NCBI RefSeq assembly: GCF_000348785.1 | Contig: NC_020520.1 | Location: 992,001 to 1,056,000 of the forward strand | Direction of reading: 5' to 3' | DNA from: Ilumatobacter coccineus YM16-304 | GTDB taxonomy: Bacteria > Actinomycetota > Acidimicrobiia > Acidimicrobiales > Ilumatobacteraceae | Length of the DNA: 64,000 bases | Part shown: one piece after another, positions 1 to 64,000 of the stretch | Position numbering within the stretch: position 1 is the stretch's first letter | Layout of the letters: each line of letters opens with the position of its first letter | Program-made: the position numbers and the translations under genes | Notes under the pieces: generated by a model | Databases searched by the model: none | The model's input: only the letters and a program-made list of their open reading frames with translations | What the model was told of the DNA's origin: nothing

Positions 1-95
1 ACTGGGCTCGGCGACTCGGCACGATCGGCTACGAGATCGTGTGCGGGATTTCCGAGCGCATCCCGAGAGTTCCGCGCCGTAGCATCGACAACTGA
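1..95 (+). CDS. alr: alanine racemase, C-terminal tail (partial)
   Basis: The window opens inside a gene read in frame 3. The visible tail reads LGTIGYEIVCGISERIP and stops at TGA 93-95. The LGT..YE..C.I..R(I/V)P pattern is the usual C-terminus of PLP-dependent alanine racemase, which makes D-alanine for peptidoglycan. The stop overlaps the tsaE start by one base, so the two genes are translationally coupled. The alr-tsaE order is common in actinobacteria. Only about 30 residues are visible, so the call rests on this tail and on context. Confidence 0.7.
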   Translation, partial: WARRLGTIGYEIVCGISERIPRVPRRSIDN

Positions 96-631
96 TGACC
101 CTCGAGCTCCGATCGGCCTCGATCGCCGACACCCACGCCGTGGCAGCAGCCATCGCGTCGCTGTCGCGCCCCGGCGACATCATCGTCCTCGCGGGGGAGA
201 TGGGCGCCGGCAAGACCGCGTTCGCACAGGGCTTCGGGCGAGCGCTCGGCGTGACCGACCCGATCACCTCGCCCACCTTCACGCTCGTACACAGCTACGA
301 CATCGAGACCGGCCCGCGTGCCGGCAAGCTCACGCTGCACCACGCCGACCTCTACCGCCTCGAACGCACCGCCGAGGTCGCCGACCTCGCGCTCGTCGAA
401 CTCGCCGAGTTCAGCGGCATCGTGCTGGTCGAATGGGGCGACGTGGTCGACAACACGTTCGGCGATCACCTCGTCGTGTACCTCGAACAAGACCTCGACG
501 ACGATGACGATGACGACGCCGCGTTGCTGAGCCTCGACGGGCGGCGGCGCATCGAGGTCGCCGGAGTCGGCCCGACCTGGGCCGGTCGCTGGGACCGCCT
601 GACCGACCACCTGGAGCCCTATCGATGCTGA
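95..631 (+). CDS. tsaE: TsaE, ATPase of the t6A tRNA-modification complex
   Basis: TsaE is the ATPase that works with TsaB and TsaD to place threonylcarbamoyl on A37 of ANN-decoding tRNAs. The 178-residue protein has the family P-loop GEMGAGKT at residues 34-41, the conserved SPTF segment shortly after it, and the HADLYRL and VEWG motifs. It is slightly longer than usual because of an Asp run (about residues 134-140) near the C-terminus. The ATG at 95 overlaps the upstream stop. Its last 7 bases overlap tsaB, giving a tightly coupled operon tsaE-tsaB-rimI-tsaD. Confidence 0.95.
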   Translation: MTLELRSASIADTHAVAAAIASLSRPGDIIVLAGEMGAGKTAFAQGFGRALGVTDPITSPTFTLVHSYDIETGPRAGKLTLHHADLYRLERTAEVADLALVELAEFSGIVLVEWGDVVDNTFGDHLVVYLEQDLDDDDDDDAALLSLDGRRRIEVAGVGPTWAGRWDRLTDHLEPYRC

Positions 632-1320
632 TCCTCGGAATCGAAACCGCTACCGAGCGGGTGAGCGTCGCGATCGGCGGGCACGAAGGTGTGATCGGAC
701 TCTTCGAGATCACCAAGGGCCGTCGCCACGCCGAGACGCTCGTCCCGGCGATCCAGTTCACCTGCCAGCAGGCCGGAATCGAACTCGACGAGATCAGCGT
801 GGTCGCCGTCGACATCGGCCCGGGACTGTTCACCGGCATGCGCGTCGGCCTCGCGTCGGGCAAGGCGATCGCACAGGCGCTGCGCATCCCGATGATCGGC
901 ATCTCCTCGCTCGACCTGCTGGCCTTCTCCAGCCGTCACGCCGACAAGGTCGTGGTGCCGGTGATCGACGCACGCAAGGGCGAGGTCTTCTACGCCATGT
1001 ACCGGCAGGTGCCGGGCGGCATCCAGCAGATCGCCGATCCGGCGGTCGGCCCCGTCGACGAGCTCGTCGCCGACCTGATGGCCCGCAATCAAGACGTGTT
1101 GTGCGTCGGCGACGGTGCGCGTCGGTATCGCGACGAGATCATCGAGGGCTACCACTGCGAGGTGGGCGGCGACGACCATCCGTCGGCGTCACCACTGGTG
1201 CAGCTCGCCCACGCCCGTGCGCTGCGCGAAGACTGGGTCAACGCTCGCGAGATCGAACCGATGTACCTCCGAGCACCCGACGCCGTCATCAACTGGGCGA
1301 CGAGGGCGAGTCGCGGATGA
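625..1320 (+). CDS. tsaB: TsaB, t6A threonylcarbamoyltransferase partner
   Basis: TsaB is an ASKHA-fold pseudo-peptidase that scaffolds TsaD in t6A synthesis. The N-terminus LILGIETATERVSVAI is the classic first strand-loop of the family, and DIGPGLFTGMRVG matches the second conserved block. At 231 residues it has the normal length. It overlaps tsaE by 7 nt and rimI by 4 nt (ATGA). Confidence 0.93.
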   Translation: MLILGIETATERVSVAIGGHEGVIGLFEITKGRRHAETLVPAIQFTCQQAGIELDEISVVAVDIGPGLFTGMRVGLASGKAIAQALRIPMIGISSLDLLAFSSRHADKVVVPVIDARKGEVFYAMYRQVPGGIQQIADPAVGPVDELVADLMARNQDVLCVGDGARRYRDEIIEGYHCEVGGDDHPSASPLVQLAHARALREDWVNAREIEPMYLRAPDAVINWATRASRG

Positions 1321-1871
1321 GCGTGATCGAGCGCATGCTGCGCCGCGACGACCGCCCCGCCGACGGCGAGGGCCTCGTCATCGAGAAGATGCGCAAGCGC
1401 GACCTCAAGGCCGGCGTGTTCGAGATCGAGCGGAGCGCCTACCCCAAGCCCTGGTCGGCCGGTGTCTTCCAGAGCGAGATCGAGCAGATGAAGGCGGGCA
1501 CCCGGCACTACGTCGTCGCCCGCCTCGACGGCCGCATCGTCGGACACGGCGGGCTCTGGTTCACCGCCGACGAGGCGCACGTCACCAACGTCGCGGTGCA
1601 TCCCGATGCCCGTCGGACCGGGGTGGCGACGCAACTGATGTTGGTGTTGGCCGACGAGGCGATCCGCCGCGGCTGCAACGCCTGGACGCTCGAGGTCCGC
1701 GTGTCGAGCACCGGGGCGCAGGCGCTCTACCGCAAGTTCGGGTTCGCACCGGCCGGCATCCGACAGCGCTACTACGAGAACAGTGAGGACGCGATCGTCA
1801 TGTGGTGTCACGACATCGGAACCGACGAGTACCGCGCCCGCCTCGACGCGGTGAGGGAGGGCTCGTCATGA
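1317..1871 (+). CDS. rimI: RimI-like ribosomal protein N-acetyltransferase (GNAT)
   Basis: This is a GNAT-fold protein of 184 residues. The acetyl-CoA loop is in VTNVAVHPDARRTGVATQL (about residues 89-107), and the C-terminal ALYRKFGF block is typical of RimI. RimI acetylates the N-terminus of ribosomal protein S18 in model species. I chose the ATG at 1317 because it overlaps the tsaB stop as ATGA; an in-frame start at 1101 would lie inside tsaB. The roughly 20-residue N-terminal extension before the GNAT core is slightly unusual. Its stop overlaps tsaD as ATGA. Confidence 0.88.
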   Translation: MSVIERMLRRDDRPADGEGLVIEKMRKRDLKAGVFEIERSAYPKPWSAGVFQSEIEQMKAGTRHYVVARLDGRIVGHGGLWFTADEAHVTNVAVHPDARRTGVATQLMLVLADEAIRRGCNAWTLEVRVSSTGAQALYRKFGFAPAGIRQRYYENSEDAIVMWCHDIGTDEYRARLDAVREGSS

Positions 1872-2902
1872 GCGACCACGACCTCGTCGTCGACGAATCG
1901 ACCTTGGTGCTCGGCATCGAGACCAGCTGCGACGAGACCGCTGCGGCGCTCGTGCTCGGCGGCAACGACGTCGTGTCGAACGTCGTCTCGACGCAGATCG
2001 ACCTGCACGCAGAGTTCGGTGGCGTGGTGCCCGAGATCGCGTCACGCGCGCACCTCGACGTGCTCAACCCCGTCGTGGCTCGGGCCATCGTCGAAGGTGG
2101 TGTCGACGAGTCGCGCATCGACGCCGTGGCCTGCACCGTCGGCCCCGGCCTCGTGGGTGCACTGCTCGTCGGTGTGTCGGCGGCCAAGTCGCTGGCCCTG
2201 GCGTGGGACAAGCCGTTCATCGGCGTCAACCACATGGAGGCGCACCTGTACGCCGCCTCGCTCGAAGATCCCACGCTCGAGTTCCCACTCGTCGTCATGC
2301 TCGTGTCGGGTGGCCACACGATGCTGATCGAGATGCGCGGGCACGGGCAGTACGTGCTGCTCGGCCAGACCATCGACGACGCGGCCGGTGAAGCGTTCGA
2401 CAAGGTGGCCCGGTTCCTCGAACTCGGCTACCCGGGCGGCCCGGCGATCGACCGGGCGGCCATGCTCGGCGACCCCGACGCGATCCCGTTCCCGCGGGCG
2501 ATGAAAGACGACGGGCTGGACTTCTCGTTCTCGGGGCTCAAGACCGCGGTGATGAACTACGTGCGCAAGCATCCCGATGTCGGTGACGCCGACGTGGCCG
2601 CGTCGTTCCAGATGGCGGTCGTCGACGTGCTCGTGCACAAGGCCCGCAAGGCGGCGAAGCAGGTGGGCGCGACCGGCATCGTGCTCGGTGGCGGCGTCGC
2701 CGCGAACTCGCTCCTGCGAGAAGAACTCCTCGGCGCGTGCGAAACCGACGGGATCCAAGGGTTCCTGCCGAGCCGCGAGATGTGCACCGACAACGCGGCG
2801 ATGATCGCTGCCGCCGGCTGGCACCGTCTCCGTTCCGACGGGCCGACACCGCTCGACGTCGGCGCCACGCCGAATCTTCGGCTTCCTTTGCTCGAAGCCT
2901 GA
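1868..2902 (+). CDS. tsaD: TsaD, tRNA t6A37 threonylcarbamoyltransferase
   Basis: TsaD is the catalytic subunit that transfers threonylcarbamoyl from TC-AMP to tRNA A37. The 344-residue protein begins with LVLGIETSCDETAAA and carries the metal-binding motif HMEAH at residues 122-126, plus VGPGLVGALLVG and LVSGGHT blocks. The ATG at 1868 overlaps the rimI stop by 4 nt; the longer in-frame reading from 1802 is unlikely. With tsaB and tsaE present, only tsaC is missing from the t6A set, and it is normally encoded elsewhere. Confidence 0.95.
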   Translation: MSDHDLVVDESTLVLGIETSCDETAAALVLGGNDVVSNVVSTQIDLHAEFGGVVPEIASRAHLDVLNPVVARAIVEGGVDESRIDAVACTVGPGLVGALLVGVSAAKSLALAWDKPFIGVNHMEAHLYAASLEDPTLEFPLVVMLVSGGHTMLIEMRGHGQYVLLGQTIDDAAGEAFDKVARFLELGYPGGPAIDRAAMLGDPDAIPFPRAMKDDGLDFSFSGLKTAVMNYVRKHPDVGDADVAASFQMAVVDVLVHKARKAAKQVGATGIVLGGGVAANSLLREELLGACETDGIQGFLPSREMCTDNAAMIAAAGWHRLRSDGPTPLDVGATPNLRLPLLEA

Positions 2903-2937
2903 CGTTTCGAGCGCCGTGGGCGTGGGACACTACAGGA

Positions 2938-4401
2938 ATGTCGAACGACGATTTCGCGCCGCCAACCGACGATCCGCAAGGTGGCCCGGCAGACATCCCC
3001 GGTCTGCCCAACAACCCGGTCGAGCACACGCCGACCGAGCCGACGCAGGTCTTTCCCACGGTGCCGCCTCCGGCCCCCGGCCTGCCGCCGACTGCACCGA
3101 CAGCGCAGGGTCCCGCCGACCCGGTCCCTCCGCAGGTGCCCATCGCCCCGACACCCGCGGCGAACTACGACCTGCCGTGGTATCGCCAGCCCGGCCAGAT
3201 GGCCCTCCTGCTCTTCGGCCTGCTCGCGATCGGCGGACTCATCATCCTGCTGATCGTGCTCTCGGGCGGCGACGACGGTGAAGAGGGATCGCTCGTCATC
3301 GACGACGACGGCCCCGTGTCGATGGTGGTCATCCGACAAGACGCCATCGCGAACCCGGTGTCGGCGTCGATCACCGCAGTCGTCACCGCGGGCGACAGCG
3401 TGCCCGGCGACTACCAGTGGGTCGTGCCCGCCGATGCCGTCGTCGGTCAACCCGCCATCCGCCAGACCGATGCCATCGGACGAACCGAGTTCCGGTGGGA
3501 GCCCGCTGCGACCGTGGCCGACGTCGCCACCTGGACGTCTCGGGTCGAGCTGGGCGAAGTGGTGACCGGCGACGTGGCTGCAGCAGGCGTGACCGCCGAG
3601 TGCGAGGTCGACCGCGGGCACGATGTCGCCGCCTCGCCCTTGAGCGTGTCGGTGGCCGTGGCCGGTGATGACAGCGACCCGACGGCCTCGCGGATCATCA
3701 CCTATTCTTTCCCCAACGCCGAGTTCGGCATCGGCGACCGAGTGTCGTGTGAGGTCACCAACAACGCGGTCGCCGCCACCACGACCACCACCACGCTGCC
3801 GTCCGACACCACCACCACCGGCGTCGAGACGACGACCACGGCTGTCGAGACGACGACCACCGCGCCGACGACCACGGTCGCGCCGACGACCACGGTGGCC
3901 CCGACCACCACGGCGGCCCCGACCACCACGACCACGACGACGACCACCACCACGACGACCACGACGACGATCCCCGAACCGGTCGCCGAGCCGGGATCGG
4001 TCCTCGAGTTCCTGTCGGGGCGCAGCGATCTGTCGGGGTTCGTCGACATGATCCAGGCCGCCGACCTGGTCGGCGAGTTCAACGACCCGTCCCGCACCTT
4101 CACGGTGTTCGCGCCCGACAACGACGCGATCAGCGACCTCATCAGCGATCCCGACGGTCCCGACCTCGAGAACCAAGGCGTGGTGCGTGACCTTGTGCGC
4201 ACGCACGTGCTCAACGGCGAGAGCATCAGCGCGGCAGAAGTCGCGTCGCGGCCGTCGATCGCCGTGCAGTTCGGTGGCCCGCAGGAGGTCGACCCCGGCC
4301 CGCCGGTCGGCCTCGGCGTCGCCGAGTTGATCGAGGTCGACCGAGTGGCGACCGCAGCGACGGTTCACATCCTCGACGCGGTGCTCGAGCCCGAGATCTG
4401 A
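2938..4401 (+). CDS. membrane-anchored fasciclin (FAS1) domain protein
   Basis: The predicted protein has 487 residues. Residues 1-80 are cytoplasmic and rich in Pro and acidic residues. A single span covers about 88-109 (LLLFGLLAIGGLIILLIVL), and a moderately conserved exported region follows. A Thr-rich linker spans about 280-345, and a FAS1 domain runs from about 350 to the end, with FTVFAPDNDAI, VVRDLVRTHVLNG and the closing VHILDAVL. FAS1 domains usually mediate adhesion or surface interactions. The ATG at 2938 lies 36 nt after tsaD. The longer open frame from 2737 overlaps tsaD and is a shadow. Ligand unknown. Confidence 0.8.
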   Translation: MSNDDFAPPTDDPQGGPADIPGLPNNPVEHTPTEPTQVFPTVPPPAPGLPPTAPTAQGPADPVPPQVPIAPTPAANYDLPWYRQPGQMALLLFGLLAIGGLIILLIVLSGGDDGEEGSLVIDDDGPVSMVVIRQDAIANPVSASITAVVTAGDSVPGDYQWVVPADAVVGQPAIRQTDAIGRTEFRWEPAATVADVATWTSRVELGEVVTGDVAAAGVTAECEVDRGHDVAASPLSVSVAVAGDDSDPTASRIITYSFPNAEFGIGDRVSCEVTNNAVAATTTTTTLPSDTTTTGVETTTTAVETTTTAPTTTVAPTTTVAPTTTAAPTTTTTTTTTTTTTTTTIPEPVAEPGSVLEFLSGRSDLSGFVDMIQAADLVGEFNDPSRTFTVFAPDNDAISDLISDPDGPDLENQGVVRDLVRTHVLNGESISAAEVASRPSIAVQFGGPQEVDPGPPVGLGVAELIEVDRVATAATVHILDAVLEPEI

Positions 4402-4433
4402 CCAACGGGTGATGCCGATACCGTGAAGGTTCC

Positions 4434-5603
4434 ATGACCTTCTCGATCGGACAACACGAGCTGTCGGCTCCCGTGGTGCTCGCCCCGATGGCGGGCGTCA
4501 CCAACGCGCCGTTCCGCGCGCTGTGTCGTCACTTCGCCCCCGGTCTCGTCTACGTCAACGAGATGGTCATGGCCACGCCGGTCGTGCACGCCAACGCGAA
4601 GACGCACCGGATGATCAGCTTCGCCGACGACGAGCACCCGCGCAGCCAGCAGATCTACGGCAGCGACCCCGACATGATGGGTGAGGCCGTGCATCGCCTC
4701 TGCGACGCAGGTCGCGTCGATCACATCGACATCAACTTCGGCTGCCCGGCGGCCAAGGTGACACGGCGAGGCGGCGGCGCGGCCGTGCCCGCCCGCCCCG
4801 AACTCCTGCGGGCGATCCTTCGAGCCGCCGTGTCGAACGCCGCTCCGTACGGCGTGCCGGTCACGGCCAAGTTCCGCATGGGGCTGTTCGACGACTGGCT
4901 CACGCACCTGCGCACGGGCGAGGTGTGCGCCGAGGAAGGTGTCGCTTCGATCGCCATGCATGCTCGCACGGTCGAGCAGCACTACTCGGGCGAGGCGCGC
5001 TGGGAGGCCATCGGCGAACTCAAAGCGCACATGACCTCGCTCGGCTCCACCATTCCGGTCCTCGGCAACGGCGACATCTGGGAAGCGCACGACGCGGTCC
5101 GCATGATGGCCGAGACCGACTGTGACGGCGTCGTGATCGGCCGCGGCTGTCTCGGTCGCCCCTGGCTGTTCGCCGACCTCGTCGAAGCGCTCAACGGTCG
5201 CCCGGTTCCTCCGAGCCGCACCCTCGGTGAGGTCGTCGCCGTGATGGCCGAGCACGCTCGCGGGCTCGCCGAACACCTCGGCGAAGACCACGCCATGCGT
5301 GACTACCGCAAGCACACCGGCTGGTACATGAGCGGCTACCCGATCGGCTCGGAGTTCCGTCGGCGCTTCTCGATGGTCAAGTCGCTGGCCGAGCTCGACG
5401 ACATCCTCGGCGACGTGATCGAACGCTGCGGCGAGGCGACCACGATCGTCGAAGGCGGCGAGCGCATCAAGCGCGGTCACACCCGTGGCCCGACCAAGGT
5501 CTCGATCCCGGAGGGCTGGCTCGACGGACAGCAGCGCGAGGCGCTCGCCACCGACGTCACCGTGCCCGACGACGATCAGGCCATGGCCATGTCGGGCGGA
5601 TGA
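4434..5603 (+). CDS. dusB: tRNA-dihydrouridine synthase (DusB type)
   Basis: This is an FMN-dependent TIM-barrel enzyme that reduces uridine to dihydrouridine in tRNA D-loops. The 389-residue protein has [12 protein letters not shown] near the N-terminus, the catalytic-cysteine motif NFGCPAAKV (Cys104), VTAKFRMG, the active-site [15 protein letters not shown] segment and the FMN-phosphate [11 protein letters not shown] stretch. The C-terminal RNA-binding helical region is present. The ATG at 4434 follows a possible TACCGT box (4419-4424). The stop overlaps the maf start as ATGA. Confidence 0.92.
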
Positions 5604-6178
5604 TCGAGCTTCCCGACGGGGTCGAACTCGTCCTTGCGTCGGCCTCGCCCCGACGTCGCGAACTCCTCGCCGGTGCCGGCCTCGACTTCGCCGTGGTTCC
5701 TGCCGACATCGACGAGACGCCGCTTCCCGGCGAGTGTCCTGCCGACTACGTCGCCCGGTTGTCGGCCCAGAAGGCGCAGGCCGTCGCGCAGCCCGGTCAG
5801 ATCGTGATCGCCGCCGACACGACCGTCGAAGTCGACGGAGCGATCTTGGAGAAGCCCGTCGACCGAGCCGACGCTCGACGCATGCTGCGCCTGCTCTCGG
5901 GCCGTGCCCACCGCTGCCACACCGGGGTCAGCGTGCGCTCCGCCCTCGCCGGCGAGCCGACGCTCGCCACACAGGTCGTCACCACCGAGGTGGTGTTCGT
6001 CGAACTGACCGACGTGATGATCGACTGGTATCTCGACACGGGTGAAGCCGACGACAAGGCGGGTGCCTACGGCATCCAGGGTGCCGCCGGAGCGTTCGTC
6101 GAGCGCGTCGAGGGCAGTGTCACCAACGTGATCGGACTCCCGCTCGCCGAGACCTTGGCGATGCTGGCCAACGGGTAG
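5600..6178 (+). CDS. maf: Maf-like nucleoside triphosphate pyrophosphatase
   Basis: Maf proteins hydrolyse non-canonical or modified NTPs (dTTP/UTP or m7GTP) to monophosphates. The 192-residue protein shows the family signature [12 protein letters not shown] at its N-terminus, the catalytic [10 protein letters not shown] segment and the [21 protein letters not shown] block. It is translationally coupled to dusB by a 4-nt overlap. The exact nucleotide preference cannot be read from the sequence. Confidence 0.92.
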
Positions 6179-6181
6179 CGT
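6176..6181 (+). promoter_or_regulatory. TAGCGT -10-like box, leaderless start for the next gene
   Basis: TAGCGT lies 6 nt before the ATG at 6188 and overlaps the maf stop codon. A TANNNT box placed this close would put transcription initiation at the start codon, as in known actinobacterial leaderless mRNAs. No Shine-Dalgarno is visible. Confidence 0.5.
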
Positions 6182-6187
6182 GCGGCG

Positions 6188-7192
6188 ATGACCACGGCGG
6201 TGTTGACGGGAGCGCGCGGCCCACTCGGGCGCCGGGTCGCCCGCATCCTCGCCGACGACGGCGACGTGACGGTGGTGCTGCTCGACGACGTGTTGCACCC
6301 CGCTGCCGCCGGACCACCCGAACTCGATTCGGCCGACGTCGTCGTCGACCTCGGCACCAGCGACTACGACAGCCGCGCCGAGCAGCGTGAGAGCTCGAGC
6401 GAGTTCGTCGCCGCCACGCTCGCTGCCGCCGATCAACTCGCGGCCGATCAGGTCGTGTTCGTGTCGTCGGCGCTGGTGTACGGCGCTGCTCCCAACAACC
6501 CCAAGCCCCTCACCGAGGACGCGGTGCTCCGCCCCGACGTGGAGTTCGTGTTCGCCCGACAGTTGGCGTCGGCCGAAGAACTCGTCGAGCAGTGGCGCCG
6601 AGCGCGTCCCGGCCGTGCGACCTCGGTGCTCCGTCCGGCGCTGGCCCTGGCCGAGGGCGACAGTTCGCGCCTCGCAGCGGCTCTGGTGTCGGGCCTCGGG
6701 CGACGCATCGCGCAGGCCGACCCGCCGAGTCAGTTCCTCCACCTCGACGATCTTGCCGAGGCGGTGGCCCTGGCGGTGCGCTCGCGGCTCGACGGTGTGT
6801 TCAACGTGGCGCCCGACGGCTGGATCGCGGGCGAACGAGTCCGTGCGCTGTCGGGGGAACGGCCTCGCTTCCCGCTGCCCGAGCGACTCGGCGAAGTCGT
6901 GAGTTCGCTGCGCTGGCGCTTCCAGCGCGGCCCGATCCCGCCCGGGCTGGGTTCGTACACGCAGGAGCCCTGGATCGTGTCGAACGGCAAGCTCCGACGG
7001 GCGGGTTGGGAGCCGTCGGTCACCAACGAGCAGGCGTACGTCGAGGCGACCGAGGCACCGTGGTGGACGATGATCTCGCCGAAGCGCCGTCAGGAACTCA
7101 CGCTCGGGCTTGGCGTGGCGCTCGGTGTGCTGGCTGCTGCGCTGGGTGTGGTCGTGGGCCGCCGGTGGTGGCGACGCCGCAAGGCCGTCTGA
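6188..7192 (+). CDS. NAD-dependent epimerase/dehydratase-like protein with C-terminal membrane anchor
   Basis: This is an extended-SDR protein of 334 residues. The N-terminal nucleotide-binding motif is TGARGPLGRRV, and VVFVSSALVYGAAP matches the SSxxVYG strand. The canonical YxxxK catalytic pair is not seen: the equivalent region reads FVFARQLASAEELV. It may therefore bind nucleotide without classic epimerase chemistry. The C-terminal 25-30 residues form a hydrophobic helix followed by RRWWRRRK, suggesting a tail anchor with the enzyme domain in the cytoplasm. A box at 6176-6181 suggests leaderless expression. Substrate unknown. Confidence 0.75.
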   Translation: MTTAVLTGARGPLGRRVARILADDGDVTVVLLDDVLHPAAAGPPELDSADVVVDLGTSDYDSRAEQRESSSEFVAATLAAADQLAADQVVFVSSALVYGAAPNNPKPLTEDAVLRPDVEFVFARQLASAEELVEQWRRARPGRATSVLRPALALAEGDSSRLAAALVSGLGRRIAQADPPSQFLHLDDLAEAVALAVRSRLDGVFNVAPDGWIAGERVRALSGERPRFPLPERLGEVVSSLRWRFQRGPIPPGLGSYTQEPWIVSNGKLRRAGWEPSVTNEQAYVEATEAPWWTMISPKRRQELTLGLGVALGVLAAALGVVVGRRWWRRRKAV

Positions 7193-7807
7193 TCAGTCGA
7201 CGAGCAGTCGCAGGTCGTCGTCGACGAACGTGGCGATGAGTTCGCCCTCGTGCGTGATGACGATGGCGCCGTCGGGCACCACGAGCCGCTCGAGTTCGCC
7301 CCAGGCGACGTCGTAGGTGAACGAGTCGGTGAGGATGATCACGCGGCTGTCGTCGTGCGGGATCTGCGAGGCGACGGCCAACCCGGTCGGGCTCGCGGTG
7401 GGCGCCGACGAGATGGCGTTCGGTGCGCCGGCGAGCGCAACGGTGGGCCCGTTCGACAGGCCACGCTGCTCGACGCGCACGGAGTCGATCGTGGTGACCG
7501 GCTGGCCGACGCTGCGCAGCTGCACACTGGCGGCAGGGATCGTGGTGGCACTGACGGCACTCGGCGAATTGGTGCGGCGCGGGGTGACCGACACGACCAT
7601 GACGGCGACGAGCACCGCGGCGATGGCGCCCGACGAGAAGGCCAGCGCGCGGCTGCGAATCGACGATGGTTCGACGAGCCCCGGGGTCGGGCCGAGCTCG
7701 GACGGGTGACGCCAGGTGCGTTCGTGAGGAGGGAGTGGTGCGTCTTCCACGGCTGCTGATGGTACCCACCTCGGCGGCCTCGGTGTCAGCGCGCGAGGCA
7801 TCGCCAT
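7193..7807 (-). CDS. single-pass membrane protein of unknown function
   Basis: This is a protein of about 204 residues that I do not recognise. The N-terminal 50 residues are Pro/Arg-rich, with an ERTWRHPSELG-like segment seen in many actinobacterial anchored proteins. One span (AFSSGAIAAVLVAVMVVSV) follows, and then an exported domain of about 130 residues rich in Val, Asp and Thr. I chose the ATG at 7807; the second ATG at 7801 is also possible. The longer reading from 8326 runs through moaE and is rejected. It converges with the upstream epimerase with no gap, the two stops forming TGATCA at 7190-7195. Confidence 0.65.
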   Translation of the reverse strand: MAMPRALTPRPPRWVPSAAVEDAPLPPHERTWRHPSELGPTPGLVEPSSIRSRALAFSSGAIAAVLVAVMVVSVTPRRTNSPSAVSATTIPAASVQLRSVGQPVTTIDSVRVEQRGLSNGPTVALAGAPNAISSAPTASPTGLAVASQIPHDDSRVIILTDSFTYDVAWGELERLVVPDGAIVITHEGELIATFVDDDLRLLVD

Positions 7808-7872
7808 GTAACGGTCTGACGAATTTCCTGCGGACTGGGCGGCGCGCACGGAATCGTGGCGGCTGCCACGAC

Positions 7873-7878
7873 TACCAT
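7873..7878 (+). promoter_or_regulatory. TACCAT -10-like box before moaE
   Basis: TACCAT is followed by exactly 7 nt and then GTG at 7886. The ATG at 7877 lies inside the box itself, which favours the GTG as the true, leaderless start of moaE. Confidence 0.45.
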
Positions 7879-7885
7879 GCCCGGC

Positions 7886-8365
7886 GTGACGCCCCCCGAA
7901 AACGGTGACAATTGGTTCGGTGTGACCGCCGACGAGTTGCCGATCGCCGCTGCGTACGAGTGGGCAGTCCGACCTTCGTGCGGGGCCGTCGTGCTGTTCA
8001 GCGGCACCGTCCGCGACCACGCCGAAGGGCGCGACGACGTGCAGCACCTCACGTACGAGGCGTACGACGAACAGGTCGTCCCGGTGTTCGAGCGGATCAC
8101 CGCCGAGCTCCGCGAGCGCTGGCCCGACACCGGTCGCGTCGTCCTGCTCCATCGGACGGGTCGGCTCGAGCTGGGTGAGTCGTCGGTCATCGCCGTCGTG
8201 TCGTCGCCGCATCGCCCCAACGCCTTCGAAGCCGGCCGCTACGCCATCGACGCGCTCAAGGAGTCGGCGCCGATCTGGAAGCACGAAGTCTGGGCCGACG
8301 GTTCCGACTGGGGGACCGACGCGCACACCGCCGTCGATCCCCGATCGGTCGGTGCGACCGAATGA
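7886..8365 (+). CDS. moaE: MoaE, molybdopterin synthase catalytic subunit
   Basis: MoaE with MoaD converts cyclic pyranopterin monophosphate to molybdopterin. The protein has about 159 residues from the GTG at 7886; starts at 7856 (GTG) and 7877 (ATG) are alternatives. Family motifs are clear: GAVVLFSGTVRDH, LTYEAYDEQ, HRTGRLELGE and VVSSPHRPNAFEAGRYAIDALK. The catalytic lysine region (LKESAPIWKHE) is intact. No other moa gene is adjacent, so it is an orphan here. The stop overlaps the next small gene as ATGA. Confidence 0.92.
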   Translation: MTPPENGDNWFGVTADELPIAAAYEWAVRPSCGAVVLFSGTVRDHAEGRDDVQHLTYEAYDEQVVPVFERITAELRERWPDTGRVVLLHRTGRLELGESSVIAVVSSPHRPNAFEAGRYAIDALKESAPIWKHEVWADGSDWGTDAHTAVDPRSVGATE

Positions 8366-8562
8366 TCTACGTCATCATCGGGATCATCGTCGTGGTGGCT
8401 GTCGTGCTGCTCGTCGTGCGCAATCTTCGCGGTCCGAGCGACCCGGTCGACTCGTTTCGGCGCCAGATCGATGCACTCTCGCCGGAGGCTCGTCGCCCGA
8501 CTGTCGATCAGGTCCGCCGCGTTGACGAAGATTCCGGCGAGACTGAGCAGAATGGTTCCTGA
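8362..8562 (+). CDS. small single-span membrane protein
   Basis: The protein has 66 residues. Residues 1-20 form a strong hydrophobic helix (MIYVIIGIIVVVAVVLLVV), followed by a charged cytoplasmic tail. I know no family for it. It overlaps moaE by 4 nt, so it is probably real and translationally coupled. It lies 41 nt before the mreB-like gene, so a link to the cell envelope is possible but not shown. Confidence 0.6.
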   Translation: MIYVIIGIIVVVAVVLLVVRNLRGPSDPVDSFRRQIDALSPEARRPTVDQVRRVDEDSGETEQNGS

Positions 8563-8603
8563 CGCACAACCCGAGTCGCACGGGTACATGATGAGGTCCG
8601 CTC

Positions 8604-9608
8604 ATGGCGCGTGACCTCGCAATCGATCTCGGTACCGCCAACACGCTGGTCTACATGAAGGGCCGCGGCATCGTGTTGAACGAGCCGTCGGTCATCGCCC
8701 TCAACCGGCAGACCGGCGAAGTGCTCGCCACCGGTCGCGAGGCGTGGCAGATGATCGGTCGAACGCCCGGCTACATCGTGGCGGTCCGTCCGCTGCGCGG
8801 CGGCGCGATCACCGACTTCGAGATCACCGAACGGATGATCCGCCTGCTGCTCCAGCGTGTCGGCGTCAGCCGGTTCACGCGGCCGAAGGTCGTCATCTGT
8901 GTGCCGTCGGCGATCACCGAAGTCGAGCGGCGTGCGGTCACCGACGCGGCGCGGCGTGCCGGCGCAGCCGACGCCAACCTGATCGAGCAGCCGATGGCCG
9001 CGGCGATCGGCGCCGACCTCCCGATCGACGAGCCGGTCGGCAACATGGTCATCGACATCGGCGGCGGCACCAGCGAGACCGCGGTCATCTCGTTGGGTGG
9101 CATCGTGTCGCTCGAAGCGGTGCGCGTCGGTTCGTTCGACATCGACGCCGCGATCCAGAACCACGTGCGACGCGAGCACGGCATCGCCATCGGCGAGCGC
9201 ACGGCCGAGGAGATCAAGGTCGCGATCGGCTCCGCACATCCGACGCAAGACGAGAACCAGGCCGAGGTCCGCGGACGCGACCTCATGACCGGCTTGCCGA
9301 AGACCGTGCTGTTGACTCCCGAAGAGGTGCGCATGGCGATCGAAGACGTCATCTCGTCGATCGTCGCGTCGGTGGTGCGCTGTCTGTCGAAGGCGCCGCC
9401 CGAGTTGTCGCAGGACTTCCTCGTCCGCGGCATGTACCTCGTCGGTGGCGGTGGTCTGCTGCGCGGGCTCGCCGAGCGGATCGAGCGCGAAACGCAGGTG
9501 CCGGTGCGCATGTCGAACGTGCCGCTCGAGGCCGTCGTGCTCGGCGCCGGTCACGTCATCGAGCACTACGAGGCGTTGAAGGGCATGTTCATGGGGGCAC
9601 GCAAGTAG
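8604..9608 (+). CDS. mreB: MreB, actin-like cell-shape protein
   Basis: MreB forms membrane-associated filaments that direct lateral wall synthesis. The 334-residue protein has all actin-family phosphate motifs: IDLGTANT near the N-terminus, VIDIGGGTSETAVIS in the middle, and the adenosine loop MYLVGGGGLLRGL. The FTRPKVVICVPSAITEVERRAV segment is typical MreB. Length is normal, and the N-terminal MARDLAIDLG is standard. No mreC/mreD follows; an RNB nuclease starts immediately at 9609. Separation from mreC/D may mean an isolated paralogue. Confidence 0.92.
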   Translation: MARDLAIDLGTANTLVYMKGRGIVLNEPSVIALNRQTGEVLATGREAWQMIGRTPGYIVAVRPLRGGAITDFEITERMIRLLLQRVGVSRFTRPKVVICVPSAITEVERRAVTDAARRAGAADANLIEQPMAAAIGADLPIDEPVGNMVIDIGGGTSETAVISLGGIVSLEAVRVGSFDIDAAIQNHVRREHGIAIGERTAEEIKVAIGSAHPTQDENQAEVRGRDLMTGLPKTVLLTPEEVRMAIEDVISSIVASVVRCLSKAPPELSQDFLVRGMYLVGGGGLLRGLAERIERETQVPVRMSNVPLEAVVLGAGHVIEHYEALKGMFMGARK

Positions 9609-11051
9609 ATGGCACGAACCGGGCAGACGTTCATCCCCGACGACGACGTCGAGGACTTCCGCGAAGGGTTTGCTCGTCTGCGAGACGACTTCGACGTGCC
9701 GGGCGAGCACCCCGACGAGGTCAAGGCTGCCGCCGAGGTCGCGGCCGCTCGCCCGTTCGACGTGGTGCAGCCTGGCGAACCTGCCGGTCAGTGGCAGCAC
9801 GTCGACCGGACCGATGTCGAGTTCCTCACGCTCGATCCGGCGACCAGCACCGACCTCGACCAGGCGTTCGCCATCGAGATGGCCGGCGACGACGTGGTGT
9901 TGCACTACGCGATCGCCGACGTCGGCTGGTTCGTCCGACACGGCGACCCGATCGATCGTGAAGCCTGGCGCCGTGGTGTCACCGTGTATCTGCCCGACGG
10001 GCGTGCGGGGCTGCATCCGGAACGGATCGCCGAAGACGCCGGCAGCTTGCTCCCGGGCGGCCCGAAACCGGCCGTGGTCTTCACGGTCCGCGTCGCCGGT
10101 GACGGCTCGGTGCGCCTCGACGGCGTCGAGCGAGCCATGGTGCGCAACCGCGCCAAGCTCGCCTACTCCACGGTCACGCCCGCCGACCTGCCCGACGCGT
10201 TCCCCGAACTCTCGCGCCGCATCGAGGAGAACGAGCGCCGTCGCGGTTCCGATCGCATCCAGTGGCCGGAGCAGGAAGTGGTCCGACGGCCCGGTGGCGG
10301 TTTCGAACTCCGGTTCCGGCCGCGCAACGACGCCGAGAACCAGAACGCGGCGATGTCGCTGGCGACCAACATGGCGGTCGCCGACGCGCTGCTCGAAGCC
10401 GAGACGGGGTTGTTCCGCACGATGCCCGGCGTCGACGAGCGTCGCCTCGGCCGGCTGCGCCACACGGCGCGAGCGTTCGGCCTCGACTGGCCGAAGGCGA
10501 TGAGCCTCGGCGAGTTCGAGCGGTCGCTTCCTCGCGGCGAGCCGCGCACGTCGGCGTTCCTCCTCGCGGTCCGCCGTGCGGGCGGTGGAGCGTCGTACAC
10601 GCCGTACGCCGAGATCGAGGGCGACAAGCCGTGGCATGCCGCGGTGGCGGCCACGTACGTGCACGCAACGGCACCACTGCGGCGCCTGGCCGACCGCTAC
10701 GTGATCGAAGCGACCCTGGCGATCGCCAACGGGCGAGCGGTGCCCGACGAGGTGGAGCAGGCGTTCAGCGAGTTGCCCGAGGCGATGCGCCGTGGCGACT
10801 CACGAGCCAACCGAGTCGACCGGGCGGCGATCGATCTGGCCGAGGCCATCGTGTTGCAGGATCAGGTCGGCGAAGTCTTCGAGGCCGTGATCACCGACGA
10901 AGACGATCGTGGCGTCCGCATCCAGATCCGGGAGCCGGCCGTCGTCGCACGTACCACGGCACGACGCGTCGATCCGGGCGACGAGATCCAGGTGAAGTTG
11001 GTCGCGGCCGACCCGGTCAGTCGCTCGATCGACTTCGAACGCGTCGGCTGA
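9609..11051 (+). CDS. RNB-domain exoribonuclease (RNase II/R family, short form)
   Basis: RNB enzymes degrade RNA 3' to 5'. The 480-residue protein has the RNB core from about residue 70, with LDPATSTDLDQAF at the active site followed by HYAIADVGWFV. The late motifs AAVAATYVHATAPLRRLADRY and a short C-terminal beta-rich S1-like tail are also present. The fourth acidic residue of the E. coli D-x-D-D cluster is Gln here (DLDQ), a variant I believe is common in actinobacterial homologues. N-terminal cold-shock domains are missing, so it is shorter than RNase II or R. It follows mreB with no spacer. Confidence 0.85.
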   Translation: MARTGQTFIPDDDVEDFREGFARLRDDFDVPGEHPDEVKAAAEVAAARPFDVVQPGEPAGQWQHVDRTDVEFLTLDPATSTDLDQAFAIEMAGDDVVLHYAIADVGWFVRHGDPIDREAWRRGVTVYLPDGRAGLHPERIAEDAGSLLPGGPKPAVVFTVRVAGDGSVRLDGVERAMVRNRAKLAYSTVTPADLPDAFPELSRRIEENERRRGSDRIQWPEQEVVRRPGGGFELRFRPRNDAENQNAAMSLATNMAVADALLEAETGLFRTMPGVDERRLGRLRHTARAFGLDWPKAMSLGEFERSLPRGEPRTSAFLLAVRRAGGGASYTPYAEIEGDKPWHAAVAATYVHATAPLRRLADRYVIEATLAIANGRAVPDEVEQAFSELPEAMRRGDSRANRVDRAAIDLAEAIVLQDQVGEVFEAVITDEDDRGVRIQIREPAVVARTTARRVDPGDEIQVKLVAADPVSRSIDFERVG

Positions 11052-11061
11052 ACCGCTGCGA

Positions 11062-12456
11062 TCAGCGCTGCGCGAGACGCAGCAGCGGGCCGCTGCGGCT
11101 CACCGCGTAGATGTCGCCGTCGGGGCCTTCGAACACCGCCACGAGTGCGGGCACGTTGGCGAGTTCGACCACGACGGGTTCGCCGACCCGGGTGCTGTCG
11201 CTGATGCCCACCGAGGTGGTGTCGAGCGCCCAGACCTGACCCGAGCAGAAGTCGCCGTACACGTACCAGCCGTTGAGATCGTCGTAGGCGGCGTCACGGG
11301 CGACGACGCCACCGCTCACCGAGCAGCCGCCGTCGGCGTGTGCGTAGGTGACGACGGGTGGGACGTGCCCGTCGGTCGGCTGGTCGTCGTTGAACGGGGC
11401 GTCACCTTCGAAGGCGCTCCATCCGAAGCTCAGGCCGCGACCGGCATCGACGCCGTCGACCGCGGGCGCGAGGTGGATCTCCTCGAACTGGTTCTGTCCG
11501 ACGTCGGCGATCCAGAGCTCGTTGGTGAGCGGGTCGAACGAGAACTTCCACGGGTTGCGCAGGCCGTACGACCAGATGGTCGGGTCGGCGTCGTCGGCGC
11601 CCAGGAACGGGTTGTCGGTCGGGACGGTGAAGTCGCGGCCGTCGTCGCCGAGCGTGGGGTCGATGCGCAGCAGCTTGCCGAGTCGGCTCGACAGGTCGAG
11701 CGCGGCGCGGTTCGGGTCGCCGGCCGAGCCGCCGTCGCCGGTGCCGATGTAGAGGTACCCGTCGGGGCCGAACTCGAGGTGGCCACCGTTGTGGTTGGCG
11801 AACGGTTGCTCGATGGACAACACCTCGCGGTAGGTCGACGTGTCGAACTCGATCGTGGTCGGGTCGTGCGCCATCTCGGCGACGATCGTGGTGCCGGCGC
11901 CATTGGTGAAGTTGATGTACGCCAGGTCGAGCGTGGGGTGGAAGGCGAGGCCGAGCAGACCCTGCTCGCCGCCCTCGGTGCCGACCTCGATGCCGTCGAT
12001 GTCGGCCATGTCGAGCACGACGGTGTCGGATTCGGCGTCGGCAGCGACGATGAGTCCGCCCTGCTGGACGACGAAGAAGCGTGGGTCGAGCGACCGTGTG
12101 GCGACTCCCACCGGCTCGTCGAACGAGGTGACCTCGACCAGGTCGACGACCGGCACCTCGAGCGGGCCGGGCAGCGTCGTGGGCGGGGCACTGGGGTCGG
12201 CCTCGGACGGCGCCGCGGTCGGCAGGTCGGCATCGGCCGCAGGGACGAGCGTGGTCGTGACCGCTGGCTCGGTGGGCTGGGTGGGCTCCGGCTCGGCCGG
12301 TTCCGGCTCGTCGGCCGGTTCTTCCACAGGCGGTGCAGACACCTCGGTGAACACCTCGGTGTCGGCGACCGATGGGGTCGACGACTCGTCGCTCCCCGCA
12401 CACGAGGCGACGACGAGCGCCCCGACGAGGGACACGGCGACGCGCCGCCAGGTCAT
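11062..12456 (-). CDS. PQQ-dependent-type sugar dehydrogenase, lipoprotein (GDSL-unrelated beta-propeller)
   Basis: This is a soluble aldose sugar dehydrogenase/Hhip-like six-bladed propeller of about 464 residues. It starts with a lipoprotein signal peptide (VSLVGALVVASC, Cys about residue 19), then an acidic Pro/Thr/Glu linker to about residue 95, and then the catalytic domain. Diagnostic motifs include GLLGLAFHP, NHNGGHLEFGPDGYLYIGTGDGG, LRNPWKFSFDP and IADVGQNQFEEI. In the family, PQQ bound in this propeller oxidises sugars at the outer membrane face. The ATG at 12456 overlaps the tesB stop as ATGA, so the two are coupled. Cofactor use is inferred. Confidence 0.85.
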   Translation of the reverse strand: MTWRRVAVSLVGALVVASCAGSDESSTPSVADTEVFTEVSAPPVEEPADEPEPAEPEPTQPTEPAVTTTLVPAADADLPTAAPSEADPSAPPTTLPGPLEVPVVDLVEVTSFDEPVGVATRSLDPRFFVVQQGGLIVAADAESDTVVLDMADIDGIEVGTEGGEQGLLGLAFHPTLDLAYINFTNGAGTTIVAEMAHDPTTIEFDTSTYREVLSIEQPFANHNGGHLEFGPDGYLYIGTGDGGSAGDPNRAALDLSSRLGKLLRIDPTLGDDGRDFTVPTDNPFLGADDADPTIWSYGLRNPWKFSFDPLTNELWIADVGQNQFEEIHLAPAVDGVDAGRGLSFGWSAFEGDAPFNDDQPTDGHVPPVVTYAHADGGCSVSGGVVARDAAYDDLNGWYVYGDFCSGQVWALDTTSVGISDSTRVGEPVVVELANVPALVAVFEGPDGDIYAVSRSGPLLRLAQR

Positions 12457-13358
12457 TGGGTGAACCTCGCGAGTCCCTCCTGCACCACGCTGACCGCGAG
12501 TGCGCCGTCGGCGGTGAAGATCGCGCCGCCGGCCAAGCCGCGCGCGCCGCCGGTCGAGATGGCCTGCTGCTGGTAGAGCAGCCATTCGTCGACCTGGAAC
12601 GGCCGGTGGAACCACATCGCGTGGTCGAGGCTGGCCATCTGGAGGCCCGGGTGGTCGTACGAGAGCCCGAACGGCAGCAGGGTGGTGTCGAGCAGGGTCA
12701 TGTCGCTCGCGTACGTGAGGACGCAGGCCTGCAGCACCGGGTCGTCGGGCAGCACACCGTTGGCCCGCAGCCAGACGTGTTGACCGGTGTGGCTCTCGCC
12801 GCGGCGACCCATCGGATCGCCGTCGACGTAGCGCAGGTCGATGGGCCGGGGGCGGTGGTACCAGTCGCCGATCTGCTCCGCGTACGGCGCCATCCGCGTG
12901 TGGAAGTCGGGCAGTTGCTCCGGCGGGGTCATGCCCTCGTCCATCTCGATCTGGTGATCGGGTCCGCCGGTCTCCTCGTCGTGGAAGCTCGCCTGCAGGT
13001 TGAAGATCGCCCGCCCGTGCTGGATCGCCACCACACGCCGCGTCGAGAAGCTTCGGCCGTCACGGATCCGGTCGACCTCGTACAGGATCGGGAGCTTCGG
13101 GTCGCCCGGACGCAGGAAGTACGCGTGCAGCGAGTGCACGTGGCGGCCCGGTTCGTCGACGGTGCGGCTGGCGGCGATGAGCGCCTGCCCGGCCACTTGG
13201 CCGCCGAACACACGCACGCGGTCTTCGTCGGTCGACGCGCCGCGGAACATGTTGACCTCGATCGCTTCGAGGTCGAGCAGCGTCACCAGATCGTCGAGCG
13301 CCTGCTGGTTCTCTTGCGCGGTCGGAATGTTCGGCGGGGCGGGCGAGGTGGAACTCAT
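12453..13358 (-). CDS. tesB: acyl-CoA thioesterase II
   Basis: TesB hydrolyses acyl-CoAs to free fatty acids and CoA. The protein of about 301 residues is a double hot-dog: the first half has FGGQVAGQALIAASRTV and the VHSLHAYFLRPGDP motif. The second half has SLDHAMWFHRPFQVDEWLLY, the STGGARG turn and VVQEGL, which supply the Asp, Ser/Thr and Gln active-site positions known from E. coli TesB. I chose the ATG at 13358 over an upstream GTG at 13376. The gene is divergent from the nitroreductase and heads a two-gene operon. Confidence 0.9.
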   Translation of the reverse strand: MSSTSPAPPNIPTAQENQQALDDLVTLLDLEAIEVNMFRGASTDEDRVRVFGGQVAGQALIAASRTVDEPGRHVHSLHAYFLRPGDPKLPILYEVDRIRDGRSFSTRRVVAIQHGRAIFNLQASFHDEETGGPDHQIEMDEGMTPPEQLPDFHTRMAPYAEQIGDWYHRPRPIDLRYVDGDPMGRRGESHTGQHVWLRANGVLPDDPVLQACVLTYASDMTLLDTTLLPFGLSYDHPGLQMASLDHAMWFHRPFQVDEWLLYQQQAISTGGARGLAGGAIFTADGALAVSVVQEGLARFTQ

Positions 13359-13404
13359 TGCCCGCCATGTTGCCACGACCGCAGGGCGAATTGCGCTCTC
13401 GATC

Positions 13405-13410
13405 TAGAGT
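13405..13410 (+). promoter_or_regulatory. TAGAGT -10-like box, leaderless nitroreductase start
   Basis: TAGAGT ends 6 nt before the ATG at 13417. This matches the spacing expected when transcription starts at the initiation codon. Confidence 0.5.
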
Positions 13411-13416
13411 CTCGCC

Positions 13417-14076
13417 ATGGCCCAACTGGATCTGACCAACGACGAGCTCCTCACGACGACCCGTGCGGTGCGCAAACGGCTCGATTTCGACCGCCCGGTC
13501 GAGAAGGACGTGATCCGTGAATGCGTCGAGGTCGCCATGCAGTCGCCGTCGGGTTCGAACAGCATGACCATGCAGTTCGTCATCGTCACCGACCCCGAGC
13601 AGCGGGCCGCGATCGGCGAGGTGTACCGCCAGTGCTACGAGATGTACAAGGGCATGGACGGTGTGTACGCCGGCTCGATCAAGAAGGACGGCGAGGCCGA
13701 ACAGGCGCAGCAGGATCGCGTGGCGAGCTCGGCCGACTACCTCGGCGAGAACATGGGCAAGGCGCCGGCGCTGGTCATCGCCTGCACCGCGGCCGGTCGA
13801 GTCGACGGTCAGCCCGGCCTCGTCGCCGCATCGGGCATGGCCAACGTGCTCCCCGCCATGTGGAGCTTCATGCTCGCCGCCCGCTCACGCGGCCTCGGCA
13901 CCGCCTGGACCACCGTGCACCTCATGATGGAGCAGCAGGTCGCCGACATCCTCGGCATCCCGTTCGACGAAGTCCAGCAGACCTGCCTCAGCCCCCTCGC
14001 CTACACCATCGGCACCGACTTCAAGCGCGCCATGCGCCCCGAGCCCGACACCATCATCCACTGGGACCGTTGGTGA
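13417..14076 (+). CDS. nitroreductase family FMN-dependent oxidoreductase
   Basis: The 219-residue protein has the nitroreductase fold pattern: an N-terminal RKRLDFDRPVEKDVIRECVEVAMQSPSGSN FMN-binding region split here by residue choice, a central variable lid, and the C-terminal GLGTAWTTVHL stretch with the following IPFDEVQQTCLSPLAYTIG. Such enzymes reduce nitro compounds, quinones or flavins with NAD(P)H. The physiological substrate is unknown. A leaderless-type box precedes the ATG. Confidence 0.85.
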   Translation: MAQLDLTNDELLTTTRAVRKRLDFDRPVEKDVIRECVEVAMQSPSGSNSMTMQFVIVTDPEQRAAIGEVYRQCYEMYKGMDGVYAGSIKKDGEAEQAQQDRVASSADYLGENMGKAPALVIACTAAGRVDGQPGLVAASGMANVLPAMWSFMLAARSRGLGTAWTTVHLMMEQQVADILGIPFDEVQQTCLSPLAYTIGTDFKRAMRPEPDTIIHWDRW

Positions 14077-14278
14077 GCGCTGTGGTCGCCTCCGGCGCCC
14101 GGCCGGCTGCGCCGTCCACGGCGACTTCGTCGCCACACCCCATGTCTCCGGGCTTCGCCCGGACTCGCCTGCGGCTCGACTGTGAGGTCCGGTCTTTCCC
14201 TGCGGCGGCTGCGGCGGGCGGCTTCGCCGGGTATGCCTTGCCGATGCTGCTCACGCCGGCTCGGAGCGTGGCACGTTG
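14077..14278. other. 202-nt intergenic spacer with TTC-loop hairpins
   Basis: No gene is supported here. The spacer holds two perfect hairpins with TTC loops, GGCGAC-TTC-GTCGCC (14120-14134) and TCCGGGC-TTC-GCCCGGA (14147-14163), and a weaker one at 14219-14229. The first two could act as a terminator for the nitroreductase gene, although no T-run follows. Confidence 0.45.
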
Positions 14279-14917
14279 ATGGGCCGGTCTGGGTTGGGGG
14301 CTGCGCGTCGGTCCGTCGCTCTTTCTGCCAAGGGGTTCATGCCTGAGGACGAGGGGGATGCGTTGCATTCCGCGGCGTTGACTGCGGTGGGTGATGCTCC
14401 GATGCTCGAAGTCGGGTCGTATTGCGGGCGATCGACCGTGTGGTTGGGTGACGCTGCCGAGCAGACCGGGCGTCTGCTGTATGCGGTCGATCATCACCGT
14501 GGGTCCGAGGAGAACCAGGCCGGGTGGGAGCACCACGACACCGAGGTGGTCGATCAGCGTGTCGGCAAGTTGGACACGTTGCCGTTCTTCCGGGCCACGA
14601 TCCACGACGCCGGGCTCGAAGACACGGTCGTCGCCATGGTCGGGCGGTCACCGTTGCTCGGTGCGGCGTGGACCACGCCGCTGTCGTTCCTGTTCATCGA
14701 CGGTGGGCACGGTGACGAGCCGGCTCGGCTCGACTACGAGCTCTGGACGCCGCACGTCGCTCCGGGTGGCACGCTGGCGATTCACGACGTGTTTCCCGAT
14801 CCGGCCGATGGTGGTCGGCCGCCGTACGAGCAGATCTACCTGCCGGCGATCGAGTCGGGACGCTTCGTCGAGACCGGTGTGACCGGGAGCTTGCGCATCT
14901 TGCAGCGCGTCAGCTGA
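14279..14917 (+). CDS. class I SAM-dependent methyltransferase
   Basis: This is a Methyltransf_24-type protein of about 212 residues. Motif I is MLEVGSYCGRSTVWLG, followed by LLYAVDHHRGSEENQ and the central FLFIDGGHGDEPARLDYELW block, which resembles cephalosporin-hydroxylase/O-methyltransferase-like enzymes. The C-terminus GTLAIHDVFPDP contains the usual HD after the strand. ATG at 14279 is preferred to the TTG three bases upstream. Substrate unknown. The stop lies inside a 22-nt inverted repeat shared with the convergent DUF222 gene. Confidence 0.8.
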   Translation: MGRSGLGAARRSVALSAKGFMPEDEGDALHSAALTAVGDAPMLEVGSYCGRSTVWLGDAAEQTGRLLYAVDHHRGSEENQAGWEHHDTEVVDQRVGKLDTLPFFRATIHDAGLEDTVVAMVGRSPLLGAAWTTPLSFLFIDGGHGDEPARLDYELWTPHVAPGGTLAIHDVFPDPADGGRPPYEQIYLPAIESGRFVETGVTGSLRILQRVS

Positions 14918-14929
14918 GGTCAGCTGACG
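14908..14929. terminator. perfect inverted repeat spanning two convergent stop codons
   Basis: CGTCAGCTGA, two G residues and TCAGCTGACG form a perfect 10-bp inverted repeat. It contains the plus-strand stop (14915-14917) and the minus-strand stop (14920-14922). The transcript from either strand could fold here, so it may act as a bidirectional terminator. Confidence 0.5.
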
Positions 14930-16152
14930 GGAAGCGTCGGTTGCGTCGGCAGGGCGAGGCCGACCAGGGGCGGTCGCATGGCGTGCGGCTGCCCGTTGGG
15001 CTCGTGGAGTGTGAAGTGGCCGGCCCCGGAGGGCTCGATACTCCAATGCTGCTCGTGCAGGAAGTGGTGATGGTGCCAGCACAGCAAGACGAGATTGTCG
15101 CCGTGGGTTTCGCCGCCGTCGACCCAGTGCTCGGCGTGATGGCCGTCGCAGCCGGCGGCGGGGACTCCGCATCCGGGCCAGCGGCAGCCGTGGTCACGGA
15201 TGACGAGGCGGTCGAATTGCTGATCGGTGATGGTGCGCTGTTGGCGCCCGTAGTCGACGACGGTGCCGAGCGGGTCGGTGACCATGCGGTGGAGGCCGCA
15301 GTCGCAGGCCAGGCGGCGGATGGTGTCGGCCGGGACCACGATGCGGTCGTGGTTGGTGTCGATCGTGCCGCCGCCTGAGTTGGCGGCGAGGTCGCTGTAC
15401 TCGACGGTGGCGATGACCTTCGGCCGGTTGCGCTTGCGTCGCTTGGACGGCTCGGACTCGTCGTCGTTCACCGTGGTGAGGGCGATGCGGGCCAACTCGA
15501 CGAGTGCGTCGGCTCGCCGTTGTGCGGCGGTGCGCTGATCGAGTTCGGCGGGGCGGGAGAGCGCTCGAATGGCTTCTCGTACGAGGGCGAGGCCTTCGGG
15601 GTCGAGCGTGCCGTCGAGGCGTCCGAGCCCGTCGAGCATCGACGACAGGTGGAGTGAGCGCTTCTCGTAGAGCTCTTGGGCGGTGCGCTCTTCACGGTCG
15701 GGGTCGGCGTGCATGCGCCACGTGTCGAGGACCATGGCGAAGTCTTTGTGCGGGAGCTCGACGGCCCAGCGGAGGAGCAGTGCTTCGTCGCGTTCGAACA
15801 CGTCGGCGATGTCGGCGTGCCACGCTTCGGTGAGCAGTCGAAGCGCTGACTCGGCGAGCACGCCGTCGGCGAAGGCGGAGCGGACCGTTGGCATGTTCTG
15901 GATGCGAACGGCGAGACGGATCGTGGTCTTGCACTGCCCGATGCTCTCGTTGGAGGTGGTGGCGAGCCAGTCGGTGGCCGACCGGAATCCGCTGCTGACG
16001 TAGACGCCACGGTCGATGACCGACCACACCGCCTCGAGCTCATGCGACCGTTGGCGGCGGCGTGCTCGAACCGCATCGACCACCTCGGGCGTGGGCCCGG
16101 CCGCGTACCGCTGGGCCTCCTCCACGCACTCGATGATCGTGTTCCGATCCAT
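14920..16152 (-). CDS. DUF222 / HNH endonuclease (13E12-repeat type)
   Basis: The 410-residue protein has the two-part architecture of the actinobacterial DUF222 family. A helical N-terminal region runs to about residue 230, and an HNH nuclease segment lies near the C-terminus, with CRWPGCGVPAAGCDGHHAEHW followed by GDNLVLLCWHHHHFLH split across the zinc and catalytic sites. These genes are multicopy in many actinobacteria and their role is unclear; mobile or defence functions have been suggested. The ATG at 16152 is 7 nt from a TACACT box, so expression is probably leaderless. Confidence 0.88.
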   Translation of the reverse strand: MDRNTIIECVEEAQRYAAGPTPEVVDAVRARRRQRSHELEAVWSVIDRGVYVSSGFRSATDWLATTSNESIGQCKTTIRLAVRIQNMPTVRSAFADGVLAESALRLLTEAWHADIADVFERDEALLLRWAVELPHKDFAMVLDTWRMHADPDREERTAQELYEKRSLHLSSMLDGLGRLDGTLDPEGLALVREAIRALSRPAELDQRTAAQRRADALVELARIALTTVNDDESEPSKRRKRNRPKVIATVEYSDLAANSGGGTIDTNHDRIVVPADTIRRLACDCGLHRMVTDPLGTVVDYGRQQRTITDQQFDRLVIRDHGCRWPGCGVPAAGCDGHHAEHWVDGGETHGDNLVLLCWHHHHFLHEQHWSIEPSGAGHFTLHEPNGQPHAMRPPLVGLALPTQPTLPVS

Positions 16153-16159
16153 ACGAACA

Positions 16160-16165
16160 AGTGTA
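16160..16165 (-). promoter_or_regulatory. TACACT -10-like box for the DUF222/HNH gene
   Basis: On the minus strand, TACACT lies 7 nt before the ATG at 16152, the leaderless spacing seen several times in this window. Confidence 0.5.
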
Positions 16166-16262
16166 CGACAGGGGTGCTTCAGAGTTGGGGTGATGTCACG
16201 AGATTCGAGAGAAATTTGTCGCGGATTATGATTCGGGGAGCATCACGAACGGGGGAGTTGCC

Positions 16263-16646
16263 ATGGGAATGTCGGACAACATCGTGGAGAAGATGATCGG
16301 TCGCTATCAGGGCACGTTCATCGGCGAGACGGCGACGGTGCAGTACGCCGGGGCCGGCTTCGGGCGACATCCGATCCTGCTGGCCGGCGGCCTGCTCGGC
16401 GCGCTGTTCGGCAAGCCCCGGGTGCTCGTGGTGACCGACAAGGCCGTGCACCTCGTGAAGCAGAAGAAGGCTGAGAACCTGACGCCCGACGACGTGATCG
16501 GCACGTACCCTCGCCACGTCGAGGTGAGCAGTTCGTTCGTGTCGATCAACAAGGTGAGCGTCGGCGACGACGTGATCTACATCTCCAAGCTCGTCACCGG
16601 CCCGCTGAAAGACCTGTTCCCAGTGGCATCTACGGCGAACGAGTAG
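16263..16646 (+). CDS. conserved-looking small protein, possible PH-like fold
   Basis: This is a 127-residue soluble protein that I do not firmly recognise. The segment PRVLVVTDKAVHLVKQKK resembles the strand pattern of bacterial PH-like domains (RLLVTDRRL), and a Gly/Leu-rich stretch (LLAGGLLGALFG) precedes it. GGGGGAG-like purines before the ATG (cgggggagttgcc) supply a Shine-Dalgarno. The fold suggestion is an inference. Confidence 0.5.
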   Translation: MGMSDNIVEKMIGRYQGTFIGETATVQYAGAGFGRHPILLAGGLLGALFGKPRVLVVTDKAVHLVKQKKAENLTPDDVIGTYPRHVEVSSSFVSINKVSVGDDVIYISKLVTGPLKDLFPVASTANE

Positions 16647-16673
16647 GCGTGACCCGTCTACGCGGCCGATCAG

Positions 16674-16745
16674 CTACTCGTTCGGTGTGCAGCGGGTGAC
16701 TGTGGCGGCGGCCCGAACGACGTGTGCGAGCTGCTCGCCATTCAT
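16674..16745 (-). pseudogene. 23-codon remnant of an HTH-partner gene (DUF6036 nucleotidyltransferase-like N-terminus)
   Basis: An ATG overlaps the stop of the HTH gene as ATGA and opens a frame of only 23 codons. It begins MNGEQLAHVVRAAATVT and then ends with TPNE and a stop. From memory, this N-terminus matches the start of DUF6036-type nucleotidyltransferases, which often sit directly after such HTH genes. The catalytic part is missing, so most of the partner appears deleted. The family assignment rests on about 17 residues. Confidence 0.5.
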
Positions 16746-17281
16746 CGGCGGCCCCGCGGATTGCCGACGTCGTGCGATCGCCAGGCCTCCAGAGCCGTCA
16801 GGCGCTGGTCGTCGGTGAGTGCGCCCGCGAACGGAGAGTTCTGCCGGAGCTCTCGCCCGCGCAGTGAACGGTCGGTGAGCGCTGCCAGGATTTGATCGAC
16901 GGAGCCGTTCAAGATGCGCTCCCACTCGTCGAGCCACTTCTTGGCCTGGCCTCGAGAATTGGGACGCATCTTGTGGAGGTTGCCGAGCGCGTCTCCGATC
17001 GTGCGGTCGGGGTTGGCGGCGATCGTGCCCGCGACGACGTAGGCGAGCCACAGGCTGCGACGCTCGTCCCGACTCAGTCGATCGGTCCTGGTCTTGAGGG
17101 CTTCGACGTTCTCGCGGGAGATCCGGCGGTGCGTGCCGATGGTGGTGAAGGGTAGATCGCCTCGGTCGCACAGGTTGACGACGTGCTGGCGCGTGCAGTT
17201 GAGAAGTTTCGCCGCCTCGCCTGTGGTGAGTAGTTCATCGCCCCGAGGCTGGAGGTCGGGGTCGCTCGTGACGCCACGCAT
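16742..17281 (-). CDS. HTH (excisionase/MerR-like) protein, antitoxin-type
   Basis: The 179-residue protein has an HTH_17 DNA-binding domain at about residues 17-65, with LLTTGEAAKLLNCTRQHVVNL, then LPFTTIGTHRRISRENV. The C-terminal half is helical and charged. Such proteins often precede a toxin or nucleotidyltransferase gene and repress the pair. Here the overlapping partner is truncated (16674-16745). An AT-rich promoter with an 8-bp inverted repeat lies just upstream. The antitoxin role is inferred. Confidence 0.75.
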   Translation of the reverse strand: MRGVTSDPDLQPRGDELLTTGEAAKLLNCTRQHVVNLCDRGDLPFTTIGTHRRISRENVEALKTRTDRLSRDERRSLWLAYVVAGTIAANPDRTIGDALGNLHKMRPNSRGQAKKWLDEWERILNGSVDQILAALTDRSLRGRELRQNSPFAGALTDDQRLTALEAWRSHDVGNPRGRR

Positions 17282-17309
17282 GCCGTCAGACTATGACGGT
17301 AAACACTAA

Positions 17310-17339
17310 AAACACAATAGTTGAACGTTTGTTGTGTTT
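17310..17339 (-). promoter_or_regulatory. AT-rich inverted-repeat operator candidate for the HTH gene
   Basis: AAACACAA (17310-17317) and TTGTGTTT (17332-17339) form an 8-bp inverted repeat with a 14-nt spacer in a strikingly AT-rich patch 30-60 nt upstream of the HTH start. The AAACAC unit is repeated at 17301-17306. It is a likely self-binding site of the HTH protein. Confidence 0.45.
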
Positions 17340-17472
17340 GTTTGGTGCGGCGCTGTTATCCGCCCGAGACGCGGGCAGTTCGCTTGGTGGCGACCCTGGG
17401 TAGTTCGCAGAGGTTGCCAAACGGGCGGGCTCATGCCATGACGGACCCTTGTGCATGGGACGGCCTTCCCCG

Positions 17473-17513
17473 TGGAGCGCACGGGGCATCGAACCACATC
17501 ATCAGCTTGGAAG
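17473..17513 (-). repeat. tRNA-Gly(UCC)-like 3' fragment, candidate attachment site A
   Basis: On the minus strand this reads CTTCCAAGCTGATGATG followed by a T-loop-like TTCGATG and GCTCCA. It matches the anticodon loop, variable region, T-arm and 3' end of bacterial tRNA-Gly(UCC). The 5' half of a tRNA is absent. The 17-nt word CATCATCAGCTTGGAAG (17497-17513 on the plus strand) is repeated exactly at 21369-21385 in the same orientation. Confidence 0.55.
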
Positions 17514-17922
17514 TTGCGGCGAGCCGATTTCGTCGGTGGCGTCGTGACCTGCGAAGACGTGCTGTGAGCAGGCGTTATGTGGATGTCGTCGCTGTCCAAT
17601 GTGCCCGGTGGTGACCGCCGTGTCCGGCCGGTATCCGCTGTTCCGGGCACGTTGTAGGCACGAGGCCGTGAAGTACCAACTCGACGATCAGCTGCGCGCT
17701 CGGCGCAGTGCACGATATGGGTGGGATCACCCGATCGTAGTTGCCGATTTCGGGTGAGGGCTTCGGGCGACCGGGCGCGGGCGATATCGGTCGGGAGGGT
17801 TGCTATTCGCTTCCGCCCAGAATCGAGTCACCGAGACCGGGTTGCTCGCTGATCAGTGTCACACCCCGTGTGTACGTTCGACTCCAACGTGGCACCGTGC
17901 CACGAGAACGGGGAGAAGCCAA

Positions 17923-18192
17923 ATGGTGTACATCACTGCGGTCCACATGTCGGAAGGCGACGGGCACGAGCACATTGCAAGCGTGCAATGGCGCAATCCG
18001 TTGGACGGCAACACTGGCACGTCCACAACGGCGGTCATGGTCGACTGGATCGACGACAAGAACGGTGACGCCAGGGTTCAGAGCATGCCGGAGGACGCGA
18101 AGGTCGGAACCGTCGACGGAACACCGAAGCATTTGAGGTCCTACGCCAACGGCAAGTGGACAGACAACTTGCTCGCACTTCCTCGCTTCTAA
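17923..18192 (+). CDS. DUF3892 family small protein
   Basis: The 89-residue protein begins MVYITAVHMSEGDGHEHIA and ends with LRSYANGKWTDNLLALPRF, the two conserved blocks of DUF3892. Function is unknown; family members occur in accessory regions and next to phage or defence genes. The ATG at 17923 has a clear Shine-Dalgarno (GGGGAG) 7 nt upstream, which decides the start over the longer frame from 17800. Confidence 0.75.
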   Translation: MVYITAVHMSEGDGHEHIASVQWRNPLDGNTGTSTTAVMVDWIDDKNGDARVQSMPEDAKVGTVDGTPKHLRSYANGKWTDNLLALPRF

Positions 18193-18420
18193 GGAGTCGT
18201 CTGAGTCGCTGTCACACGCCGGCTGGACCGCTCGCGCCCGACGATGCATCGCGTCGAGGAACCTCTGCGTGAGCCGAAGCACTGAACTAGCCCCAAACGT
18301 CGCCCCGCAGATCGGTGTACCGGCGCACCCGAACGAGCGCATCGGTGCCGTTCCCGGACGTCCCGGCATCTGACACGCTACGACAGTTGGGGTCGAGTCG
18401 CAGGTCCAGCCATCGCGGCA

Positions 18421-19545
18421 TCAGTCGTCCCGGCCGTGCAAGAACCAGCCGCGAGATCGGGCGACGTCCGCCGCGGCGCCGAAGGCATCTCCACATTGGT
18501 TGACCAATTGGTTGAGGCTGCCGAGAGCGACGACCGAGTCTGTGTCGATGCCGTCGCTGCGTGTCAACTCGCTCAGGAGTGCGGCGTTGACCTGCTGCAG
18601 CAGGATGATCGCGCCGTGGCCGGTCTCTGCGAAGTCCGCGTAGACGGTCGCGCCCGGTGTCCGATGCGGCTTCCCTTCGATGTCGATTCGTTGGAGAGCC
18701 GCTGCGCGAGGGCCGCCGTGGACGGCGTGATTGCCGTACCGATAGAAGGGCCGCAGATGGGCGACGCCGGCAAGACCCTCAAGGTCGGCAATGCCTGGGT
18801 TCGATTTCGAGCAGATCGGGGCCGCCCAACCGAGCGGTCGCGCGAACGACTTCCCACCCCACCGGTCGACTACTTCGTCGTGCCACGCAAGGAGTATCGC
18901 CATCTCGCCGTCGGGCAACGGCGTCCTGCCAAGTGCTTCGGCATGTTCCTGGTACGCCTTCGCATCCTGGTAGTGCTCGACGGCCTCGAAGTCCCGGTAT
19001 CGACGAGTGATCTCTTCGTCCGAGTCCTGAAGGACGGCTGCGATCACCGCGAGTTCGTGCAGTGTCCGATGACGAGCCTCAGCGCCCGATGGAAATCCCG
19101 TTCGCTGGAGAACGCCAACCTCGGCTGCGACGCAGCACGCACGAGCGTGGAGATCTAAGAGCGTTGACCAGACGATCGGCCGGGTGGCGTCATCGACGGT
19201 CGCCTCCGCTGCCCACCGCGCACCCTGTTCATACGACGCGTAGGCGATCGCGTCGTACAGGTCGAAGGCGTCGCCCCAGACAGCCTCAAGCGTGATCGCG
19301 AGCGTTCGACGATCGCGTCGGAGCTGACGCGCCAGGCGTGGTACTCCTTCCAGAAGGCGCTCGGTCACGCGGTCAGCGAACCGTAGGAGATCGTCGGGTG
19401 ACTGAGTCGGAGTCTCTTGAAGATCTTGGCGTGCGCGACCTCTCCGCAGTCGGTCGCGAGCTGACCGCATCGATGCACTGGAGGCGCTCAGCGCGATCCG
19501 CGCTGCGCGTTCGAGTCTGAGCCTGCGATGGCGAAGCGGATGCAT
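18421..19545 (-). CDS. DUF5677 family protein
   Basis: The 374-residue mostly helical protein has the signature I recall for DUF5677: an Ala-rich CCVAAEVGVLQRTGFPSGAE region, RHRTLHELAVIAAVL, and FEAVEHYQDAKAYQEHAEALG. The C-terminal YRYGNHAVHGGPRA region is also conserved. DUF5677 proteins are unassigned but frequent in defence-like islands. The start at 19545 is supported by GAGGA 8 nt upstream on the minus strand. The N-terminal 45 residues are Arg-rich and may be poorly conserved. It lies downstream of the Abi_C gene. Confidence 0.65.
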   Translation of the reverse strand: MHPLRHRRLRLERAARIALSASSASMRSARDRLRRGRARQDLQETPTQSPDDLLRFADRVTERLLEGVPRLARQLRRDRRTLAITLEAVWGDAFDLYDAIAYASYEQGARWAAEATVDDATRPIVWSTLLDLHARACCVAAEVGVLQRTGFPSGAEARHRTLHELAVIAAVLQDSDEEITRRYRDFEAVEHYQDAKAYQEHAEALGRTPLPDGEMAILLAWHDEVVDRWGGKSFARPLGWAAPICSKSNPGIADLEGLAGVAHLRPFYRYGNHAVHGGPRAAALQRIDIEGKPHRTPGATVYADFAETGHGAIILLQQVNAALLSELTRSDGIDTDSVVALGSLNQLVNQCGDAFGAAADVARSRGWFLHGRDD

Positions 19546-19664
19546 GCAAGGATCCTCGCAGACAGGCGGCGCGGGCTGCAGCGCGACTCAACAACGCCGG
19601 TGGCTCAATCTCGCGCACTTCGCGGAGCGCTGACGCACCGCGATGGGCGGCCCACAATGCTGTG

Positions 19665-20627
19665 TCAGAACGGTACGAATAAGCGATCCACAAGCAACTG
19701 CCACCGTGCTCGATGGCCGTCGTCGATGAGCGCCGACATCTCTCCCAGCGTGGTCCAGGTGGCATTCATGGCCTCGTCGTTCCGCCTGAGCGCGGGGTCG
19801 ATCCGAGCTGTTTCCACCTCATCCAGTAGACGGACCTGAAGGTCAGCCCCGAGACGAGGGACGATGGCGGCCAGCACACTCAGTCGAATGGGCCGCAGGA
19901 CACCGTCGGACGTCAGGAGGAGTCCCTTGGCCACGCCGTACTGGTACGCAATCGGCCACCCATCCTCGTGTTCAAGGGGCTCTACTCCATCCCCTGCGAC
20001 CACGAAGGTGTCCCGACGGACACCTCGCTCGGCGACGGCAAAGCCAAGCCGCTCCAACTCTTCGTCCGGGAGTTGTTTAAAGCCAACCTCCTCCAGCCGC
20101 TGAGCAAGCAGGCCAGCACGAAACGTTGTCCCGGTGAGCTCGGCGATCAGTGTTGAAACCGAGTTCGCGAGGAGACGCTCGAGGCGGGCCAGCGCCCAGC
20201 GCACCCATGCCTCCGTGTACGAGCGCACGAGTTGGACGTCCTCATCCGCGATGACCGGCATCGTTGGCTTTCCATGACCAGCTCCGTGATCGTTGCGTAG
20301 TTCGCTCAAGCCTTGTGCGGCGGTTTGCTGTGCACTGATCAGCAGGGTGAGGCCCTTGGCCAGCGTTGCTGCCTGCACCTCGCCATCGTTCTTCGGCGTC
20401 GCACTGCCAAGCAGGGTGGACGCCTTCTTGACGAGCTTGGGGAAGTCTGCGATCTCAGGCGAGGTCGCCTCGGCGAGCACGACCTTTGCGACGCATTCCA
20501 CAAGGTCCTTGCAAGCGCCGATGACGCCGCCGTGGTCGCTCGCGATCTGGGCTCGAATGCGGGACTTGTGTGCCTGAATCGCTTCCCAATGGGGTCCGTC
20601 GATGTGGGCGGGACGAGGTATCTCCAT
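19665..20627 (-). CDS. abortive infection family protein (Abi_C domain)
   Basis: The protein has about 320 residues. Residues 30-160 carry the Abi_C-like pattern: IGACKDLVECVAKVVL, a helical stretch with VQAATLAKGLTLLISAQQTAAQGL, and the diagnostic LRNDHGAGHGKP followed by ARSYTEAWVRWAL-like helices. The C-terminal half is unfamiliar. In characterised systems such domains are tied to phage exclusion, but this protein's mechanism is unknown. The ATG at 20627 is preferred; a TACATT box lies 9 nt upstream. Confidence 0.7.
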   Translation of the reverse strand: MEIPRPAHIDGPHWEAIQAHKSRIRAQIASDHGGVIGACKDLVECVAKVVLAEATSPEIADFPKLVKKASTLLGSATPKNDGEVQAATLAKGLTLLISAQQTAAQGLSELRNDHGAGHGKPTMPVIADEDVQLVRSYTEAWVRWALARLERLLANSVSTLIAELTGTTFRAGLLAQRLEEVGFKQLPDEELERLGFAVAERGVRRDTFVVAGDGVEPLEHEDGWPIAYQYGVAKGLLLTSDGVLRPIRLSVLAAIVPRLGADLQVRLLDEVETARIDPALRRNDEAMNATWTTLGEMSALIDDGHRARWQLLVDRLFVPF

Positions 20628-20745
20628 GTGGTTCCGAATGTAGCCGAATCGATGACCAGGCTTCAGGCGCTCCTGGTCCTGGCACCCGCGCAGCGGCATC
20701 GACGATGCCCGCCGACGATTCTGAGCATTTCGCCGAGCGCCTCGA

Positions 20746-21225
20746 CTACTGCCTCACGGTGCGAACCATAAGTGATCGCAGTGGGTGGCAAGGCGCTCCT
20801 CGCAGCGGTAGATGGCGCGGTTCCCCTTCCGATGTCTGGTCCACGCATCGGACCTCGAGCCCGCACGCGTCGAGGCGGTCAACCACCGGAGCGATGCGCT
20901 GCCGGGCGACCCGCGTGCCAGCCCCGAAGGGGGCGGTCCCCCATGCGCCCACGCCGCCCTCGACCGGTTCGCGGAAGCCAGCGGTCGTCGCGCTCTGCTC
21001 GATCCACCAGTTGGCGTACTCGCCGAAGGTGATCTTGCCGGCGTCGGGATCGACCCAGTCGCCGCGGACGATGTCGGCCTCGACGGTCGACAGCCAACGA
21101 CGGGCATCGGTCTTCGCAGCGAAGGTGTGGTCGGCGGCGATCTGTTTGCCGAGATGCCAGTACCGGGCTTGGTACTTGCCGCTGGGCAACTTGCGGATGC
21201 TTCCGAATGAACGGGCTCGAACCAT
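20746..21225 (-). pseudogene. int: tyrosine-type phage integrase, decayed
   Basis: The first 75 codons are clearly integrase. An AP2-like arm-binding region comes first (SIRKLPSGKYQARYWHLGK), then AAKTDARRWLSTVEADIVRG and ITFGEYANWWIEQ from the core-binding domain. After that the frame drifts, with GC-rich nonsense and no catalytic Arg-His-Arg-Tyr domain before a stop at about residue 159. The gene is therefore truncated and probably frameshifted. Its position next to tRNA-like fragment B fits a remnant of an integrative element. Confidence 0.75.
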
Positions 21226-21342
21226 TGCGAGGCTCCTCGTGCTCGGTGTCTGCTGGTAGGCACGCCTAGGCACGACACGCCGCTGAGACCGCTCGGCGTT
21301 ACACAAACTCTCGTCAGAAACTCTCTGACCAGGGATTATGCG

Positions 21343-21407
21343 TGGAGCTGTCTACCGGAATGGACCCGCATCATCAGCTTGGAAGGCTGCGGTCTTCTCG
21401 CGCCATT
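21343..21407 (-). repeat. tRNA-Gly(UCC)-like degenerate fragment, candidate attachment site B
   Basis: The minus strand carries AATGGC (D-loop-like), then GCAGCCTTCCAAGCTG with a perfect anticodon stem-loop (CAGC/GCTG, anticodon TCC), then ATGATGCGGGT and GCTCCA. It resembles bacterial tRNA-Gly(UCC), but the acceptor and T stems do not pair. It is probably a pseudo-tRNA or an attachment-site remnant. It shares 17 identical nt with fragment A. Confidence 0.55.
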
Positions 21408-21445
21408 CGCGGTGGCAATCATCTGACAGGTGTAAGAATGGCTGC

Positions 21446-21964
21446 ATGTCGCGGTTGGCTGAGTCGTATGCGGGGCGACTGTTGATCTACGCCGTCGCAG
21501 CCGTCATCGGTTCGGCGGTTGGCTCGTTGTGGACGTGGACCAGCGATGCCTGGGTGGACGCCAACCCGTTGATCTCGGGTCCGTCGGTGGCGTTGTTCAG
21601 TCTCGGACCGACCATCGCGGTGCTCGCCGCTGTTCGCCTCTCGCTGTCCGAAGTGGCAGCCGTGGCGACCCTCCTGGCGGTGGCGATGATCGGCATGTGG
21701 TACGTGTTCGCCGGGAACGACTCGTCGACCTCGGCGTTGATCTTCATCTGGGGATGGCTGGCGGGCCTTCCTGCCGCGGCGGCGATCGTCTGGCTCGACG
21801 GCCGGCGCTCACAGAGTCAGCGCGGCCCGTCTCAAACTGGTCCGGCGGGGCAAGAGCGAAGCGATCGAGCGCACGCGAAGGCGGGGCGCCTCCGCGGGCC
21901 CGCCGTCATGGTCTGCCGGAGTAGGAGAGATTTCGCTGTACCTTCTGCGCGCGAACCGCAATAA
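21446..21964 (+). CDS. small integral membrane protein (about four spans)
   Basis: This is a protein of about 172 residues that I do not recognise. Hydrophobic segments lie near residues 8-28, 45-65, 72-92 and 100-118, followed by a basic tail rich in Arg and Ser. The ATG at 21446 lies 6 nt after TAAGAAT, a possible leaderless box. The upstream frame reads through the tRNA-like fragment and is rejected. The last 50 residues have low-quality composition, so the true end might differ if a frameshift is present. Confidence 0.5.
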   Translation: MSRLAESYAGRLLIYAVAAVIGSAVGSLWTWTSDAWVDANPLISGPSVALFSLGPTIAVLAAVRLSLSEVAAVATLLAVAMIGMWYVFAGNDSSTSALIFIWGWLAGLPAAAAIVWLDGRRSQSQRGPSQTGPAGQERSDRAHAKAGRLRGPAVMVCRSRRDFAVPSAREPQ

Positions 21965-21973
21965 TTATTGACA

Positions 21974-22726
21974 ATGAATGTCACCTCGTCGTCGAAGCGG
22001 GTCGGCATCGCTCTGTCGGTGCTGCTGAGCTGTGGCATCGCCACGGCATGTGGGAGCGGAGAGGACTCGGCACCGGTGGAGTCGCCACCCGTCGTCGAGG
22101 CGCCCACGTCGACCGACATCGCAACCGACGCGACCACGGTCGCGCCGACCGATCCGCCGGCGAACGACCCCACGACCGTTCCGCCGACCGAACCGCCGGC
22201 CACCGAACTGCCGCCGACCGTTCCACCCACCGACGCGCCGCCGGCCACGGAACCACCGACCACCGGGTACGAGGAACTGGGCGGCTACGGCCCGCCGACC
22301 GTCGACCTCGAGCTCACCGACGACCGCACCTCGCCGGTGGTGGAGCCGCTCGCCGACGGCGTCTACTACGCGCAAGACGCAGTGTCGGACGGGGAGGCCG
22401 TGAACTTCGAGCTCGGGCAGTGGTTCGCGTGCGACGGCAGCGGCGTGCCCGACCACCCGGAGGTCGAGTGCGTGTCGGGCTTCGGCACGCTCCTCGAACC
22501 GAGCACCACGGTGACCATGTCGCCCAACGCGGTGGTCACGGTCATCACCGGCGACCTGAGCAACTTCGATCGAGCCGACATCAGCACCACCGAGTACGCC
22601 CGACTCCTCGCCGGTGAAAGCCCGGCAGCCGACGCACCCGTTGGCTACGAGTTCACGAACACCCACACGTTCGTGCAGGTCACCGGCGGTGCCGTGGTGG
22701 CGGTGCAACAGCTCTACACGTCGTGA
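21974..22726 (+). CDS. lipoprotein with Pro/Thr-rich stalk
   Basis: The protein has about 250 residues. It starts with a signal peptide and lipobox (VLLSCGIATAC, Cys about residue 26). A Pro/Thr/Ala-rich stalk of repeated PPTEPPA units covers about residues 35-97, and a globular domain of about 150 residues contains two Cys (FACDGSG and VECVSG). I do not recognise the domain. The ATG at 21974 follows the AT-rich taattattgac stretch; a TTG at 21968 is possible. Confidence 0.7.
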   Translation: MNVTSSSKRVGIALSVLLSCGIATACGSGEDSAPVESPPVVEAPTSTDIATDATTVAPTDPPANDPTTVPPTEPPATELPPTVPPTDAPPATEPPTTGYEELGGYGPPTVDLELTDDRTSPVVEPLADGVYYAQDAVSDGEAVNFELGQWFACDGSGVPDHPEVECVSGFGTLLEPSTTVTMSPNAVVTVITGDLSNFDRADISTTEYARLLAGESPAADAPVGYEFTNTHTFVQVTGGAVVAVQQLYTS

Positions 22727-22760
22727 CCGCAACAGCGCGTCGAGCGCGCCACCACGACCG

Positions 22761-23885
22761 TCAGGCGGTCATCAGCGCCTTGACGTGCGTGCGGTCGACG
22801 TAGAGCAGCAACAGCGCAGCGGTCGTCATCACGGTCGCGGCGGCGAGACCCATCATCGTCGTCTGCCCGGCGGCGATGAACGTTCCGCCCATGATCGGCC
22901 CGAACACGCGACCCGCGGCCATCACGGCCTGAGCATCGCCGGCTCGCTCCTGCGGGAAGTTCGACCGTGACGCCAACAGGTTGAACGCCGCCGGGATGCC
23001 CATGACGAAGGCGAATCCCCAGCCGACGAGGGCGAAGACGAACACCGGCTTGACGTGGATCGTCGGCAGCAGGAACGCGAGCGCTGCCGTGCACCCGAAC
23101 CACAGCCCCGCCGGGCCACGACGGCCGACCCACTTAGCCGCCGGAATCGCCGCGAGCGCGTTGCCACTGAACACCAACGACACCGTCACCGCGGAGAAAC
23201 CGACGAGGTCGGTGCCGATGGCCGCGGCGAACACGAACACCGACGAACCGCCGAGCGTGACCATGCCGAGCGAGGCCAGGATGACCCGCGCCGCACGCGT
23301 CGGAGCGTGGCGCGTCTGGTGCGGACGCAGTCGATCGACCTTCGAGATCTGATGCGCGAACGCGAGCGGCGACGCGGCCACGAACGCGAGCACGACGAAC
23401 AACCATCGCAACCCGGCGGCGTCGAGCACGATCGCCACGCCTGGAGCGAGGATCACGCCGACCAACGGACCGACGACCGCCATGTCGCCGGTCTTCTGCG
23501 TGTCGCCGAATGCGTCCTGCCAGCCGAACCACGCGGCCAGACCCAACGACACGCCACTCACGAGTCGGGTGCCGCCCATCACCGCCAGATTCGGTGCCAT
23601 CGCCGACGAGAGGTTCGCCACCAGGCCGAGGAGGCCGATCGTGATGAACACCGAACGAACCGGACGCAGGAACCGACCGGCAGCCCACGACGCGATGACG
23701 AAGCCCGCCAGTTGTGCGGTCGACATCCAACCCGCCGCGCCGACCGACACGTCGAACTCGTCGGAGATCGGCCCCAGCACGAAGGGCGTCGCCGTGAACA
23801 CGGCCGTGCTCGACGCCATGGCGATGAGCACCGCCGGCTTGACGTTGAGACGCGCTGCCTGCAGCAGCCGAACGGGAACCTGCAC
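22761..23885 (-). CDS. MFS transporter
   Basis: The 374-residue hydrophobic protein has about 11-12 predicted spans and the MFS pattern GGTRLVSGVSLGLAAW in the fourth helix. The first half includes FVLGPISDEFDVSVGAAGWMSTAQLAGFV split into helix and loop. Substrate is unknown; distant similarity to drug-efflux MFS is likely. Translation starts at a GTG whose first base is the last base of the plsC stop (TAGTG), so it is coupled to plsC. Confidence 0.8.
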   Translation of the reverse strand: MQVPVRLLQAARLNVKPAVLIAMASSTAVFTATPFVLGPISDEFDVSVGAAGWMSTAQLAGFVIASWAAGRFLRPVRSVFITIGLLGLVANLSSAMAPNLAVMGGTRLVSGVSLGLAAWFGWQDAFGDTQKTGDMAVVGPLVGVILAPGVAIVLDAAGLRWLFVVLAFVAASPLAFAHQISKVDRLRPHQTRHAPTRAARVILASLGMVTLGGSSVFVFAAAIGTDLVGFSAVTVSLVFSGNALAAIPAAKWVGRRGPAGLWFGCTAALAFLLPTIHVKPVFVFALVGWGFAFVMGIPAAFNLLASRSNFPQERAGDAQAVMAAGRVFGPIMGGTFIAAGQTTMMGLAAATVMTTAALLLLYVDRTHVKALMTA

Positions 23886-24688
23886 TACGAGGCGACGTCG
23901 ACGTCGTCGCCGAGCAGCGCCGGCTCGGGAGCCACGTACCCGTGCTCGGTGCGCAACTGTTCGCGTGCCGCGACGATGGTGTCACGAACCTGGGTACGCA
24001 GCGCGTCGAGGTCGCGCTTCGTGAGCCCCTCGGTCGGCACCGGCTCGAGCACGCGCACCTCGGCGTTGGCTCGGCCCTGGATCCACGACCCCTTGTTCAA
24101 GCAGTCGCGCGTCCCGTGGATGGCCAACGGCAGGATCGGGTAGCCGCCCTCGATCGCGATCTTGAACGCTCCCGCACTGAACTCGCGCAGCTCACCCGTC
24201 TTCGACCGGCTTCCCTCGGGGAAGATCAACACCGACGTCTTGTTGCGCAACCGCTCCTTCGCGATGTTGAGCGCAGCGATACCCGACTTCGCGTCGCCGC
24301 GGACGAGGGGGATGTCACGAGCGAGGCGCATCAACTGACCGAGGAACGGGATCTTCATGATCTCGATCTTCGACAGGTACTTCATCTCCCACGGGAGGTG
24401 CGACAGCAGCAGCATGTCGACGAAGCTCTCGTGGTTGGCGACCACCACGTACGGCTTGCGCATGTCATCGGGTGCCTCGCCGGACGTGGTGAACTTCCAC
24501 AGCGGGTTGAGCCAACTGTTCGGCATGACCACCTTGCGGAACAGGTAGCCGGCGGCGTACGCGCCCTTGTCGAACGGCATCGTCACGAGCCGAACGACCG
24601 CCACCATCGGCAGCCAGATCAGCACCGACAGCCCGAGGACGAACCAGCTCCAGACCGACAGGATCATCCGCACCGGCTTCGCGTTCAT
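23885..24688 (-). CDS. plsC: 1-acyl-sn-glycerol-3-phosphate acyltransferase family protein
   Basis: PlsC acylates lysophosphatidate in membrane phospholipid synthesis. The 267-residue protein has an N-terminal hydrophobic helix (about residues 8-33), the catalytic NHESFVD at 85-91 (NHx4D), FPEGSRSKTG in the middle and an ILPLAIHGTRDCL block. The ATG at 24688 follows a TACACT box by 7 nt, pointing to leaderless transcription of the plsC-MFS pair. Confidence 0.88.
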   Translation of the reverse strand: MNAKPVRMILSVWSWFVLGLSVLIWLPMVAVVRLVTMPFDKGAYAAGYLFRKVVMPNSWLNPLWKFTTSGEAPDDMRKPYVVVANHESFVDMLLLSHLPWEMKYLSKIEIMKIPFLGQLMRLARDIPLVRGDAKSGIAALNIAKERLRNKTSVLIFPEGSRSKTGELREFSAGAFKIAIEGGYPILPLAIHGTRDCLNKGSWIQGRANAEVRVLEPVPTEGLTKRDLDALRTQVRDTIVAAREQLRTEHGYVAPEPALLGDDVDVAS

Positions 24689-24695
24689 CAGGCCG

Positions 24696-24701
24696 AGTGT
24701 A
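24696..24701 (-). promoter_or_regulatory. TACACT -10-like box for plsC
   Basis: On the minus strand TACACT is 7 nt upstream of the plsC ATG, the same arrangement as for the DUF222 and DtxR-type genes. Confidence 0.5.
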
Positions 24702-24796
24702 GGTCGGCACCCACTCCCGGCCGACCGTTTGGCACCCGGTCAGGTGTCGCACGAACTCGCCCGTCGGCGCGTGCGGTGAACTGCCAAGATCACCCC

Positions 24797-25495
24797 ATGC
24801 CGCACAACGAACACGGACAGCCGGTCGGTGCGCCGGTCACCCAGCCGCTGCCGTCAGGGCCACCGACCGTCGACCCGATGATCGGTCGGTACTGCGACGT
24901 CGTCCGCTTCAGCGCCGCCGATCACGCCGCCGATCTGTGGTCCGAGTTCTCGGCCGCTCCCGACGGATCGGACTGGACCTACCTGCCCGACGAACCCCTC
25001 GAATCGCTCGACGCCACCCGAACGTGGGCGGAACGCATCGAAGCGAGCATCGACATGATCATGTGCGCGATCATCGACCGCTCGACCGGCCGCGCCGTCG
25101 GCAACGCGAGCTACCAGCGCATCACGCCGGCCTGGGGATCGGTGGAGGTCGGCTACGTCCACTTCGGCCGCTCGATGCAACGCACCCCGCTCGCGACCGA
25201 AGCGATGTTCCTGATGATGCAGCGAGCATTCGACTGCGGCTACCGCCGCTACGAGTGGAAGTGCGACGCCCTCAACGAACCCTCGCGCGCCGCAGCGAAG
25301 CGGTTGGGTTTCTCCTACGAAGGCCTGTTTCGCCAGGCCGTCGTCTACAAGGGCCGCACCCGCGACACCGCATGGTTCTCGATCATCGACACCGAATGGC
25401 CGGCGATCCGCGCCGAGTTCGAACGCTGGCTCGACCCAGCCAACTTCGACGACGAGGGAGTCCAGCGCACCCGCCTCGCAATGCCCGTCAGCTGA
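24797..25495 (+). CDS. RimJ/RimL-type GNAT acetyltransferase
   Basis: The 232-residue protein has the GNAT pattern of RimJ/RimL: NASYQRITPAWGSVEVGYVHFG, LATEAMFLMMQRAFDCGYRRYEW split over the acetyl-CoA loop helix, ALNEPSRAAAKRLGF, and YKGRTRDTAWFSI. Such enzymes acetylate N-termini or small molecules; this target is unknown. The ATG at 24797 is chosen. The last 8 bases (TCAGCTGA) are a palindrome that holds stops for this gene and for the convergent one at 25488. Confidence 0.85.
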   Translation: MPHNEHGQPVGAPVTQPLPSGPPTVDPMIGRYCDVVRFSAADHAADLWSEFSAAPDGSDWTYLPDEPLESLDATRTWAERIEASIDMIMCAIIDRSTGRAVGNASYQRITPAWGSVEVGYVHFGRSMQRTPLATEAMFLMMQRAFDCGYRRYEWKCDALNEPSRAAAKRLGFSYEGLFRQAVVYKGRTRDTAWFSIIDTEWPAIRAEFERWLDPANFDDEGVQRTRLAMPVS

Positions 25496-27689
25496 GCTCG
25501 AATCGGAGCCAGCCGTCGACGGTCTGCACGAGCACCACATCGCCGCTCACCGCCGCCACCGGAGCGTGCGCGTATCGAGGGTTGCCGTCGTCGTCGAGCG
25601 CCGGCTCGGGCAGGTCGTGCAGCAACCACGCATCGGCCGACGGAACCATCAGCCAGGTGTCGCGCGGCGAGAAGTCGTCGGCTGTCCATTCCGGGATCGG
25701 GCTGCCGTCGAGCTGGGTCTGCGATTCCCACATGGCGGCGAGGTCGTCGGCGTCCATCTCGATGATCGGATCGCCGGTGGTCGGGTCGACGACGGTCATC
25801 GTGTCGAAGTCGCTTCCCATCGTGCGGAACTCGAACAGCTGCCCCTCGCTGAAGCCCGGCTCGCGCACGTCGACCGATTCCTCGACGACGATTTCGCCGG
25901 TCGAGATGCGTCGCACCTCGTAGCTGTTGTACGGCTGGGCGTACACCGCCGTGTATCGGTGGTCGCCCTGCTCGAACGTCTCGGTCGTCGCCAGCGTGGG
26001 CGGCAACGAACGGCTGGTGAGCGTGAGGACCGACTCGCTCGAACCGTGCCCGACCGTCATTTTCTCGGGCAGTCGGTCGACCGTCAGCGGTGTCCACGTC
26101 GATTGCTGCGGGTCGAGCCGGTACAACGCCGTGAGGCTGTTCGCGTCGTTCGAGTACACGACGAGTTGGTCGCCGAGGCCGATCACCGTCGACACCGAGT
26201 AGTCGGCGTCGGGGAAACGATGCGTCGACGTGGCGCCCGAGCCAGGTTCGACGACCGTGACCTGCGTGGCCGTCCACGTGGCGATACCGCCATCGAAGGC
26301 CGCCATGCCGCCGTAGTAGTACAGCGACTCATCGAAGCGAGTGGCATCGGCATCGCCCCAATCGCCCGTCCACACCTCGAGCAGGTTGTCGCGCTCCAGG
26401 AGCGCAGCCTGCTCGCCGTCGAGGCCGAGATCGGCCAACTCGATCACGATCTGCTGCTCCTCCTGGCCGGGTTGGTCGAGGTCGATGCGGGCCTGGCCAT
26501 CGGCGATGCGAAGGCCATACCCGCTGAGCGTCTGGCCGAAGCGCTCCTCGACCACCGCCTGCACGTCGATGTTGAAATGGGTCGTGGTCTCGACGCCCCA
26601 CCCGGCGTCGCCGGCGATGAGTTGGTCGGCCTGCACATAGGCGGAGACGTACTGCCGTGCCCCGGTCGATGCATCGGCGAACGGGTCGCTGATGGGGACG
26701 GTCTGCGCGGTCCAGTCGCCGAGATCGCTCGTGCTCCAGACCGTCATGGGCTCCACGAGCGGGAGCGCGTTGCGAAACGGCATGGTCAGGATGGCGATCC
26801 GACCGTCGGCCGCGGTGACCTGCACAGGGCGGCCCAGGTCGGATGGCACGTCGATCTCGAACGGTTCCCACGCGGTGCCGTCGGGGGAGAAGTAGGCGTC
26901 CAACCCGAACGGCCATTCGAACGAGAAGAACGCCTCGAGCACGTCGGGATGCTCATCGAGGATGGCGTCGATCTCGTCGCCGTGTCCGGCATCTCTCAGA
27001 GTTTCGACGGCCGTCGAACTCGTTGCGGTCGCGTCGGCGAACAATGCGTCGACGAGTTGCTCACCGAGCAGTTCGTTGGCCTCGCTCGGGCTCAGCTCCA
27101 CGCCGTCGGGTGGAACCTGCTCGGAGCGTCCCAGGAGGAAGCCGCCGTCCCATTCGACCAGAAACTCCCAGACGACCTCGACGTCGAAATCGGCGGGCAC
27201 GCCCGGCGGACTCTCGAACTCGATCGTCGGCACGAACTCCGACACATCGACCGGCTCGACGTCGATCAGCGCCACGTCGACCGGATCGAGCACCCGCTGC
27301 CCCATCGGCTCACCGGCCCCCACCTCGGGATCCGCCGGGACGGCGGTCGCCGGGTCGGTGGTCGTCGGATCGGTGGTCTGGATCGGCGTGGCGGACGTCG
27401 CCGGCGCATCGGCCGAGACGGGTGGGGTGGCCGTGACGATCAAATCGTCGGAGGGCGTGTCGTCGGAACGGAGCGTGAGGCCGACGCCGACGATGCCGAT
27501 CACACCTGCGGCAGCGAGGGCGAGCCCGGCCTGCGTGCGGCGTTGCCGGCGCCGTCGCCTCCGCTCGACATCGGCGAGACCGACCACGTCGTCGGTCGCC
27601 GGAAGCTTCGCTGCCAGCCGTTGCAGGTCGTGGCCGAACGTCGCGAGCGGCGACTCGACCGGGTCGGGGGATTGCGCTTCTGCGGTCAC
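25488..27689 (-). CDS. large membrane-anchored partner of ECF sigma factor (putative anti-sigma)
   Basis: The predicted protein has 733 residues. The first 42 are cytoplasmic, followed by an Arg cluster (43-51), one membrane span (52-73), a short Thr/Pro-rich stalk, and an exported region of about 600 residues rich in Asp, Val and Trp-containing strands that suggest a beta-propeller-like fold. The GTG at 27689 overlaps the sigma-factor stop as GTGA, so the two proteins are made together. By position it should be the anti-sigma or signal sensor, but no classic anti-sigma domain is recognisable. The longer frame to 28532 is a shadow. Confidence 0.7.
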   Translation of the reverse strand: MTAEAQSPDPVESPLATFGHDLQRLAAKLPATDDVVGLADVERRRRRRQRRTQAGLALAAAGVIGIVGVGLTLRSDDTPSDDLIVTATPPVSADAPATSATPIQTTDPTTTDPATAVPADPEVGAGEPMGQRVLDPVDVALIDVEPVDVSEFVPTIEFESPPGVPADFDVEVVWEFLVEWDGGFLLGRSEQVPPDGVELSPSEANELLGEQLVDALFADATATSSTAVETLRDAGHGDEIDAILDEHPDVLEAFFSFEWPFGLDAYFSPDGTAWEPFEIDVPSDLGRPVQVTAADGRIAILTMPFRNALPLVEPMTVWSTSDLGDWTAQTVPISDPFADASTGARQYVSAYVQADQLIAGDAGWGVETTTHFNIDVQAVVEERFGQTLSGYGLRIADGQARIDLDQPGQEEQQIVIELADLGLDGEQAALLERDNLLEVWTGDWGDADATRFDESLYYYGGMAAFDGGIATWTATQVTVVEPGSGATSTHRFPDADYSVSTVIGLGDQLVVYSNDANSLTALYRLDPQQSTWTPLTVDRLPEKMTVGHGSSESVLTLTSRSLPPTLATTETFEQGDHRYTAVYAQPYNSYEVRRISTGEIVVEESVDVREPGFSEGQLFEFRTMGSDFDTMTVVDPTTGDPIIEMDADDLAAMWESQTQLDGSPIPEWTADDFSPRDTWLMVPSADAWLLHDLPEPALDDDGNPRYAHAPVAAVSGDVVLVQTVDGWLRFELS

Positions 27690-28246
27690 TGGTCGTCCTC
27701 CAAGATCGTCGAGAGTTGTTGCAGAGCACGGCTGGTCCGGCTCTTCACCGTTCCGGTCGGGATGTCGAGTGCCGCCGCGAGGTCGGCCTCCGACCAGTCG
27801 AGGTAGTACCTGGCCACGACCACCACGCGGTGCTCGAAGCTCAGCCGTCCGAGCGCGTCGACGACGGCCTGATCGGTGTGGACGTCGTCGGTCGACGCTG
27901 TGTCGATCGCGAGCCGGGCGAACTCGTCGGGCGACACCTCGCGCCGTCGTCGGCGTCGACGCGATCGTGCCCAGTTGACACCGACCCGAAAGACCCAGCC
28001 GGTCGGATTGGCGAACCCTGAGACACGATCCCACCGGGCCAACGCCCGGGCGAACCCTTCGGCGGCGGCGTCTTGACCCGTCTCCACACTGCCGAGGCTC
28101 AGGGTCAGCGCCCGTTCCACGCGAGCGTGCTGTCGTCGATAGAACTCCTCGAAGTCGAGCGTCACGTCGAGGTCGGCGTGGGTGCGCGCCGCCCGGTCGG
28201 GGGCAGGTGCCTCGCTGTCGAGGTTCGACGGGGTCGCCTGAGTCAC
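27686..28246 (-). CDS. ECF RNA polymerase sigma factor
   Basis: The predicted protein has about 186 residues. Region 2 runs from DFEEFYRRQHARVERAL through DAAAEGFARAL and the NPTGWVFRVGVNWARSRRR motif. Region 4 has LSFEHRVVVVARYYLDWSEADLAAAL and IPTGTVKSRTSRAL, the DNA-binding helix. The start is set at GTG 28246 because AGGAGT lies 9 nt upstream; an ATG at 28291 would extend it by 15 residues. It overlaps the anchored partner by 4 nt, a standard sigma/anti-sigma layout. Confidence 0.88.
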   Translation of the reverse strand: MTQATPSNLDSEAPAPDRAARTHADLDVTLDFEEFYRRQHARVERALTLSLGSVETGQDAAAEGFARALARWDRVSGFANPTGWVFRVGVNWARSRRRRRRREVSPDEFARLAIDTASTDDVHTDQAVVDALGRLSFEHRVVVVARYYLDWSEADLAAALDIPTGTVKSRTSRALQQLSTILEDDQ

Positions 28247-28359
28247 AGAAGGAAACTCCTGACGACGCGAATCGGTTCCATCGCCGACCACATTCCCACG
28301 CGGACGGTCTGCTCGCCCGCCCGTTCCCGCCGACTCGGAGCGGCAGCGAGACCGGCCGG

Positions 28360-29394
28360 TCAGGCGACGAAGAGGTTGCTGGCCTGCGTGGTGCGAGTGA
28401 TGGCGTCGACCGCCAGCACCACGGCTGCTGCCGTGTACGACGTGTGCTCGTCGAACGGGAAGAGGACCGGCGCATCGTGCTTGCCGCCTTCGACCGGGTA
28501 CACGATGCCGGTCCAGTACGACCCGTCGTCACGACGGTGCGTGCGCGTCCACTGGAGCAGATCGGTGGCCGTCGACGTGTCGCCCATCGCCGCGAACGCG
28601 AGCGCGCACTCGGCCGTTTCCGACGCGGTCACCCACGGCTCGTCACTGACGCAACGAATGCCGAGACCTTCCATCACGAACGTGTCCCAGCCACTCGCCA
28701 TGCGCTTCTTCGCGTCGTCGCCGGTCATCGCACCGGTCAGGACGGGGTAGTACCAGTCCATCGCCCAGCGCGTCTTCGGTTCGAACGACTCGGGCTTGGT
28801 GCGAACGGCGAGCGCCATCTCGTCGGCGGCACGAACCCAATCGGGACGCGGCTCGTTGAGCGCCTCGGCCAGTTGCGCGCCACAGCGCAGGGCGTGCTGA
28901 ATGCTCGCCGTGCCGGTGAGCAGGGCGTAGTTCCACGGCCGCTCGTTGGCCTCGATCGCCCACAGCGCGAGCCCGTCGTCGCGTCGCAGCGACAGGACGA
29001 AGTCGAGCGCCTTCATCACCGTCGGCCACAAGTTCTCGGCGAATCCACGATCCCACGTGCTGCGCCAGTGATGCCACACGCCCGTCGCGATGTACGCGCA
29101 CACGTTGGTGTCGAGCTTCGACTCCTCGACCGAGCCGTCGTTGGCGTAGTAGGCGTGCCAACTCCCGTCGGCCCGCTGGGTGTCTTGCAGCCAGATGTAG
29201 GCCCGCTCGGCCTCGGTGTGCAGCCCGGCCACGTCGAGCGCCATCGCCGTCTCGACGTGGTTCCACGGGTCGCAGTGCCCGCCGGGGAACCAGGGGATCA
29301 TGCCCGTATCGAGTTGCAACGACGCCAGGTGCTCGGCGGTGGTGCGGAGCTCGTCGGCGGTGATGACACCCTCGAGTTCGGGGATCGCGCTCAT
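28360..29394 (-). CDS. alpha/alpha-toroid protein (prenyltransferase/squalene-cyclase-like)
   Basis: The 344-residue protein is built of alternating helices with recurring W-x-H and D-G-S/A motifs: DTGMIPWFPGGHCDPWNHVETAMAL-like segment, QRADGSWHAYY, LRRDDGLALWAIE and HRRDDGSYWTGIVYP. It matches the terpenoid-cyclase/prenyltransferase toroid superfamily but lacks the DxDD or DDxxD ionisation motif, so the chemistry is unclear. It overlaps the methyltransferase stop as ATGA and is the third gene of a glycosyltransferase operon. Confidence 0.75.
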   Translation of the reverse strand: MSAIPELEGVITADELRTTAEHLASLQLDTGMIPWFPGGHCDPWNHVETAMALDVAGLHTEAERAYIWLQDTQRADGSWHAYYANDGSVEESKLDTNVCAYIATGVWHHWRSTWDRGFAENLWPTVMKALDFVLSLRRDDGLALWAIEANERPWNYALLTGTASIQHALRCGAQLAEALNEPRPDWVRAADEMALAVRTKPESFEPKTRWAMDWYYPVLTGAMTGDDAKKRMASGWDTFVMEGLGIRCVSDEPWVTASETAECALAFAAMGDTSTATDLLQWTRTHRRDDGSYWTGIVYPVEGGKHDAPVLFPFDEHTSYTAAAVVLAVDAITRTTQASNLFVA

Positions 29395-30137
29395 GCAGCC
29401 GCGCTGTCTGCCGACGCGCTCGCCGGCTTGTGGGCGTAGAACACGATGCTCTTGCCGAGGGCGGGGGAGAGCACCTTCTCGGCGATCTTGGTCGACGTCG
29501 GCTGCTCGACGATGTCCCACTCGAGGAACTTGCGGTACTTCGCCACCAACGGGTGATCGTCGTTGCGCGGGCCGACGGCGCACTTCAGCCACCAGTACGG
29601 CGAGTGCAGTGCATGCGCCCGGTGGGTGCCGCGCACGTCGAGGCCGGCCGACCGCAGCTTCGCGCTCAACTCGGTCTTGGAGTAGATGCGCACGTGCCCG
29701 CCGACGCTCTTGGGTGCGTGGTACTCGTCCGACAGCATCCAGTTGATCTTCTCCGGGCCCCACGCCGGCACCGTGGCAGCGAACATGCCGCCCGGCTTGA
29801 GCACCCGGAACATCTCGGCGATCGCCGCCACATCGTCCTGGATGTGTTCGAGCACTTCGGAGGTGATGACGATGTCGAACGAATCGTCGTCGAACGGCAG
29901 GCGAGTGGCGTCGCCGCGCAGCACGCCCTTGAAGCGTTCGATGTCGATCTCGCCGGCGTCGACCATGGCGCCGAGCGTGGCGCGGGTCTCGACGACCTCG
30001 TCTTCGGCGTAGTCGAGTGCGACCACGTCGGCACCTCGGCGAGCGCACTCGAACACGTGGCGACCGAATCCGGCGCCGACGTCGAGGACACGGTGGCCCG
30101 GCTGCAGGCCGAGGCGATCGAAACGAATGGTGAGCAT
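29391..30137 (-). CDS. class I SAM-dependent methyltransferase
   Basis: The 248-residue protein has the full Methyltransf_11 pattern: motif I VLDVGAGFGRHVFECA, then VVALDYAEDEV, LPFDDDSFDIVITSEVLEHI and the post-III VLKPGGMFAATVP. The ATG at 30137 has a GGGGGA Shine-Dalgarno and lies 13 nt after the glycosyltransferase stop. The C-terminal 80 residues include several aromatic residues and may bind a lipid or sugar acceptor. Target unknown; the operon suggests a glycoconjugate. Confidence 0.85.
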   Translation of the reverse strand: MLTIRFDRLGLQPGHRVLDVGAGFGRHVFECARRGADVVALDYAEDEVVETRATLGAMVDAGEIDIERFKGVLRGDATRLPFDDDSFDIVITSEVLEHIQDDVAAIAEMFRVLKPGGMFAATVPAWGPEKINWMLSDEYHAPKSVGGHVRIYSKTELSAKLRSAGLDVRGTHRAHALHSPYWWLKCAVGPRNDDHPLVAKYRKFLEWDIVEQPTSTKIAEKVLSPALGKSIVFYAHKPASASADSAAA

Positions 30138-30150
30138 GCGTCGTCCCCCG

Positions 30151-31458
30151 TCAGAGCCGGCCGTTGCGGCGGAGCTTCTCGACGTTGGCGGGCATGGCCA
30201 GCACCTCGCGGTACTGATCGACGGTGAGCTCGGCGCAGCGCTTCCACGTCCAGCGGTCGAGCACGCGCTGGCGACCGGCTTCGCCGATCTTGTCGCGCAG
30301 TTCCTTGCTGTCGAGCCCGCGTGCGATTGCCGCAGCGAGTGCGTCGGCATCGCCTGCCGGGCAGCGCAGCGTGGTCTCGCCGTCGACGCCGGTGACTTCG
30401 GGGAGGGCGCCGCCGTCGGTGGCGACGAGCGGGGTTCCCGAGCACATCGCCTCGATCGCCGGGAGGCTGAACCCTTCGTACAGACTCGGCACGACGGCCA
30501 GCTCAGCCTCGGAGTACAGCTCGACGATTCGCTCGTCGGGCACGCCCGACACGAACTCGATGTGCTCCTTCAGGCCCAACTCCTCGATGAGGCGCATCGA
30601 CTTGCCGGGCTTGGGCTTGCCGATGATGGTGAGGGTGACGTCACGCTCGGTGCGCAGCTTCGCCATCGCCTCGAGCAGGTACGACAGGCCCTTGAGCGCC
30701 ACGTCGGCCGACGCGGTGGTGATGAGGCGGCCGGGCTTGCGTTCGACGTTGTCGAGCGGGCGGAACAGATCGGGGTCGACGCCGACGGGCACGAGGCGCA
30801 TGCGGTCGCGGCTCACCCCCATGTCCTTGTGGATGTCGTCGATCGAGTTCTGACTCACCACGACGATGCGGGGCATCTTCGACGCGACCTTGCCCTGCAT
30901 CTTGACGAACGAGTACCAGCGGCCCACCGACCAGCGCTTGTACCGCGACTTCGCGTGGCTCATCTCGAGTTCGCGGTCTTTGGTGATCGGGTGGTGCAGC
31001 GTGACGATCGTCGGGATCTGCTCCTCGATCTTCAAGATGCCCTTGCCCAGGCACTGGTTGTCGTGGACGAGGTCGAAGTCGTGGGTGCGCTTCTTCAACT
31101 CGTTGGCGGCGCGGGCCGAGAAGGCGAGTGGCTCGGGGAAGGTGCCGGTGAGGAACTGCGCCATCTCGAGCAGGTCGTAGCGGTCGTTGATCTCCCAGTA
31201 GCCGGGGAGCCGGCCGGGGAAGTGGTCGTTGAACGTGTCGAGGCTCGGCAACTTGTGCAGCTCGACCCGCTCGTCGAGTACGGGGTAGGGCTGGCCGCCG
31301 AAGACCTCGACGGTGTGGCCGAGGTCGGCGAGCGCCTTGGTGAGGTGCCGCGTGTACACACCCTGGCCGCCGACGTGCGGCTTGCCGCGATACGTCAGGT
31401 AGGCGATTTTCAGCGGCGCATCCGGATCCAACACGCTTCCCGATCCATTCGATGCCAT
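30151..31458 (-). CDS. glycosyltransferase family 4 protein
   Basis: The 435-residue GT-B enzyme has KIAYLTYRGKPHVGGQGVY at the N-terminus, the donor-site E-x7-E region in PSLYEGFSLPAIEAMCSGTPL, and VATDGGALPEV after it. A retaining transferase using a nucleotide sugar is expected; donor and acceptor are unknown. The ATG at 31458 follows TAACAT by 7 nt, so it is probably leaderless; the earlier in-frame start at 31512 would lie upstream of that box. First gene of a three-gene operon with a methyltransferase and a toroid protein. Confidence 0.87.
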   Translation of the reverse strand: MASNGSGSVLDPDAPLKIAYLTYRGKPHVGGQGVYTRHLTKALADLGHTVEVFGGQPYPVLDERVELHKLPSLDTFNDHFPGRLPGYWEINDRYDLLEMAQFLTGTFPEPLAFSARAANELKKRTHDFDLVHDNQCLGKGILKIEEQIPTIVTLHHPITKDRELEMSHAKSRYKRWSVGRWYSFVKMQGKVASKMPRIVVVSQNSIDDIHKDMGVSRDRMRLVPVGVDPDLFRPLDNVERKPGRLITTASADVALKGLSYLLEAMAKLRTERDVTLTIIGKPKPGKSMRLIEELGLKEHIEFVSGVPDERIVELYSEAELAVVPSLYEGFSLPAIEAMCSGTPLVATDGGALPEVTGVDGETTLRCPAGDADALAAAIARGLDSKELRDKIGEAGRQRVLDRWTWKRCAELTVDQYREVLAMPANVEKLRRNGRL

Positions 31459-31465
31459 TGGAACG

Positions 31466-31471
31466 ATGTTA
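31466..31471 (-). promoter_or_regulatory. TAACAT -10-like box for the glycosyltransferase operon
   Basis: On the minus strand TAACAT lies 7 nt before the ATG at 31458. A perfect 39-nt palindrome (31515-31553) starts 43 nt further upstream. Confidence 0.5.
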
Positions 31472-31514
31472 CAGCCACCAGTTACCAACCGGTAAGTGAG
31501 ACTCACCCCCACCC

Positions 31515-31553
31515 AAGTTGATTACATCGCTCCGGGAGCGATGTAATCAACTT
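31515..31553. repeat. REP-like 39-nt perfect palindrome (copy 1)
   Basis: The left arm AAGTTGATTACATCGCTCC (19 nt), one central G and the exact reverse complement form a perfect palindrome. It lies between the divergent glycosyltransferase and RAYT genes. It shares the core GCTCCGGGAGC and length with four other copies in this window, and the architecture with a fifth. Confidence 0.8.
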
Positions 31554-31598
31554 TGCACGGCCTGCCGGGTTTTTCGGGTTCGGCTGGATGATGGAGCG

Positions 31599-32486
31599 AT
31601 GCCACGACGTTCTGGGCTCGACTCCTCTGAGGTGTTCCATGTGTTCAACAGGGGCGCCGATCGACAAGACATCTTCGTATCCGATCGCGACCAGCGATGG
31701 TTCGAACTCCTGCTCGCAGAAATGGTCGCCGAACGTGGCGTCCTGGTTCACGCCTACGCGCTCATGACGAACCACTACCACCTGATCCTGCAGGCGGTCG
31801 GGAAACGACTGAGCGAAGCGATGTACTTCCTCGGCAAGGAGTACGCGTTGTACTTCAATGACACGACGGATCGATCCGGGCCGCTCTGCGACAGTCGGTT
31901 CAATGCGGTGCCGATCGTCGACTCCAACATGCTGATGGTCGAGGGCCGCTATGTCCACCGCAACCCGATCGACATCGTCGGAGTGCGGGCTCTGCCGTCG
32001 TACCGATACTCCAGCCTTCCTGCGTATCTCGGGTCGAGACCCACACCCGACTGGCTCACGACCGGCGCGCTGCTCGCTCCCTTCCTGGGCGATCGCGCCG
32101 CGTACCTCGACTTCGTGCAGCGCGCCCATCCGACCGATGCCCAGTACAGCGGAGCGCGGCCACCGCTTCGCCCGGCGACCATCGACGACGTCTGCAACGC
32201 GGTTGCCGCTTGCGCCGGAATCGAGCCCGAGTCGCTACGAGCCGTCCGCCGCGGTTGCCGGAACGATCCCCGATCGCTCGTTGCCGTGCTGGCGCTCGAA
32301 TTGCGTGTCGCATCGGCCGCATTCGTGGCGGAGGTGGTCGGATTCTCCTCGAGTCAGACGGTGCGCAACGCCGCAGCGCGCGGACGAGCCCGGCTCGCTG
32401 TCGACCCGTCGTTCCGCCAGTTTCGCGAGCGAGTTCTTCGCCAGCTTTCCGGCCAAGTTGGTTACGACGCTCCGGGAGCCGCGTAA
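31599..32486 (+). CDS. REP-associated tyrosine transposase (RAYT, IS200/Y1-like)
   Basis: The 295-residue protein starts MPRRSGLDSSEVFHVFNRG, the usual RAYT opening. The HUH motif is in MTNHYHLILQ, and the helix with the nucleophilic Tyr candidate is GRYVHRNPI. The C-terminal 90 residues resemble a DnaA-type helix-turn-helix (VCNAVAACAGIEPESLRA and FVAEVVGFSSSQTVRNAAARGRA split), as in one RAYT class. RAYTs act on REP hairpins as single-strand nucleases. Its last codons lie inside REP copy 2 and it is flanked by four REP-like palindromes. I prefer the ATG at 31599; the frame from 31518 reads through copy 1. Confidence 0.85.
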   Translation: MPRRSGLDSSEVFHVFNRGADRQDIFVSDRDQRWFELLLAEMVAERGVLVHAYALMTNHYHLILQAVGKRLSEAMYFLGKEYALYFNDTTDRSGPLCDSRFNAVPIVDSNMLMVEGRYVHRNPIDIVGVRALPSYRYSSLPAYLGSRPTPDWLTTGALLAPFLGDRAAYLDFVQRAHPTDAQYSGARPPLRPATIDDVCNAVAACAGIEPESLRAVRRGCRNDPRSLVAVLALELRVASAAFVAEVVGFSSSQTVRNAAARGRARLAVDPSFRQFRERVLRQLSGQVGYDAPGAA

Positions 32487-32493
32487 CCAGGTT
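32455..32493. repeat. REP-like 39-nt palindrome (copy 2)
   Basis: Left arm AAGTTGGTTACGACGCTCC, central G, right arm GGAGCCGCGTAACCAGGTT. The pairing is imperfect near the middle of the arms (ACG against CGC). The RAYT stop codon TAA (32484-32486) lies within the right arm, so the repeat encodes the last residues of the transposase. Confidence 0.8.
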
Positions 32494-32500
32494 CGGGGGC

Positions 32501-32539
32501 GAGTTGGTTACGACGCTCCGGGAGCTGCGTAACCAGGTT
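32501..32539. repeat. REP-like 39-nt palindrome (copy 3)
   Basis: GAGTTGGTTACGACGCTCC, central G, GGAGCTGCGTAACCAGGTT. It starts 7 nt after copy 2 and differs from it at two positions, so it looks like a tandem duplication. Confidence 0.8.
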
Positions 32540-32545
32540 TGGGGC

Positions 32546-32584
32546 GAGTTGGTTACATCGCTCCGGGAGCTGCGTAATCAGGTT
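32546..32584. repeat. REP-like 39-nt palindrome (copy 4)
   Basis: GAGTTGGTTACATCGCTCC, central G, GGAGCTGCGTAATCAGGTT. It starts 6 nt after copy 3, and its last base is the first base of the minus-strand stop codon of the sigma-fusion gene. Copies 2-4 may also serve as a bidirectional terminator. Confidence 0.8.
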
Positions 32585-34545
32585 CAGCAGGTGACGGAGA
32601 CGTTGACGGAGCCGCCGGTGGAGGAGGTGTTGCCACGGGAGTCGGTGGCGCTGACCGACCAACTCCACGTGCCGTTCACCTCCGAGCTCGACACGTAACC
32701 GATCTGGATCGTGCCCGACCACGGGCCGACGCTGGTCGGCGGGGCCAACGCGGTCGAACCCGACTGGCCGAGCGGCCCGCCCGACACGGCGAACGTGGCG
32801 CTGATCGGCGGGGACTCGTCGGAGATGTCGGCGAGCCCGGAGAAATAGAGCACGCACCCGGCGCCGAACGGGCCCGAAGAGAACACGGCCGGCGTGCTCG
32901 CCGACAGCGTCGGCGGACGCTCGACCGATGCCTGCAGGTCGAGCGGGAGCGACTGGCCACCGCCCGACACCTGCACGTTGCGGAACTGGGTCTGCCCCTC
33001 GGGGAGCCCCGACCGGTCGATGGAAGCGACGATCTGCTGGGTTTCACCGGGGCTCAGCGTTCCCGAGGTGGGTGACACGGTGAAGGGGGCCGTGGCGCCG
33101 GTGACGGTGTAGCTGATCGGCTGACCACCGGTGTTCGACACGGTGACCGACCCGGAGTTCGAGTTGGATCCCAGGTTGATCAGGCCACCCGAGAGGCTCA
33201 GTTGGCCCGGAGCCGCGGGTTCGGTGGTGGTCGTCGTGGTGGTCGTGGTCGTGGTGGTGGCCGGCGGGAGCGTCGTCGGCGGTGAGGTGGCGGGTGGTGA
33301 CGTCGGCGTCGGCGCAACGGTCGCCGGCGGCGGCGGAGGAGGCGGAGGCGGGGCTTGCGTGACGGCTGGAGCGACCGTGGTGGGGGCAACGGTCGTGGTG
33401 ACGGCGGTGGTCGTCGTCGTGTCGGGGACGGTCGTCGTGGTGGTCGTCGGCCCGGTCGTGCTGGTCGTCGAACTGGTCGACGACGAAGACGACGACGGAG
33501 CGACGGCCAGATCGGTCGTGGTGGTCTCGGGAGCGAGCGTCGTGGTGGTGTCGATCGTGGCGCCTCGCAACGAGTCGGACTCGCCCGTCTGATTGAGCCA
33601 GAAGAAGCTCAACGACGCGACGACGAGAACGAGCGACGCAGCGGCCGTCGGTGCCACCCACGCGGCGACCTTGCGACCCATGCGCACGACCTGCGGGAAG
33701 CCGCCGTCGGCGGTGAAGCCGTACGGCGTGGACGGGGCCGCTGCCTGCACGGCGGCCGCCTCGAGAATGCGGTCGCGGAGCGAGACCGGAGCGGCGAGCA
33801 CCGGCGCGCCGGCGAACAGGGCGAGCGGTGCGACCTTGCCGCGGTGCGTGTCGCAGACCTCGCAGTTGTCGATGTGTCGAGCGACGCGCTTGCGGATGAG
33901 CACGGTGAACTCGCCGTCCCACTTGGCGAGCAGCTTGTCGAGATCGTCGCAGTCCTTGCGGCCGGCCTTGGCGACGACGAACGCCGACAGACTCCGCTCG
34001 ACGCGCTCGCGCATGCGGTGCACGAGCGTGTAGCTCTGATTCGCGCTCACGCCCAGCGCGTCCGCCAGGTCTTGACCTTCGAGCCCCTGGCGCACCGAGA
34101 GTTCGAGCACGAGTTGGTCGCGCTCGTCGAGCCCGCGCGCGGCACCGCGAACGAGTTCGGCGAGATCCTCGCCAGCGGTGTCTTCGATGACTTCCTCGTC
34201 GACGTCGAGGTGGCGATCGTCAGCCATGTCGTATCCGTCGTCCGCCCCAGAGAAGTCGGTCGCGATCGTGCGTTTCCGCTTCTTCGTGCGCCGATACACC
34301 TCGTTGCGCAGGATCGCGAACAGCCAGGGCTTCAGTCGCTCGGGATCGCGCAGCTGGCCGAGTCGTTCGGCAGCGATGAGGATGACGTCTTGCAGCACAT
34401 CGGCCGACTCGTGGCGGTCGTTGAGCATCGCCGCCGCCGTGTCGTGCAGCGAATCGGCATATCGGTCGTAGATCCCAGCGAGCGCGCTCGGGTCGCCGGC
34501 CAGATGGCTGGCGACCAGTTGGGCGTCGGTGTCGGTGGTTGTCAT
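32584..34545 (-). CDS. ECF sigma factor fused to zinc-motif, membrane span and exported domain
   Basis: The protein has 653 residues. Sigma region 2 lies at about 8-92 (SLHDTAAAMLNDRHESADVLQDV, LKPWLFAILRNEVYRR in parts). Sigma region 4 lies at about 125-190 (LDERDQLVLELSVRQGLEGQDL, GVSANQSYTLVHRM). H224-x3-C228-x2-C231 (HIDNCEVC) follows, like the zinc-binding anti-sigma motif. A single span covers 295-316, a Thr/Pro-rich stalk 331-443, then a BACON-like beta domain (about 445-540) and a C-terminal beta domain. It thus combines sigma, anti-sigma-like and sensor parts in one chain. The frame is uninterrupted, so the fusion appears genuine. Confidence 0.85.
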   Translation of the reverse strand: MTTTDTDAQLVASHLAGDPSALAGIYDRYADSLHDTAAAMLNDRHESADVLQDVILIAAERLGQLRDPERLKPWLFAILRNEVYRRTKKRKRTIATDFSGADDGYDMADDRHLDVDEEVIEDTAGEDLAELVRGAARGLDERDQLVLELSVRQGLEGQDLADALGVSANQSYTLVHRMRERVERSLSAFVVAKAGRKDCDDLDKLLAKWDGEFTVLIRKRVARHIDNCEVCDTHRGKVAPLALFAGAPVLAAPVSLRDRILEAAAVQAAAPSTPYGFTADGGFPQVVRMGRKVAAWVAPTAAASLVLVVASLSFFWLNQTGESDSLRGATIDTTTTLAPETTTTDLAVAPSSSSSSTSSTTSTTGPTTTTTTVPDTTTTTAVTTTVAPTTVAPAVTQAPPPPPPPPPATVAPTPTSPPATSPPTTLPPATTTTTTTTTTTTEPAAPGQLSLSGGLINLGSNSNSGSVTVSNTGGQPISYTVTGATAPFTVSPTSGTLSPGETQQIVASIDRSGLPEGQTQFRNVQVSGGGQSLPLDLQASVERPPTLSASTPAVFSSGPFGAGCVLYFSGLADISDESPPISATFAVSGGPLGQSGSTALAPPTSVGPWSGTIQIGYVSSSEVNGTWSWSVSATDSRGNTSSTGGSVNVSVTC

Positions 34546-34643
34546 GGACCATGGGTCATCTCCTCACCTGTCCAGAGCAGGCGGGGATGACGTTCTCGCG
34601 GTTTTCGACGAGGAGTTCTCGTCAGTTCGTGGTCAGGAAATCG

Positions 34644-35552
34644 TCACCACGACCAACCCATCGTACGCATCAGCGGTGAGCCGGTGAAGACGACATTCGG
34701 ATCGACGTTCGGAGCATCGGGCGGGCCGGACTGTGGCTCGACGCAGGTGGCGTGTTCCGGGCGGTCGTACACGACGAGATGATCGCAGTCGGAGGTGACG
34801 GTGACGACGGGCGCGATCTCCCGTCGGTAGACGAGTCGGACGGGAGCCGAATTGCGGAAACAGTCGTCCCACGGACCGGGTGTCGGGTCACGCAGTTCGC
34901 CCGTCGGGAGGCCGATCTCGTCGAGGACGTACATCGCCGTCGGCGACACGTCGAGCGTCTCCGGCTTCACGAACCACGGGTGCCAGCCGATCGCCGCTGG
35001 GAACGACGTGTCGGCCGCAGCCTCGACCGACAGCGTGAACTCCATGCCGTCGGGCCGGAGCCGAATCGACTGGCGCGCCGTGCCAGGAAACGGCCAACCG
35101 CCCACCTGGTCGATGGGGCAGTGCAGCGCGCACCGGTCGTCGCCGACATCGGCGACCGACCACGGACGTTGGAACGTCGTGCCGTGGATCGCATGTTGCC
35201 GCCAGGCGGACGATCCGGGGTCGGGCGAGCGGTCGAGCGCCGGGACCGGCGGATCGACGCGGCCGCCGCCGGTCGTCGTGCCGTCTTCGTGGTTGAGGTC
35301 GATGCTGATCGTCCGTCCCTCGAACTCGAACCGTCCGTGGCGGAGCCGACCGGCCCACGGCGCCATCGGGAACGATCCCCACGACGTCGCCGTCGCCTGC
35401 CCGACGTCGCCGCTGGCCGCCAACAGATCGACCGATTCGCCGCCTCGCTCGATGGTGACCTGCCGCACCCGTCCGCCGCACGCGAGGTCGATCTCGGCGG
35501 TCACGCTCGTCGCCCCGTCGGTGGCCGTGAGCAGGAGGACGTCGTCGGTCAT
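34644..35552 (-). CDS. aldose 1-epimerase family protein
   Basis: The 302-residue protein matches galactose-mutarotase-like enzymes that interconvert sugar anomers. Motifs include SFPMAPWAGRLRHGRF near residue 60, AIHGTTFQRPW (catalytic His region) and FPAAIGWHPWF (second His), with VVYDRPEHATCVEPQSGPP near the C-terminus holding the catalytic Glu. The ATG at 35552 follows TACAGT by 7 nt, a leaderless-type start. It is divergent from dtd by 49 nt. Sugar specificity unknown. Confidence 0.88.
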   Translation of the reverse strand: MTDDVLLLTATDGATSVTAEIDLACGGRVRQVTIERGGESVDLLAASGDVGQATATSWGSFPMAPWAGRLRHGRFEFEGRTISIDLNHEDGTTTGGGRVDPPVPALDRSPDPGSSAWRQHAIHGTTFQRPWSVADVGDDRCALHCPIDQVGGWPFPGTARQSIRLRPDGMEFTLSVEAAADTSFPAAIGWHPWFVKPETLDVSPTAMYVLDEIGLPTGELRDPTPGPWDDCFRNSAPVRLVYRREIAPVVTVTSDCDHLVVYDRPEHATCVEPQSGPPDAPNVDPNVVFTGSPLMRTMGWSW

Positions 35553-35559
35553 CGTCGGA

Positions 35560-35565
35560 ACTGTA
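35560..35565 (-). promoter_or_regulatory. TACAGT -10-like box for the aldose epimerase gene
   Basis: On the minus strand TACAGT lies 7 nt before the ATG at 35552, the leaderless spacing. Confidence 0.5.
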
Positions 35566-35601
35566 GGGAACGAGCGGCCGAAGCTGCGGCACACTGTCGG
35601 C

Positions 35602-36057
35602 ATGCGTGCACTGGTGCAACGAGTGGAACGGGCGTCGGTCACGAGCCGCGCGAGCGCTGACGACGAATTCGAGTTGGCCGGATCGATCGGGCACGGCCTG
35701 TGTGCGTTCGTCGGCGTGACCCACGACGACACCACCGCGCAGGCCGACAAGCTCGCCGCGAAGATCTGGGGACTGCGGATCTTCGACGATGCCGACGGCG
35801 TGATGAACCTCGGTGCTGCCGACGTGGGCGCGCAGGTGCTCGTGGTGAGTCAGTTCACGCTGTACGGCAACACCGAGAAGGGGCGCCGCCCGAGTTGGGT
35901 CGACGCCGCTCGCCCGGAGCACGCCGAGCCGTTGGTCGAGCGTGTGGTGGAGCAGTTGCGTGCCGCAGGCGCCGATGTGGCCACCGGCAGGTTCCGCACC
36001 GAGATGCAGGTCGAGTTGGTCAACGACGGCCCGATCACCCTGATGCTCGAGACCTGA
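35602..36057 (+). CDS. dtd: D-aminoacyl-tRNA deacylase
   Basis: Dtd removes D-amino acids (and glycine) mischarged on tRNA. The 151-residue protein has MRALVQRVERASVT at the start, the catalytic VVSQFTLYGNTEKGRRPSW motif and the C-terminal VELVNDGPIT (Gly-Pro cross-subunit motif). The ATG at 35602 has CACACT 6 nt upstream, a weaker leaderless-type box. A much longer in-frame reading from 34852 is antisense to the epimerase gene and rejected. Confidence 0.95.
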   Translation: MRALVQRVERASVTSRASADDEFELAGSIGHGLCAFVGVTHDDTTAQADKLAAKIWGLRIFDDADGVMNLGAADVGAQVLVVSQFTLYGNTEKGRRPSWVDAARPEHAEPLVERVVEQLRAAGADVATGRFRTEMQVELVNDGPITLMLET

Positions 36058-36113
36058 GCGAGCGGCTGCGAGCGGGCGACCGCAAGCCAGCAGCCGACGC
36101 AAGGCGTCAACGG

Positions 36114-37700
36114 TCAGCCCTCGGCGACCAGCTCGGACTCGGTCTCGGACGCGGAGCTGCTGGAGCGCCGCTTGATCGACATCGAGACCGCGGCGGCGAA
36201 CGCGATGAGCAGTGCGGCGATGAACGGGCGGTCGCCGAGCGAGACGTACCACGTGTTGCCCGAGCGCAACTCGATGTCGCGGACGATCACCGTCTGCTCG
36301 CGCTGGCTGCTGCGCTCGACCACGTCGCCGTCGGGTGACACGAACGCCGTGAAGCCGGTCGGCGCTGCCTGCACCACCCAGCGGCCGGTCTCGATCGCCC
36401 GCAATCGACTCGATGCGACCTGCTGTGTCTGCACGATCGTGCCCGTGTAGCTCGCACCGTTGGTCGGGTTCAGGATCGCCTGCGCTCCGAGCGCCACACC
36501 TTCGCGAGCGCGCCCACCGAAGAACACCTCCCACGAGATCACGGTCGCCAGCCGTTCGCCACCCGGAAGATCGAGGTAGGCGGGCGTGGTGCCGGCGACG
36601 GCATCGCCGATCTGGTCGACCGCCGAGCTGAGCTTCTCGATCACGCCCCGGAGCGGCACGTACTCGCCGAAGGGCACGCGGCGGACCTTGTCGTATCGGC
36701 TCGTGATCTCGCCGTCGGGTGTGACGATCACCTGCGCGTTGGTGAAGCGGCGGCTGCCGTCGTCGAGGACCACGTCTTCGGTCAGCCCGACCGAGATCGG
36801 CACGTCGAGGCGGGCGGCCTCGGCGGTGACCAGCGCAGCGATCTCGGAGCCTTCGAAGCGGATGACGTCCATCGTGTTCTCGGGCCAGAAGACGAGATCG
36901 AGTTCGGGGTCGGGTTCGATCGTGGCGGTCGCCTCGAGGTGTCGTTGCGTCACCTCGATCGACGGCACGTCGAGCGCTCGCGTGCCCTGCTCGCCGCCGC
37001 CCTGAACGGCGGCAACGCGGAGGGTCTCACCGGTCGGGGATCCCGTCGGTGCCACGAACGACACGAGCACGACCGCCACGGCCGCGACCGCACCGGCGAG
37101 GGCCTGCGGTGATCGGCGCCGAAGGAGATCGGGGCGGGACGCGGCGAAACCGATCTGGAACGTGACCCAGCTGAGCAGGATGACGCCGCCGACGCGGGCG
37201 ACGGTGGCCAACGGGCCCGACACCTGCGAGATGCCGAGCGATGCGAGCGGCACGCCGCCGAACGGGAACGAGAACCGCAGCGCTTCGACGAGGGTGTGCG
37301 CGGCGGGGCGGCCGATCGAGGCCCAGCGGCCGGTCGGAGCGACCCACGCGGCCAGACCGTGCAGGGCGGCGAAGATGGCCGCGGCGGCGAGATAGCCGGG
37401 GAGGGTGAGCTGCACCATCCACCCCATGCCGAGGTACATCCACCCGGCGCCGAAGAGCCAACCGCGGCGTCGGCGTTGCTTGGCGGTGGCGCACCCGTCG
37501 AGGACGAGGCCGAACAGGGCGATGCCGACGAGGGCCAGCGGCCAGAACCCCCACGGCGGCAGCGACAGCGCGACCAGGGCACCCGAGCCGAGCGCGAGCG
37601 CCGGCGCCGCGATCCGATCGACGAGTGGCGGAGCAACGACGGTGTCGTCGCTCGGAGCGCTCTCGGGCGCGGCCTCGACATCGTCGGTGGGTGTTGACAC
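36114..37700 (-). CDS. lnt: apolipoprotein N-acyltransferase-like protein (catalytic Cys replaced by Ser)
   Basis: Lnt N-acylates lipoproteins at the membrane. The 528-residue protein has about seven to eight spans in the first 215 residues, then a nitrilase domain with catalytic Glu in FWPENTMD (E274) and Lys in RYDKVRRVPFGEYVP (K338). The third catalytic position, the Cys of the (I)CYE motif, is Ser389 here (VISWEVFFGG, codon TCG). A C-terminal span ends the protein. A GTG start at 37700 sits in the palindrome GGGTGTTGACACCC. The swap may abolish or change activity, or mark a lineage variant. Confidence 0.85.
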   Translation of the reverse strand: MSTPTDDVEAAPESAPSDDTVVAPPLVDRIAAPALALGSGALVALSLPPWGFWPLALVGIALFGLVLDGCATAKQRRRRGWLFGAGWMYLGMGWMVQLTLPGYLAAAAIFAALHGLAAWVAPTGRWASIGRPAAHTLVEALRFSFPFGGVPLASLGISQVSGPLATVARVGGVILLSWVTFQIGFAASRPDLLRRRSPQALAGAVAAVAVVLVSFVAPTGSPTGETLRVAAVQGGGEQGTRALDVPSIEVTQRHLEATATIEPDPELDLVFWPENTMDVIRFEGSEIAALVTAEAARLDVPISVGLTEDVVLDDGSRRFTNAQVIVTPDGEITSRYDKVRRVPFGEYVPLRGVIEKLSSAVDQIGDAVAGTTPAYLDLPGGERLATVISWEVFFGGRAREGVALGAQAILNPTNGASYTGTIVQTQQVASSRLRAIETGRWVVQAAPTGFTAFVSPDGDVVERSSQREQTVIVRDIELRSGNTWYVSLGDRPFIAALLIAFAAAVSMSIKRRSSSSASETESELVAEG

Positions 37701-37710
37701 CCGCAGTGTT

Positions 37711-38490
37711 CTACTCCGAAAGCGCGAGGTTGACGACGATGCGCTGCGCGACCGATCCGGGCGGATGGCAGGCGAACAGCGTCGCGGTCGGCGTGTCGGT
37801 CGGGTCGACGATCCAGATCGCGTCGGGGTTGACGATCTGCGTGCCGGTCACCGTGTACTCGATGACTTCGCCATCGACCGTGAAGTTGACCACGTCGCCG
37901 GCGACCAGCGTGTCGATGTGGCGGAACGGGCCGCCGTGGCTCGTCCGGTGGGCAGCGACCACGACGTTGCCGACCTCGCCGGGCATCGCCGTGCCGGGCC
38001 AGTGGCCCGGGCCGTTGTCGAGCGTGGTGAGTCGGATGCCTTCGAGCAACGGTTCGTCGACCCCGAGCTTCGGGATCGAGATGCCACCGAGTTGGATCTG
38101 GTCTTCGTAGCCGCGCGGATCGGCGGGCGGAGCGATCGGAACGTCGGGCTGCTCGGGCAACGTGCTCGGCGGCACGGTCGTGGAGGTGGTGGTCGTCGTC
38201 GACGTGGTGGAGGTCGTGGACGTGGTGGGAGTGGTGGTCGGGGCCGGCTGTGTGGTGACCTCGGCCTCGCTGAACACCTCGGCGGACGCCTCGGTGGTCG
38301 TGGTGGCGACAGTGGTCGTGGTGAGATCGGACGCCTCGGCCGTCTTGATCGAGTCGCCGTCGGATTGCATTGCGAACACGACGCCGCCGATGGCGAGCGC
38401 CACGACCGCAACGGGCGCGCCGATCATGAGCGCGCGGCGACGAGACCCCTCGGACTCCGTCGACTCGGTGCGTGTGCGCAGGCCCTTCAT
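37711..38490 (-). CDS. class E/F-like sortase
   Basis: The 259-residue protein has one N-terminal span (19-41), a Thr-rich stalk of about 60 residues, and a sortase beta-barrel with ISIPKLGVDEPLLEG, GNVVVAAHRTSHGG (catalytic His) and TLFACHPPGSVAQRIVV (catalytic Cys and Arg). Sortases attach proteins to peptidoglycan or pilins. No sorting-signal substrate is visible nearby. The ATG at 38490 lies 7 nt after the hemY stop; an earlier in-frame ATG at 38541 overlaps hemY. It sits between hemY and lnt in one minus-strand run. Confidence 0.85.
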   Translation of the reverse strand: MKGLRTRTESTESEGSRRRALMIGAPVAVVALAIGGVVFAMQSDGDSIKTAEASDLTTTTVATTTTEASAEVFSEAEVTTQPAPTTTPTTSTTSTTSTTTTTSTTVPPSTLPEQPDVPIAPPADPRGYEDQIQLGGISIPKLGVDEPLLEGIRLTTLDNGPGHWPGTAMPGEVGNVVVAAHRTSHGGPFRHIDTLVAGDVVNFTVDGEVIEYTVTGTQIVNPDAIWIVDPTDTPTATLFACHPPGSVAQRIVVNLALSE

Positions 38491-38497
38491 CCGCAAC

Positions 38498-39871
38498 TCA
38501 TGATGCCAGAGTTCGTGCGTGGCGGACCGCGTGTTCCGCATTTGTTCTCCCGCTGCGGATGCACGCCGGAATGCCGATGCCGTCGTACCCGGCGCCGGCC
38601 ACGAAGATCCCGTCGGGCAGATGGCTGCGCAGATCGTCGACCCGTGCCCGGTGGTGCGGCCGGTACTGGGCGAAGGCTCCGGGCCACCGGGTGATGCGGA
38701 CTTCGAGTGGGCTGAACGCCACGCCGAGGTGGCGGTCGAGGTCGGCGAGCACTCGTTCGACGATCTCGTCGTCGGAGAGGTGCAGCACCGGAGCGCCGTC
38801 ACGCCCGACCGACACGCGGAGGACCTGCCCACCCGACGGCGGCGTCCAGTGCGCCCACTTCTGCGAACCGAACGACACGGCGGTCACGTCGCGCTGCACT
38901 GGCTTGGGCACCAGGTAGCCGCTGCGGCCGGTGAACCGTTCGGGCCACTCGCCGTCGTCGACGTGCAGGGTCACCATCACCACGTCGGCCGACGCGGACT
39001 CGATCGCTGCTCCCAGATCGGCGCCGGGCAGCGTGCTCACCAGCGTGCGGGGCGGGGCGGCGATCACCACGGCGTCGAACACGTCGCCGGCCACCCGCCA
39101 CCGAGAGTCGTCGGGCTCAGCGGTCACCGATGCTCCGAGGCGGACGTCGGCCCCGCGTTGGCGAGCGGCCTCGACGGTGGCGTCGGTCAGTCGGGGCATG
39201 CCACCGGCGGGCGCGGCGAAGATCGGTGCGGCCGTGGCCGACGCGGTGCCGGCGTTCTTCGCAGCGATCTTGCGAGCGCCGAGCAGCAAGCTCCGATGCG
39301 AACTCAGCGCGGCGAGTTGCGGGATCTCGGCGAGGCTGAACCGGTCGGTGTCGGCCGCGTAGATGCTGCCGACCAACGCGTCGACGAGGCGTTCGTGGAC
39401 CTCGTCACCGAAGCGGGCCCGCACGAACGCGCCGATGCTGTCGGGAGCGAGCGAGGTGCGCGGCAGGAACGGTTCGAGTGCGGCGCGGGCCTTGCCGCGC
39501 CAGGTGAGCAGGCCGCTGCGGGCGAGCGCGAACGGGTTGCCCGGCACGCCGAGCACCAAACCGTCGGGGATGTCGTGCATGCGGTCGTACCAGACCGCGG
39601 CGCCGACCTTCTCGGGGTGGACGAGTTCGTCGCCGATCCCGACCTCGGCGGCCAACGCGACGGCATCGGGCACCCGGGCGAGGAACGCGTCGGCTGCGGC
39701 ATCGACATGGGCGACACCGGCGAACGGTGTGGAGGCCATCTTGCCGCCGACACGATCATCGGCTTCGAACAGGGTGACCGACTCGGCCGACGAGGCGGCC
39801 TCGAAGGCAGCGGCCGCACCGGTGATGCCGCCACCGATGACGGCGACGCGTCCTGCTCGCTGATCGGTCAT
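38498..39871 (-). CDS. hemY: protoporphyrinogen/coproporphyrinogen oxidase
   Basis: This FAD-dependent enzyme oxidises the porphyrinogen late in heme synthesis; in actinobacteria the coproporphyrin-dependent form (CgoX) is usual. The 457-residue protein opens with the dinucleotide fold RVAVIGGGITGAAAAFEAA and DDRVGGKMAS, and ends with GIFVAGAGYDGIGIPACIRSG, the second FAD motif. The ATG at 39871 lies 13 nt after the hemE stop, so hemE-hemY are one unit. Confidence 0.9.
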   Translation of the reverse strand: MTDQRAGRVAVIGGGITGAAAAFEAASSAESVTLFEADDRVGGKMASTPFAGVAHVDAAADAFLARVPDAVALAAEVGIGDELVHPEKVGAAVWYDRMHDIPDGLVLGVPGNPFALARSGLLTWRGKARAALEPFLPRTSLAPDSIGAFVRARFGDEVHERLVDALVGSIYAADTDRFSLAEIPQLAALSSHRSLLLGARKIAAKNAGTASATAAPIFAAPAGGMPRLTDATVEAARQRGADVRLGASVTAEPDDSRWRVAGDVFDAVVIAAPPRTLVSTLPGADLGAAIESASADVVMVTLHVDDGEWPERFTGRSGYLVPKPVQRDVTAVSFGSQKWAHWTPPSGGQVLRVSVGRDGAPVLHLSDDEIVERVLADLDRHLGVAFSPLEVRITRWPGAFAQYRPHHRARVDDLRSHLPDGIFVAGAGYDGIGIPACIRSGRTNAEHAVRHARTLAS

Positions 39872-39884
39872 GGCTGGGCGCGGG

Positions 39885-40952
39885 CTAGGAGGTGCGCTCG
39901 TGGACGAGGTCGACGACGGCTTGCAGCACGCCCGGGTCGCTGTGCTGGTTGACGCCGTGGCCCAGGTTGAAGATGTGGCCAGGATGCTGTGATCCGTCGG
40001 CTCGTCGATTGTCGGCGAGCACTTGCTCGGCGCCGCGCACCGCAGCGGACTCGCCGGCGAGGACGAGCGCCGGATCGAGGTTGCCCTGCACGACGAGGTC
40101 GTCGCCGAGTCGGCTGCGCGCCTCGTCGATCGGCGTGCGCCAGTCGAGACCGAGCACGCGCCGACCATCGGCCGGCATCGCGTCGTACATCGACTCGAGC
40201 AGGTGGTCGCAACCGATGCCGAAGTGGATGTACGCGGCGTCGGGGTGGCGTTCGTGCAACTCGGCGAACACGCGAGTCGAGTGCGGCTTCACGAAGTGCT
40301 CGTAGTCACGCTTGCTCAGCGATCCGGTCCACGAGTCGAACAACTGGAAGGCGCGGGCGCCCGCCGAGAGTTGCGCGCTGATGAAGGTGATCGCCGAGGT
40401 GGCCAGGCGGTCCATCACGTCGTTGAACAGCGACTCGTCGTCGTACATCATCGCCTTGGTGTAGCGATAGTCCTTGCTCGGCCGCCCTTCGATCAGGTAG
40501 CTGCCCACGGTGAACGGTGCGCCGGCGAAGGCGAGGAGCGGCACGTCGGCAGGGAGTTCGGCGGCGAGCAGCTTCACCGTGTCGACCACGTAGCTCACGT
40601 CGTCGACTTCGAGCGGACGGAGGCGATCGAGGTCGGCTCGCGAACGGAACGGCACGTCGGCGACGGGTCCGGTGCCGGGGGCGACGTCGATGCCGAAACC
40701 GACCGCGTGCGGCGGCACCACGATGTCGGAGTAGAGCACCGCCGCGTCGACGCCGTAGCGGCGCACCGGTTGGAGCGTGATCTCGGCCGCCACGTCCGGC
40801 TGCTTGATGGCGTGGAGGATCGAGCCTTCGCCGCGCACCGACTTGTACTCGGGGAGCGAGCGTCCGGCTTGGCGCATGAACCACACCGGGGTGTGACGCC
40901 CGCTGCGACCGTGGGCCGCGTCGAGGAAGGGCACGTCTACAGCGTCAGACAT
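39885..40952 (-). CDS. hemE: uroporphyrinogen decarboxylase
   Basis: HemE converts uroporphyrinogen III to coproporphyrinogen III. The 355-residue protein has the signature PVWFMRQAGRSLPEY (usual RQAGRYxPEY), LYSDIVVPPHAVGFGIDV, FAGAPFTVGSYLIEG and FNLGHGVNQHSDPG near the C-terminus. ATG at 40952 is chosen; a TAGCGT box lies 8 nt upstream. It is divergent from the HelD-like gene and heads the run hemE-hemY-sortase-lnt. Confidence 0.95.
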   Translation of the reverse strand: MSDAVDVPFLDAAHGRSGRHTPVWFMRQAGRSLPEYKSVRGEGSILHAIKQPDVAAEITLQPVRRYGVDAAVLYSDIVVPPHAVGFGIDVAPGTGPVADVPFRSRADLDRLRPLEVDDVSYVVDTVKLLAAELPADVPLLAFAGAPFTVGSYLIEGRPSKDYRYTKAMMYDDESLFNDVMDRLATSAITFISAQLSAGARAFQLFDSWTGSLSKRDYEHFVKPHSTRVFAELHERHPDAAYIHFGIGCDHLLESMYDAMPADGRRVLGLDWRTPIDEARSRLGDDLVVQGNLDPALVLAGESAAVRGAEQVLADNRRADGSQHPGHIFNLGHGVNQHSDPGVLQAVVDLVHERTS

Positions 40953-41101
40953 CGGCGATGACGCTATCGGCGAGCCTCCGACCCCGGGTCGGCCGCACGT
41001 GGTTCCGACGCACGACCCCGGGTCGGCCGCACGCACTCGCGACCGGTGTGACGCAGGTGAGATCAGCGTTGTGCAGCCACGCCGATAGCATTTCTGCGCC
41101 C

Positions 41102-43249
41102 ATGACGCAGCACCCCGACTTCGCAGACGAGCAGGCGTACATCGATCACGCGTACGAGTGCTTGGAAACCAGCCGCCTGGCTGCGTTCAAGATCCGCGAC
41201 ATGAACGAAGCCGACATGGGCGGCACGTTCCAGGCGCGCTTCGAACGCAACGCGTTCGACGGCGCCGTCGTGCGGCGACTCGAAGACCTCGACCTCGGCG
41301 ATGCGTCGCTGGTGTTCGGTCGGATCGACCGGGTCGCCGAGTCACCCGATCAGTTCGAGTCGTTCCACATCGGCCGACTCGCCGTCGCCGACGAAGAGCG
41401 TGAACCCGTCGTGATCGACTGGCGTGCGCCCGTCGCCGAGCCGTTCTACCGGGCGACCGGCCGCGACCCGATGGGGCTCGCTCGTCGGCGCCACTTCTCG
41501 ATCGAGGGTCGCAACCTGCTCGGCATCGAAGACGAGTTGTTCGGCGCCGGCCACCTCGGCGTCGGCCACGACGACGGACTCGACGGCGGCTCCGGCGGTG
41601 TGGTCTCGGCCGACTCGGGGCTGCGCGGCTACTCGACGCTGCTCGCCTCGCTCGAACGTGGACGCACCGGCACGCTCGGCGACATCGTCGCCACCATCCA
41701 GGGTGAGCAAGACGAGATCATCCGCTCGCCGCAGCACGGTGTGCTCGTCGTGCAGGGTGGCCCGGGTACGGGCAAGACGGTCGTGGCGCTGCACCGTGCC
41801 GCCTACCTGCTCTACACCCACCGGTTCCCGCTCGAAGACCAGGGCGTGCTCGTCATCGGGCCGAACCGTGTCTTCCTGCGCTACATCGAACGGGTGCTCC
41901 CGTCGCTCGGCGAGGCCGGCGTCGAGCAGGTCGTGCTCGCCGATCTCGTCCGCGGTGTGCAGTACCTGCGACCCGGAGACGAGGGAGACGATTCGCCCGA
42001 CACGGCGCGCCTCAAGGGTGAGGATCGCATGTCGGACCTCATCGACAACGCGGTCGCCGATCGCCGCCGCCCGCTCAAAGACGACGTCGTCTTACCGTTC
42101 GGCGCCGAGTACATCCGTCTGCGGGCACAGGAGAGCGCCCGCATCGTCAAGAACGCGCGTCGCCGTTTCAAGCGGCACAACGCCGGCCGTCGCTACGTCG
42201 AGAACGAGGTCTACGCCGCGTTCGCCGCCTCGTCACGCGATGCCGAGGTCGGGCCGCGCCAGATCAAGGACGCGTTCCGCGGCACGCTCGAGATGCGTGA
42301 AGTGCTCGACCGGATGTGGCCGGTGCTCACCCCGGCGCAATTGCTCCACGACCTGTTCGGATCGAAGGCGCTCCTCAAGCTCGCCGCTCGCGGCGTCATG
42401 TCGGAGACGGAGGCGCTGTTGCTGTTCCGGCCGCGGTCGGCATCGGTCGACGACGTCCGCTGGACGCTCGCCGACGTCGCGCTGCTCGACGACGCGTTCG
42501 ACGTGCTCGGCCCCAAGCCGGGCAAGGGTGGCAAGCTCGACGAGTTCGACGAGATCCGCACGTACGGACACATCGTGATCGACGAGGTGCAAGACCTCAC
42601 GCCGATGCAGTTGAAGATGGCCACGCGTCGTTCGCTCAGCGGTTCGATGACGATCGTCGGCGACATCGCCCAGGCCACCGGAGCACTCGCGCCCGACGGC
42701 TGGGACGACGTGCTGCAGTACCTGCCCGATCGCAAGCCACCGCGGGTCATCGGCCTGTCGGTCGGCTACCGCATCCCCGGCCAGATCATGGAGCTCGCCA
42801 CCAAGGTCATGGCGGCCGCCACGCCGGGCCTGCGAGCGCCCGAGTCGGTGCGCGTCGGTGACGTCGGCCCGTCGATCGTGCGCGCCCCGTCGCTCGCGGA
42901 GCTGCCCGACACGGTTCGTCGCGAGGTCGAACTGATGGCCGAGGCGATCCCCGGCGCGAGCCTCGGTGTGGTGGCGCCCGACGGCATGCTGCTCGACATC
43001 TCCGAGGCGCTGACCGCTGCTGGTGTCAACCACGGCACGGCGACGCGAACGGGCCTCGATGCCGGCGTCACCCTCGTGCCGGTGAGCGTGGTCAAGGGGC
43101 TCGAACTCGACGGCGTCATCGTGGTCGAGCCGAGCCGCATCGTGTCCGACATCGAACACGGTATGCGAGCGCTCTACGTCGCGCTCACCCGCTCGACGCA
43201 ACGCCTCACGGTCGTCCACGCCGACGACCTCCCAGCCCCGATGCGCTGA
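41102..43249 (+). CDS. helD: HelD-like SF1 helicase (RNA polymerase-associated)
   Basis: HelD-family ATPases bind RNA polymerase and recycle it; some actinobacterial forms give rifamycin tolerance. The 715-residue protein has the N-terminal coiled-coil-like region, IDWRAPVAEPFYRAT, Walker A GGPGTGKT at 219-226 with VALHRAAYLLYTHR, and VIDEVQDLTPMQLKM (Walker B). Late motifs GDIAQATG, GYRIPGQIMEL, and ALYVALTRSTQRLTVVHADDL are also present. Length and the early IDWRAP motif fit HelD better than UvrD. ATG at 41102; a TAGCAT box lies 10 nt upstream. The drug-tolerance role is inferred. Confidence 0.88.
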   Translation: MTQHPDFADEQAYIDHAYECLETSRLAAFKIRDMNEADMGGTFQARFERNAFDGAVVRRLEDLDLGDASLVFGRIDRVAESPDQFESFHIGRLAVADEEREPVVIDWRAPVAEPFYRATGRDPMGLARRRHFSIEGRNLLGIEDELFGAGHLGVGHDDGLDGGSGGVVSADSGLRGYSTLLASLERGRTGTLGDIVATIQGEQDEIIRSPQHGVLVVQGGPGTGKTVVALHRAAYLLYTHRFPLEDQGVLVIGPNRVFLRYIERVLPSLGEAGVEQVVLADLVRGVQYLRPGDEGDDSPDTARLKGEDRMSDLIDNAVADRRRPLKDDVVLPFGAEYIRLRAQESARIVKNARRRFKRHNAGRRYVENEVYAAFAASSRDAEVGPRQIKDAFRGTLEMREVLDRMWPVLTPAQLLHDLFGSKALLKLAARGVMSETEALLLFRPRSASVDDVRWTLADVALLDDAFDVLGPKPGKGGKLDEFDEIRTYGHIVIDEVQDLTPMQLKMATRRSLSGSMTIVGDIAQATGALAPDGWDDVLQYLPDRKPPRVIGLSVGYRIPGQIMELATKVMAAATPGLRAPESVRVGDVGPSIVRAPSLAELPDTVRREVELMAEAIPGASLGVVAPDGMLLDISEALTAAGVNHGTATRTGLDAGVTLVPVSVVKGLELDGVIVVEPSRIVSDIEHGMRALYVALTRSTQRLTVVHADDLPAPMR

Positions 43250-43275
43250 GCTCGCATTAGCCGGCCTCGATCGAC

Positions 43276-44013
43276 TCAACCGAGAAGCAGCGAGAGCACG
43301 GCCTCGAGATCGCTCCGGTTGGCGCCGTCGGACCAGCAAGGGTGCGCGGCGTCGTGGAATGCTCGACGAGCAGCGGTCAGGCGCTTTCGATCCTTCTTCG
43401 TCATGGCCTCGGCCCATTGCTCCAGCGACGAATCTCGCGCTGCGCACATGAGGAGCGTCGCGAGATCGCGCTCGTGTTTCTGCTTGTCGAAACGGGAGGC
43501 GGAGATCACCTCGGTCGCTGCAGCTGACTTTGCGATGATCGCACCCAGCAGATTCGGAGTGCGGACTTCGAACCGCGCCGTCGCGAGTTCGACGATGACA
43601 GGCTCCGCACGTTTGACCGCCTGGGTGGCACCGGGCGCCTGCACGACACGTCCCTTCCCGGTCTCGACCGGACCCCGCCCGAGCCCGTCGGGTGCGAGGA
43701 GATCGATCTTGGCGTCGCCCTTGACGAAGCGGACGATCCCCTCAGACGACTGTTCCGAGCCGAAGCCGTCGGCAACGAGCGCATCAGCGACGTTTCGCAG
43801 CGCAGCGCGGGTGTGCGAGCGGACGTCGACCACGATGTCGCCGTCGTCGGTCGCCCGGGGTACATCGACGCCCCAGATGGTTGCGTGGATGGCCGCCATC
43901 TGGCCGCCGACGACCGCCCACGCCTGAGTGTCGGTCGAGGCGACCAAGCGGCCGATCGCCGTCCACGTGGCAAGGCCAGCAGGGTGGAGTCGGCTGAAGT
44001 CGACGGTGGTCAT
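43276..44013 (-). CDS. nucleotidyltransferase-like (AbiEii/MNT-type) toxin candidate
   Basis: The 245-residue protein has VVGGQMAAIHATIWG followed by RATDDGDIVVDV, a GG-x-T-D-x-D pattern like minimal nucleotidyltransferases of AbiE-type systems. Further helices carry KGDAKIDLLAPDGLG and FDKQKHERDLATLL. It overlaps the upstream HTH gene by 4 nt (ATGA). The pair looks like a type IV-style toxin-antitoxin or defence module. No activity can be proven from sequence. Confidence 0.65.
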   Translation of the reverse strand: MTTVDFSRLHPAGLATWTAIGRLVASTDTQAWAVVGGQMAAIHATIWGVDVPRATDDGDIVVDVRSHTRAALRNVADALVADGFGSEQSSEGIVRFVKGDAKIDLLAPDGLGRGPVETGKGRVVQAPGATQAVKRAEPVIVELATARFEVRTPNLLGAIIAKSAAATEVISASRFDKQKHERDLATLLMCAARDSSLEQWAEAMTKKDRKRLTAARRAFHDAAHPCWSDGANRSDLEAVLSLLLG

Positions 44014-44618
44014 CGGACGACGCGGAGCGCCTCGGCGGCAGCGCGTGTGTCGGCGGCATCGAGCAGATCGAGCACGGCAACGATCGGTGGCATGAAACGG
44101 CGGTCGATGTCGGTGAGGTCATCGACGATGCGAAGTACGACATTCGGGTCACCCGCGTTCGGATCAGCGTGAAACTCGGAGCGGAACGCCGCGGCGTCCT
44201 GAGCGCTGATGTAGAGATCGCGCTGTACCGTCCGGCCGATTCCAGCACCGTGATGGATGGCGGCGTGCGCGCCGCCGTGGCGAACACGCTGGTCGTGGTC
44301 GATGCGGCCGTCGAGGGCGGGCAGTATGCGGACCCGCTCGTTGCGGCTTCGTCGGCGCACGAGACGAGCGAGGTCGATGGCCTCGTCGACGTCGTTGGGC
44401 GGCTCAGCGTCGAGCACCTTTGCCCAGGCGGCACGTTCGGCGAGGGGGCGGCCTCGTTGTGGCCGCAGGATGCGATATCGGTGTAACGAGTCGGCGTCGA
44501 TGGCCCAGCTGCGACCGAAACGCTCTGCATCCAGTTCGCCAGCGTCGATGAGCCGGCCCACCTGAACGTGGGACACGCCGAGTGCTTCGGCGGCCTGATC
44601 GACACTGAGCGGAGCCAT
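44010..44618 (-). CDS. HTH (excisionase-like) protein, antitoxin/repressor candidate
   Basis: The 202-residue protein begins with an HTH_17 domain: LSVDQAAEALGVSHVQVGRLI, then GELDAERFGRSWAIDADSLHRY. The remainder is helical and Arg-rich, followed by an Asp-rich C-terminal segment. The gene is preceded by an 11-bp inverted repeat overlapping the -10 region (44633-44662), the expected site for autoregulation. It is translationally coupled to the nucleotidyltransferase gene. Confidence 0.7.
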   Translation of the reverse strand: MAPLSVDQAAEALGVSHVQVGRLIDAGELDAERFGRSWAIDADSLHRYRILRPQRGRPLAERAAWAKVLDAEPPNDVDEAIDLARLVRRRSRNERVRILPALDGRIDHDQRVRHGGAHAAIHHGAGIGRTVQRDLYISAQDAAAFRSEFHADPNAGDPNVVLRIVDDLTDIDRRFMPPIVAVLDLLDAADTRAAAEALRVVR

Positions 44619-44632
44619 ACCGACAAGGTACG

Positions 44633-44662
44633 AATAATACGTTAGATATGCAACGTATTATT
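44633..44662 (-). promoter_or_regulatory. perfect 11-bp inverted-repeat operator/promoter of the HTH-nucleotidyltransferase pair
   Basis: AATAATACGTT (44633-44643) and AACGTATTATT (44652-44662) are exact inverted repeats with an 8-nt spacer. The sequence is AT-rich in a GC-rich genome and contains TATTAT on the minus strand as a likely -10 box 15-20 nt before the ATG at 44618. A repressor dimer bound here would block transcription. Confidence 0.6.
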
Positions 44663-44847
44663 TGACCGGTGTCGATGGTGCTCCCGGTTCCTCTGTCCAC
44701 GCTGACAGCCGGAGTTCAAGTTCCCTTTCCGAAATGCGGTGGAATCGCTGATTTCGGGCGAGCTACGTTGTTCGGCATGATCATCTGAGTCGTCCTTTTC
44801 CGACCGCACGCCCGATCCCGGGTTGCACGCAACACGAGGAGACACGC

Positions 44848-45333
44848 ATGAACGAACTCAGCACCACCGCTCCCGCATTCGTCGAGATGGCCCACCGCAT
44901 CGTGTGGGCCACCGCCGCCACCGTCAGCAGCACGGGGCAACCGCGATCACGCATCGTCCACCCCATCTGGGAGTGGGACGGCAGTGAACTCGTCGGCTGG
45001 TTCGGCACCTTTCCCGGGTCGCCGAAGACCGACGACCTCGCACACGAATCGCGCCTGAGCCTCACCTACTGGAGCCCCGAGCACGACACGTGCACCGCCG
45101 ACTGCGACAGTCGATGGGTCGAATCCTCCGAGGGGCGACACGCCGTGTGGGATCGGTTCCTCAACGGACCCGAACCCGTCGGCTTCGACCCGACGCTGAT
45201 TCCGGGATGGACCGACCCCGACGCCCCCGGCTTCGCGGTGCTCGAACTCCGACCGACGTGGCTGCGGGTGTTCCCCGGCACGATGCTGCTGAGCGGCACC
45301 GGCGACGTGCTGACCTGGCGTCAGTCGCAGTGA
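44848..45333 (+). CDS. pyridoxamine-5'-phosphate oxidase-family (split-barrel flavin) protein
   Basis: The 161-residue protein has the split beta-barrel pattern TVSSTGQPRSRIVHPIWEWDGSELVGW, SPKTDDLAHESRLSLTYW and the C-terminal FAVLELRPTWLRVFPG. Such proteins bind FMN, F420 or heme; the real ligand is unknown. A strong Shine-Dalgarno (GAGGAG) lies 7 nt before the ATG, in contrast to many leaderless neighbours. Its end overlaps the convergent gene by 13 nt. Confidence 0.8.
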   Translation: MNELSTTAPAFVEMAHRIVWATAATVSSTGQPRSRIVHPIWEWDGSELVGWFGTFPGSPKTDDLAHESRLSLTYWSPEHDTCTADCDSRWVESSEGRHAVWDRFLNGPEPVGFDPTLIPGWTDPDAPGFAVLELRPTWLRVFPGTMLLSGTGDVLTWRQSQ

Positions 45334-46604
45334 CCCAGCACGCACCGATCGGCTGACGCGGCGATGTCGGGCGGGGCATCGATGTGGAAGAACGTCGGCC
45401 GGTAGAACGACGTGGCGGTGCCGTCCCAGCGATTGTGTGACAACGACACAGTCAACGGGGCGTCGCCGACCTCGTCATTCTGTCCATCGGCCCACGACGC
45501 GAAGTATGTGTTGCAGTCCACATCGCACTTCGGCTGCGCCCGGAACCGAGCGATCTCGTCGAACGGACCCGTCGGACGGCGGGCCTGCTCGACCACGATC
45601 TCGTCACCCCACCAGTCGTCGAGCTTCGTCACCGCCGTCCAGTGATTGTTGCGGAACAGGAACTGTGTCGGGCTGGCGAAACGACCCGACTGATCGATGA
45701 TCGGCACGGCCTGCGACTTGTCGAGCACCCACTCGAGACCGTTCCAGTACCGGTACGGCTCGAACAGTTGCCCGCGCGGCACGCGGGCCACGGTGACCCG
45801 ATCGGAACACGACCGGTCGTGAGCGAGGACACCGAAGATGTACGGGTCGAACCCGAACTGTCGGTGGCACTGGGCGAAGAAGTAGGTCCACTCGGCGTCG
45901 GACTCGATCGAGAACCCGTACAGATCGGCCGACACGTCGTACGCCGTGCCGTACCACTCGACGTTCCACGTCTCGGGGTTTACCCGGGCAACACGGGTGG
46001 CGACGGGCACCGTGAAGTCGAGGTAGCCGTCGCCCGGCGGGGGAGCGTCGGGATCATCGGGGTCGGGCTCCGGGAGCGGGATCTCGCGCATCTCGGCGAC
46101 GTACACGTACACGTTGCCGTCGGTCCCCATCGCCGCGTCGAGCGGCCAGTGCCAGGTGACCATCGGCGTCGTCTGGTCGGCGAACAGCCACGACCTCGGG
46201 TTCGACGTCGTCCCGCTGCGCAGCAGGGTGAAACAGTTGGCGTGCTGCACCATCCCGATGTTGTGCAGCACCCGGATGCCGCCGTTGGGGAGGCGCATCT
46301 TGGCGTCTTGGAACGTCCACAGCACCTCGCCCGACGGGAGCGGCAGCGTGCGCGGATAGTCGGCGCCGATGATGCTCGCCGGTTCGGAGAAGAAGAGCGT
46401 GTCGAGCGACGCCGGTGTCGTGTCGGGCAGGCAGATGTCGGGAGCGAGCAACGACTCGTGCTCCACCTCGAACCCGACCACGCCCGGTGGAAGCGACTCG
46501 GTCAACGGCTCCGGAGTCGGTTCGGGTGCGGCGGTCGCACTCGTGGCGATCGCTCCGGCCATCGCCGCGGCCGCGCAGATCACCGATGCCACCTGCCGAA
46601 TCAT
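45321..46604 (-). CDS. secreted DUF4185-like beta-propeller protein
   Basis: The 427-residue protein starts with a Sec signal peptide (ASVICAAAAMAGAIATSATAA, cleaved near residue 26). The mature part is rich in Trp, Tyr and Phe, with motifs like LPSGEVLWTFQDAK, FADQTTPMVTWHWPLDAAMG and VEQARRPTGPFDEI, resembling DUF4185/five-bladed glycosidase-like propellers. Several Cys could form disulphides outside the cell. CAGACT lies 7 nt before the ATG. Substrate unknown. Confidence 0.65.
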   Translation of the reverse strand: MIRQVASVICAAAAMAGAIATSATAAPEPTPEPLTESLPPGVVGFEVEHESLLAPDICLPDTTPASLDTLFFSEPASIIGADYPRTLPLPSGEVLWTFQDAKMRLPNGGIRVLHNIGMVQHANCFTLLRSGTTSNPRSWLFADQTTPMVTWHWPLDAAMGTDGNVYVYVAEMREIPLPEPDPDDPDAPPPGDGYLDFTVPVATRVARVNPETWNVEWYGTAYDVSADLYGFSIESDAEWTYFFAQCHRQFGFDPYIFGVLAHDRSCSDRVTVARVPRGQLFEPYRYWNGLEWVLDKSQAVPIIDQSGRFASPTQFLFRNNHWTAVTKLDDWWGDEIVVEQARRPTGPFDEIARFRAQPKCDVDCNTYFASWADGQNDEVGDAPLTVSLSHNRWDGTATSFYRPTFFHIDAPPDIAASADRCVLGHCD

Positions 46605-46668
46605 CCGGGCAAGTCTGCCTCAGCGGGGGGCGTCCGCCACGTCAGCGGCGTGGACGGGAGGGGCCAGC

Positions 46669-47175
46669 TCAGCCGTCGCCGGTGAACTGATCGATGAGAT
46701 CGGTCAGCAGGCTGAACGCCTTGTCGGCATCGGCCGGACGGTTCGCATCGACTGCGGTCCGGGCCATGTCGACGGTGGCTTGGATGCCGTTGAGAAGTTC
46801 GGGTCGATCGGCTTCGATCTCGCTGCGGATTGCCGCCCAGGCCCCTTCGATGCGGGCGATCGTCTCGTCTTCGTCGCCCTCGGCGGCGATCTCCGAACTC
46901 AGGCGGCTCATGTCGATGCCGATCTCCGGCAGCAGTTCACCGGCCGTTCCCTCGATCGCGACCGTCGTCGCTGGTGCATCGGGATCGACGATCTTCTCGC
47001 CGTCGAGGGGAGTGACGTCGTCGTCGGCGATCTCGCGCCCCTCACCGCCCGTGAGGTCGGCCTCGTCGAGGACGTTCGGATCGTCGGTGGTCGTGGTGCC
47101 GCACGCGGACAGGCCGAGCACGATCGCTGCAAGCACCAGCATCGGGCGACGGAGTTCGGGGGAGTGACCGCTCAT
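46669..47175 (-). CDS. small lipoprotein of unknown function
   Basis: The 168-residue protein has a lipobox LGLSAC at the end of a short signal (RRPMLVLAAIVLGLSAC), an acidic linker rich in Asp, Glu and Thr, and a C-terminal helical region (IARIEGAWAAIRSEIEADRPELLNGI split) likely to form a bundle. I do not recognise the family. The ATG at 47175 is preferred; the frame to 47262 is in the upstream spacer. Confidence 0.65.
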   Translation of the reverse strand: MSGHSPELRRPMLVLAAIVLGLSACGTTTTDDPNVLDEADLTGGEGREIADDDVTPLDGEKIVDPDAPATTVAIEGTAGELLPEIGIDMSRLSSEIAAEGDEDETIARIEGAWAAIRSEIEADRPELLNGIQATVDMARTAVDANRPADADKAFSLLTDLIDQFTGDG

Positions 47176-47274
47176 GCCGCTGAGTCTGCCCGCTGCCGGG
47201 CCGAGAGTGGTGGCATCACGCCGAGTGGTTCGTGAAACGTTCGCGACGGTGCCCGACGGCACGGTGAAACGCGG

Positions 47275-47934
47275 TCAGCCGGTGACGAGGATGCGCTCGC
47301 TCGCGAACGAGCCGACGCCGACGTGGCGTCCGTCGATCTCGATGGTGAGCGTGCCGTCGGGCGACGACGCGGTGACCGTGCCGCGCTCGCCGGGCTGGAT
47401 CGACGACTCCTCGAGAAACTCGAGCAGGCCGGGTTCGAACTCGAGTTCTTCGGTGATGCGGCGCACGGTGAACTCGTGGCCGACTGCGACGCTGGCGAGC
47501 GGTTCGGAGTCGGGCGCCACGTACTGGCTGCCCGGAATCGGGTTGCCGTGCGGGCACGTGGTGGGGTCGCCGAGGAGGTCGATCATCGCCGTTTCGACCG
47601 AATCGCTGATGACGTGTTCCCACTTGCCGGCCTCGTGGTGCGCTTCAGCCCACGACAGCTTCAAGATGTCGGTGAGGAAGCGCTCGGCGAGACGGTGGCG
47701 GCGCACGACCGACTCGGCCAGCTTGCGGCCGGTGTCGGTCAGGCGGATGCCGTCATCGGACGTGATGAGGCCCTCGGCTTCGAGGCGCTTCATCATCTCG
47801 CTGACCGCCGGGCGGCTCACCTGGAGGCGTTCGGCGATGCGAGCTTGGATGACGTCGAGATCGTCTTCCCGCAGCTCGAAGATGCATTCGCAGTACTCCT
47901 CGAAGGCTGGGTGATGTTCTCCGGCGGCGGGCAT
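47275..47934 (-). CDS. DtxR/MntR family metal-dependent regulator
   Basis: The protein has 219 residues. An N-terminal winged helix comes first (IAERLQVSRPAVSEMMKRLEAEGL in parts), then a dimerisation domain and a C-terminal FeoA/SH3-like domain. The DtxR ancillary metal residues are kept (VRRHRLAERFL; HH near 99-100; E106 and H107). The primary-site Met and Cys of DtxR are replaced by Glu13 and Gly103, and Glu16 aligns with an MntR ligand. The metal could therefore be manganese rather than iron; this is inferred. The ATG at 47934 follows a TACACT box by 7 nt. Confidence 0.85.
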   Translation of the reverse strand: MPAAGEHHPAFEEYCECIFELREDDLDVIQARIAERLQVSRPAVSEMMKRLEAEGLITSDDGIRLTDTGRKLAESVVRRHRLAERFLTDILKLSWAEAHHEAGKWEHVISDSVETAMIDLLGDPTTCPHGNPIPGSQYVAPDSEPLASVAVGHEFTVRRITEELEFEPGLLEFLEESSIQPGERGTVTASSPDGTLTIEIDGRHVGVGSFASERILVTG

Positions 47935-47941
47935 GAACGGC

Positions 47942-47947
47942 AGTGTA
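47942..47947 (-). promoter_or_regulatory. TACACT -10-like box for the DtxR-type gene
   Basis: On the minus strand TACACT lies 7 nt before the ATG at 47934. The 126-nt gap to the divergent LCP gene holds both promoters. Confidence 0.5.
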
Positions 47948-48047
47948 TCTCTACCGCTCCGCCCTGTCGCCAGGTGCTCTGACAACACCTGCGAAATCGT
48001 CTGTAAATAGTTATTGCGGTTGACGAGGATCGGGTCGCTGGAGGCCG

Positions 48048-48053
48048 TAGTTT
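48048..48053 (+). promoter_or_regulatory. TAGTTT -10-like box for the LCP gene
   Basis: TAGTTT is followed by 7 nt and GTG at 48061, which decides the start over a TTG at 48055. Confidence 0.5.
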
Positions 48054-48060
48054 CTTGGCC

Positions 48061-49473
48061 GTGATCGACGACCGTGACCTTGGAGTCTTCGACGGCTTGC
48101 GCCGTCTCGAGAACGATTGGGATGCCGAACGAGACGCATCCGAACCCACCGAACGGCCGACGACCTCGGCCGGAATCAGCGCGCAACTCGCCGCGTCGAT
48201 CGTGCTGCCTGGCAGCGCCGCCCTTCGCCGGGCGCCGTTCGTCGCCATCGGCCTCCTCGGCCTCGGCGTCGTGCTGCCGATCGTGCTGCTGGCGCTGATC
48301 TACGTCAACCGCAGCGAACTCGTCGGCTTCGCGCTCGACCCCACCTTCCTGCTCGCCGCCATGATCGTCGGCCTGCTCGCAGTGATCACCCGTTTCATCG
48401 CCATCGGTGAGATCGCCGCCCGCTTCCGCCACACGGCCGGCATCTGGCTCAAGACCTCGATCGCTGCCGCCGTCGTCGTGGCCGGAAGCCTCCCGGTGCT
48501 CGCCGGTGTGAGCGACGTCAACTCGGCTCGCTCGGCGCTCGGCGGTGTGTTCGCCTCCGAGAGTTCCGATCCGCTGTTCAGCCCCGACGGCTCGGCCACG
48601 TCGACCTCGTCGGCCCCCGTCGATCCGTCGGCGGTGAAGAACGTCCTCATCATGGGCGGCGACGCCGGCCCCGGGCGGTGGGGGATGCGCACCGACACGA
48701 TGATGCTCGTGACCGTGCACGAAGCCTCGGGCCGCGTGGCGCTCACCTCGATCCCGCGCAACCTCACCTCGCTGCAGTTCCCGCCGGGATCGCCCCTCGC
48801 CGCCGAGTTCCCCAACGGCTTCGACGATCTCGCCAACGCGCTGTTCACCCACGTCAACTCCGACCCGGCACTGGTCGAGTACTACGGAGCGAGCGGTCTG
48901 CAGCCGGAGGCGATTGCACTGGTCGAAGCACTCGGCTACTCGCTCGACGTCGAGATCGACGACTTCGCGCTGGTCAACATGCAGGGCTTCACCGAGGTGA
49001 TCGACGCGGTCGGCGGCGTCACCCTCGAACTCGCACAGAGCGTGCCGCTGCCGCCGAGCCTTCCGGGCGAACGCGAGTTGCCGACCTCGATCGGTCCGGG
49101 CGTCGTCGAGATGGACGGTGCGCTCGCCATCGCCTACGCCCGGTCGCGCTCGGCCGACTCCGACTATCAGCGCATGGGTCGTCAGCGTCAGCTCATGGCG
49201 GCGCTCGGCTCGCAGGTGTCGGCGACCGACGCGCTCGGAGCCTTCGGCAGCGTGACCGGCGCGCTCGACGACTCGATGCGCACCTCGCTGTCGTCGGGTG
49301 AGTTCAACGACCTGCTCGATCGCCTCGGCGACAACTCGGCGATCAGCGAATCGGTCGGCCTCGCCCCGCCGCTGATCACGCCGGGCAACCCCGACTACGC
49401 CCAGATCCGCGACATCGTCAACTCGGTGCAGGCCGCCGTCATCGCCGGCCAGCCCTCCGGCTACGCCACCTGA
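48061..49473 (+). CDS. LytR-CpsA-Psr (LCP) family cell-wall ligase
   Basis: LCP proteins attach glycopolymers to peptidoglycan. The 470-residue protein has three hydrophobic segments in the first 150 residues and an extracytoplasmic LCP domain. That domain has RWGMRTDTMMLVTVHEASG, ALTSIPRNLTSLQ, VNMQGFTEVIDAVGGVTLEL, and the catalytic-site Arg cluster in AIAYARSRSADSDYQRMGRQRQ split into two parts. Length and topology are typical. The GTG at 48061 has a leaderless box. It diverges from the DtxR-type gene. Confidence 0.88.
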   Translation: MIDDRDLGVFDGLRRLENDWDAERDASEPTERPTTSAGISAQLAASIVLPGSAALRRAPFVAIGLLGLGVVLPIVLLALIYVNRSELVGFALDPTFLLAAMIVGLLAVITRFIAIGEIAARFRHTAGIWLKTSIAAAVVVAGSLPVLAGVSDVNSARSALGGVFASESSDPLFSPDGSATSTSSAPVDPSAVKNVLIMGGDAGPGRWGMRTDTMMLVTVHEASGRVALTSIPRNLTSLQFPPGSPLAAEFPNGFDDLANALFTHVNSDPALVEYYGASGLQPEAIALVEALGYSLDVEIDDFALVNMQGFTEVIDAVGGVTLELAQSVPLPPSLPGERELPTSIGPGVVEMDGALAIAYARSRSADSDYQRMGRQRQLMAALGSQVSATDALGAFGSVTGALDDSMRTSLSSGEFNDLLDRLGDNSAISESVGLAPPLITPGNPDYAQIRDIVNSVQAAVIAGQPSGYAT

Positions 49474-49477
49474 CCGC

Positions 49478-49516
49478 AAGTTGATGACATCGCTCCGGGA
49501 GCCGCGTCACCAGCTT
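49478..49516. repeat. REP-like 39-nt palindrome (copy 5)
   Basis: AAGTTGATGACATCGCTCC, central G, GGAGCCGCGTCACCAGCTT. It starts 4 nt after the LCP stop. It is the same family as copies 1-4, 17 kb away, with a few mismatches between the arms. Confidence 0.75.
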
Positions 49517-49521
49517 CGAGC

Positions 49522-49560
49522 AACCTGGTTATTTCCATCCGGGATGGAAATAACCAGGTT
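49522..49560. repeat. REP-like 39-nt perfect palindrome, variant arm sequence (copy 6)
   Basis: AACCTGGTTATTTCCATCC, central G and the exact reverse complement (19+1+19). The length and the TCCGGGA centre match the other copies, but the arms differ and the changes are compensated on both sides, so selection acts on the hairpin. It lies just after the convergent helicase gene end and may terminate both transcripts. Confidence 0.75.
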
Positions 49561-49563
49561 GGG

Positions 49564-51339
49564 TCAGCGGGAGAGTTTGCGGAGCCAGGATTCGCTGTAG
49601 CGGAGGCGGCGGGCGAGTTGTTCGTTGGTGGCCGAGGCCACGCGTGACACGCCGGCGAGTCGGTTCATCTCGGCCTGCACCTTGGCGTGGTTCCAGCCGG
49701 TGATGTCGACGAGGCGCTTGGCCACCTGAGCGTTGCGTGTACGCAGGTCGTCCTTGCGTTCGCCGACGCTCATCGACCCCGACGGCACGAAACCGGCCTC
49801 GGTGGGGATCTCCTCGAGTTCGACGCCCAGTGCCGGGTCGTCGGAGAAGAACGGTTCGGGCGGGTCGGGCTCGTCGTCGAAGCGCGGCGGATCGAGCTCG
49901 AACGTGGGCACGAACGTGTCGTCGCCTTCGCTGGCCACGACGCCGCCGTCGGCGTTGACCGTGTGCATCGAGATACCCGTGGCGTACGAGCCGACCACGG
50001 TGAACAGCGCGAGTTGCTCGGCGTCGTCTTCGTGGACCTGCTTCTCCAGGCCGCCGTCTTCCTGGAAGTCGTCGTCGTCCTTCTCCGCGCCGGGCGGACG
50101 GAGCACGTGGCGACGGGCTTCGGCGATCGAGAACGCGTGGCCACGGAGCCGGGGATCGTCGGGAATGTAGACGTACGCCTTCTGGCTGGTGCGCCCGGCC
50201 TGCCAGCGGACGAAACGGCCGATCGCCTGCCGGAAGAACAGTTCGGTGGACGTGGTGGACGAGAACACGCCGACACGCAGTCGCGGAATGTCGACGCCTT
50301 CCGACACCATCCGCACCGACACGAGCCATGGGCGATCGTTCTTCGAGAACTGCTCGATCTTCTTCGACGCGCCGGGATCGTCGCTCACGACCACGTCGGC
50401 GGGCACCGAGAACCGGTCGCGCAACAGGCGGGCGATGCCCTGCGCGTGTTCCTGGTCCATGGCGATGACGAGGCCGCCGGCGTCGGGCTGTCCGCCTTGC
50501 GATGCCGGTGACGTGCGGATCGTGCGGAGCTGTTCGACCGCTTTGGAGAGCACGGCGGGCATCCACTCGCCTTCGAGGCTCAACGCGGTGCGCAGTCGCA
50601 TCGACGCCTGGTCTTTGGTCAGTTCGTCTTGGAAGTTGGCCGACATCACGTCGCCCGATGCCGTGGTCCACTCCATCTCACCGTCGACGCGAGGGAAGTA
50701 GACGGGCCGCACGACGCCGCCGTCGCGCAGTGCGTCGGCGTAGCCGTAGGTGAAGTCGGCGTGGGCCAGGTCGCCTTCGCCGGTGGCGTCGTAGCGGACG
50801 AACGGGATCTGCGCGGCGTCGCTGCGGAACGGGGTGCCCGAGAGCGAGAGCCGACGGTAGGCGGGCGCGAACGCCTTGCGGATGCCGTCGCCCCAGGCCC
50901 GTTCGGTGCCGGCGTGGTGGACCTCGTCGAGGATGACGAATCCGTCGTGGGCGAGCCCGGCCAGCTTCTTGGCCGCGGTGCCGGTGGCGATCTGCTGATA
51001 CGTGGTGACCAGGCCGTGGACGTCTTTGGCGAGGCCGTCGTTGGGCGACCAGAACGGGTCGACTTCGAGGCCGAGGCGATGCGCCGCCTGCGCCCACTGG
51101 ATCTTGAGGTGGCTCGTCGGGGCGACGATGACGAGCGGTCGGTTCTTCTCGGCGAGCACGGCCCGGGCGCAGGTGAGCGCGAACGTGGTCTTTCCGGCAC
51201 CGGGCGTCGCCACGGCGAGGAAGTCGGGGGCCACCTCGGCGCTGCCGTCGGGTCGCACCGCATCGCCTCCGGCCCGCGCACCGTTCATGAACAGGTCGAA
51301 CGCGGCGCGCTGCCACGGGCGGAGGGTGATCGTCGACAT
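49564..51339 (-). CDS. SF2 DEAD/DEAH-box helicase (restriction-type ResIII)
   Basis: The 591-residue protein has the SF2 core of type III restriction subunits. Walker A is ATPGAGKT at about 44-51, then VTTYQQIATG, the DEVHH box (FVILDEVHHAG), LSGTPFRSD and, in the second RecA domain, VSEGVDIPRLRVG and FFRQAIGRFVRW. The tail is acidic, then basic, and ends in a helical domain (TGWNHAKVQAEMNRLAG). A nuclease domain is not evident, so the substrate is unknown. The ATG at 51339 is preferred. It ends next to REP copy 6. Confidence 0.8.
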   Translation of the reverse strand: MSTITLRPWQRAAFDLFMNGARAGGDAVRPDGSAEVAPDFLAVATPGAGKTTFALTCARAVLAEKNRPLVIVAPTSHLKIQWAQAAHRLGLEVDPFWSPNDGLAKDVHGLVTTYQQIATGTAAKKLAGLAHDGFVILDEVHHAGTERAWGDGIRKAFAPAYRRLSLSGTPFRSDAAQIPFVRYDATGEGDLAHADFTYGYADALRDGGVVRPVYFPRVDGEMEWTTASGDVMSANFQDELTKDQASMRLRTALSLEGEWMPAVLSKAVEQLRTIRTSPASQGGQPDAGGLVIAMDQEHAQGIARLLRDRFSVPADVVVSDDPGASKKIEQFSKNDRPWLVSVRMVSEGVDIPRLRVGVFSSTTSTELFFRQAIGRFVRWQAGRTSQKAYVYIPDDPRLRGHAFSIAEARRHVLRPPGAEKDDDDFQEDGGLEKQVHEDDAEQLALFTVVGSYATGISMHTVNADGGVVASEGDDTFVPTFELDPPRFDDEPDPPEPFFSDDPALGVELEEIPTEAGFVPSGSMSVGERKDDLRTRNAQVAKRLVDITGWNHAKVQAEMNRLAGVSRVASATNEQLARRLRYSESWLRKLSR

Positions 51340-51451
51340 GAAGGGAGGGTCGTGAAGGGTTCGGGCGGGAAGGGTCGGTTCGAGATGGCGGAGAGGGGGT
51401 CGGCGTCGTCGGTGCTGCACAATCCAGTGTTCGACGGCGGGCAGTCGAGAC

Positions 51452-51614
51452 TACTGTCGAGTCCCATGAAGCAGCACTGACGACCGAGACGGCCGCGACA
51501 CCAGCCCGACTGCATGGGGCCTGCGCCGATCTCGACCGGCCGCGCCGACGCTGCGGCTGCCCGTTTCTGCCCGTTTCTCGGCCCGCATCGGCCGTCTCGC
51601 TCAACGGAGTCCTC
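51452..51614 (+). promoter_or_regulatory. ABC-F 5' leader with promoter box, short uORF and long-range pairing
   Basis: TACTGT (51452-51457) is a -10-like box 8 nt before a tiny ORF at 51466. After it, CGAGACGGCCG (51485-51495) and CGGCCGTCTCG (51589-51599) are exact 11-nt complements that enclose about 93 nt and end 15 nt before the ABC-F GTG. The second arm lies near the Shine-Dalgarno (GGAG at about 51606-51609). The direct repeat TGCCCGTTTC occurs twice in between. The layout fits leader-peptide attenuation or translational gating, as reported for several antibiotic-resistance ABC-F genes. Confidence 0.5.
51466..51480 (+). CDS. 4-codon leader ORF MKQH
   Basis: ATG AAG CAG CAC TGA lies 8 nt after a -10-like box and 134 nt before the ABC-F start. 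Such very short uORFs control ABC-F resistance genes in other bacteria by ribosome stalling. The peptide is short and could be chance, so the call is tentative. Confidence 0.4.
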   Translation: MKQH

Positions 51615-53255
51615 GTGACCGCTTCACTCATCTCTCGCAATCTCACCGTCAATCGGGGACCGCTCTCGGTGCTCGAATCGGTCGACCTCACGCTGTCTCC
51701 CGGTGACCGGCTCGGCGTGGTCGGGCCGAACGGCATCGGCAAGTCGACGCTGCTGCGAGCGCTCGCCGGGCAGGTCGATCTCGATGCCGGATCGGTCGAG
51801 GCGATGCCGCCGACCGCGGCGATCGGCTACCTCGCGCAGGAACCCGATCGGACCGACGAGCCGGTCGACGAGTACCTCGCCCGTCGCACCGGAGTGTCGG
51901 CTGCGCAGCGCGAACTCGACCGCACCACCGAAGCTTTCGGGAACGACGCGGCCGGTGCGGCCGACGACTACAGCGTGGCCCTCGAACGTTGGCTGGCGCT
52001 CGGCGCCGCCGACTTCGAGAGCCGGGTCGCCGAGACCTGGGTCGAGCTCGGCCTCGACGAGCGCTTGCACGACCAGCCGATGTCGTCGCTGTCGGGCGGT
52101 GAAGCGGCGCGCGTGGCCCTGGCGTCGCTGTTGCTGTCGCGCTTCGACGTGTTCCTGCTCGACGAGCCCACGAACGATCTCGATCTCGACGGCCTCGAAC
52201 GTCTGGAGCGCTGGGTGCTGGGGGTCGACGCGCCGGTCCTGGTCGTCAGCCACGATCGGGCGTTCCTCGATCGAACGGTCACCGGGGTGCTCGAGATCGA
52301 CCATCACGACCACCGTGTCGAGCGCTTCAACGGCGGCTGGGCGGCGTTCCTGGCCGAGCGGGCGTTGGCTCGCCAGCGCGCACAGGACCGCTACGACGAG
52401 TACGCCTCGAAACGCCAGACCCTCCTCGACCGCGGGCAACGCGAGCGAGAGTGGTCGGCCAAGGGGCGGGGCCGGTTGCGTCGCTCGGGCGAGACCGACA
52501 AGCACATTCGCCATCATCAACTGAATCAGACCGAACAGTTGGCGGGTCGTGCGGCACGTACCGAACGGGCCGTCGAGCGGCTCGATCGCACGGGCGCAGT
52601 GGAGGAACCTCGCACGCCGTGGGAACTGCACCTCGACATTCCGACCGCCGGTCGCAGTGGCGATGCGGTCGGCTGGTTGCAGCAGGCGGTCGTCGAGCGG
52701 CCCGGCTTCGTGTTCGGGCCGGTCGACTTCGATCTCGGATGGGGAGACCGCGTGGCGATCACCGGCCCGAACGGGGCCGGCAAGTCGACGCTCATCGACC
52801 TCCTGCTCGGGCGCGTCGCGCCGACGTCGGGGCGAGCGTCGACCGGAGCAAGCGTGGTGGTCGGTGAGATCGAGCAGGCCCGCGACGCGTTCGTCGGCGA
52901 CGACGATCTGCTCGCCGGATTCGTCCGATCGACGCAGATGCTCGTCGCCGATGCGCGGCAGTTGCTGGCGAAGTTCCGCCTCGGGCCCGAGCAACTCGGT
53001 CGACCGGGTTCGACCCTGTCGCCCGGTGAGCGGACGCGGGCCTCGATGGCGATGCTGATGGCCAACGGCGCCAACCTGCTCGTCCTCGACGAACCGACCA
53101 ACCATCTCGACCTCGAAGCCATCGAGCAGCTCGAGGTGGCGCTCGACGCGTACGCCGGGACGCTGCTGCTGGTGACTCACGATCGCGAACTGCTCGACAC
53201 GGTGCGCTTCACTCGCACGATCGAGGTCGTCGACGGGACCGTGATCGAGCGCTGA
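51615..53255 (+). CDS. ABC-F ATPase (ribosome-associated)
   Basis: ABC-F proteins bind the ribosome E-site and can protect it from antibiotics. The 546-residue protein has two ABC domains and no membrane spans. Domain 1 has GPNGIGKST at 37-45, LSGGEAARVALASLLL and VFLLDEPTNDLD; the linker (about 245-330) has basic helices rich in Arg and Gln; domain 2 has GPNGAGKST and LVLDEPTNHLD with a TLSPGERTRASMA signature. Start is GTG 51615. The 5' leader suggests inducible expression, hinting at a resistance role, but the target drug is unknown. Confidence 0.9.
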   Translation: MTASLISRNLTVNRGPLSVLESVDLTLSPGDRLGVVGPNGIGKSTLLRALAGQVDLDAGSVEAMPPTAAIGYLAQEPDRTDEPVDEYLARRTGVSAAQRELDRTTEAFGNDAAGAADDYSVALERWLALGAADFESRVAETWVELGLDERLHDQPMSSLSGGEAARVALASLLLSRFDVFLLDEPTNDLDLDGLERLERWVLGVDAPVLVVSHDRAFLDRTVTGVLEIDHHDHRVERFNGGWAAFLAERALARQRAQDRYDEYASKRQTLLDRGQREREWSAKGRGRLRRSGETDKHIRHHQLNQTEQLAGRAARTERAVERLDRTGAVEEPRTPWELHLDIPTAGRSGDAVGWLQQAVVERPGFVFGPVDFDLGWGDRVAITGPNGAGKSTLIDLLLGRVAPTSGRASTGASVVVGEIEQARDAFVGDDDLLAGFVRSTQMLVADARQLLAKFRLGPEQLGRPGSTLSPGERTRASMAMLMANGANLLVLDEPTNHLDLEAIEQLEVALDAYAGTLLLVTHDRELLDTVRFTRTIEVVDGTVIER

Positions 53256-53419
53256 CAGCCCGGAGGGGGCGCGATTTCGACCCTCACGCGCGGTGGCGGA
53301 GGTTGGCCGTCGGTGGTGATTCGGGGCCAGTGGCGGTCGAACTGCCGCAAGATCACGTCAAGAGGTCGTTTAGCCACTAGCCGTGGCGCTTTCGCGTCTT
53401 TAGTGTTGCTTCGCGGCAG

Positions 53420-53443
53420 TGCACCAGACGACAGGTCGGTGCA
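53420..53443 (+). promoter_or_regulatory. hairpin in the 5' region of the HD-GYP gene
   Basis: TGCACC (53420-53425) pairs with GGTGCA (53438-53443), with a 12-nt loop, 20 nt before the ATG. No known riboswitch consensus was recognised. Confidence 0.3.
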
Positions 53444-53463
53444 TCCGAGGACGGAAAGCAGCC

Positions 53464-55833
53464 ATGGCGGACACGAACGAACAACGATGGAAGGGACACC
53501 CGGCGATCGCCGCCGCGATCCGCGTCGCCATCTTCGTCGTTCCGTTCATCACGGCGATGGTCGTCGCCTTCGTCCTGTCGACGCAGCTCCCGCTCGCCGA
53601 GACGACCTCGATGCGGATCACCCGCTGGCTCGGCATCGTCGTGGCCTCGACGATCGCGATGACGGTCATCGATCGGCTCGCTCGCCGCCTGTTGCCGCTC
53701 TCGACGCTCCTGAAGTTGACGCTCCTGTTCCCCGATCAGGCACCGTCACGATTCCGCATCGCGATGCGAACCGGCACGACCAACCAACTGCGCAAGAAGA
53801 TCGACGATGCCCGCACCAGTCGAGCGGACGAGACGCCCGCCGAGGCAGCCGAACGTCTGCTCGAACTCGTCGGTCTGCTCAGCCAGCACGATCGCCTCAC
53901 CCGCGGACACTCCGAGCGGGTCCGTGCGTACACCCACCTCATCGGTGACGAGATGGGCCTCACCGAGACCGAACTCGACAAGATTCGTTGGGCCGGGCTC
54001 CTGCACGACGTCGGCAAGACGGCGATCTCGACCGACATCTTGAACAAGCCCGGCCGGCTCACCGACGAAGAGTTCGAGACGATCAAGACTCACCCGACCG
54101 AAGGCCGGGCGCTCGTCGAGCCGCTCGCCGACTGGCTCGGCGACTCGCTGCGCGCCGTATGGGAGCACCACGAGCGCTTCGACGGCAAGGGCTATCCGAG
54201 CGGCCTGGCCGGAACCGACATCTCGATCGCCGCCCGGATCGTGTCGGTCGCCGACTCGTACGACGTGATGACGTCGGCGCGTTCGTACAAGAAGCCGATG
54301 GCGGCCGCTGCGGCTCGCGCCGAGTTGGCCAAGTGCTCGGGAACGCAGTTCGACCCGGTCGTCGTCCGGTCGTTCCTCAACATCTCGCTCGGCCGTCTCC
54401 GTCTGATGAACGGCCCGCTCGCGTGGTTCGCCCAACTCGCGCTCTTCGAGCCGACCGGCGTCGTCCACGCCGGTCAGGCGACCGGCTCCGTCGGTTCGGG
54501 TTCTGGCGCGTCGACCGCGGCATCGTCGACCTCGGCCATCGCTTCGGGCTCGGCATCGACGGTCGGCGCCGCCGGCACCACGGCGGTCGCCGCTGGTTCA
54601 TCGGGTGTGTTCAGCACCGCAGCAGCGGTGACGGTCAGCGTCGCAGCGAGCACCGCCGGAATCGCCGCAGCCGCTCCCGAGCAGCAACACGATCTCGTGG
54701 CGTTCGAACCCGAACCGGTCGTCACCACCGTCGACAGCGTCGCTCCGTTGGAAGCGCCCTCGAAGACGCTGTTCGACCTCGAGTCGGAGCGCTTCGTCCC
54801 GTCGGAGACCGAAGCGGCAGCCGATGCATTCGGTCGCGGCACCGGACGCGTCGTGATCCCGCCGCCGAGCACCACGCTGCCGGTCGGAGACGCCGCGCAG
54901 GCACCGTCGGCACCTCGCGCGACCGTTCCTGCGGCCGACGCTGCGACCACCACCACGACGGTGCGGCCGACGACGACGGTTGCGCCCACGTCGGGCGCCA
55001 GTGCCACGACGACCGTGCCGACCGCCGCGTCCGGGAGCACGACGACCACCATCGTCGGCTCGACCGCGACGACCACGGTCGCTCCCGCCGGCGCCACCAC
55101 CACGACCACCGAGGCCCCGGCATCGACCGGAACCACCACGACCACGACGGTGCCTGCGGCCACCACGACGACCACGACCACGACGACGCTGCCGGCAACC
55201 ACCACCACCACCACCACGACCACCACCACGACGACCACGACGACGACCACCGTCCCCGACGACGATGATGACGATGACGATGACGATGACGACGCGGTAC
55301 GCCTGTACCTCGGCGGCGACAGCGTGCTCGACATTCCGGCGCTCGCTTATCACACGTTGCGGAGTCAGGCGCCGCCCGACATCGCGCTGCCGAACTACGA
55401 CACCGATCGCGACAGCGCAGCAGGCTCGCTGATCGCTCGGAGCGCAGCCGGAATCACCGGATCGAACCCGACGAAGGTGCTCCGCTTCACGGCGTCGTTG
55501 CTGTCGCCGATGTCGATCGACGGCGATGTCCATCTCGACCTGTACGCCGCAGCGAAAGACTTCGCCGATGTCGACCTCGACGTTGAGGCCGGCCTCTACC
55601 GCTGCCCACTCATCGGATCCTGCTCGCTGCTCGGCTCCGACGTGATGAACTTCGACGATGCCGACCGCTTCAAGAAGAAGAAGCTCCACTTCGGCGACAT
55701 CGACACCAGCATCGGCATCGGCAGCCGCTTGGAAGTCCGCGTCGCCGTGCTCGACTCGTCCGACAGCGATGCGTGGCTCGCCTTCGGCACGCAGACCTAT
55801 CCCTCCCAGCTCCTGATTTCCGACGACGACTAG
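53464..55833 (+). CDS. membrane HD-GYP protein with Thr-rich stalk, poly-Asp run and C-terminal beta domain
   Basis: HD-GYP domains hydrolyse c-di-GMP or related nucleotides. The 789-residue protein has two N-terminal spans (17-38, about 55-72), and an HD-GYP domain at about 125-310 with HDVGKT (His181-Asp182) and HHERFDGKGYP at 235-245. An Ala/Ser-rich segment (about 340-405), a long Thr-rich stretch (about 490-596) and 12 Asp in a row (599-610) follow. The last 180 residues are beta-strand-rich. If the 365-405 Ala/Val segment spans the membrane, the tail is exported. The whole arrangement is unusual for HD-GYP proteins. ATG at 53464. Confidence 0.8.
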   Translation: MADTNEQRWKGHPAIAAAIRVAIFVVPFITAMVVAFVLSTQLPLAETTSMRITRWLGIVVASTIAMTVIDRLARRLLPLSTLLKLTLLFPDQAPSRFRIAMRTGTTNQLRKKIDDARTSRADETPAEAAERLLELVGLLSQHDRLTRGHSERVRAYTHLIGDEMGLTETELDKIRWAGLLHDVGKTAISTDILNKPGRLTDEEFETIKTHPTEGRALVEPLADWLGDSLRAVWEHHERFDGKGYPSGLAGTDISIAARIVSVADSYDVMTSARSYKKPMAAAAARAELAKCSGTQFDPVVVRSFLNISLGRLRLMNGPLAWFAQLALFEPTGVVHAGQATGSVGSGSGASTAASSTSAIASGSASTVGAAGTTAVAAGSSGVFSTAAAVTVSVAASTAGIAAAAPEQQHDLVAFEPEPVVTTVDSVAPLEAPSKTLFDLESERFVPSETEAAADAFGRGTGRVVIPPPSTTLPVGDAAQAPSAPRATVPAADAATTTTTVRPTTTVAPTSGASATTTVPTAASGSTTTTIVGSTATTTVAPAGATTTTTEAPASTGTTTTTTVPAATTTTTTTTTLPATTTTTTTTTTTTTTTTTTVPDDDDDDDDDDDDAVRLYLGGDSVLDIPALAYHTLRSQAPPDIALPNYDTDRDSAAGSLIARSAAGITGSNPTKVLRFTASLLSPMSIDGDVHLDLYAAAKDFADVDLDVEAGLYRCPLIGSCSLLGSDVMNFDDADRFKKKKLHFGDIDTSIGIGSRLEVRVAVLDSSDSDAWLAFGTQTYPSQLLISDDD
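55257..55295 (+). repeat. GAC/GAT triplet repeat (poly-Asp) following an ACC/ACG repeat
   Basis: The DNA runs through ACC/ACG triplets (poly-Thr) and then GAC/GAT triplets (poly-Asp) inside the HD-GYP gene. Triplet repeats of this kind are prone to length change by slippage. Confidence 0.7.
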
Positions 55834-55872
55834 TTCGTCGAAGAGCGCGGCGTGTTCGCACGCTCGCGACTC

Positions 55873-55908
55873 GGCCCGGTCTCGATACCCGTCTGTCGAG
55901 GCCGGGCC
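55873..55908 (+). terminator. strong hairpin terminator after the HD-GYP gene
   Basis: GGCCCGG (55873-55879), then CTCGA, a 10-nt loop, TCGAG and CCGGGCC (55902-55908) build a stem of about 13 bp with one T-G wobble. It lies 40 nt after the HD-GYP stop and upstream of the sigma gene. There is no clear T-run, as is common in actinobacteria. Confidence 0.6.
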
Positions 55909-56026
55909 TCGTCGCGTCACGGGGCACGCGCCGGCGGCGTACGGTTCGATCGTGGCGATGCCAGACAACCGGGCAACCCGTCGGCCCGCTGATCCGTGTA
56001 AGCACGTGTGAGGACGGAAACCGCCA

Positions 56027-56563
56027 GTGACCGATGACGACTACGACGAGTTCTTCCGGACGAGCTATCCGCGTCTCGTCGCCATGGGCATGGCCACGTC
56101 GGTCGATCGGTCGATCGCTCAAGACCTCGCACAGGAGACGCTGCTACGGGCGTACAACCATCGCGATCGCCTCGCGTCGTACGACTCTCCGCTGGCGTGG
56201 TGCCGTCGCGTGATGGGCAACCTGCTCATCGACCATCACCGAACTCGATCGTCGGAGATCGCAGCGGTCGAACGGCTGGGGTCACGGGCGGAGTCGGCTG
56301 CCGACGGAACCCGGGACGAAGTGGCCGACCTCGCGGTCGGCGAACGCTGGGCCGACCTCACCGCCTCGCTCACAGCGCAGCAGCGACTCGTCGCCACCCT
56401 CTACTACGCCGAAGATCAATCGGTCGCCGACGTCGCCGAGATCATGAACGTCGCCACGGGCACCGTGAAATCCGCGCTGTCGAAGGCGCGATCCACGTTG
56501 CGGCGGCGGCTCGAGGCGACGCTGCCCGACGCCGCGGCTCGCTACAAGGGAGCCGAATCGTGA
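56027..56563 (+). CDS. ECF RNA polymerase sigma factor
   Basis: The 178-residue protein has region 2 (DEFFRTSYPRLVAMGMATS, SIAQDLAQETLLRAYNHRDRL, PLAWCRRVMGNLLIDHHR) and region 4 (LTAQQRLVATLYYAEDQSVADVAEI, VATGTVKSALSKARSTLRR). The GTG at 56027 has GAGGACGG about 10 nt upstream. The last four bases GTGA start the anchored partner gene. It is a second ECF module distinct from the one at 27.7 kb. Confidence 0.88.
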   Translation: MTDDDYDEFFRTSYPRLVAMGMATSVDRSIAQDLAQETLLRAYNHRDRLASYDSPLAWCRRVMGNLLIDHHRTRSSEIAAVERLGSRAESAADGTRDEVADLAVGERWADLTASLTAQQRLVATLYYAEDQSVADVAEIMNVATGTVKSALSKARSTLRRRLEATLPDAAARYKGAES

Positions 56564-58308
56564 AGGAACGTGACGACGATCAACTGCGCGGCGTCGCCAT
56601 GGCAGCGTTCGACTCGTTCGAACGCTCGGTGACCGACGCCGACACCGAGCAGGCACTCGCGTCGGTCCGCGATCGCATCGCTGTCGGCGACGCCGAGTCA
56701 CTGCCGCCGCTGCCGGTCGACGACCTCGCCGCGCGACGTGATCGCCGAGCGACCGCCTGGATGATCGGCGCTGCCGCGTCGGTCGTGGCGTTGTTGATCG
56801 GGGGCCTCGTCGTGGTCAACGGTCGTTCCGACGACACACGCACTGCGGTCGGCGACTCGCTTCCTCCGGCATCGTCTCTCGACGCCCCGGCATCGCCGGT
56901 CGTCACGACGATTGCCGCCACGACGACGGTCGAGCAGACGGCACCGGCCGCGTCGACGACGGTCGTGCCGACCACGACTCCTTCGGTGGGGGTCGACGGC
57001 GAGGACGAGTCCACGACCACCGTGCTGCCGACCACGACGGCGGTGTTGCCGACCACGACCGTGGTGCCGACCACCACGGTTGCGCCAGCCTCCGTCGACC
57101 CGGCCCGGTTGGCGATCCCGCGCAACTGTGTCGAGGTCAACGTGTGCACGCAACTCGACTCGACCGAGGATGGCCGCATCGTTGCGTTCGACCCGACCGA
57201 CAACACGCTGCGCACCTACACCACGCTCGGCGACGCACTCCTCGCCGAGGTGCAGGTCGACCAGGAGTTCGCCGACCCGTATCCCGATTCGGAGATCGGT
57301 GCGGCAGTGGTCGTCGAGCACGTCGGTCCCGATGACGTGGCGTACCTGTCGTACTTCGCTGTCGGTGCAGGTGACGTGATGCGCGACCTCATCGCCGTGG
57401 CGCTGAGCGGGCCGTCCGCCGGTTCGGTCGTCGAGCGCTGGCAGGGGCTCGACGGGTCGGGCGACAGCGACCTCGTCCCCACCCGCACCGGCCTGGCAGT
57501 CGTCGGGTGCTGCGGACCCGACCTGACGCGGCCATCGGCCGACGCGACCGTGCTCGGCTACGTCGATCGCAACGGTTCACCGATCGAGTCCGACGCCCCG
57601 GTGTTCCGCCTCGACCTCGGTGACGCCGGCAACGAGTTGGTGCGGATCGACTCGTCGGGTGACGAGACCGAATTCCGACTGCCGACGGTGGCGTCGTTCC
57701 CCCGCGGCATGCCGTGGCTGGCGGCCGCCGCCGATGGCGGTGCCGTGATGAGCATCTACTCGATGCAGTTCGGCCGGTCGTTCGTCGTCGACTTCGAGAC
57801 GGACTGGCCGCAGTACGGCATCGACCCGGCCGATGTGTACCTGCTCGACGAGGGGGCCGAGATCTGGTTGATCGAGCCTGCTGGCACCGTCGTCGTGGCC
57901 GACGGCGACGGTTTCGTCCGTCGCTCCCTCGAGCAGGTCGGCACCGGCGGTTGGCCCGGGCAACCCGAGGTCGACATCGACGCCGGCACCTCCTCGGCGC
58001 CCGGTTTGAACGATCACATCGCGGCGAATCAGCCGCGTTGGGCTGTCGATCCGATCCTGCTCGGCCTGCAGCTGTCGCCGTGGAGCGGTCCGAACGAGCG
58101 TGTCGACATCCAGTTCGACGAGGCGACGTCGGAGCTCACGATCACCACGTCGGGGTTGCTCGACGACTCCACCGAGAGCACGCAACTCGTGATCCGACTC
58201 GAACGAGACGTCGGCGACGGGTTGTGGCGGTTCGTGTCGGGAACCTACGGCTGGCGATGTCAACCGGGCCGCGGCCACCAGGACTACTCGGTCGAGTTCT
58301 GCATCTGA
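56560..58308 (+). CDS. membrane-anchored partner of ECF sigma factor (putative anti-sigma/sensor)
   Basis: The predicted protein has 582 residues. The first 65 are cytoplasmic and acidic-to-basic, one span covers about 66-87, a Thr/Pro-rich stalk runs to about 180, and an exported beta-rich domain of about 400 residues follows. No classical anti-sigma domain is recognisable. Start is the GTG overlapping the sigma stop (GTGA). It mirrors the 25488-27689 gene: a small cytoplasmic head, one span and a large ectodomain. Two Cys in CVEVNVC and CCGPD could pair outside the cell. Confidence 0.7.
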   Translation: MKERDDDQLRGVAMAAFDSFERSVTDADTEQALASVRDRIAVGDAESLPPLPVDDLAARRDRRATAWMIGAAASVVALLIGGLVVVNGRSDDTRTAVGDSLPPASSLDAPASPVVTTIAATTTVEQTAPAASTTVVPTTTPSVGVDGEDESTTTVLPTTTAVLPTTTVVPTTTVAPASVDPARLAIPRNCVEVNVCTQLDSTEDGRIVAFDPTDNTLRTYTTLGDALLAEVQVDQEFADPYPDSEIGAAVVVEHVGPDDVAYLSYFAVGAGDVMRDLIAVALSGPSAGSVVERWQGLDGSGDSDLVPTRTGLAVVGCCGPDLTRPSADATVLGYVDRNGSPIESDAPVFRLDLGDAGNELVRIDSSGDETEFRLPTVASFPRGMPWLAAAADGGAVMSIYSMQFGRSFVVDFETDWPQYGIDPADVYLLDEGAEIWLIEPAGTVVVADGDGFVRRSLEQVGTGGWPGQPEVDIDAGTSSAPGLNDHIAANQPRWAVDPILLGLQLSPWSGPNERVDIQFDEATSELTITTSGLLDDSTESTQLVIRLERDVGDGLWRFVSGTYGWRCQPGRGHQDYSVEFCI

Positions 58309-58395
58309 GCGGTGACCCCTGTCGCTGCGCTGAGCGAACGAGCGTTCGCACTCGGCGGCTGATGTCGATAGCCTTGACACATCGCTGATCACTCG

Positions 58396-61300
58396 GTGCT
58401 CGAGGCATTTTCGCCGGCCGTGCGTGCTTGGTTCGCGTCGTCGTTTCCGTCGCCCACTCCCGCGCAGGTCAAGGGCTGGCCGCACATCGCCAACGGCGAA
58501 CACACGCTCATCTGCGCACCCACCGGGTCGGGCAAGACGCTCACGTCGTTCCTCGCCTCGATCGACCGGCTCACGACCACGCCGCGGCCCGAGGAGCGGT
58601 CGCACCGCACCCGCGTGCTCTACATCTCGCCGTTGCGCGCGCTGGCCTTCGACATCGAGAAGAACCTGCGCGCACCGCTCAAAGGCATCGAGTTGGCGGC
58701 CGAACGACTGGGCGAACCGTTCGTGGCTCCCGAGGTCGGCATGCGCACCGGCGACACGCCGTCGAACGACCGACAGAAGCTGGTTCGGCGCCCGCCCGAC
58801 CTGCTGATCACCACGCCCGAGTCGTTGTATCTCATGCTCACGTCGAAGGCCCGCGAAACGCTCGTGGGCGTCGAGACGGTGATCATCGACGAGATCCACG
58901 CCATGGCCACCACCAAGCGCGGGGCGCATCTGGCGCTCACGCTCGAACGGCTCGACGAGGTGACCGAGAAGCCGCCGCAGCGCATCGGGCTGTCGGCAAC
59001 CCAGCGGCCGTTGGAAGAGATCGCCGAGTTCCTCGGTGGCTACGAGACCCCCGGCCACGATGGGCAACCCGGCACGCTCCGTCCGGTCACCATCATCGAC
59101 GCGGGCATTCGCAAAGACATGGAGATCGAGGTCGTCATCCCGATCGAAGACATGTCGACGCTCGGCCAGGTCAAGACCGAACTGGTCTCCGGCCCGGCGA
59201 CCGCAGCGCTCACCGAGCGGCGCACGTCGATCTGGCCGAGCATCTACCCCGAGATCCTCACGCGCATCCTGGCCAACCGGTCGACGATCATCTTCTGCAA
59301 CGCCCGTCGCTCGGCCGAGCGACTCGCGGCGAAACTGAACGAGTTGGCCGTCGAAGAAGGTGTGCCGGGCATCGTCGACCCCGAGACGGGGGCGATGGTC
59401 GAGGAGTTGGTCAAAGCGCACCACGGGTCGCTCGCTCGCGAACAGCGCGTGGTGATCGAAGACCAACTCAAGCGCGGCGAACTCCGAGCGATCGTGGCGA
59501 CGTCGTCGCTCGAACTCGGCATCGACATGGGCGCGGTCGACCTCGTCATCCAGGTCGAGTCGCCCGGCGCGGTCAGCCGAGGCATGCAGCGTGTCGGCCG
59601 CGCCGGCCACCAGGTCGGTGAGCCGTCGCGTGGATCGATCTTCCCGAAGCACCGCGGCGACCTGCTCGAAGCGGCGGTCGTCACCCGGCGGATGATCGAT
59701 GGTCAGATCGAATCGAGCCGGTTCCTCCGCAACCCGCTCGACGTCCTGGCGCAGCAGATCGTGGCGCACGTGGCGGCGGTCGAGGAGTGCTCGGTCGACG
59801 AGGTCACGTCGCTCGTCCGACGCTGCGCGAACTTCGCCGAGATCTCCGACGAGCTGCTCAACAACGTGCTCGATCTGCTGGCGGGCCGGTACCCGAGCGA
59901 GGAGTTCTCCGAGCTGCGGCCGCGCATCGTCTGGGATCGCGTCAACAACACGCTTCGTGCTCGCGACGGGTCGAAGCGGCTCGCCGTCACGTCGGGCGGG
60001 ACGATTCCCGACCGTGGGTTGTTCGGCGTGTTCCTGCCCGACGGAACTCGCGTCGGCGAGCTCGACGAGGAGATGGTGTACGAGTCGCGGCCGGGTGAGA
60101 CCTTCGTGCTCGGGGCGTCGACGTGGCGCATCGAAGACATCACCTTCCAGCGCGTCACCGTGTCGCCGGCCCCGGGCCAGCCCGGCAAGATGCCGTTCTG
60201 GCACGGCGACCGTCCGGGTCGCCCGCTCGAACTGGGGCGAGCCCTCGGCGCCTTCATCCGCGAGATCCGCGACCTCGGTGTCGGACACGCCGTCGACGAC
60301 GAAACGGGTGTCGCCGATGGTCCGCATCCGGGCGTCGCCCGACTGATGGAGCACTACTCGCTCGACGCGTTCGCGGCGCACAATCTGGTGCAGTATCTCG
60401 ACGAGCAGGTCGAGGCGACCGGGGCGGTTCCCGACGACAAGACGATCGTCGTCGAGCGGTTCCAGGACGAGATCGGCGACTGGCGCATCTGTCTGCTCAG
60501 CCCGTTTGGCACGCCGGTGCACGCGCCGTGGGCGATGGCGATCGAGCGGCAGCTCATGGATCGCTTCGACATTCCGGTCGAGACGATGTGGGGCGACGAT
60601 GGCATCGTCATCCGGCTGCCCGAGTCGGCCGACGAACTGCCGGTCGAGTCGCTGCTGATCGACCCGGAAGACATCGACGAACTCGTGGTGTCGACGCTGC
60701 CGCAGACCGCTCTGTTCTCCGCTCGGTTCCGCGAGTGTGCCGGCCGCGCCCTGCTGTTGCCGAGGCGGCGACCCGATCGGCGAACGCCGCTCTGGCAGCA
60801 GCGCCAGCGCGCGGCCGACCTGCTCGCCGTGGCATCGAAGTTCCCGACGTTCCCGATCCTGCTCGAAGCATCCCGCGAGTGTCTGCAAGACGTGTTCGAC
60901 GTGCCGGCGCTGCGCGAGGTGCTCGGGCTGTTGCGGTCGCGGGCGATTCGCGTGGTCACCGTCGACACGGGCAAGGCGAGCCCGATGGCGTCGAGTCTGT
61001 TGTTCAACTGGATCGCCGCCTACATGTACGAAGGCGACGCCCCGCTCGCCGAGCGTCGGGCGGCCGCACTGGCGCTCGACCGTGACCTGTTGCGCGATCT
61101 GCTCGGCGCCGAGGAGTTGCGTGACCTGCTCGATCCCGACGTGCTCGCCGACGTCGAGCTCGAACTGCAGTGCCTCACCGGGTACCGACGTGCCCGCTCG
61201 GCCGACGAACTGCACGACGTGCTGCGCAAGGTCGGCGACCTCACCACCGCCGAGATCGACCTGCGATGCGTCGACGACGAGGTCGATGCCGCCGCAGCGC

Positions 61301-62976
61301 TGCGACAACTCCTCGACGAGAAGCGGGCCATCGAGATCGGGGTCGGTGGCGAAGTCCGCTACATCGCGGCCGAAGACGCCGCCCGCTATCGCGACGCGCT
61401 CGGCTGTGCGATTCCGGTCGGGCTGCCGATGGCGTTCACCGACCCGGTCGCTCGCCCGCTCGAAGAACTCGTCGGTCGCTACGCCCGAACGCACGGCCCC
61501 TTCCTCGCTGCCGACGTCGCCCGCCGGTTCGACGCTCCGACCGAGCGGATCGCCGGAGCACTGGCCGCCCTCGAAGGGGAGGAGCGGCTCGTCATCGGCG
61601 AATTCCGCCCCGAAGGCGTGTCTCGCGAGTTCTGCGAGGTCGACGTGCTCCGCCAGTTGCGCCGACGCTCACTCGCGTCGCTGCGCAAGGAGGTCGAGCC
61701 GGTCGAGCAGGAGGCGCTCGCACGGTTCCTGCCGGCGTGGCACAACATCCCGGCGCAGCGCCGCGGCATCGAAGCGTTGGTCGAAGCGCTCGGCGTGTTG
61801 TCGGGCGCGGCATTGGTCGCCTCGACGATCGAGTCCGACGTCTTGCCGTCGCGAGTGGCGGCGTACCGGCCGTCGATGCTCGACGAGTTGTGCACCGCCG
61901 GTGAGGTCATCTGGATCGGTGCGGGCGCGGTCGGGGCGAAAGACGGTCGAGTTCGGCTCACCTTCGCCGATCAACTCCCGATGCTCGCTCCAGGTTGGGA
62001 AGATCGAGAGCGCCCGGACGGCGCGCTGCACGACGCCATCCGCGAGCTGCTCGCCGAGCGCGGCGCCAGCTTCTGGAACCAGTTGCGGTCGGCCGCGCCC
62101 GGTTCGACCGACGACGAGTTGCTCGCCGCGCTCTGGGACCTCGTGTGGGCCGGCGAGGTCACCAACGACTCGCTCGCTCCGCTGCGCGCCGTGGTGGCCG
62201 GCGCCAAGGTCAAGTCGGGTGGCTCGACGACGCGGAAGTCGAGGGCGGGTGTGCGCCCACGTCCCGGTCGGCTCAACCGCATCGGACCGCCCGCCGGTCA
62301 GGGCCGCTGGAGCCTCGTCGCTCCGCTGCTCGAACCGGCACCGCACCCGACCGAGGCGGCGCACGCGCAAGCGCTGCAACTCATCGAGCGCTACGGCGTG
62401 GTCACGCGTGAAGGTGTGCTCGCCGAAGGCATCGCCGGTGGATTCACCAACGTGTACGGCGTGCTCAAGGTGCTCGAAGAACGCGGGCAGGTTCGCCGCG
62501 GCTACTTCGTCGACGGGTTGGGTGCTGCCCAGTTCGCGATCCCGGGCGCGGTCGATCGGCTGCGCTCGGCCCGCGACACGCCCGACCCGATCTTCCATCC
62601 CGACGATCAGCCCGACCCGATCGTCCTGGCGTCGACCGACCCGGCCAACCCGTACGGCGGCACGCTCCCGTGGCCGACCACCACCGGGCGTCCGGCCCGG
62701 AGCGCGTCGTCGCTCGTCGTGTTGCGCGCCGGAAAGCTGCTGGCGTGGTTCGATCGTCGAGCGCATCACCTCGTCACGTTCCCCGACACGCTGATCGACA
62801 CGTCGTGGGCGACGGCGCTGATGGGCCTCGTTCGAGACGGACGCGCCAAGTCGATCGAGATCCGCAAGGTCGACGGTGAGCCGCTCACCGGCGCCGACGC
62901 ACCGGAAGGGTTCGTGGAGTTGCTGCGCACCGCCGGGTTCGCCGACGGCTACCGCGGCATGACCCACCGCTCGTAG
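58396..62976 (+). CDS. lhr: Lhr-type ATP-dependent helicase
   Basis: Lhr is a large 3'-5' DNA helicase linked to repair. The 1526-residue protein has the SF2 core with CAPTGSGKT (Walker A, about 40-48), DEIHAMATTKRGAHLALTLER around the DEIH box, IGLSATQRPLEEIAEFL, then IIFCNARRSAERLA, LELGIDMGAVDLVIQVESPG and the QRVGRAGHQVG motif VI. The long C-terminal part, with winged-helix and Lhr-core domains, is present, so this is the full-size form. Start is GTG 58396. The gene is followed closely by an acyltransferase. Confidence 0.93.
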   Translation: MLEAFSPAVRAWFASSFPSPTPAQVKGWPHIANGEHTLICAPTGSGKTLTSFLASIDRLTTTPRPEERSHRTRVLYISPLRALAFDIEKNLRAPLKGIELAAERLGEPFVAPEVGMRTGDTPSNDRQKLVRRPPDLLITTPESLYLMLTSKARETLVGVETVIIDEIHAMATTKRGAHLALTLERLDEVTEKPPQRIGLSATQRPLEEIAEFLGGYETPGHDGQPGTLRPVTIIDAGIRKDMEIEVVIPIEDMSTLGQVKTELVSGPATAALTERRTSIWPSIYPEILTRILANRSTIIFCNARRSAERLAAKLNELAVEEGVPGIVDPETGAMVEELVKAHHGSLAREQRVVIEDQLKRGELRAIVATSSLELGIDMGAVDLVIQVESPGAVSRGMQRVGRAGHQVGEPSRGSIFPKHRGDLLEAAVVTRRMIDGQIESSRFLRNPLDVLAQQIVAHVAAVEECSVDEVTSLVRRCANFAEISDELLNNVLDLLAGRYPSEEFSELRPRIVWDRVNNTLRARDGSKRLAVTSGGTIPDRGLFGVFLPDGTRVGELDEEMVYESRPGETFVLGASTWRIEDITFQRVTVSPAPGQPGKMPFWHGDRPGRPLELGRALGAFIREIRDLGVGHAVDDETGVADGPHPGVARLMEHYSLDAFAAHNLVQYLDEQVEATGAVPDDKTIVVERFQDEIGDWRICLLSPFGTPVHAPWAMAIERQLMDRFDIPVETMWGDDGIVIRLPESADELPVESLLIDPEDIDELVVSTLPQTALFSARFRECAGRALLLPRRRPDRRTPLWQQRQRAADLLAVASKFPTFPILLEASRECLQDVFDVPALREVLGLLRSRAIRVVTVDTGKASPMASSLLFNWIAAYMYEGDAPLAERRAAALALDRDLLRDLLGAEELRDLLDPDVLADVELELQCLTGYRRARSADELHDVLRKVGDLTTAEIDLRCVDDEVDAAAALRQLLDEKRAIEIGVGGEVRYIAAEDAARYRDALGCAIPVGLPMAFTDPVARPLEELVGRYARTHGPFLAADVARRFDAPTERIAGALAALEGEERLVIGEFRPEGVSREFCEVDVLRQLRRRSLASLRKEVEPVEQEALARFLPAWHNIPAQRRGIEALVEALGVLSGAALVASTIESDVLPSRVAAYRPSMLDELCTAGEVIWIGAGAVGAKDGRVRLTFADQLPMLAPGWEDRERPDGALHDAIRELLAERGASFWNQLRSAAPGSTDDELLAALWDLVWAGEVTNDSLAPLRAVVAGAKVKSGGSTTRKSRAGVRPRPGRLNRIGPPAGQGRWSLVAPLLEPAPHPTEAAHAQALQLIERYGVVTREGVLAEGIAGGFTNVYGVLKVLEERGQVRRGYFVDGLGAAQFAIPGAVDRLRSARDTPDPIFHPDDQPDPIVLASTDPANPYGGTLPWPTTTGRPARSASSLVVLRAGKLLAWFDRRAHHLVTFPDTLIDTSWATALMGLVRDGRAKSIEIRKVDGEPLTGADAPEGFVELLRTAGFADGYRGMTHRS

Positions 62977-62999
62977 CAGCACTAGGTTCGCAGGTCGCT

Positions 63000-64000
63000 G
63001 TGCTGTTCAACCCGCTTCGCAACGACACACCGCGTGTCACCGCCCGCACGATCGAGTTCCTCAATCTGCTGCGCGGCGTGGCCGTACTCCTCGTCGTGTA
63101 CGACCACCTCGGCGCGATCTGGCCCGAGTCCAACGGGCGGTCATGGGTCGCCAATCGGGTGATCCGGCGTTGGGTGAGCGAACCGCTCGGCATCATCCAG
63201 GACTTCGGCTTCTTCGGTGTGGCCGTGTTCTTCCTCATCTCGGGCTTCGTCATCACGCACGTCGCGCAACGCGAGACGCGTCTCCAGTTCGCCGTCAAAC
63301 GAGTGCTCCGGATCTATCCGCCGCTGATCGTGTCGATCCTGTTGATCATCGCGATCGCCTTCATCCAGGGCACGCAGCGTCTCTCGATCGGCGAGTACGC
63401 CCAGACGATGACGCTTGCCAACTACTTCCGTGTCCCCACGTTCGTCGCCAACGCCGTGGCGTGGACGCTCGTGATCGAGATGTTGTTCTACATCGGCGTG
63501 TTCATCACGCTGCCGCTGCTCAAGCGGTGGCCGCTCGTCGCGAACGGCTGCCTGCTTGGTGCGTGCGCACTGATCATCCTCACGGCCCGGTCGTTCGGCG
63601 CGAGCTACTTCCTGTTCGCCGCTGCGGTCGCCTATGTGCCATACCTGCTGCTCGGCCAACTCGTGTACCTGCGGTGGACGCGGCGCATCACCACCGTCGA
63701 CTACGCGGTGTTCACGCTCGCGACCTATCTCGTCGTCGTGTTCGGCATCCGGCGGATCCACACGGCGTTCTCGCCGGCCGACAACAGCTACATGATCAGC
63801 GTCGGATTCGCGTTCGCGCTGTTCGTCGTGGCGCTCCTGTTCGAGGAGTCGATTCGCGTGCCGGCAGCGATCGCTCGAACCTCCGAGATCAGCTACTCGC
63901 TGTATCTCGTGCACGGCGTGATCGGCTTCTACGTGCTCGACGTCCTGGTGGGCCGAGTGCCGTTCACGGCGGCGATCGTCGTCGCCTTCGCGGTTGCCTA
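63000..64000 (+). CDS. acyltransferase 3 family membrane protein (partial, runs off the window)
   Basis: An open frame starts with GTG at 63000 and continues to the window end without a stop (at least 333 codons). Motifs of the acyltransferase-3 family are visible: FLNLLRGVAVLLVVYDHL (R-x8-10-H-type first helix), FFGVAVFFLISGFVITH and RVLRIYPP, plus several further spans including EISYSLYLVHG. Such proteins transfer acyl groups to cell-surface glycans. A TAGGTT box lies 11 nt before the GTG. The C-terminus is missing. Confidence 0.85.
   Translation, partial: MLFNPLRNDTPRVTARTIEFLNLLRGVAVLLVVYDHLGAIWPESNGRSWVANRVIRRWVSEPLGIIQDFGFFGVAVFFLISGFVITHVAQRETRLQFAVKRVLRIYPPLIVSILLIIAIAFIQGTQRLSIGEYAQTMTLANYFRVPTFVANAVAWTLVIEMLFYIGVFITLPLLKRWPLVANGCLLGACALIILTARSFGASYFLFAAAVAYVPYLLLGQLVYLRWTRRITTVDYAVFTLATYLVVVFGIRRIHTAFSPADNSYMISVGFAFALFVVALLFEESIRVPAAIARTSEISYSLYLVHGVIGFYVLDVLVGRVPFTAAIVVAFAVA

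Follow-up and report, generated by a model that had tools for sequence, protein, structure and literature searches.

The window analyzed here, a 64,000-nucleotide stretch of the Ilumatobacter coccineus YM16-304 genome, carries on its minus strand a gene (32584–34545) in which an ECF sigma factor is fused to a zinc anti-sigma domain, a membrane helix, a stalk, and two outer domains. A candidate promoter lies ahead of this fusion gene, and three conserved genes with matches to glycan-related or general enzyme families lie downstream, separated from it in this genome by a REP-associated unit. The frame runs intact from ATG to TGA, encodes 653 amino acids, and has orthologous frames in other genomes. 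Its GC3 remains at 0.80–0.93 across the entire length, the stalk included, as expected of one coding frame. The initial annotation, made from the letters of the window alone, had described a single uninterrupted frame with complete sigma regions 2 and 4, and our data bear this out. Region 2 (residues 25–93; 34267–34473, minus strand) matches PF04542 (Sigma70_r2) above the cut-off, with 36.8 bits, and region 4 (residues 133–181; 34003–34149, minus strand) matches PF08281 below it (19.1 bits; cut-off, 25.7). Both regions are spanned by the NCBIfam model TIGR02937 (sigma70-ECF), which covers residues 21–184 and, scoring 62.4 bits, exceeds its cut-off (42.9). The protein thus contains regions 2 and 4 without region 3, the layout that defines an ECF sigma factor, and structure comparison of the model matched the sigma part to SigW (Z 14.9; rmsd 3.1–3.5 over 93 residues).

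Zinc domain, membrane helix, and stalk

Behind region 4 lies a zinc anti-sigma domain (residues 199–262; 33760–33951, minus strand). The H-x3-C-x2-C motif that had been noted at the outset is present, but the list of ligands was short by one: the full four-ligand motif reads C199-x24-H224-x3-C228-x2-C231, with C199 as the fourth ligand. A first ligand followed by H-x3-C-x2-C is the motif of class I zinc anti-sigma domains. Across the 56 aligned proteins described below, each ligand column is occupied by its ligand in 54, the window protein among them, and a pattern search recovered the whole motif in 52. Pfam zf-HC2 (PF13490) gave no match on the window protein at E values up to 1; it matches 5 of the 56 proteins and is a common, not universal, mark of zinc anti-sigma domains. 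In the structural model, the domain is helical, with pLDDT values of 72–88 at residues 191–240 and below 50 at residues 246–261, and its packing against the sigma part is modeled without confidence (pTM 0.41). Three proteins from one actinobacterial family (L070, L076, and L085) retain the overall layout without the H-x3-C-x2-C motif.

The single membrane helix proposed initially was located at residues ~297–315 (33601–33657, minus strand; hydropathy 2.01), with the N-terminus predicted to be inside. This orientation is in line with the distribution of charged residues, since the N-side flank is richer in Lys and Arg in 51 of the 56 proteins, equal in 4, and reversed in 1. The Thr/Pro stalk proposed alongside it appears in the translation as a Thr/Ser/Pro-rich stretch of ~130 residues (317–445; 33211–33597, minus strand), whose length and letters differ among relatives.

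A comparison with the orthologue from the same genus revealed how unevenly the fusion has been conserved. Regions 2 and 4 are identical at 86 of 97 (89%) and 63 of 68 (93%) positions, respectively, and the zinc domain at 55 of 67 (~82%), as against 41 of 127 in the stalk and 48 of 96 and 47 of 100 (~50%) in the two outer domains. By this measure, conservation within the fusion is highest in the sigma and zinc domains, and the outer parts drift. Collectively, the architecture, the predicted topology, and the reading as a single chain are supported.

Outer domains

The two exported beta domains claimed earlier fall within residues 440–653, which were modeled confidently (mean pLDDT 89.7). Outer domain 1 (residues 446–542; 32920–33210, minus strand) has an Ig fold of the ASH/MSP/PapD type. 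Its Pfam matches, BACON_2 (29.3 bits) and HYDIN Ig (26.2 bits), both lie just above the cut-off, and HYDIN chains top the profile search with this domain. The VIA matches of outer domain 1 have Z scores of about 12, with rmsd values of 1.7–2.8 over 94–97 residues; examples are the ASH domain of OCRL (Z 12.0, rmsd 2.4, 95 aligned residues), CEP192 (Z 12.0, rmsd 2.8, 97 aligned), and PapD (Z 11.8, rmsd 1.9, 94 aligned). This likeness is one of fold and not of function. Outer domain 2 (residues 543–653; 32587–32919, minus strand) is Ig-like by model and has a weak profile match to the biofilm-associated surface protein 7dm0 (E 7.4e-6). Few rows of the VIA lists reached this domain or the anti-sigma region, which for these two parts amounts to an absence of matches only.

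Outer domain 2 contains C564 and ends in C653. The terminal residue is Cys in all eight close proteins and, over the 56-protein alignment, in 25 (with 25 gaps), and the C564 column holds 35 Cys and 18 gaps. A disulfide outside the cell would suit these cysteines.

Other fusions combine the same inner parts with different outer ones. Eight carry a CAP domain (PF00188) and come from genomes that we assigned to Streptomyces on the basis of their NPCBM fusions and the neighbors of these. A literature search for CAP-domain sigma factors found no paper. Another relative (L074:1351–3003), from a bacterium of the window's taxonomic order, has an ECF sigma factor, zinc motif, and membrane span followed by two PASTA stretches. 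PASTA domains bind wall material. Several further relatives end in Ig-type domains, and Big_13 matches, below its cut-off, the outer part of one of the Nocardioides relatives (L044). As these layouts indicate, the outer domains of such fusions are exchangeable between lineages.

Gene order around the fusion gene

The window clade comprises 17 members; the contigs of three of them end in or just after the gene, leaving 14 with downstream sequence. In 12 of these 14, the window included, the next conserved gene encodes a GT4 glycosyltransferase (30151–31512 in the window, minus strand; PF00534 and PF13439). L046 has no glycan genes downstream, L020 has none within the 624 nt in view, and the conserved neighborhood and glycan genes are not present in the two Nocardioides relatives (L044 and L045). 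The glycosyltransferase gene is followed on the minus strand by a SAM methyltransferase gene (29391–30350; PF08241), whose true start is probably near 30140, and by a gene for a GH15/toroid-like protein (28360–29466, start approximate). All three genes were recognized with the help of synteny. The glycosyltransferase and methyltransferase match general families only, and the third protein scores 54.2 bits with TIGR01577, far below the cut-off, and matches SQHop_cyclase_N below the cut-off as well.

For ten relatives, the available sequence covers all three downstream genes. In these, the first ATG of the glycosyltransferase gene lies 28–100 nt past the stop codon of the fusion gene, its product is about 74–90% identical, and the methyltransferase and then the GH15/toroid-like protein follow. 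Upstream, an aldose epimerase match was found in nine of the ten (short in one of them) and Lnt in eight; in the window, a sortase lies beyond the aldose epimerase and Lnt. Given the spacing in the relatives, the fusion gene and the glycan genes are probably co-transcribed.

The window departs from these ten relatives in the distance from the fusion gene to the glycosyltransferase gene, 1071 nt versus 28–100 nt, because a REP-associated transposase-like unit has its place between the two (31518–32583, plus strand). Its match to PF01797 (Y1_Tnp) has an E value of 0.00089, below the cut-off, and REP copies flank it at both ends, the last one ending ~4 nt from the stop codon of the fusion gene. 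A search for the REP core, on both strands and with up to two mismatches, returned 99 matches genome-wide, many of them overlapping as palindromes, versus none for the reversed control.

Upstream element

Upstream of the fusion gene, 24 nt before the ATG, lies the element GCGAGA-N17-TCTGGAC (34570–34599, minus strand). Of 17 loci, counting that of the window, 5 agree with the element at all 13 places and 9 at no fewer than 11, with spacings of 17–19 nt, and in those loci the element begins 54–82 nt before the start codon used. For the nine loci with at least 11 matches, at most 0.3% of 300 shuffles equaled the score, and the other eight are not clearly distinguishable from shuffles; since the motif was read off the scored sequences, these figures serve as description and not as independent evidence. 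A search of the whole genome for the exact pattern (TCTGGAC or TCTTGAC, with a spacing of 17–18) gave a single match, at the fusion gene.

We found no indication of a wider regulon. An exact search of seven genomes returned 10 matches; 5 of them lie at the fusion gene, and the 5 at other places do not exceed the 5 obtained with the reversed control, and a search of the 64-kb window with up to two mismatches returned the exact site only (4.5 matches expected). In 18 more distant relatives, mycobacterial ones included, the best matches cover 7–10 of the 13 places and are inconsistent. A promoter of the RpoE type (GAAC/CGTC) was also considered, and no consistent match to it was found upstream. 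The element is a candidate for a private promoter of the operon.

Distribution of the fusion

With residues 1–320 as the query, a search of 61 genomes of the window's family, its own included, revealed a match below 1e-50 in 14, of which 12 have an open frame of at least 540 amino acids and the remaining two are cut by contig ends. Across the class, relatives were found at E values up to 1e-60 in at least 19, and up to 1e-20 in at least 36, of 198 genomes (its own included), and across the phylum a match at 1e-16 or better was found in at least 42 of 396 genomes; these tallies are lower bounds because at most 11 candidates per genome were scored for the class and 5 for the phylum. The fusion is therefore not a curiosity of one strain, and its layout is conserved among related bacteria. 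Of the contigs that carry a name, the closest belong to Ilumatobacter and other bins of the Acidimicrobiales type, and two Nocardioides are among the named relatives. In the loci examined, no close relative consists of a sigma gene plus a separate membrane gene, the arrangement that would have spoken against a genuine fusion.

Our alignment (A1) holds 56 of 69 proteins. The 13 left out are six solo or remote sigmas, three contig-cut proteins (L017, L019, and L039), one duplicate, and three short forms; the tree kept the three contig-cut proteins and left out the other ten. The short forms (L023–L025), from a genus with small genomes, are 209–248 amino acids long; they terminate immediately behind the zinc motif and share their final residues. 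They have apparently lost the membrane part, and no membrane partner was seen by eye downstream on the same strand. Another genome of that genus (G001) retains a long form of 540 amino acids.

The window genome itself holds 33 region-2 matches. Six of its sigma frames were inspected, and none has a zinc motif together with a membrane span; two further frames (L094 and L008) were removed by a letter-composition cut. One of the six (L108:2012–3472) is a 487-aa frame that begins with most of sigma region 2 and continues with a long unmatched part, with no match to region 4.

Relationship to known fused ECF groups

Fused sigma factors have been described before. ECF52 protein SCO4117 of Streptomyces combines a sigma factor, zinc finger, membrane span, proline-rich stalk, and carbohydrate-binding module, as described in PMC5826349. 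For ECF48, ECF52, and ECF53, the prediction in a 2022 review is that a membrane anti-sigma part in the same chain restrains the sigma factor until proteolysis frees it; for ECF48 and ECF53, both from Actinobacteria, the review gives a predicted C-terminal zinc anti-sigma domain with one or two membrane helices, and the ECF48 example that it names is mycobacterial (PMC8999054). The same account presents IutY of Pseudomonas putida (ECF243) as carrying a membrane anti-sigma part behind the sigma factor and as being activated by proteolysis; fused sensors are known mostly as predictions, and among those in that review the mechanism has been tested for IutY only (PMC8999054). Our literature search combining Ilumatobacter with sigma or anti-sigma factor found nothing on the topic, and its one match concerns, by title, mismatch repair.

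The initial annotation had called the domain set distinctive and had left open which ECF group it belongs to. The first point stands in part. The order of the parts was already published for ECF52 and predicted for ECF48 and ECF53: like SCO4117, the window protein is an actinobacterial single chain with regions 2 and 4, a zinc domain, a span, a proline-rich stalk, and an outer domain. It departs from these in its outer domains, its position in the tree, and the genes linked to it. The outer part of ECF52 is NPCBM, for which Pfam gave no match in the window protein, with its Ig-type domains. We represented SCO4117 by five stand-ins (L119–L123) picked by their NPCBM domain and neighboring genes; in one of them (L119), Pfam places the sigma factor, zf-HC2, and NPCBM in one frame. 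As we read their neighborhoods, a TetR-type gene adjoins in all five (the published neighbor of SCO4117 is atrA). The stand-ins also lie next to an NADH-dehydrogenase-like gene, and not next to glycan genes.

In the tree, the stand-ins form a clade of their own with two proteins from genomes of the window's family (L092 and L093), apart from the 45-row clade that holds the window protein (support 97/91). L092 and L093 thus represent a second, distinct fusion lineage in that family. A joint clade of the 17 rows of the window clade with the 5 stand-ins was rejected (lnL 120.9 lower; p-AU 0.000538), and both this test and the outer domain speak against membership in ECF52; a joint clade of the 17 rows with the CAP-containing clade (10 rows) was not rejected (lnL 8.4 lower; p-AU 0.279). 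Both results apply to groups named after the tree was seen, and the deep order of the tree is uncertain because it contains several long branches.

The 45-row clade includes four mycobacterial rows, whose genus we inferred from PPE genes (4, 49, and 44 matches), along with many other lineages. Since the ECF48 example named in the literature is also mycobacterial, ECF48 is a lead, and the window protein may, together with the mycobacterial and other actinobacterial fusions, belong to this group. ECF48 and ECF53 resemble it in the zinc anti-sigma domain and membrane helix, a comparison made with the published description rather than with sequences. IutY, likewise compared by description, resembles it in the membrane anti-sigma part fused behind the sigma factor and differs in serving iron cell-surface signaling (PMC8999054). 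The CAP-domain fusions share the sigma factor, zinc motif, span, stalk, and an outer domain with the window protein; they differ in that the outer domain is CAP and in forming a separate clade. Against this background, the new elements are the outer domains, the upstream element, and the conserved gene order.

DISCUSSION

The fusion is real, conserved, and was already correctly described from the sequence. As to what it does, the explanation that we favor, and consider somewhat more probable than all others combined, is that of a self-inhibited, membrane-tethered ECF sigma factor that senses the envelope, is released by proteolysis, and drives a surface-glycan operon. The zinc domain behind region 4 would clamp regions 2 and 4 of its own chain on the cytoplasmic side of the membrane, and the stalk would carry the two Ig-type domains through the wall, to act there as sensors of the envelope or cell surface. 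In response to a signal, a cut outside the membrane would be followed by one inside it, made by a protease of the site-2 type. With the zinc domain removed, the freed sigma factor would bring polymerase to the promoter before its own gene and raise the expression of that gene and of the glycosyltransferase, the methyltransferase, and the third enzyme, which would make or modify a glycan or glycolipid of the cell surface. The truncated SCO4117 and IutY offer precedents for a self-inhibited fused sigma factor, as presented in PMC5826349 and PMC8999054. The window genome has a gene for an M50 protease of the site-2 type; because the same holds for all 14 control genomes, this support is permissive only.

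Other explanations have to be weighed against this one. The zinc domain might itself be the sensor: as in RsrA, oxidation in the cytoplasm would expel zinc from a Cys-His-Cys-Cys site and free the sigma factor or loosen its hold, and the outer part would serve as an anchor. RsrA has Cys, and ChrR has His, at the place of the first ligand, and the first ligand is Cys, not His, in 54 of our 56 proteins. This would, however, leave unexplained a conserved exported part of two domains and the exchange of outer domains among lineages, and the three proteins that retain the layout without H-x3-C-x2-C do not fit it. Zinc motifs in membrane-bound anti-sigma domains may also be structural, as argued in PMC7406223. 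We regard a zinc sensor as unlikely.

Alternatively, the sigma factor could act while tethered, with a conformational change borne by the helix opening the zinc clamp so that nearby genes are transcribed without any cut. Two observations make a locally acting sigma factor conceivable: 12 of 14 clade members have the glycan genes beside the gene for the sigma factor, and the genome contains the element a single time. The known fused cases, however, are activated by cutting or proposed to be so, as described for IutY and in the SCO4117 model (PMC8999054), and we give activity in the uncut state a small chance. It is very improbable that the sigma factor no longer transcribes and that the product serves mainly as a surface or stalk protein, its cytoplasmic part being a remnant: the score of region 4 below the Pfam cut-off would fit such decay, but in the comparison with the same-genus orthologue regions 2 and 4 are the best conserved, and it is the outer parts that drift. 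In ECF systems, the sigma and the anti-sigma factor usually come from two adjacent genes, and a sequencing or annotation error might have joined such a pair here, but the same fusion in independent genomes and assemblies contradicts an artefact, and with the even GC3 and no sign of a frameshift the chance of such a joining is negligible.

Returning to the self-inhibited sigma factor released by proteolysis, we tentatively extend it, as a proposal that has a real chance but is more likely wrong than right, to a widespread actinobacterial family. Its members would share a constant chassis of sigma factor, zinc clamp, and membrane helix and carry wall-facing domains that differ between lineages: Ig-type domains in the window protein, PASTA in a member of its taxonomic order, and CAP in the Streptomyces-type genomes. 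In the window's family, a private promoter, found once in the window genome, would connect the sensor with one adjacent glycan operon, so that one polypeptide would sense the surface and feed back on a surface polymer. In the clade studied here, the system would be compact, with a single polypeptide, a single candidate promoter, and a single candidate operon as its target. So small a set of parts would make it easier to study the release of a membrane-tied sigma factor and the signals that the outer domains recognize.
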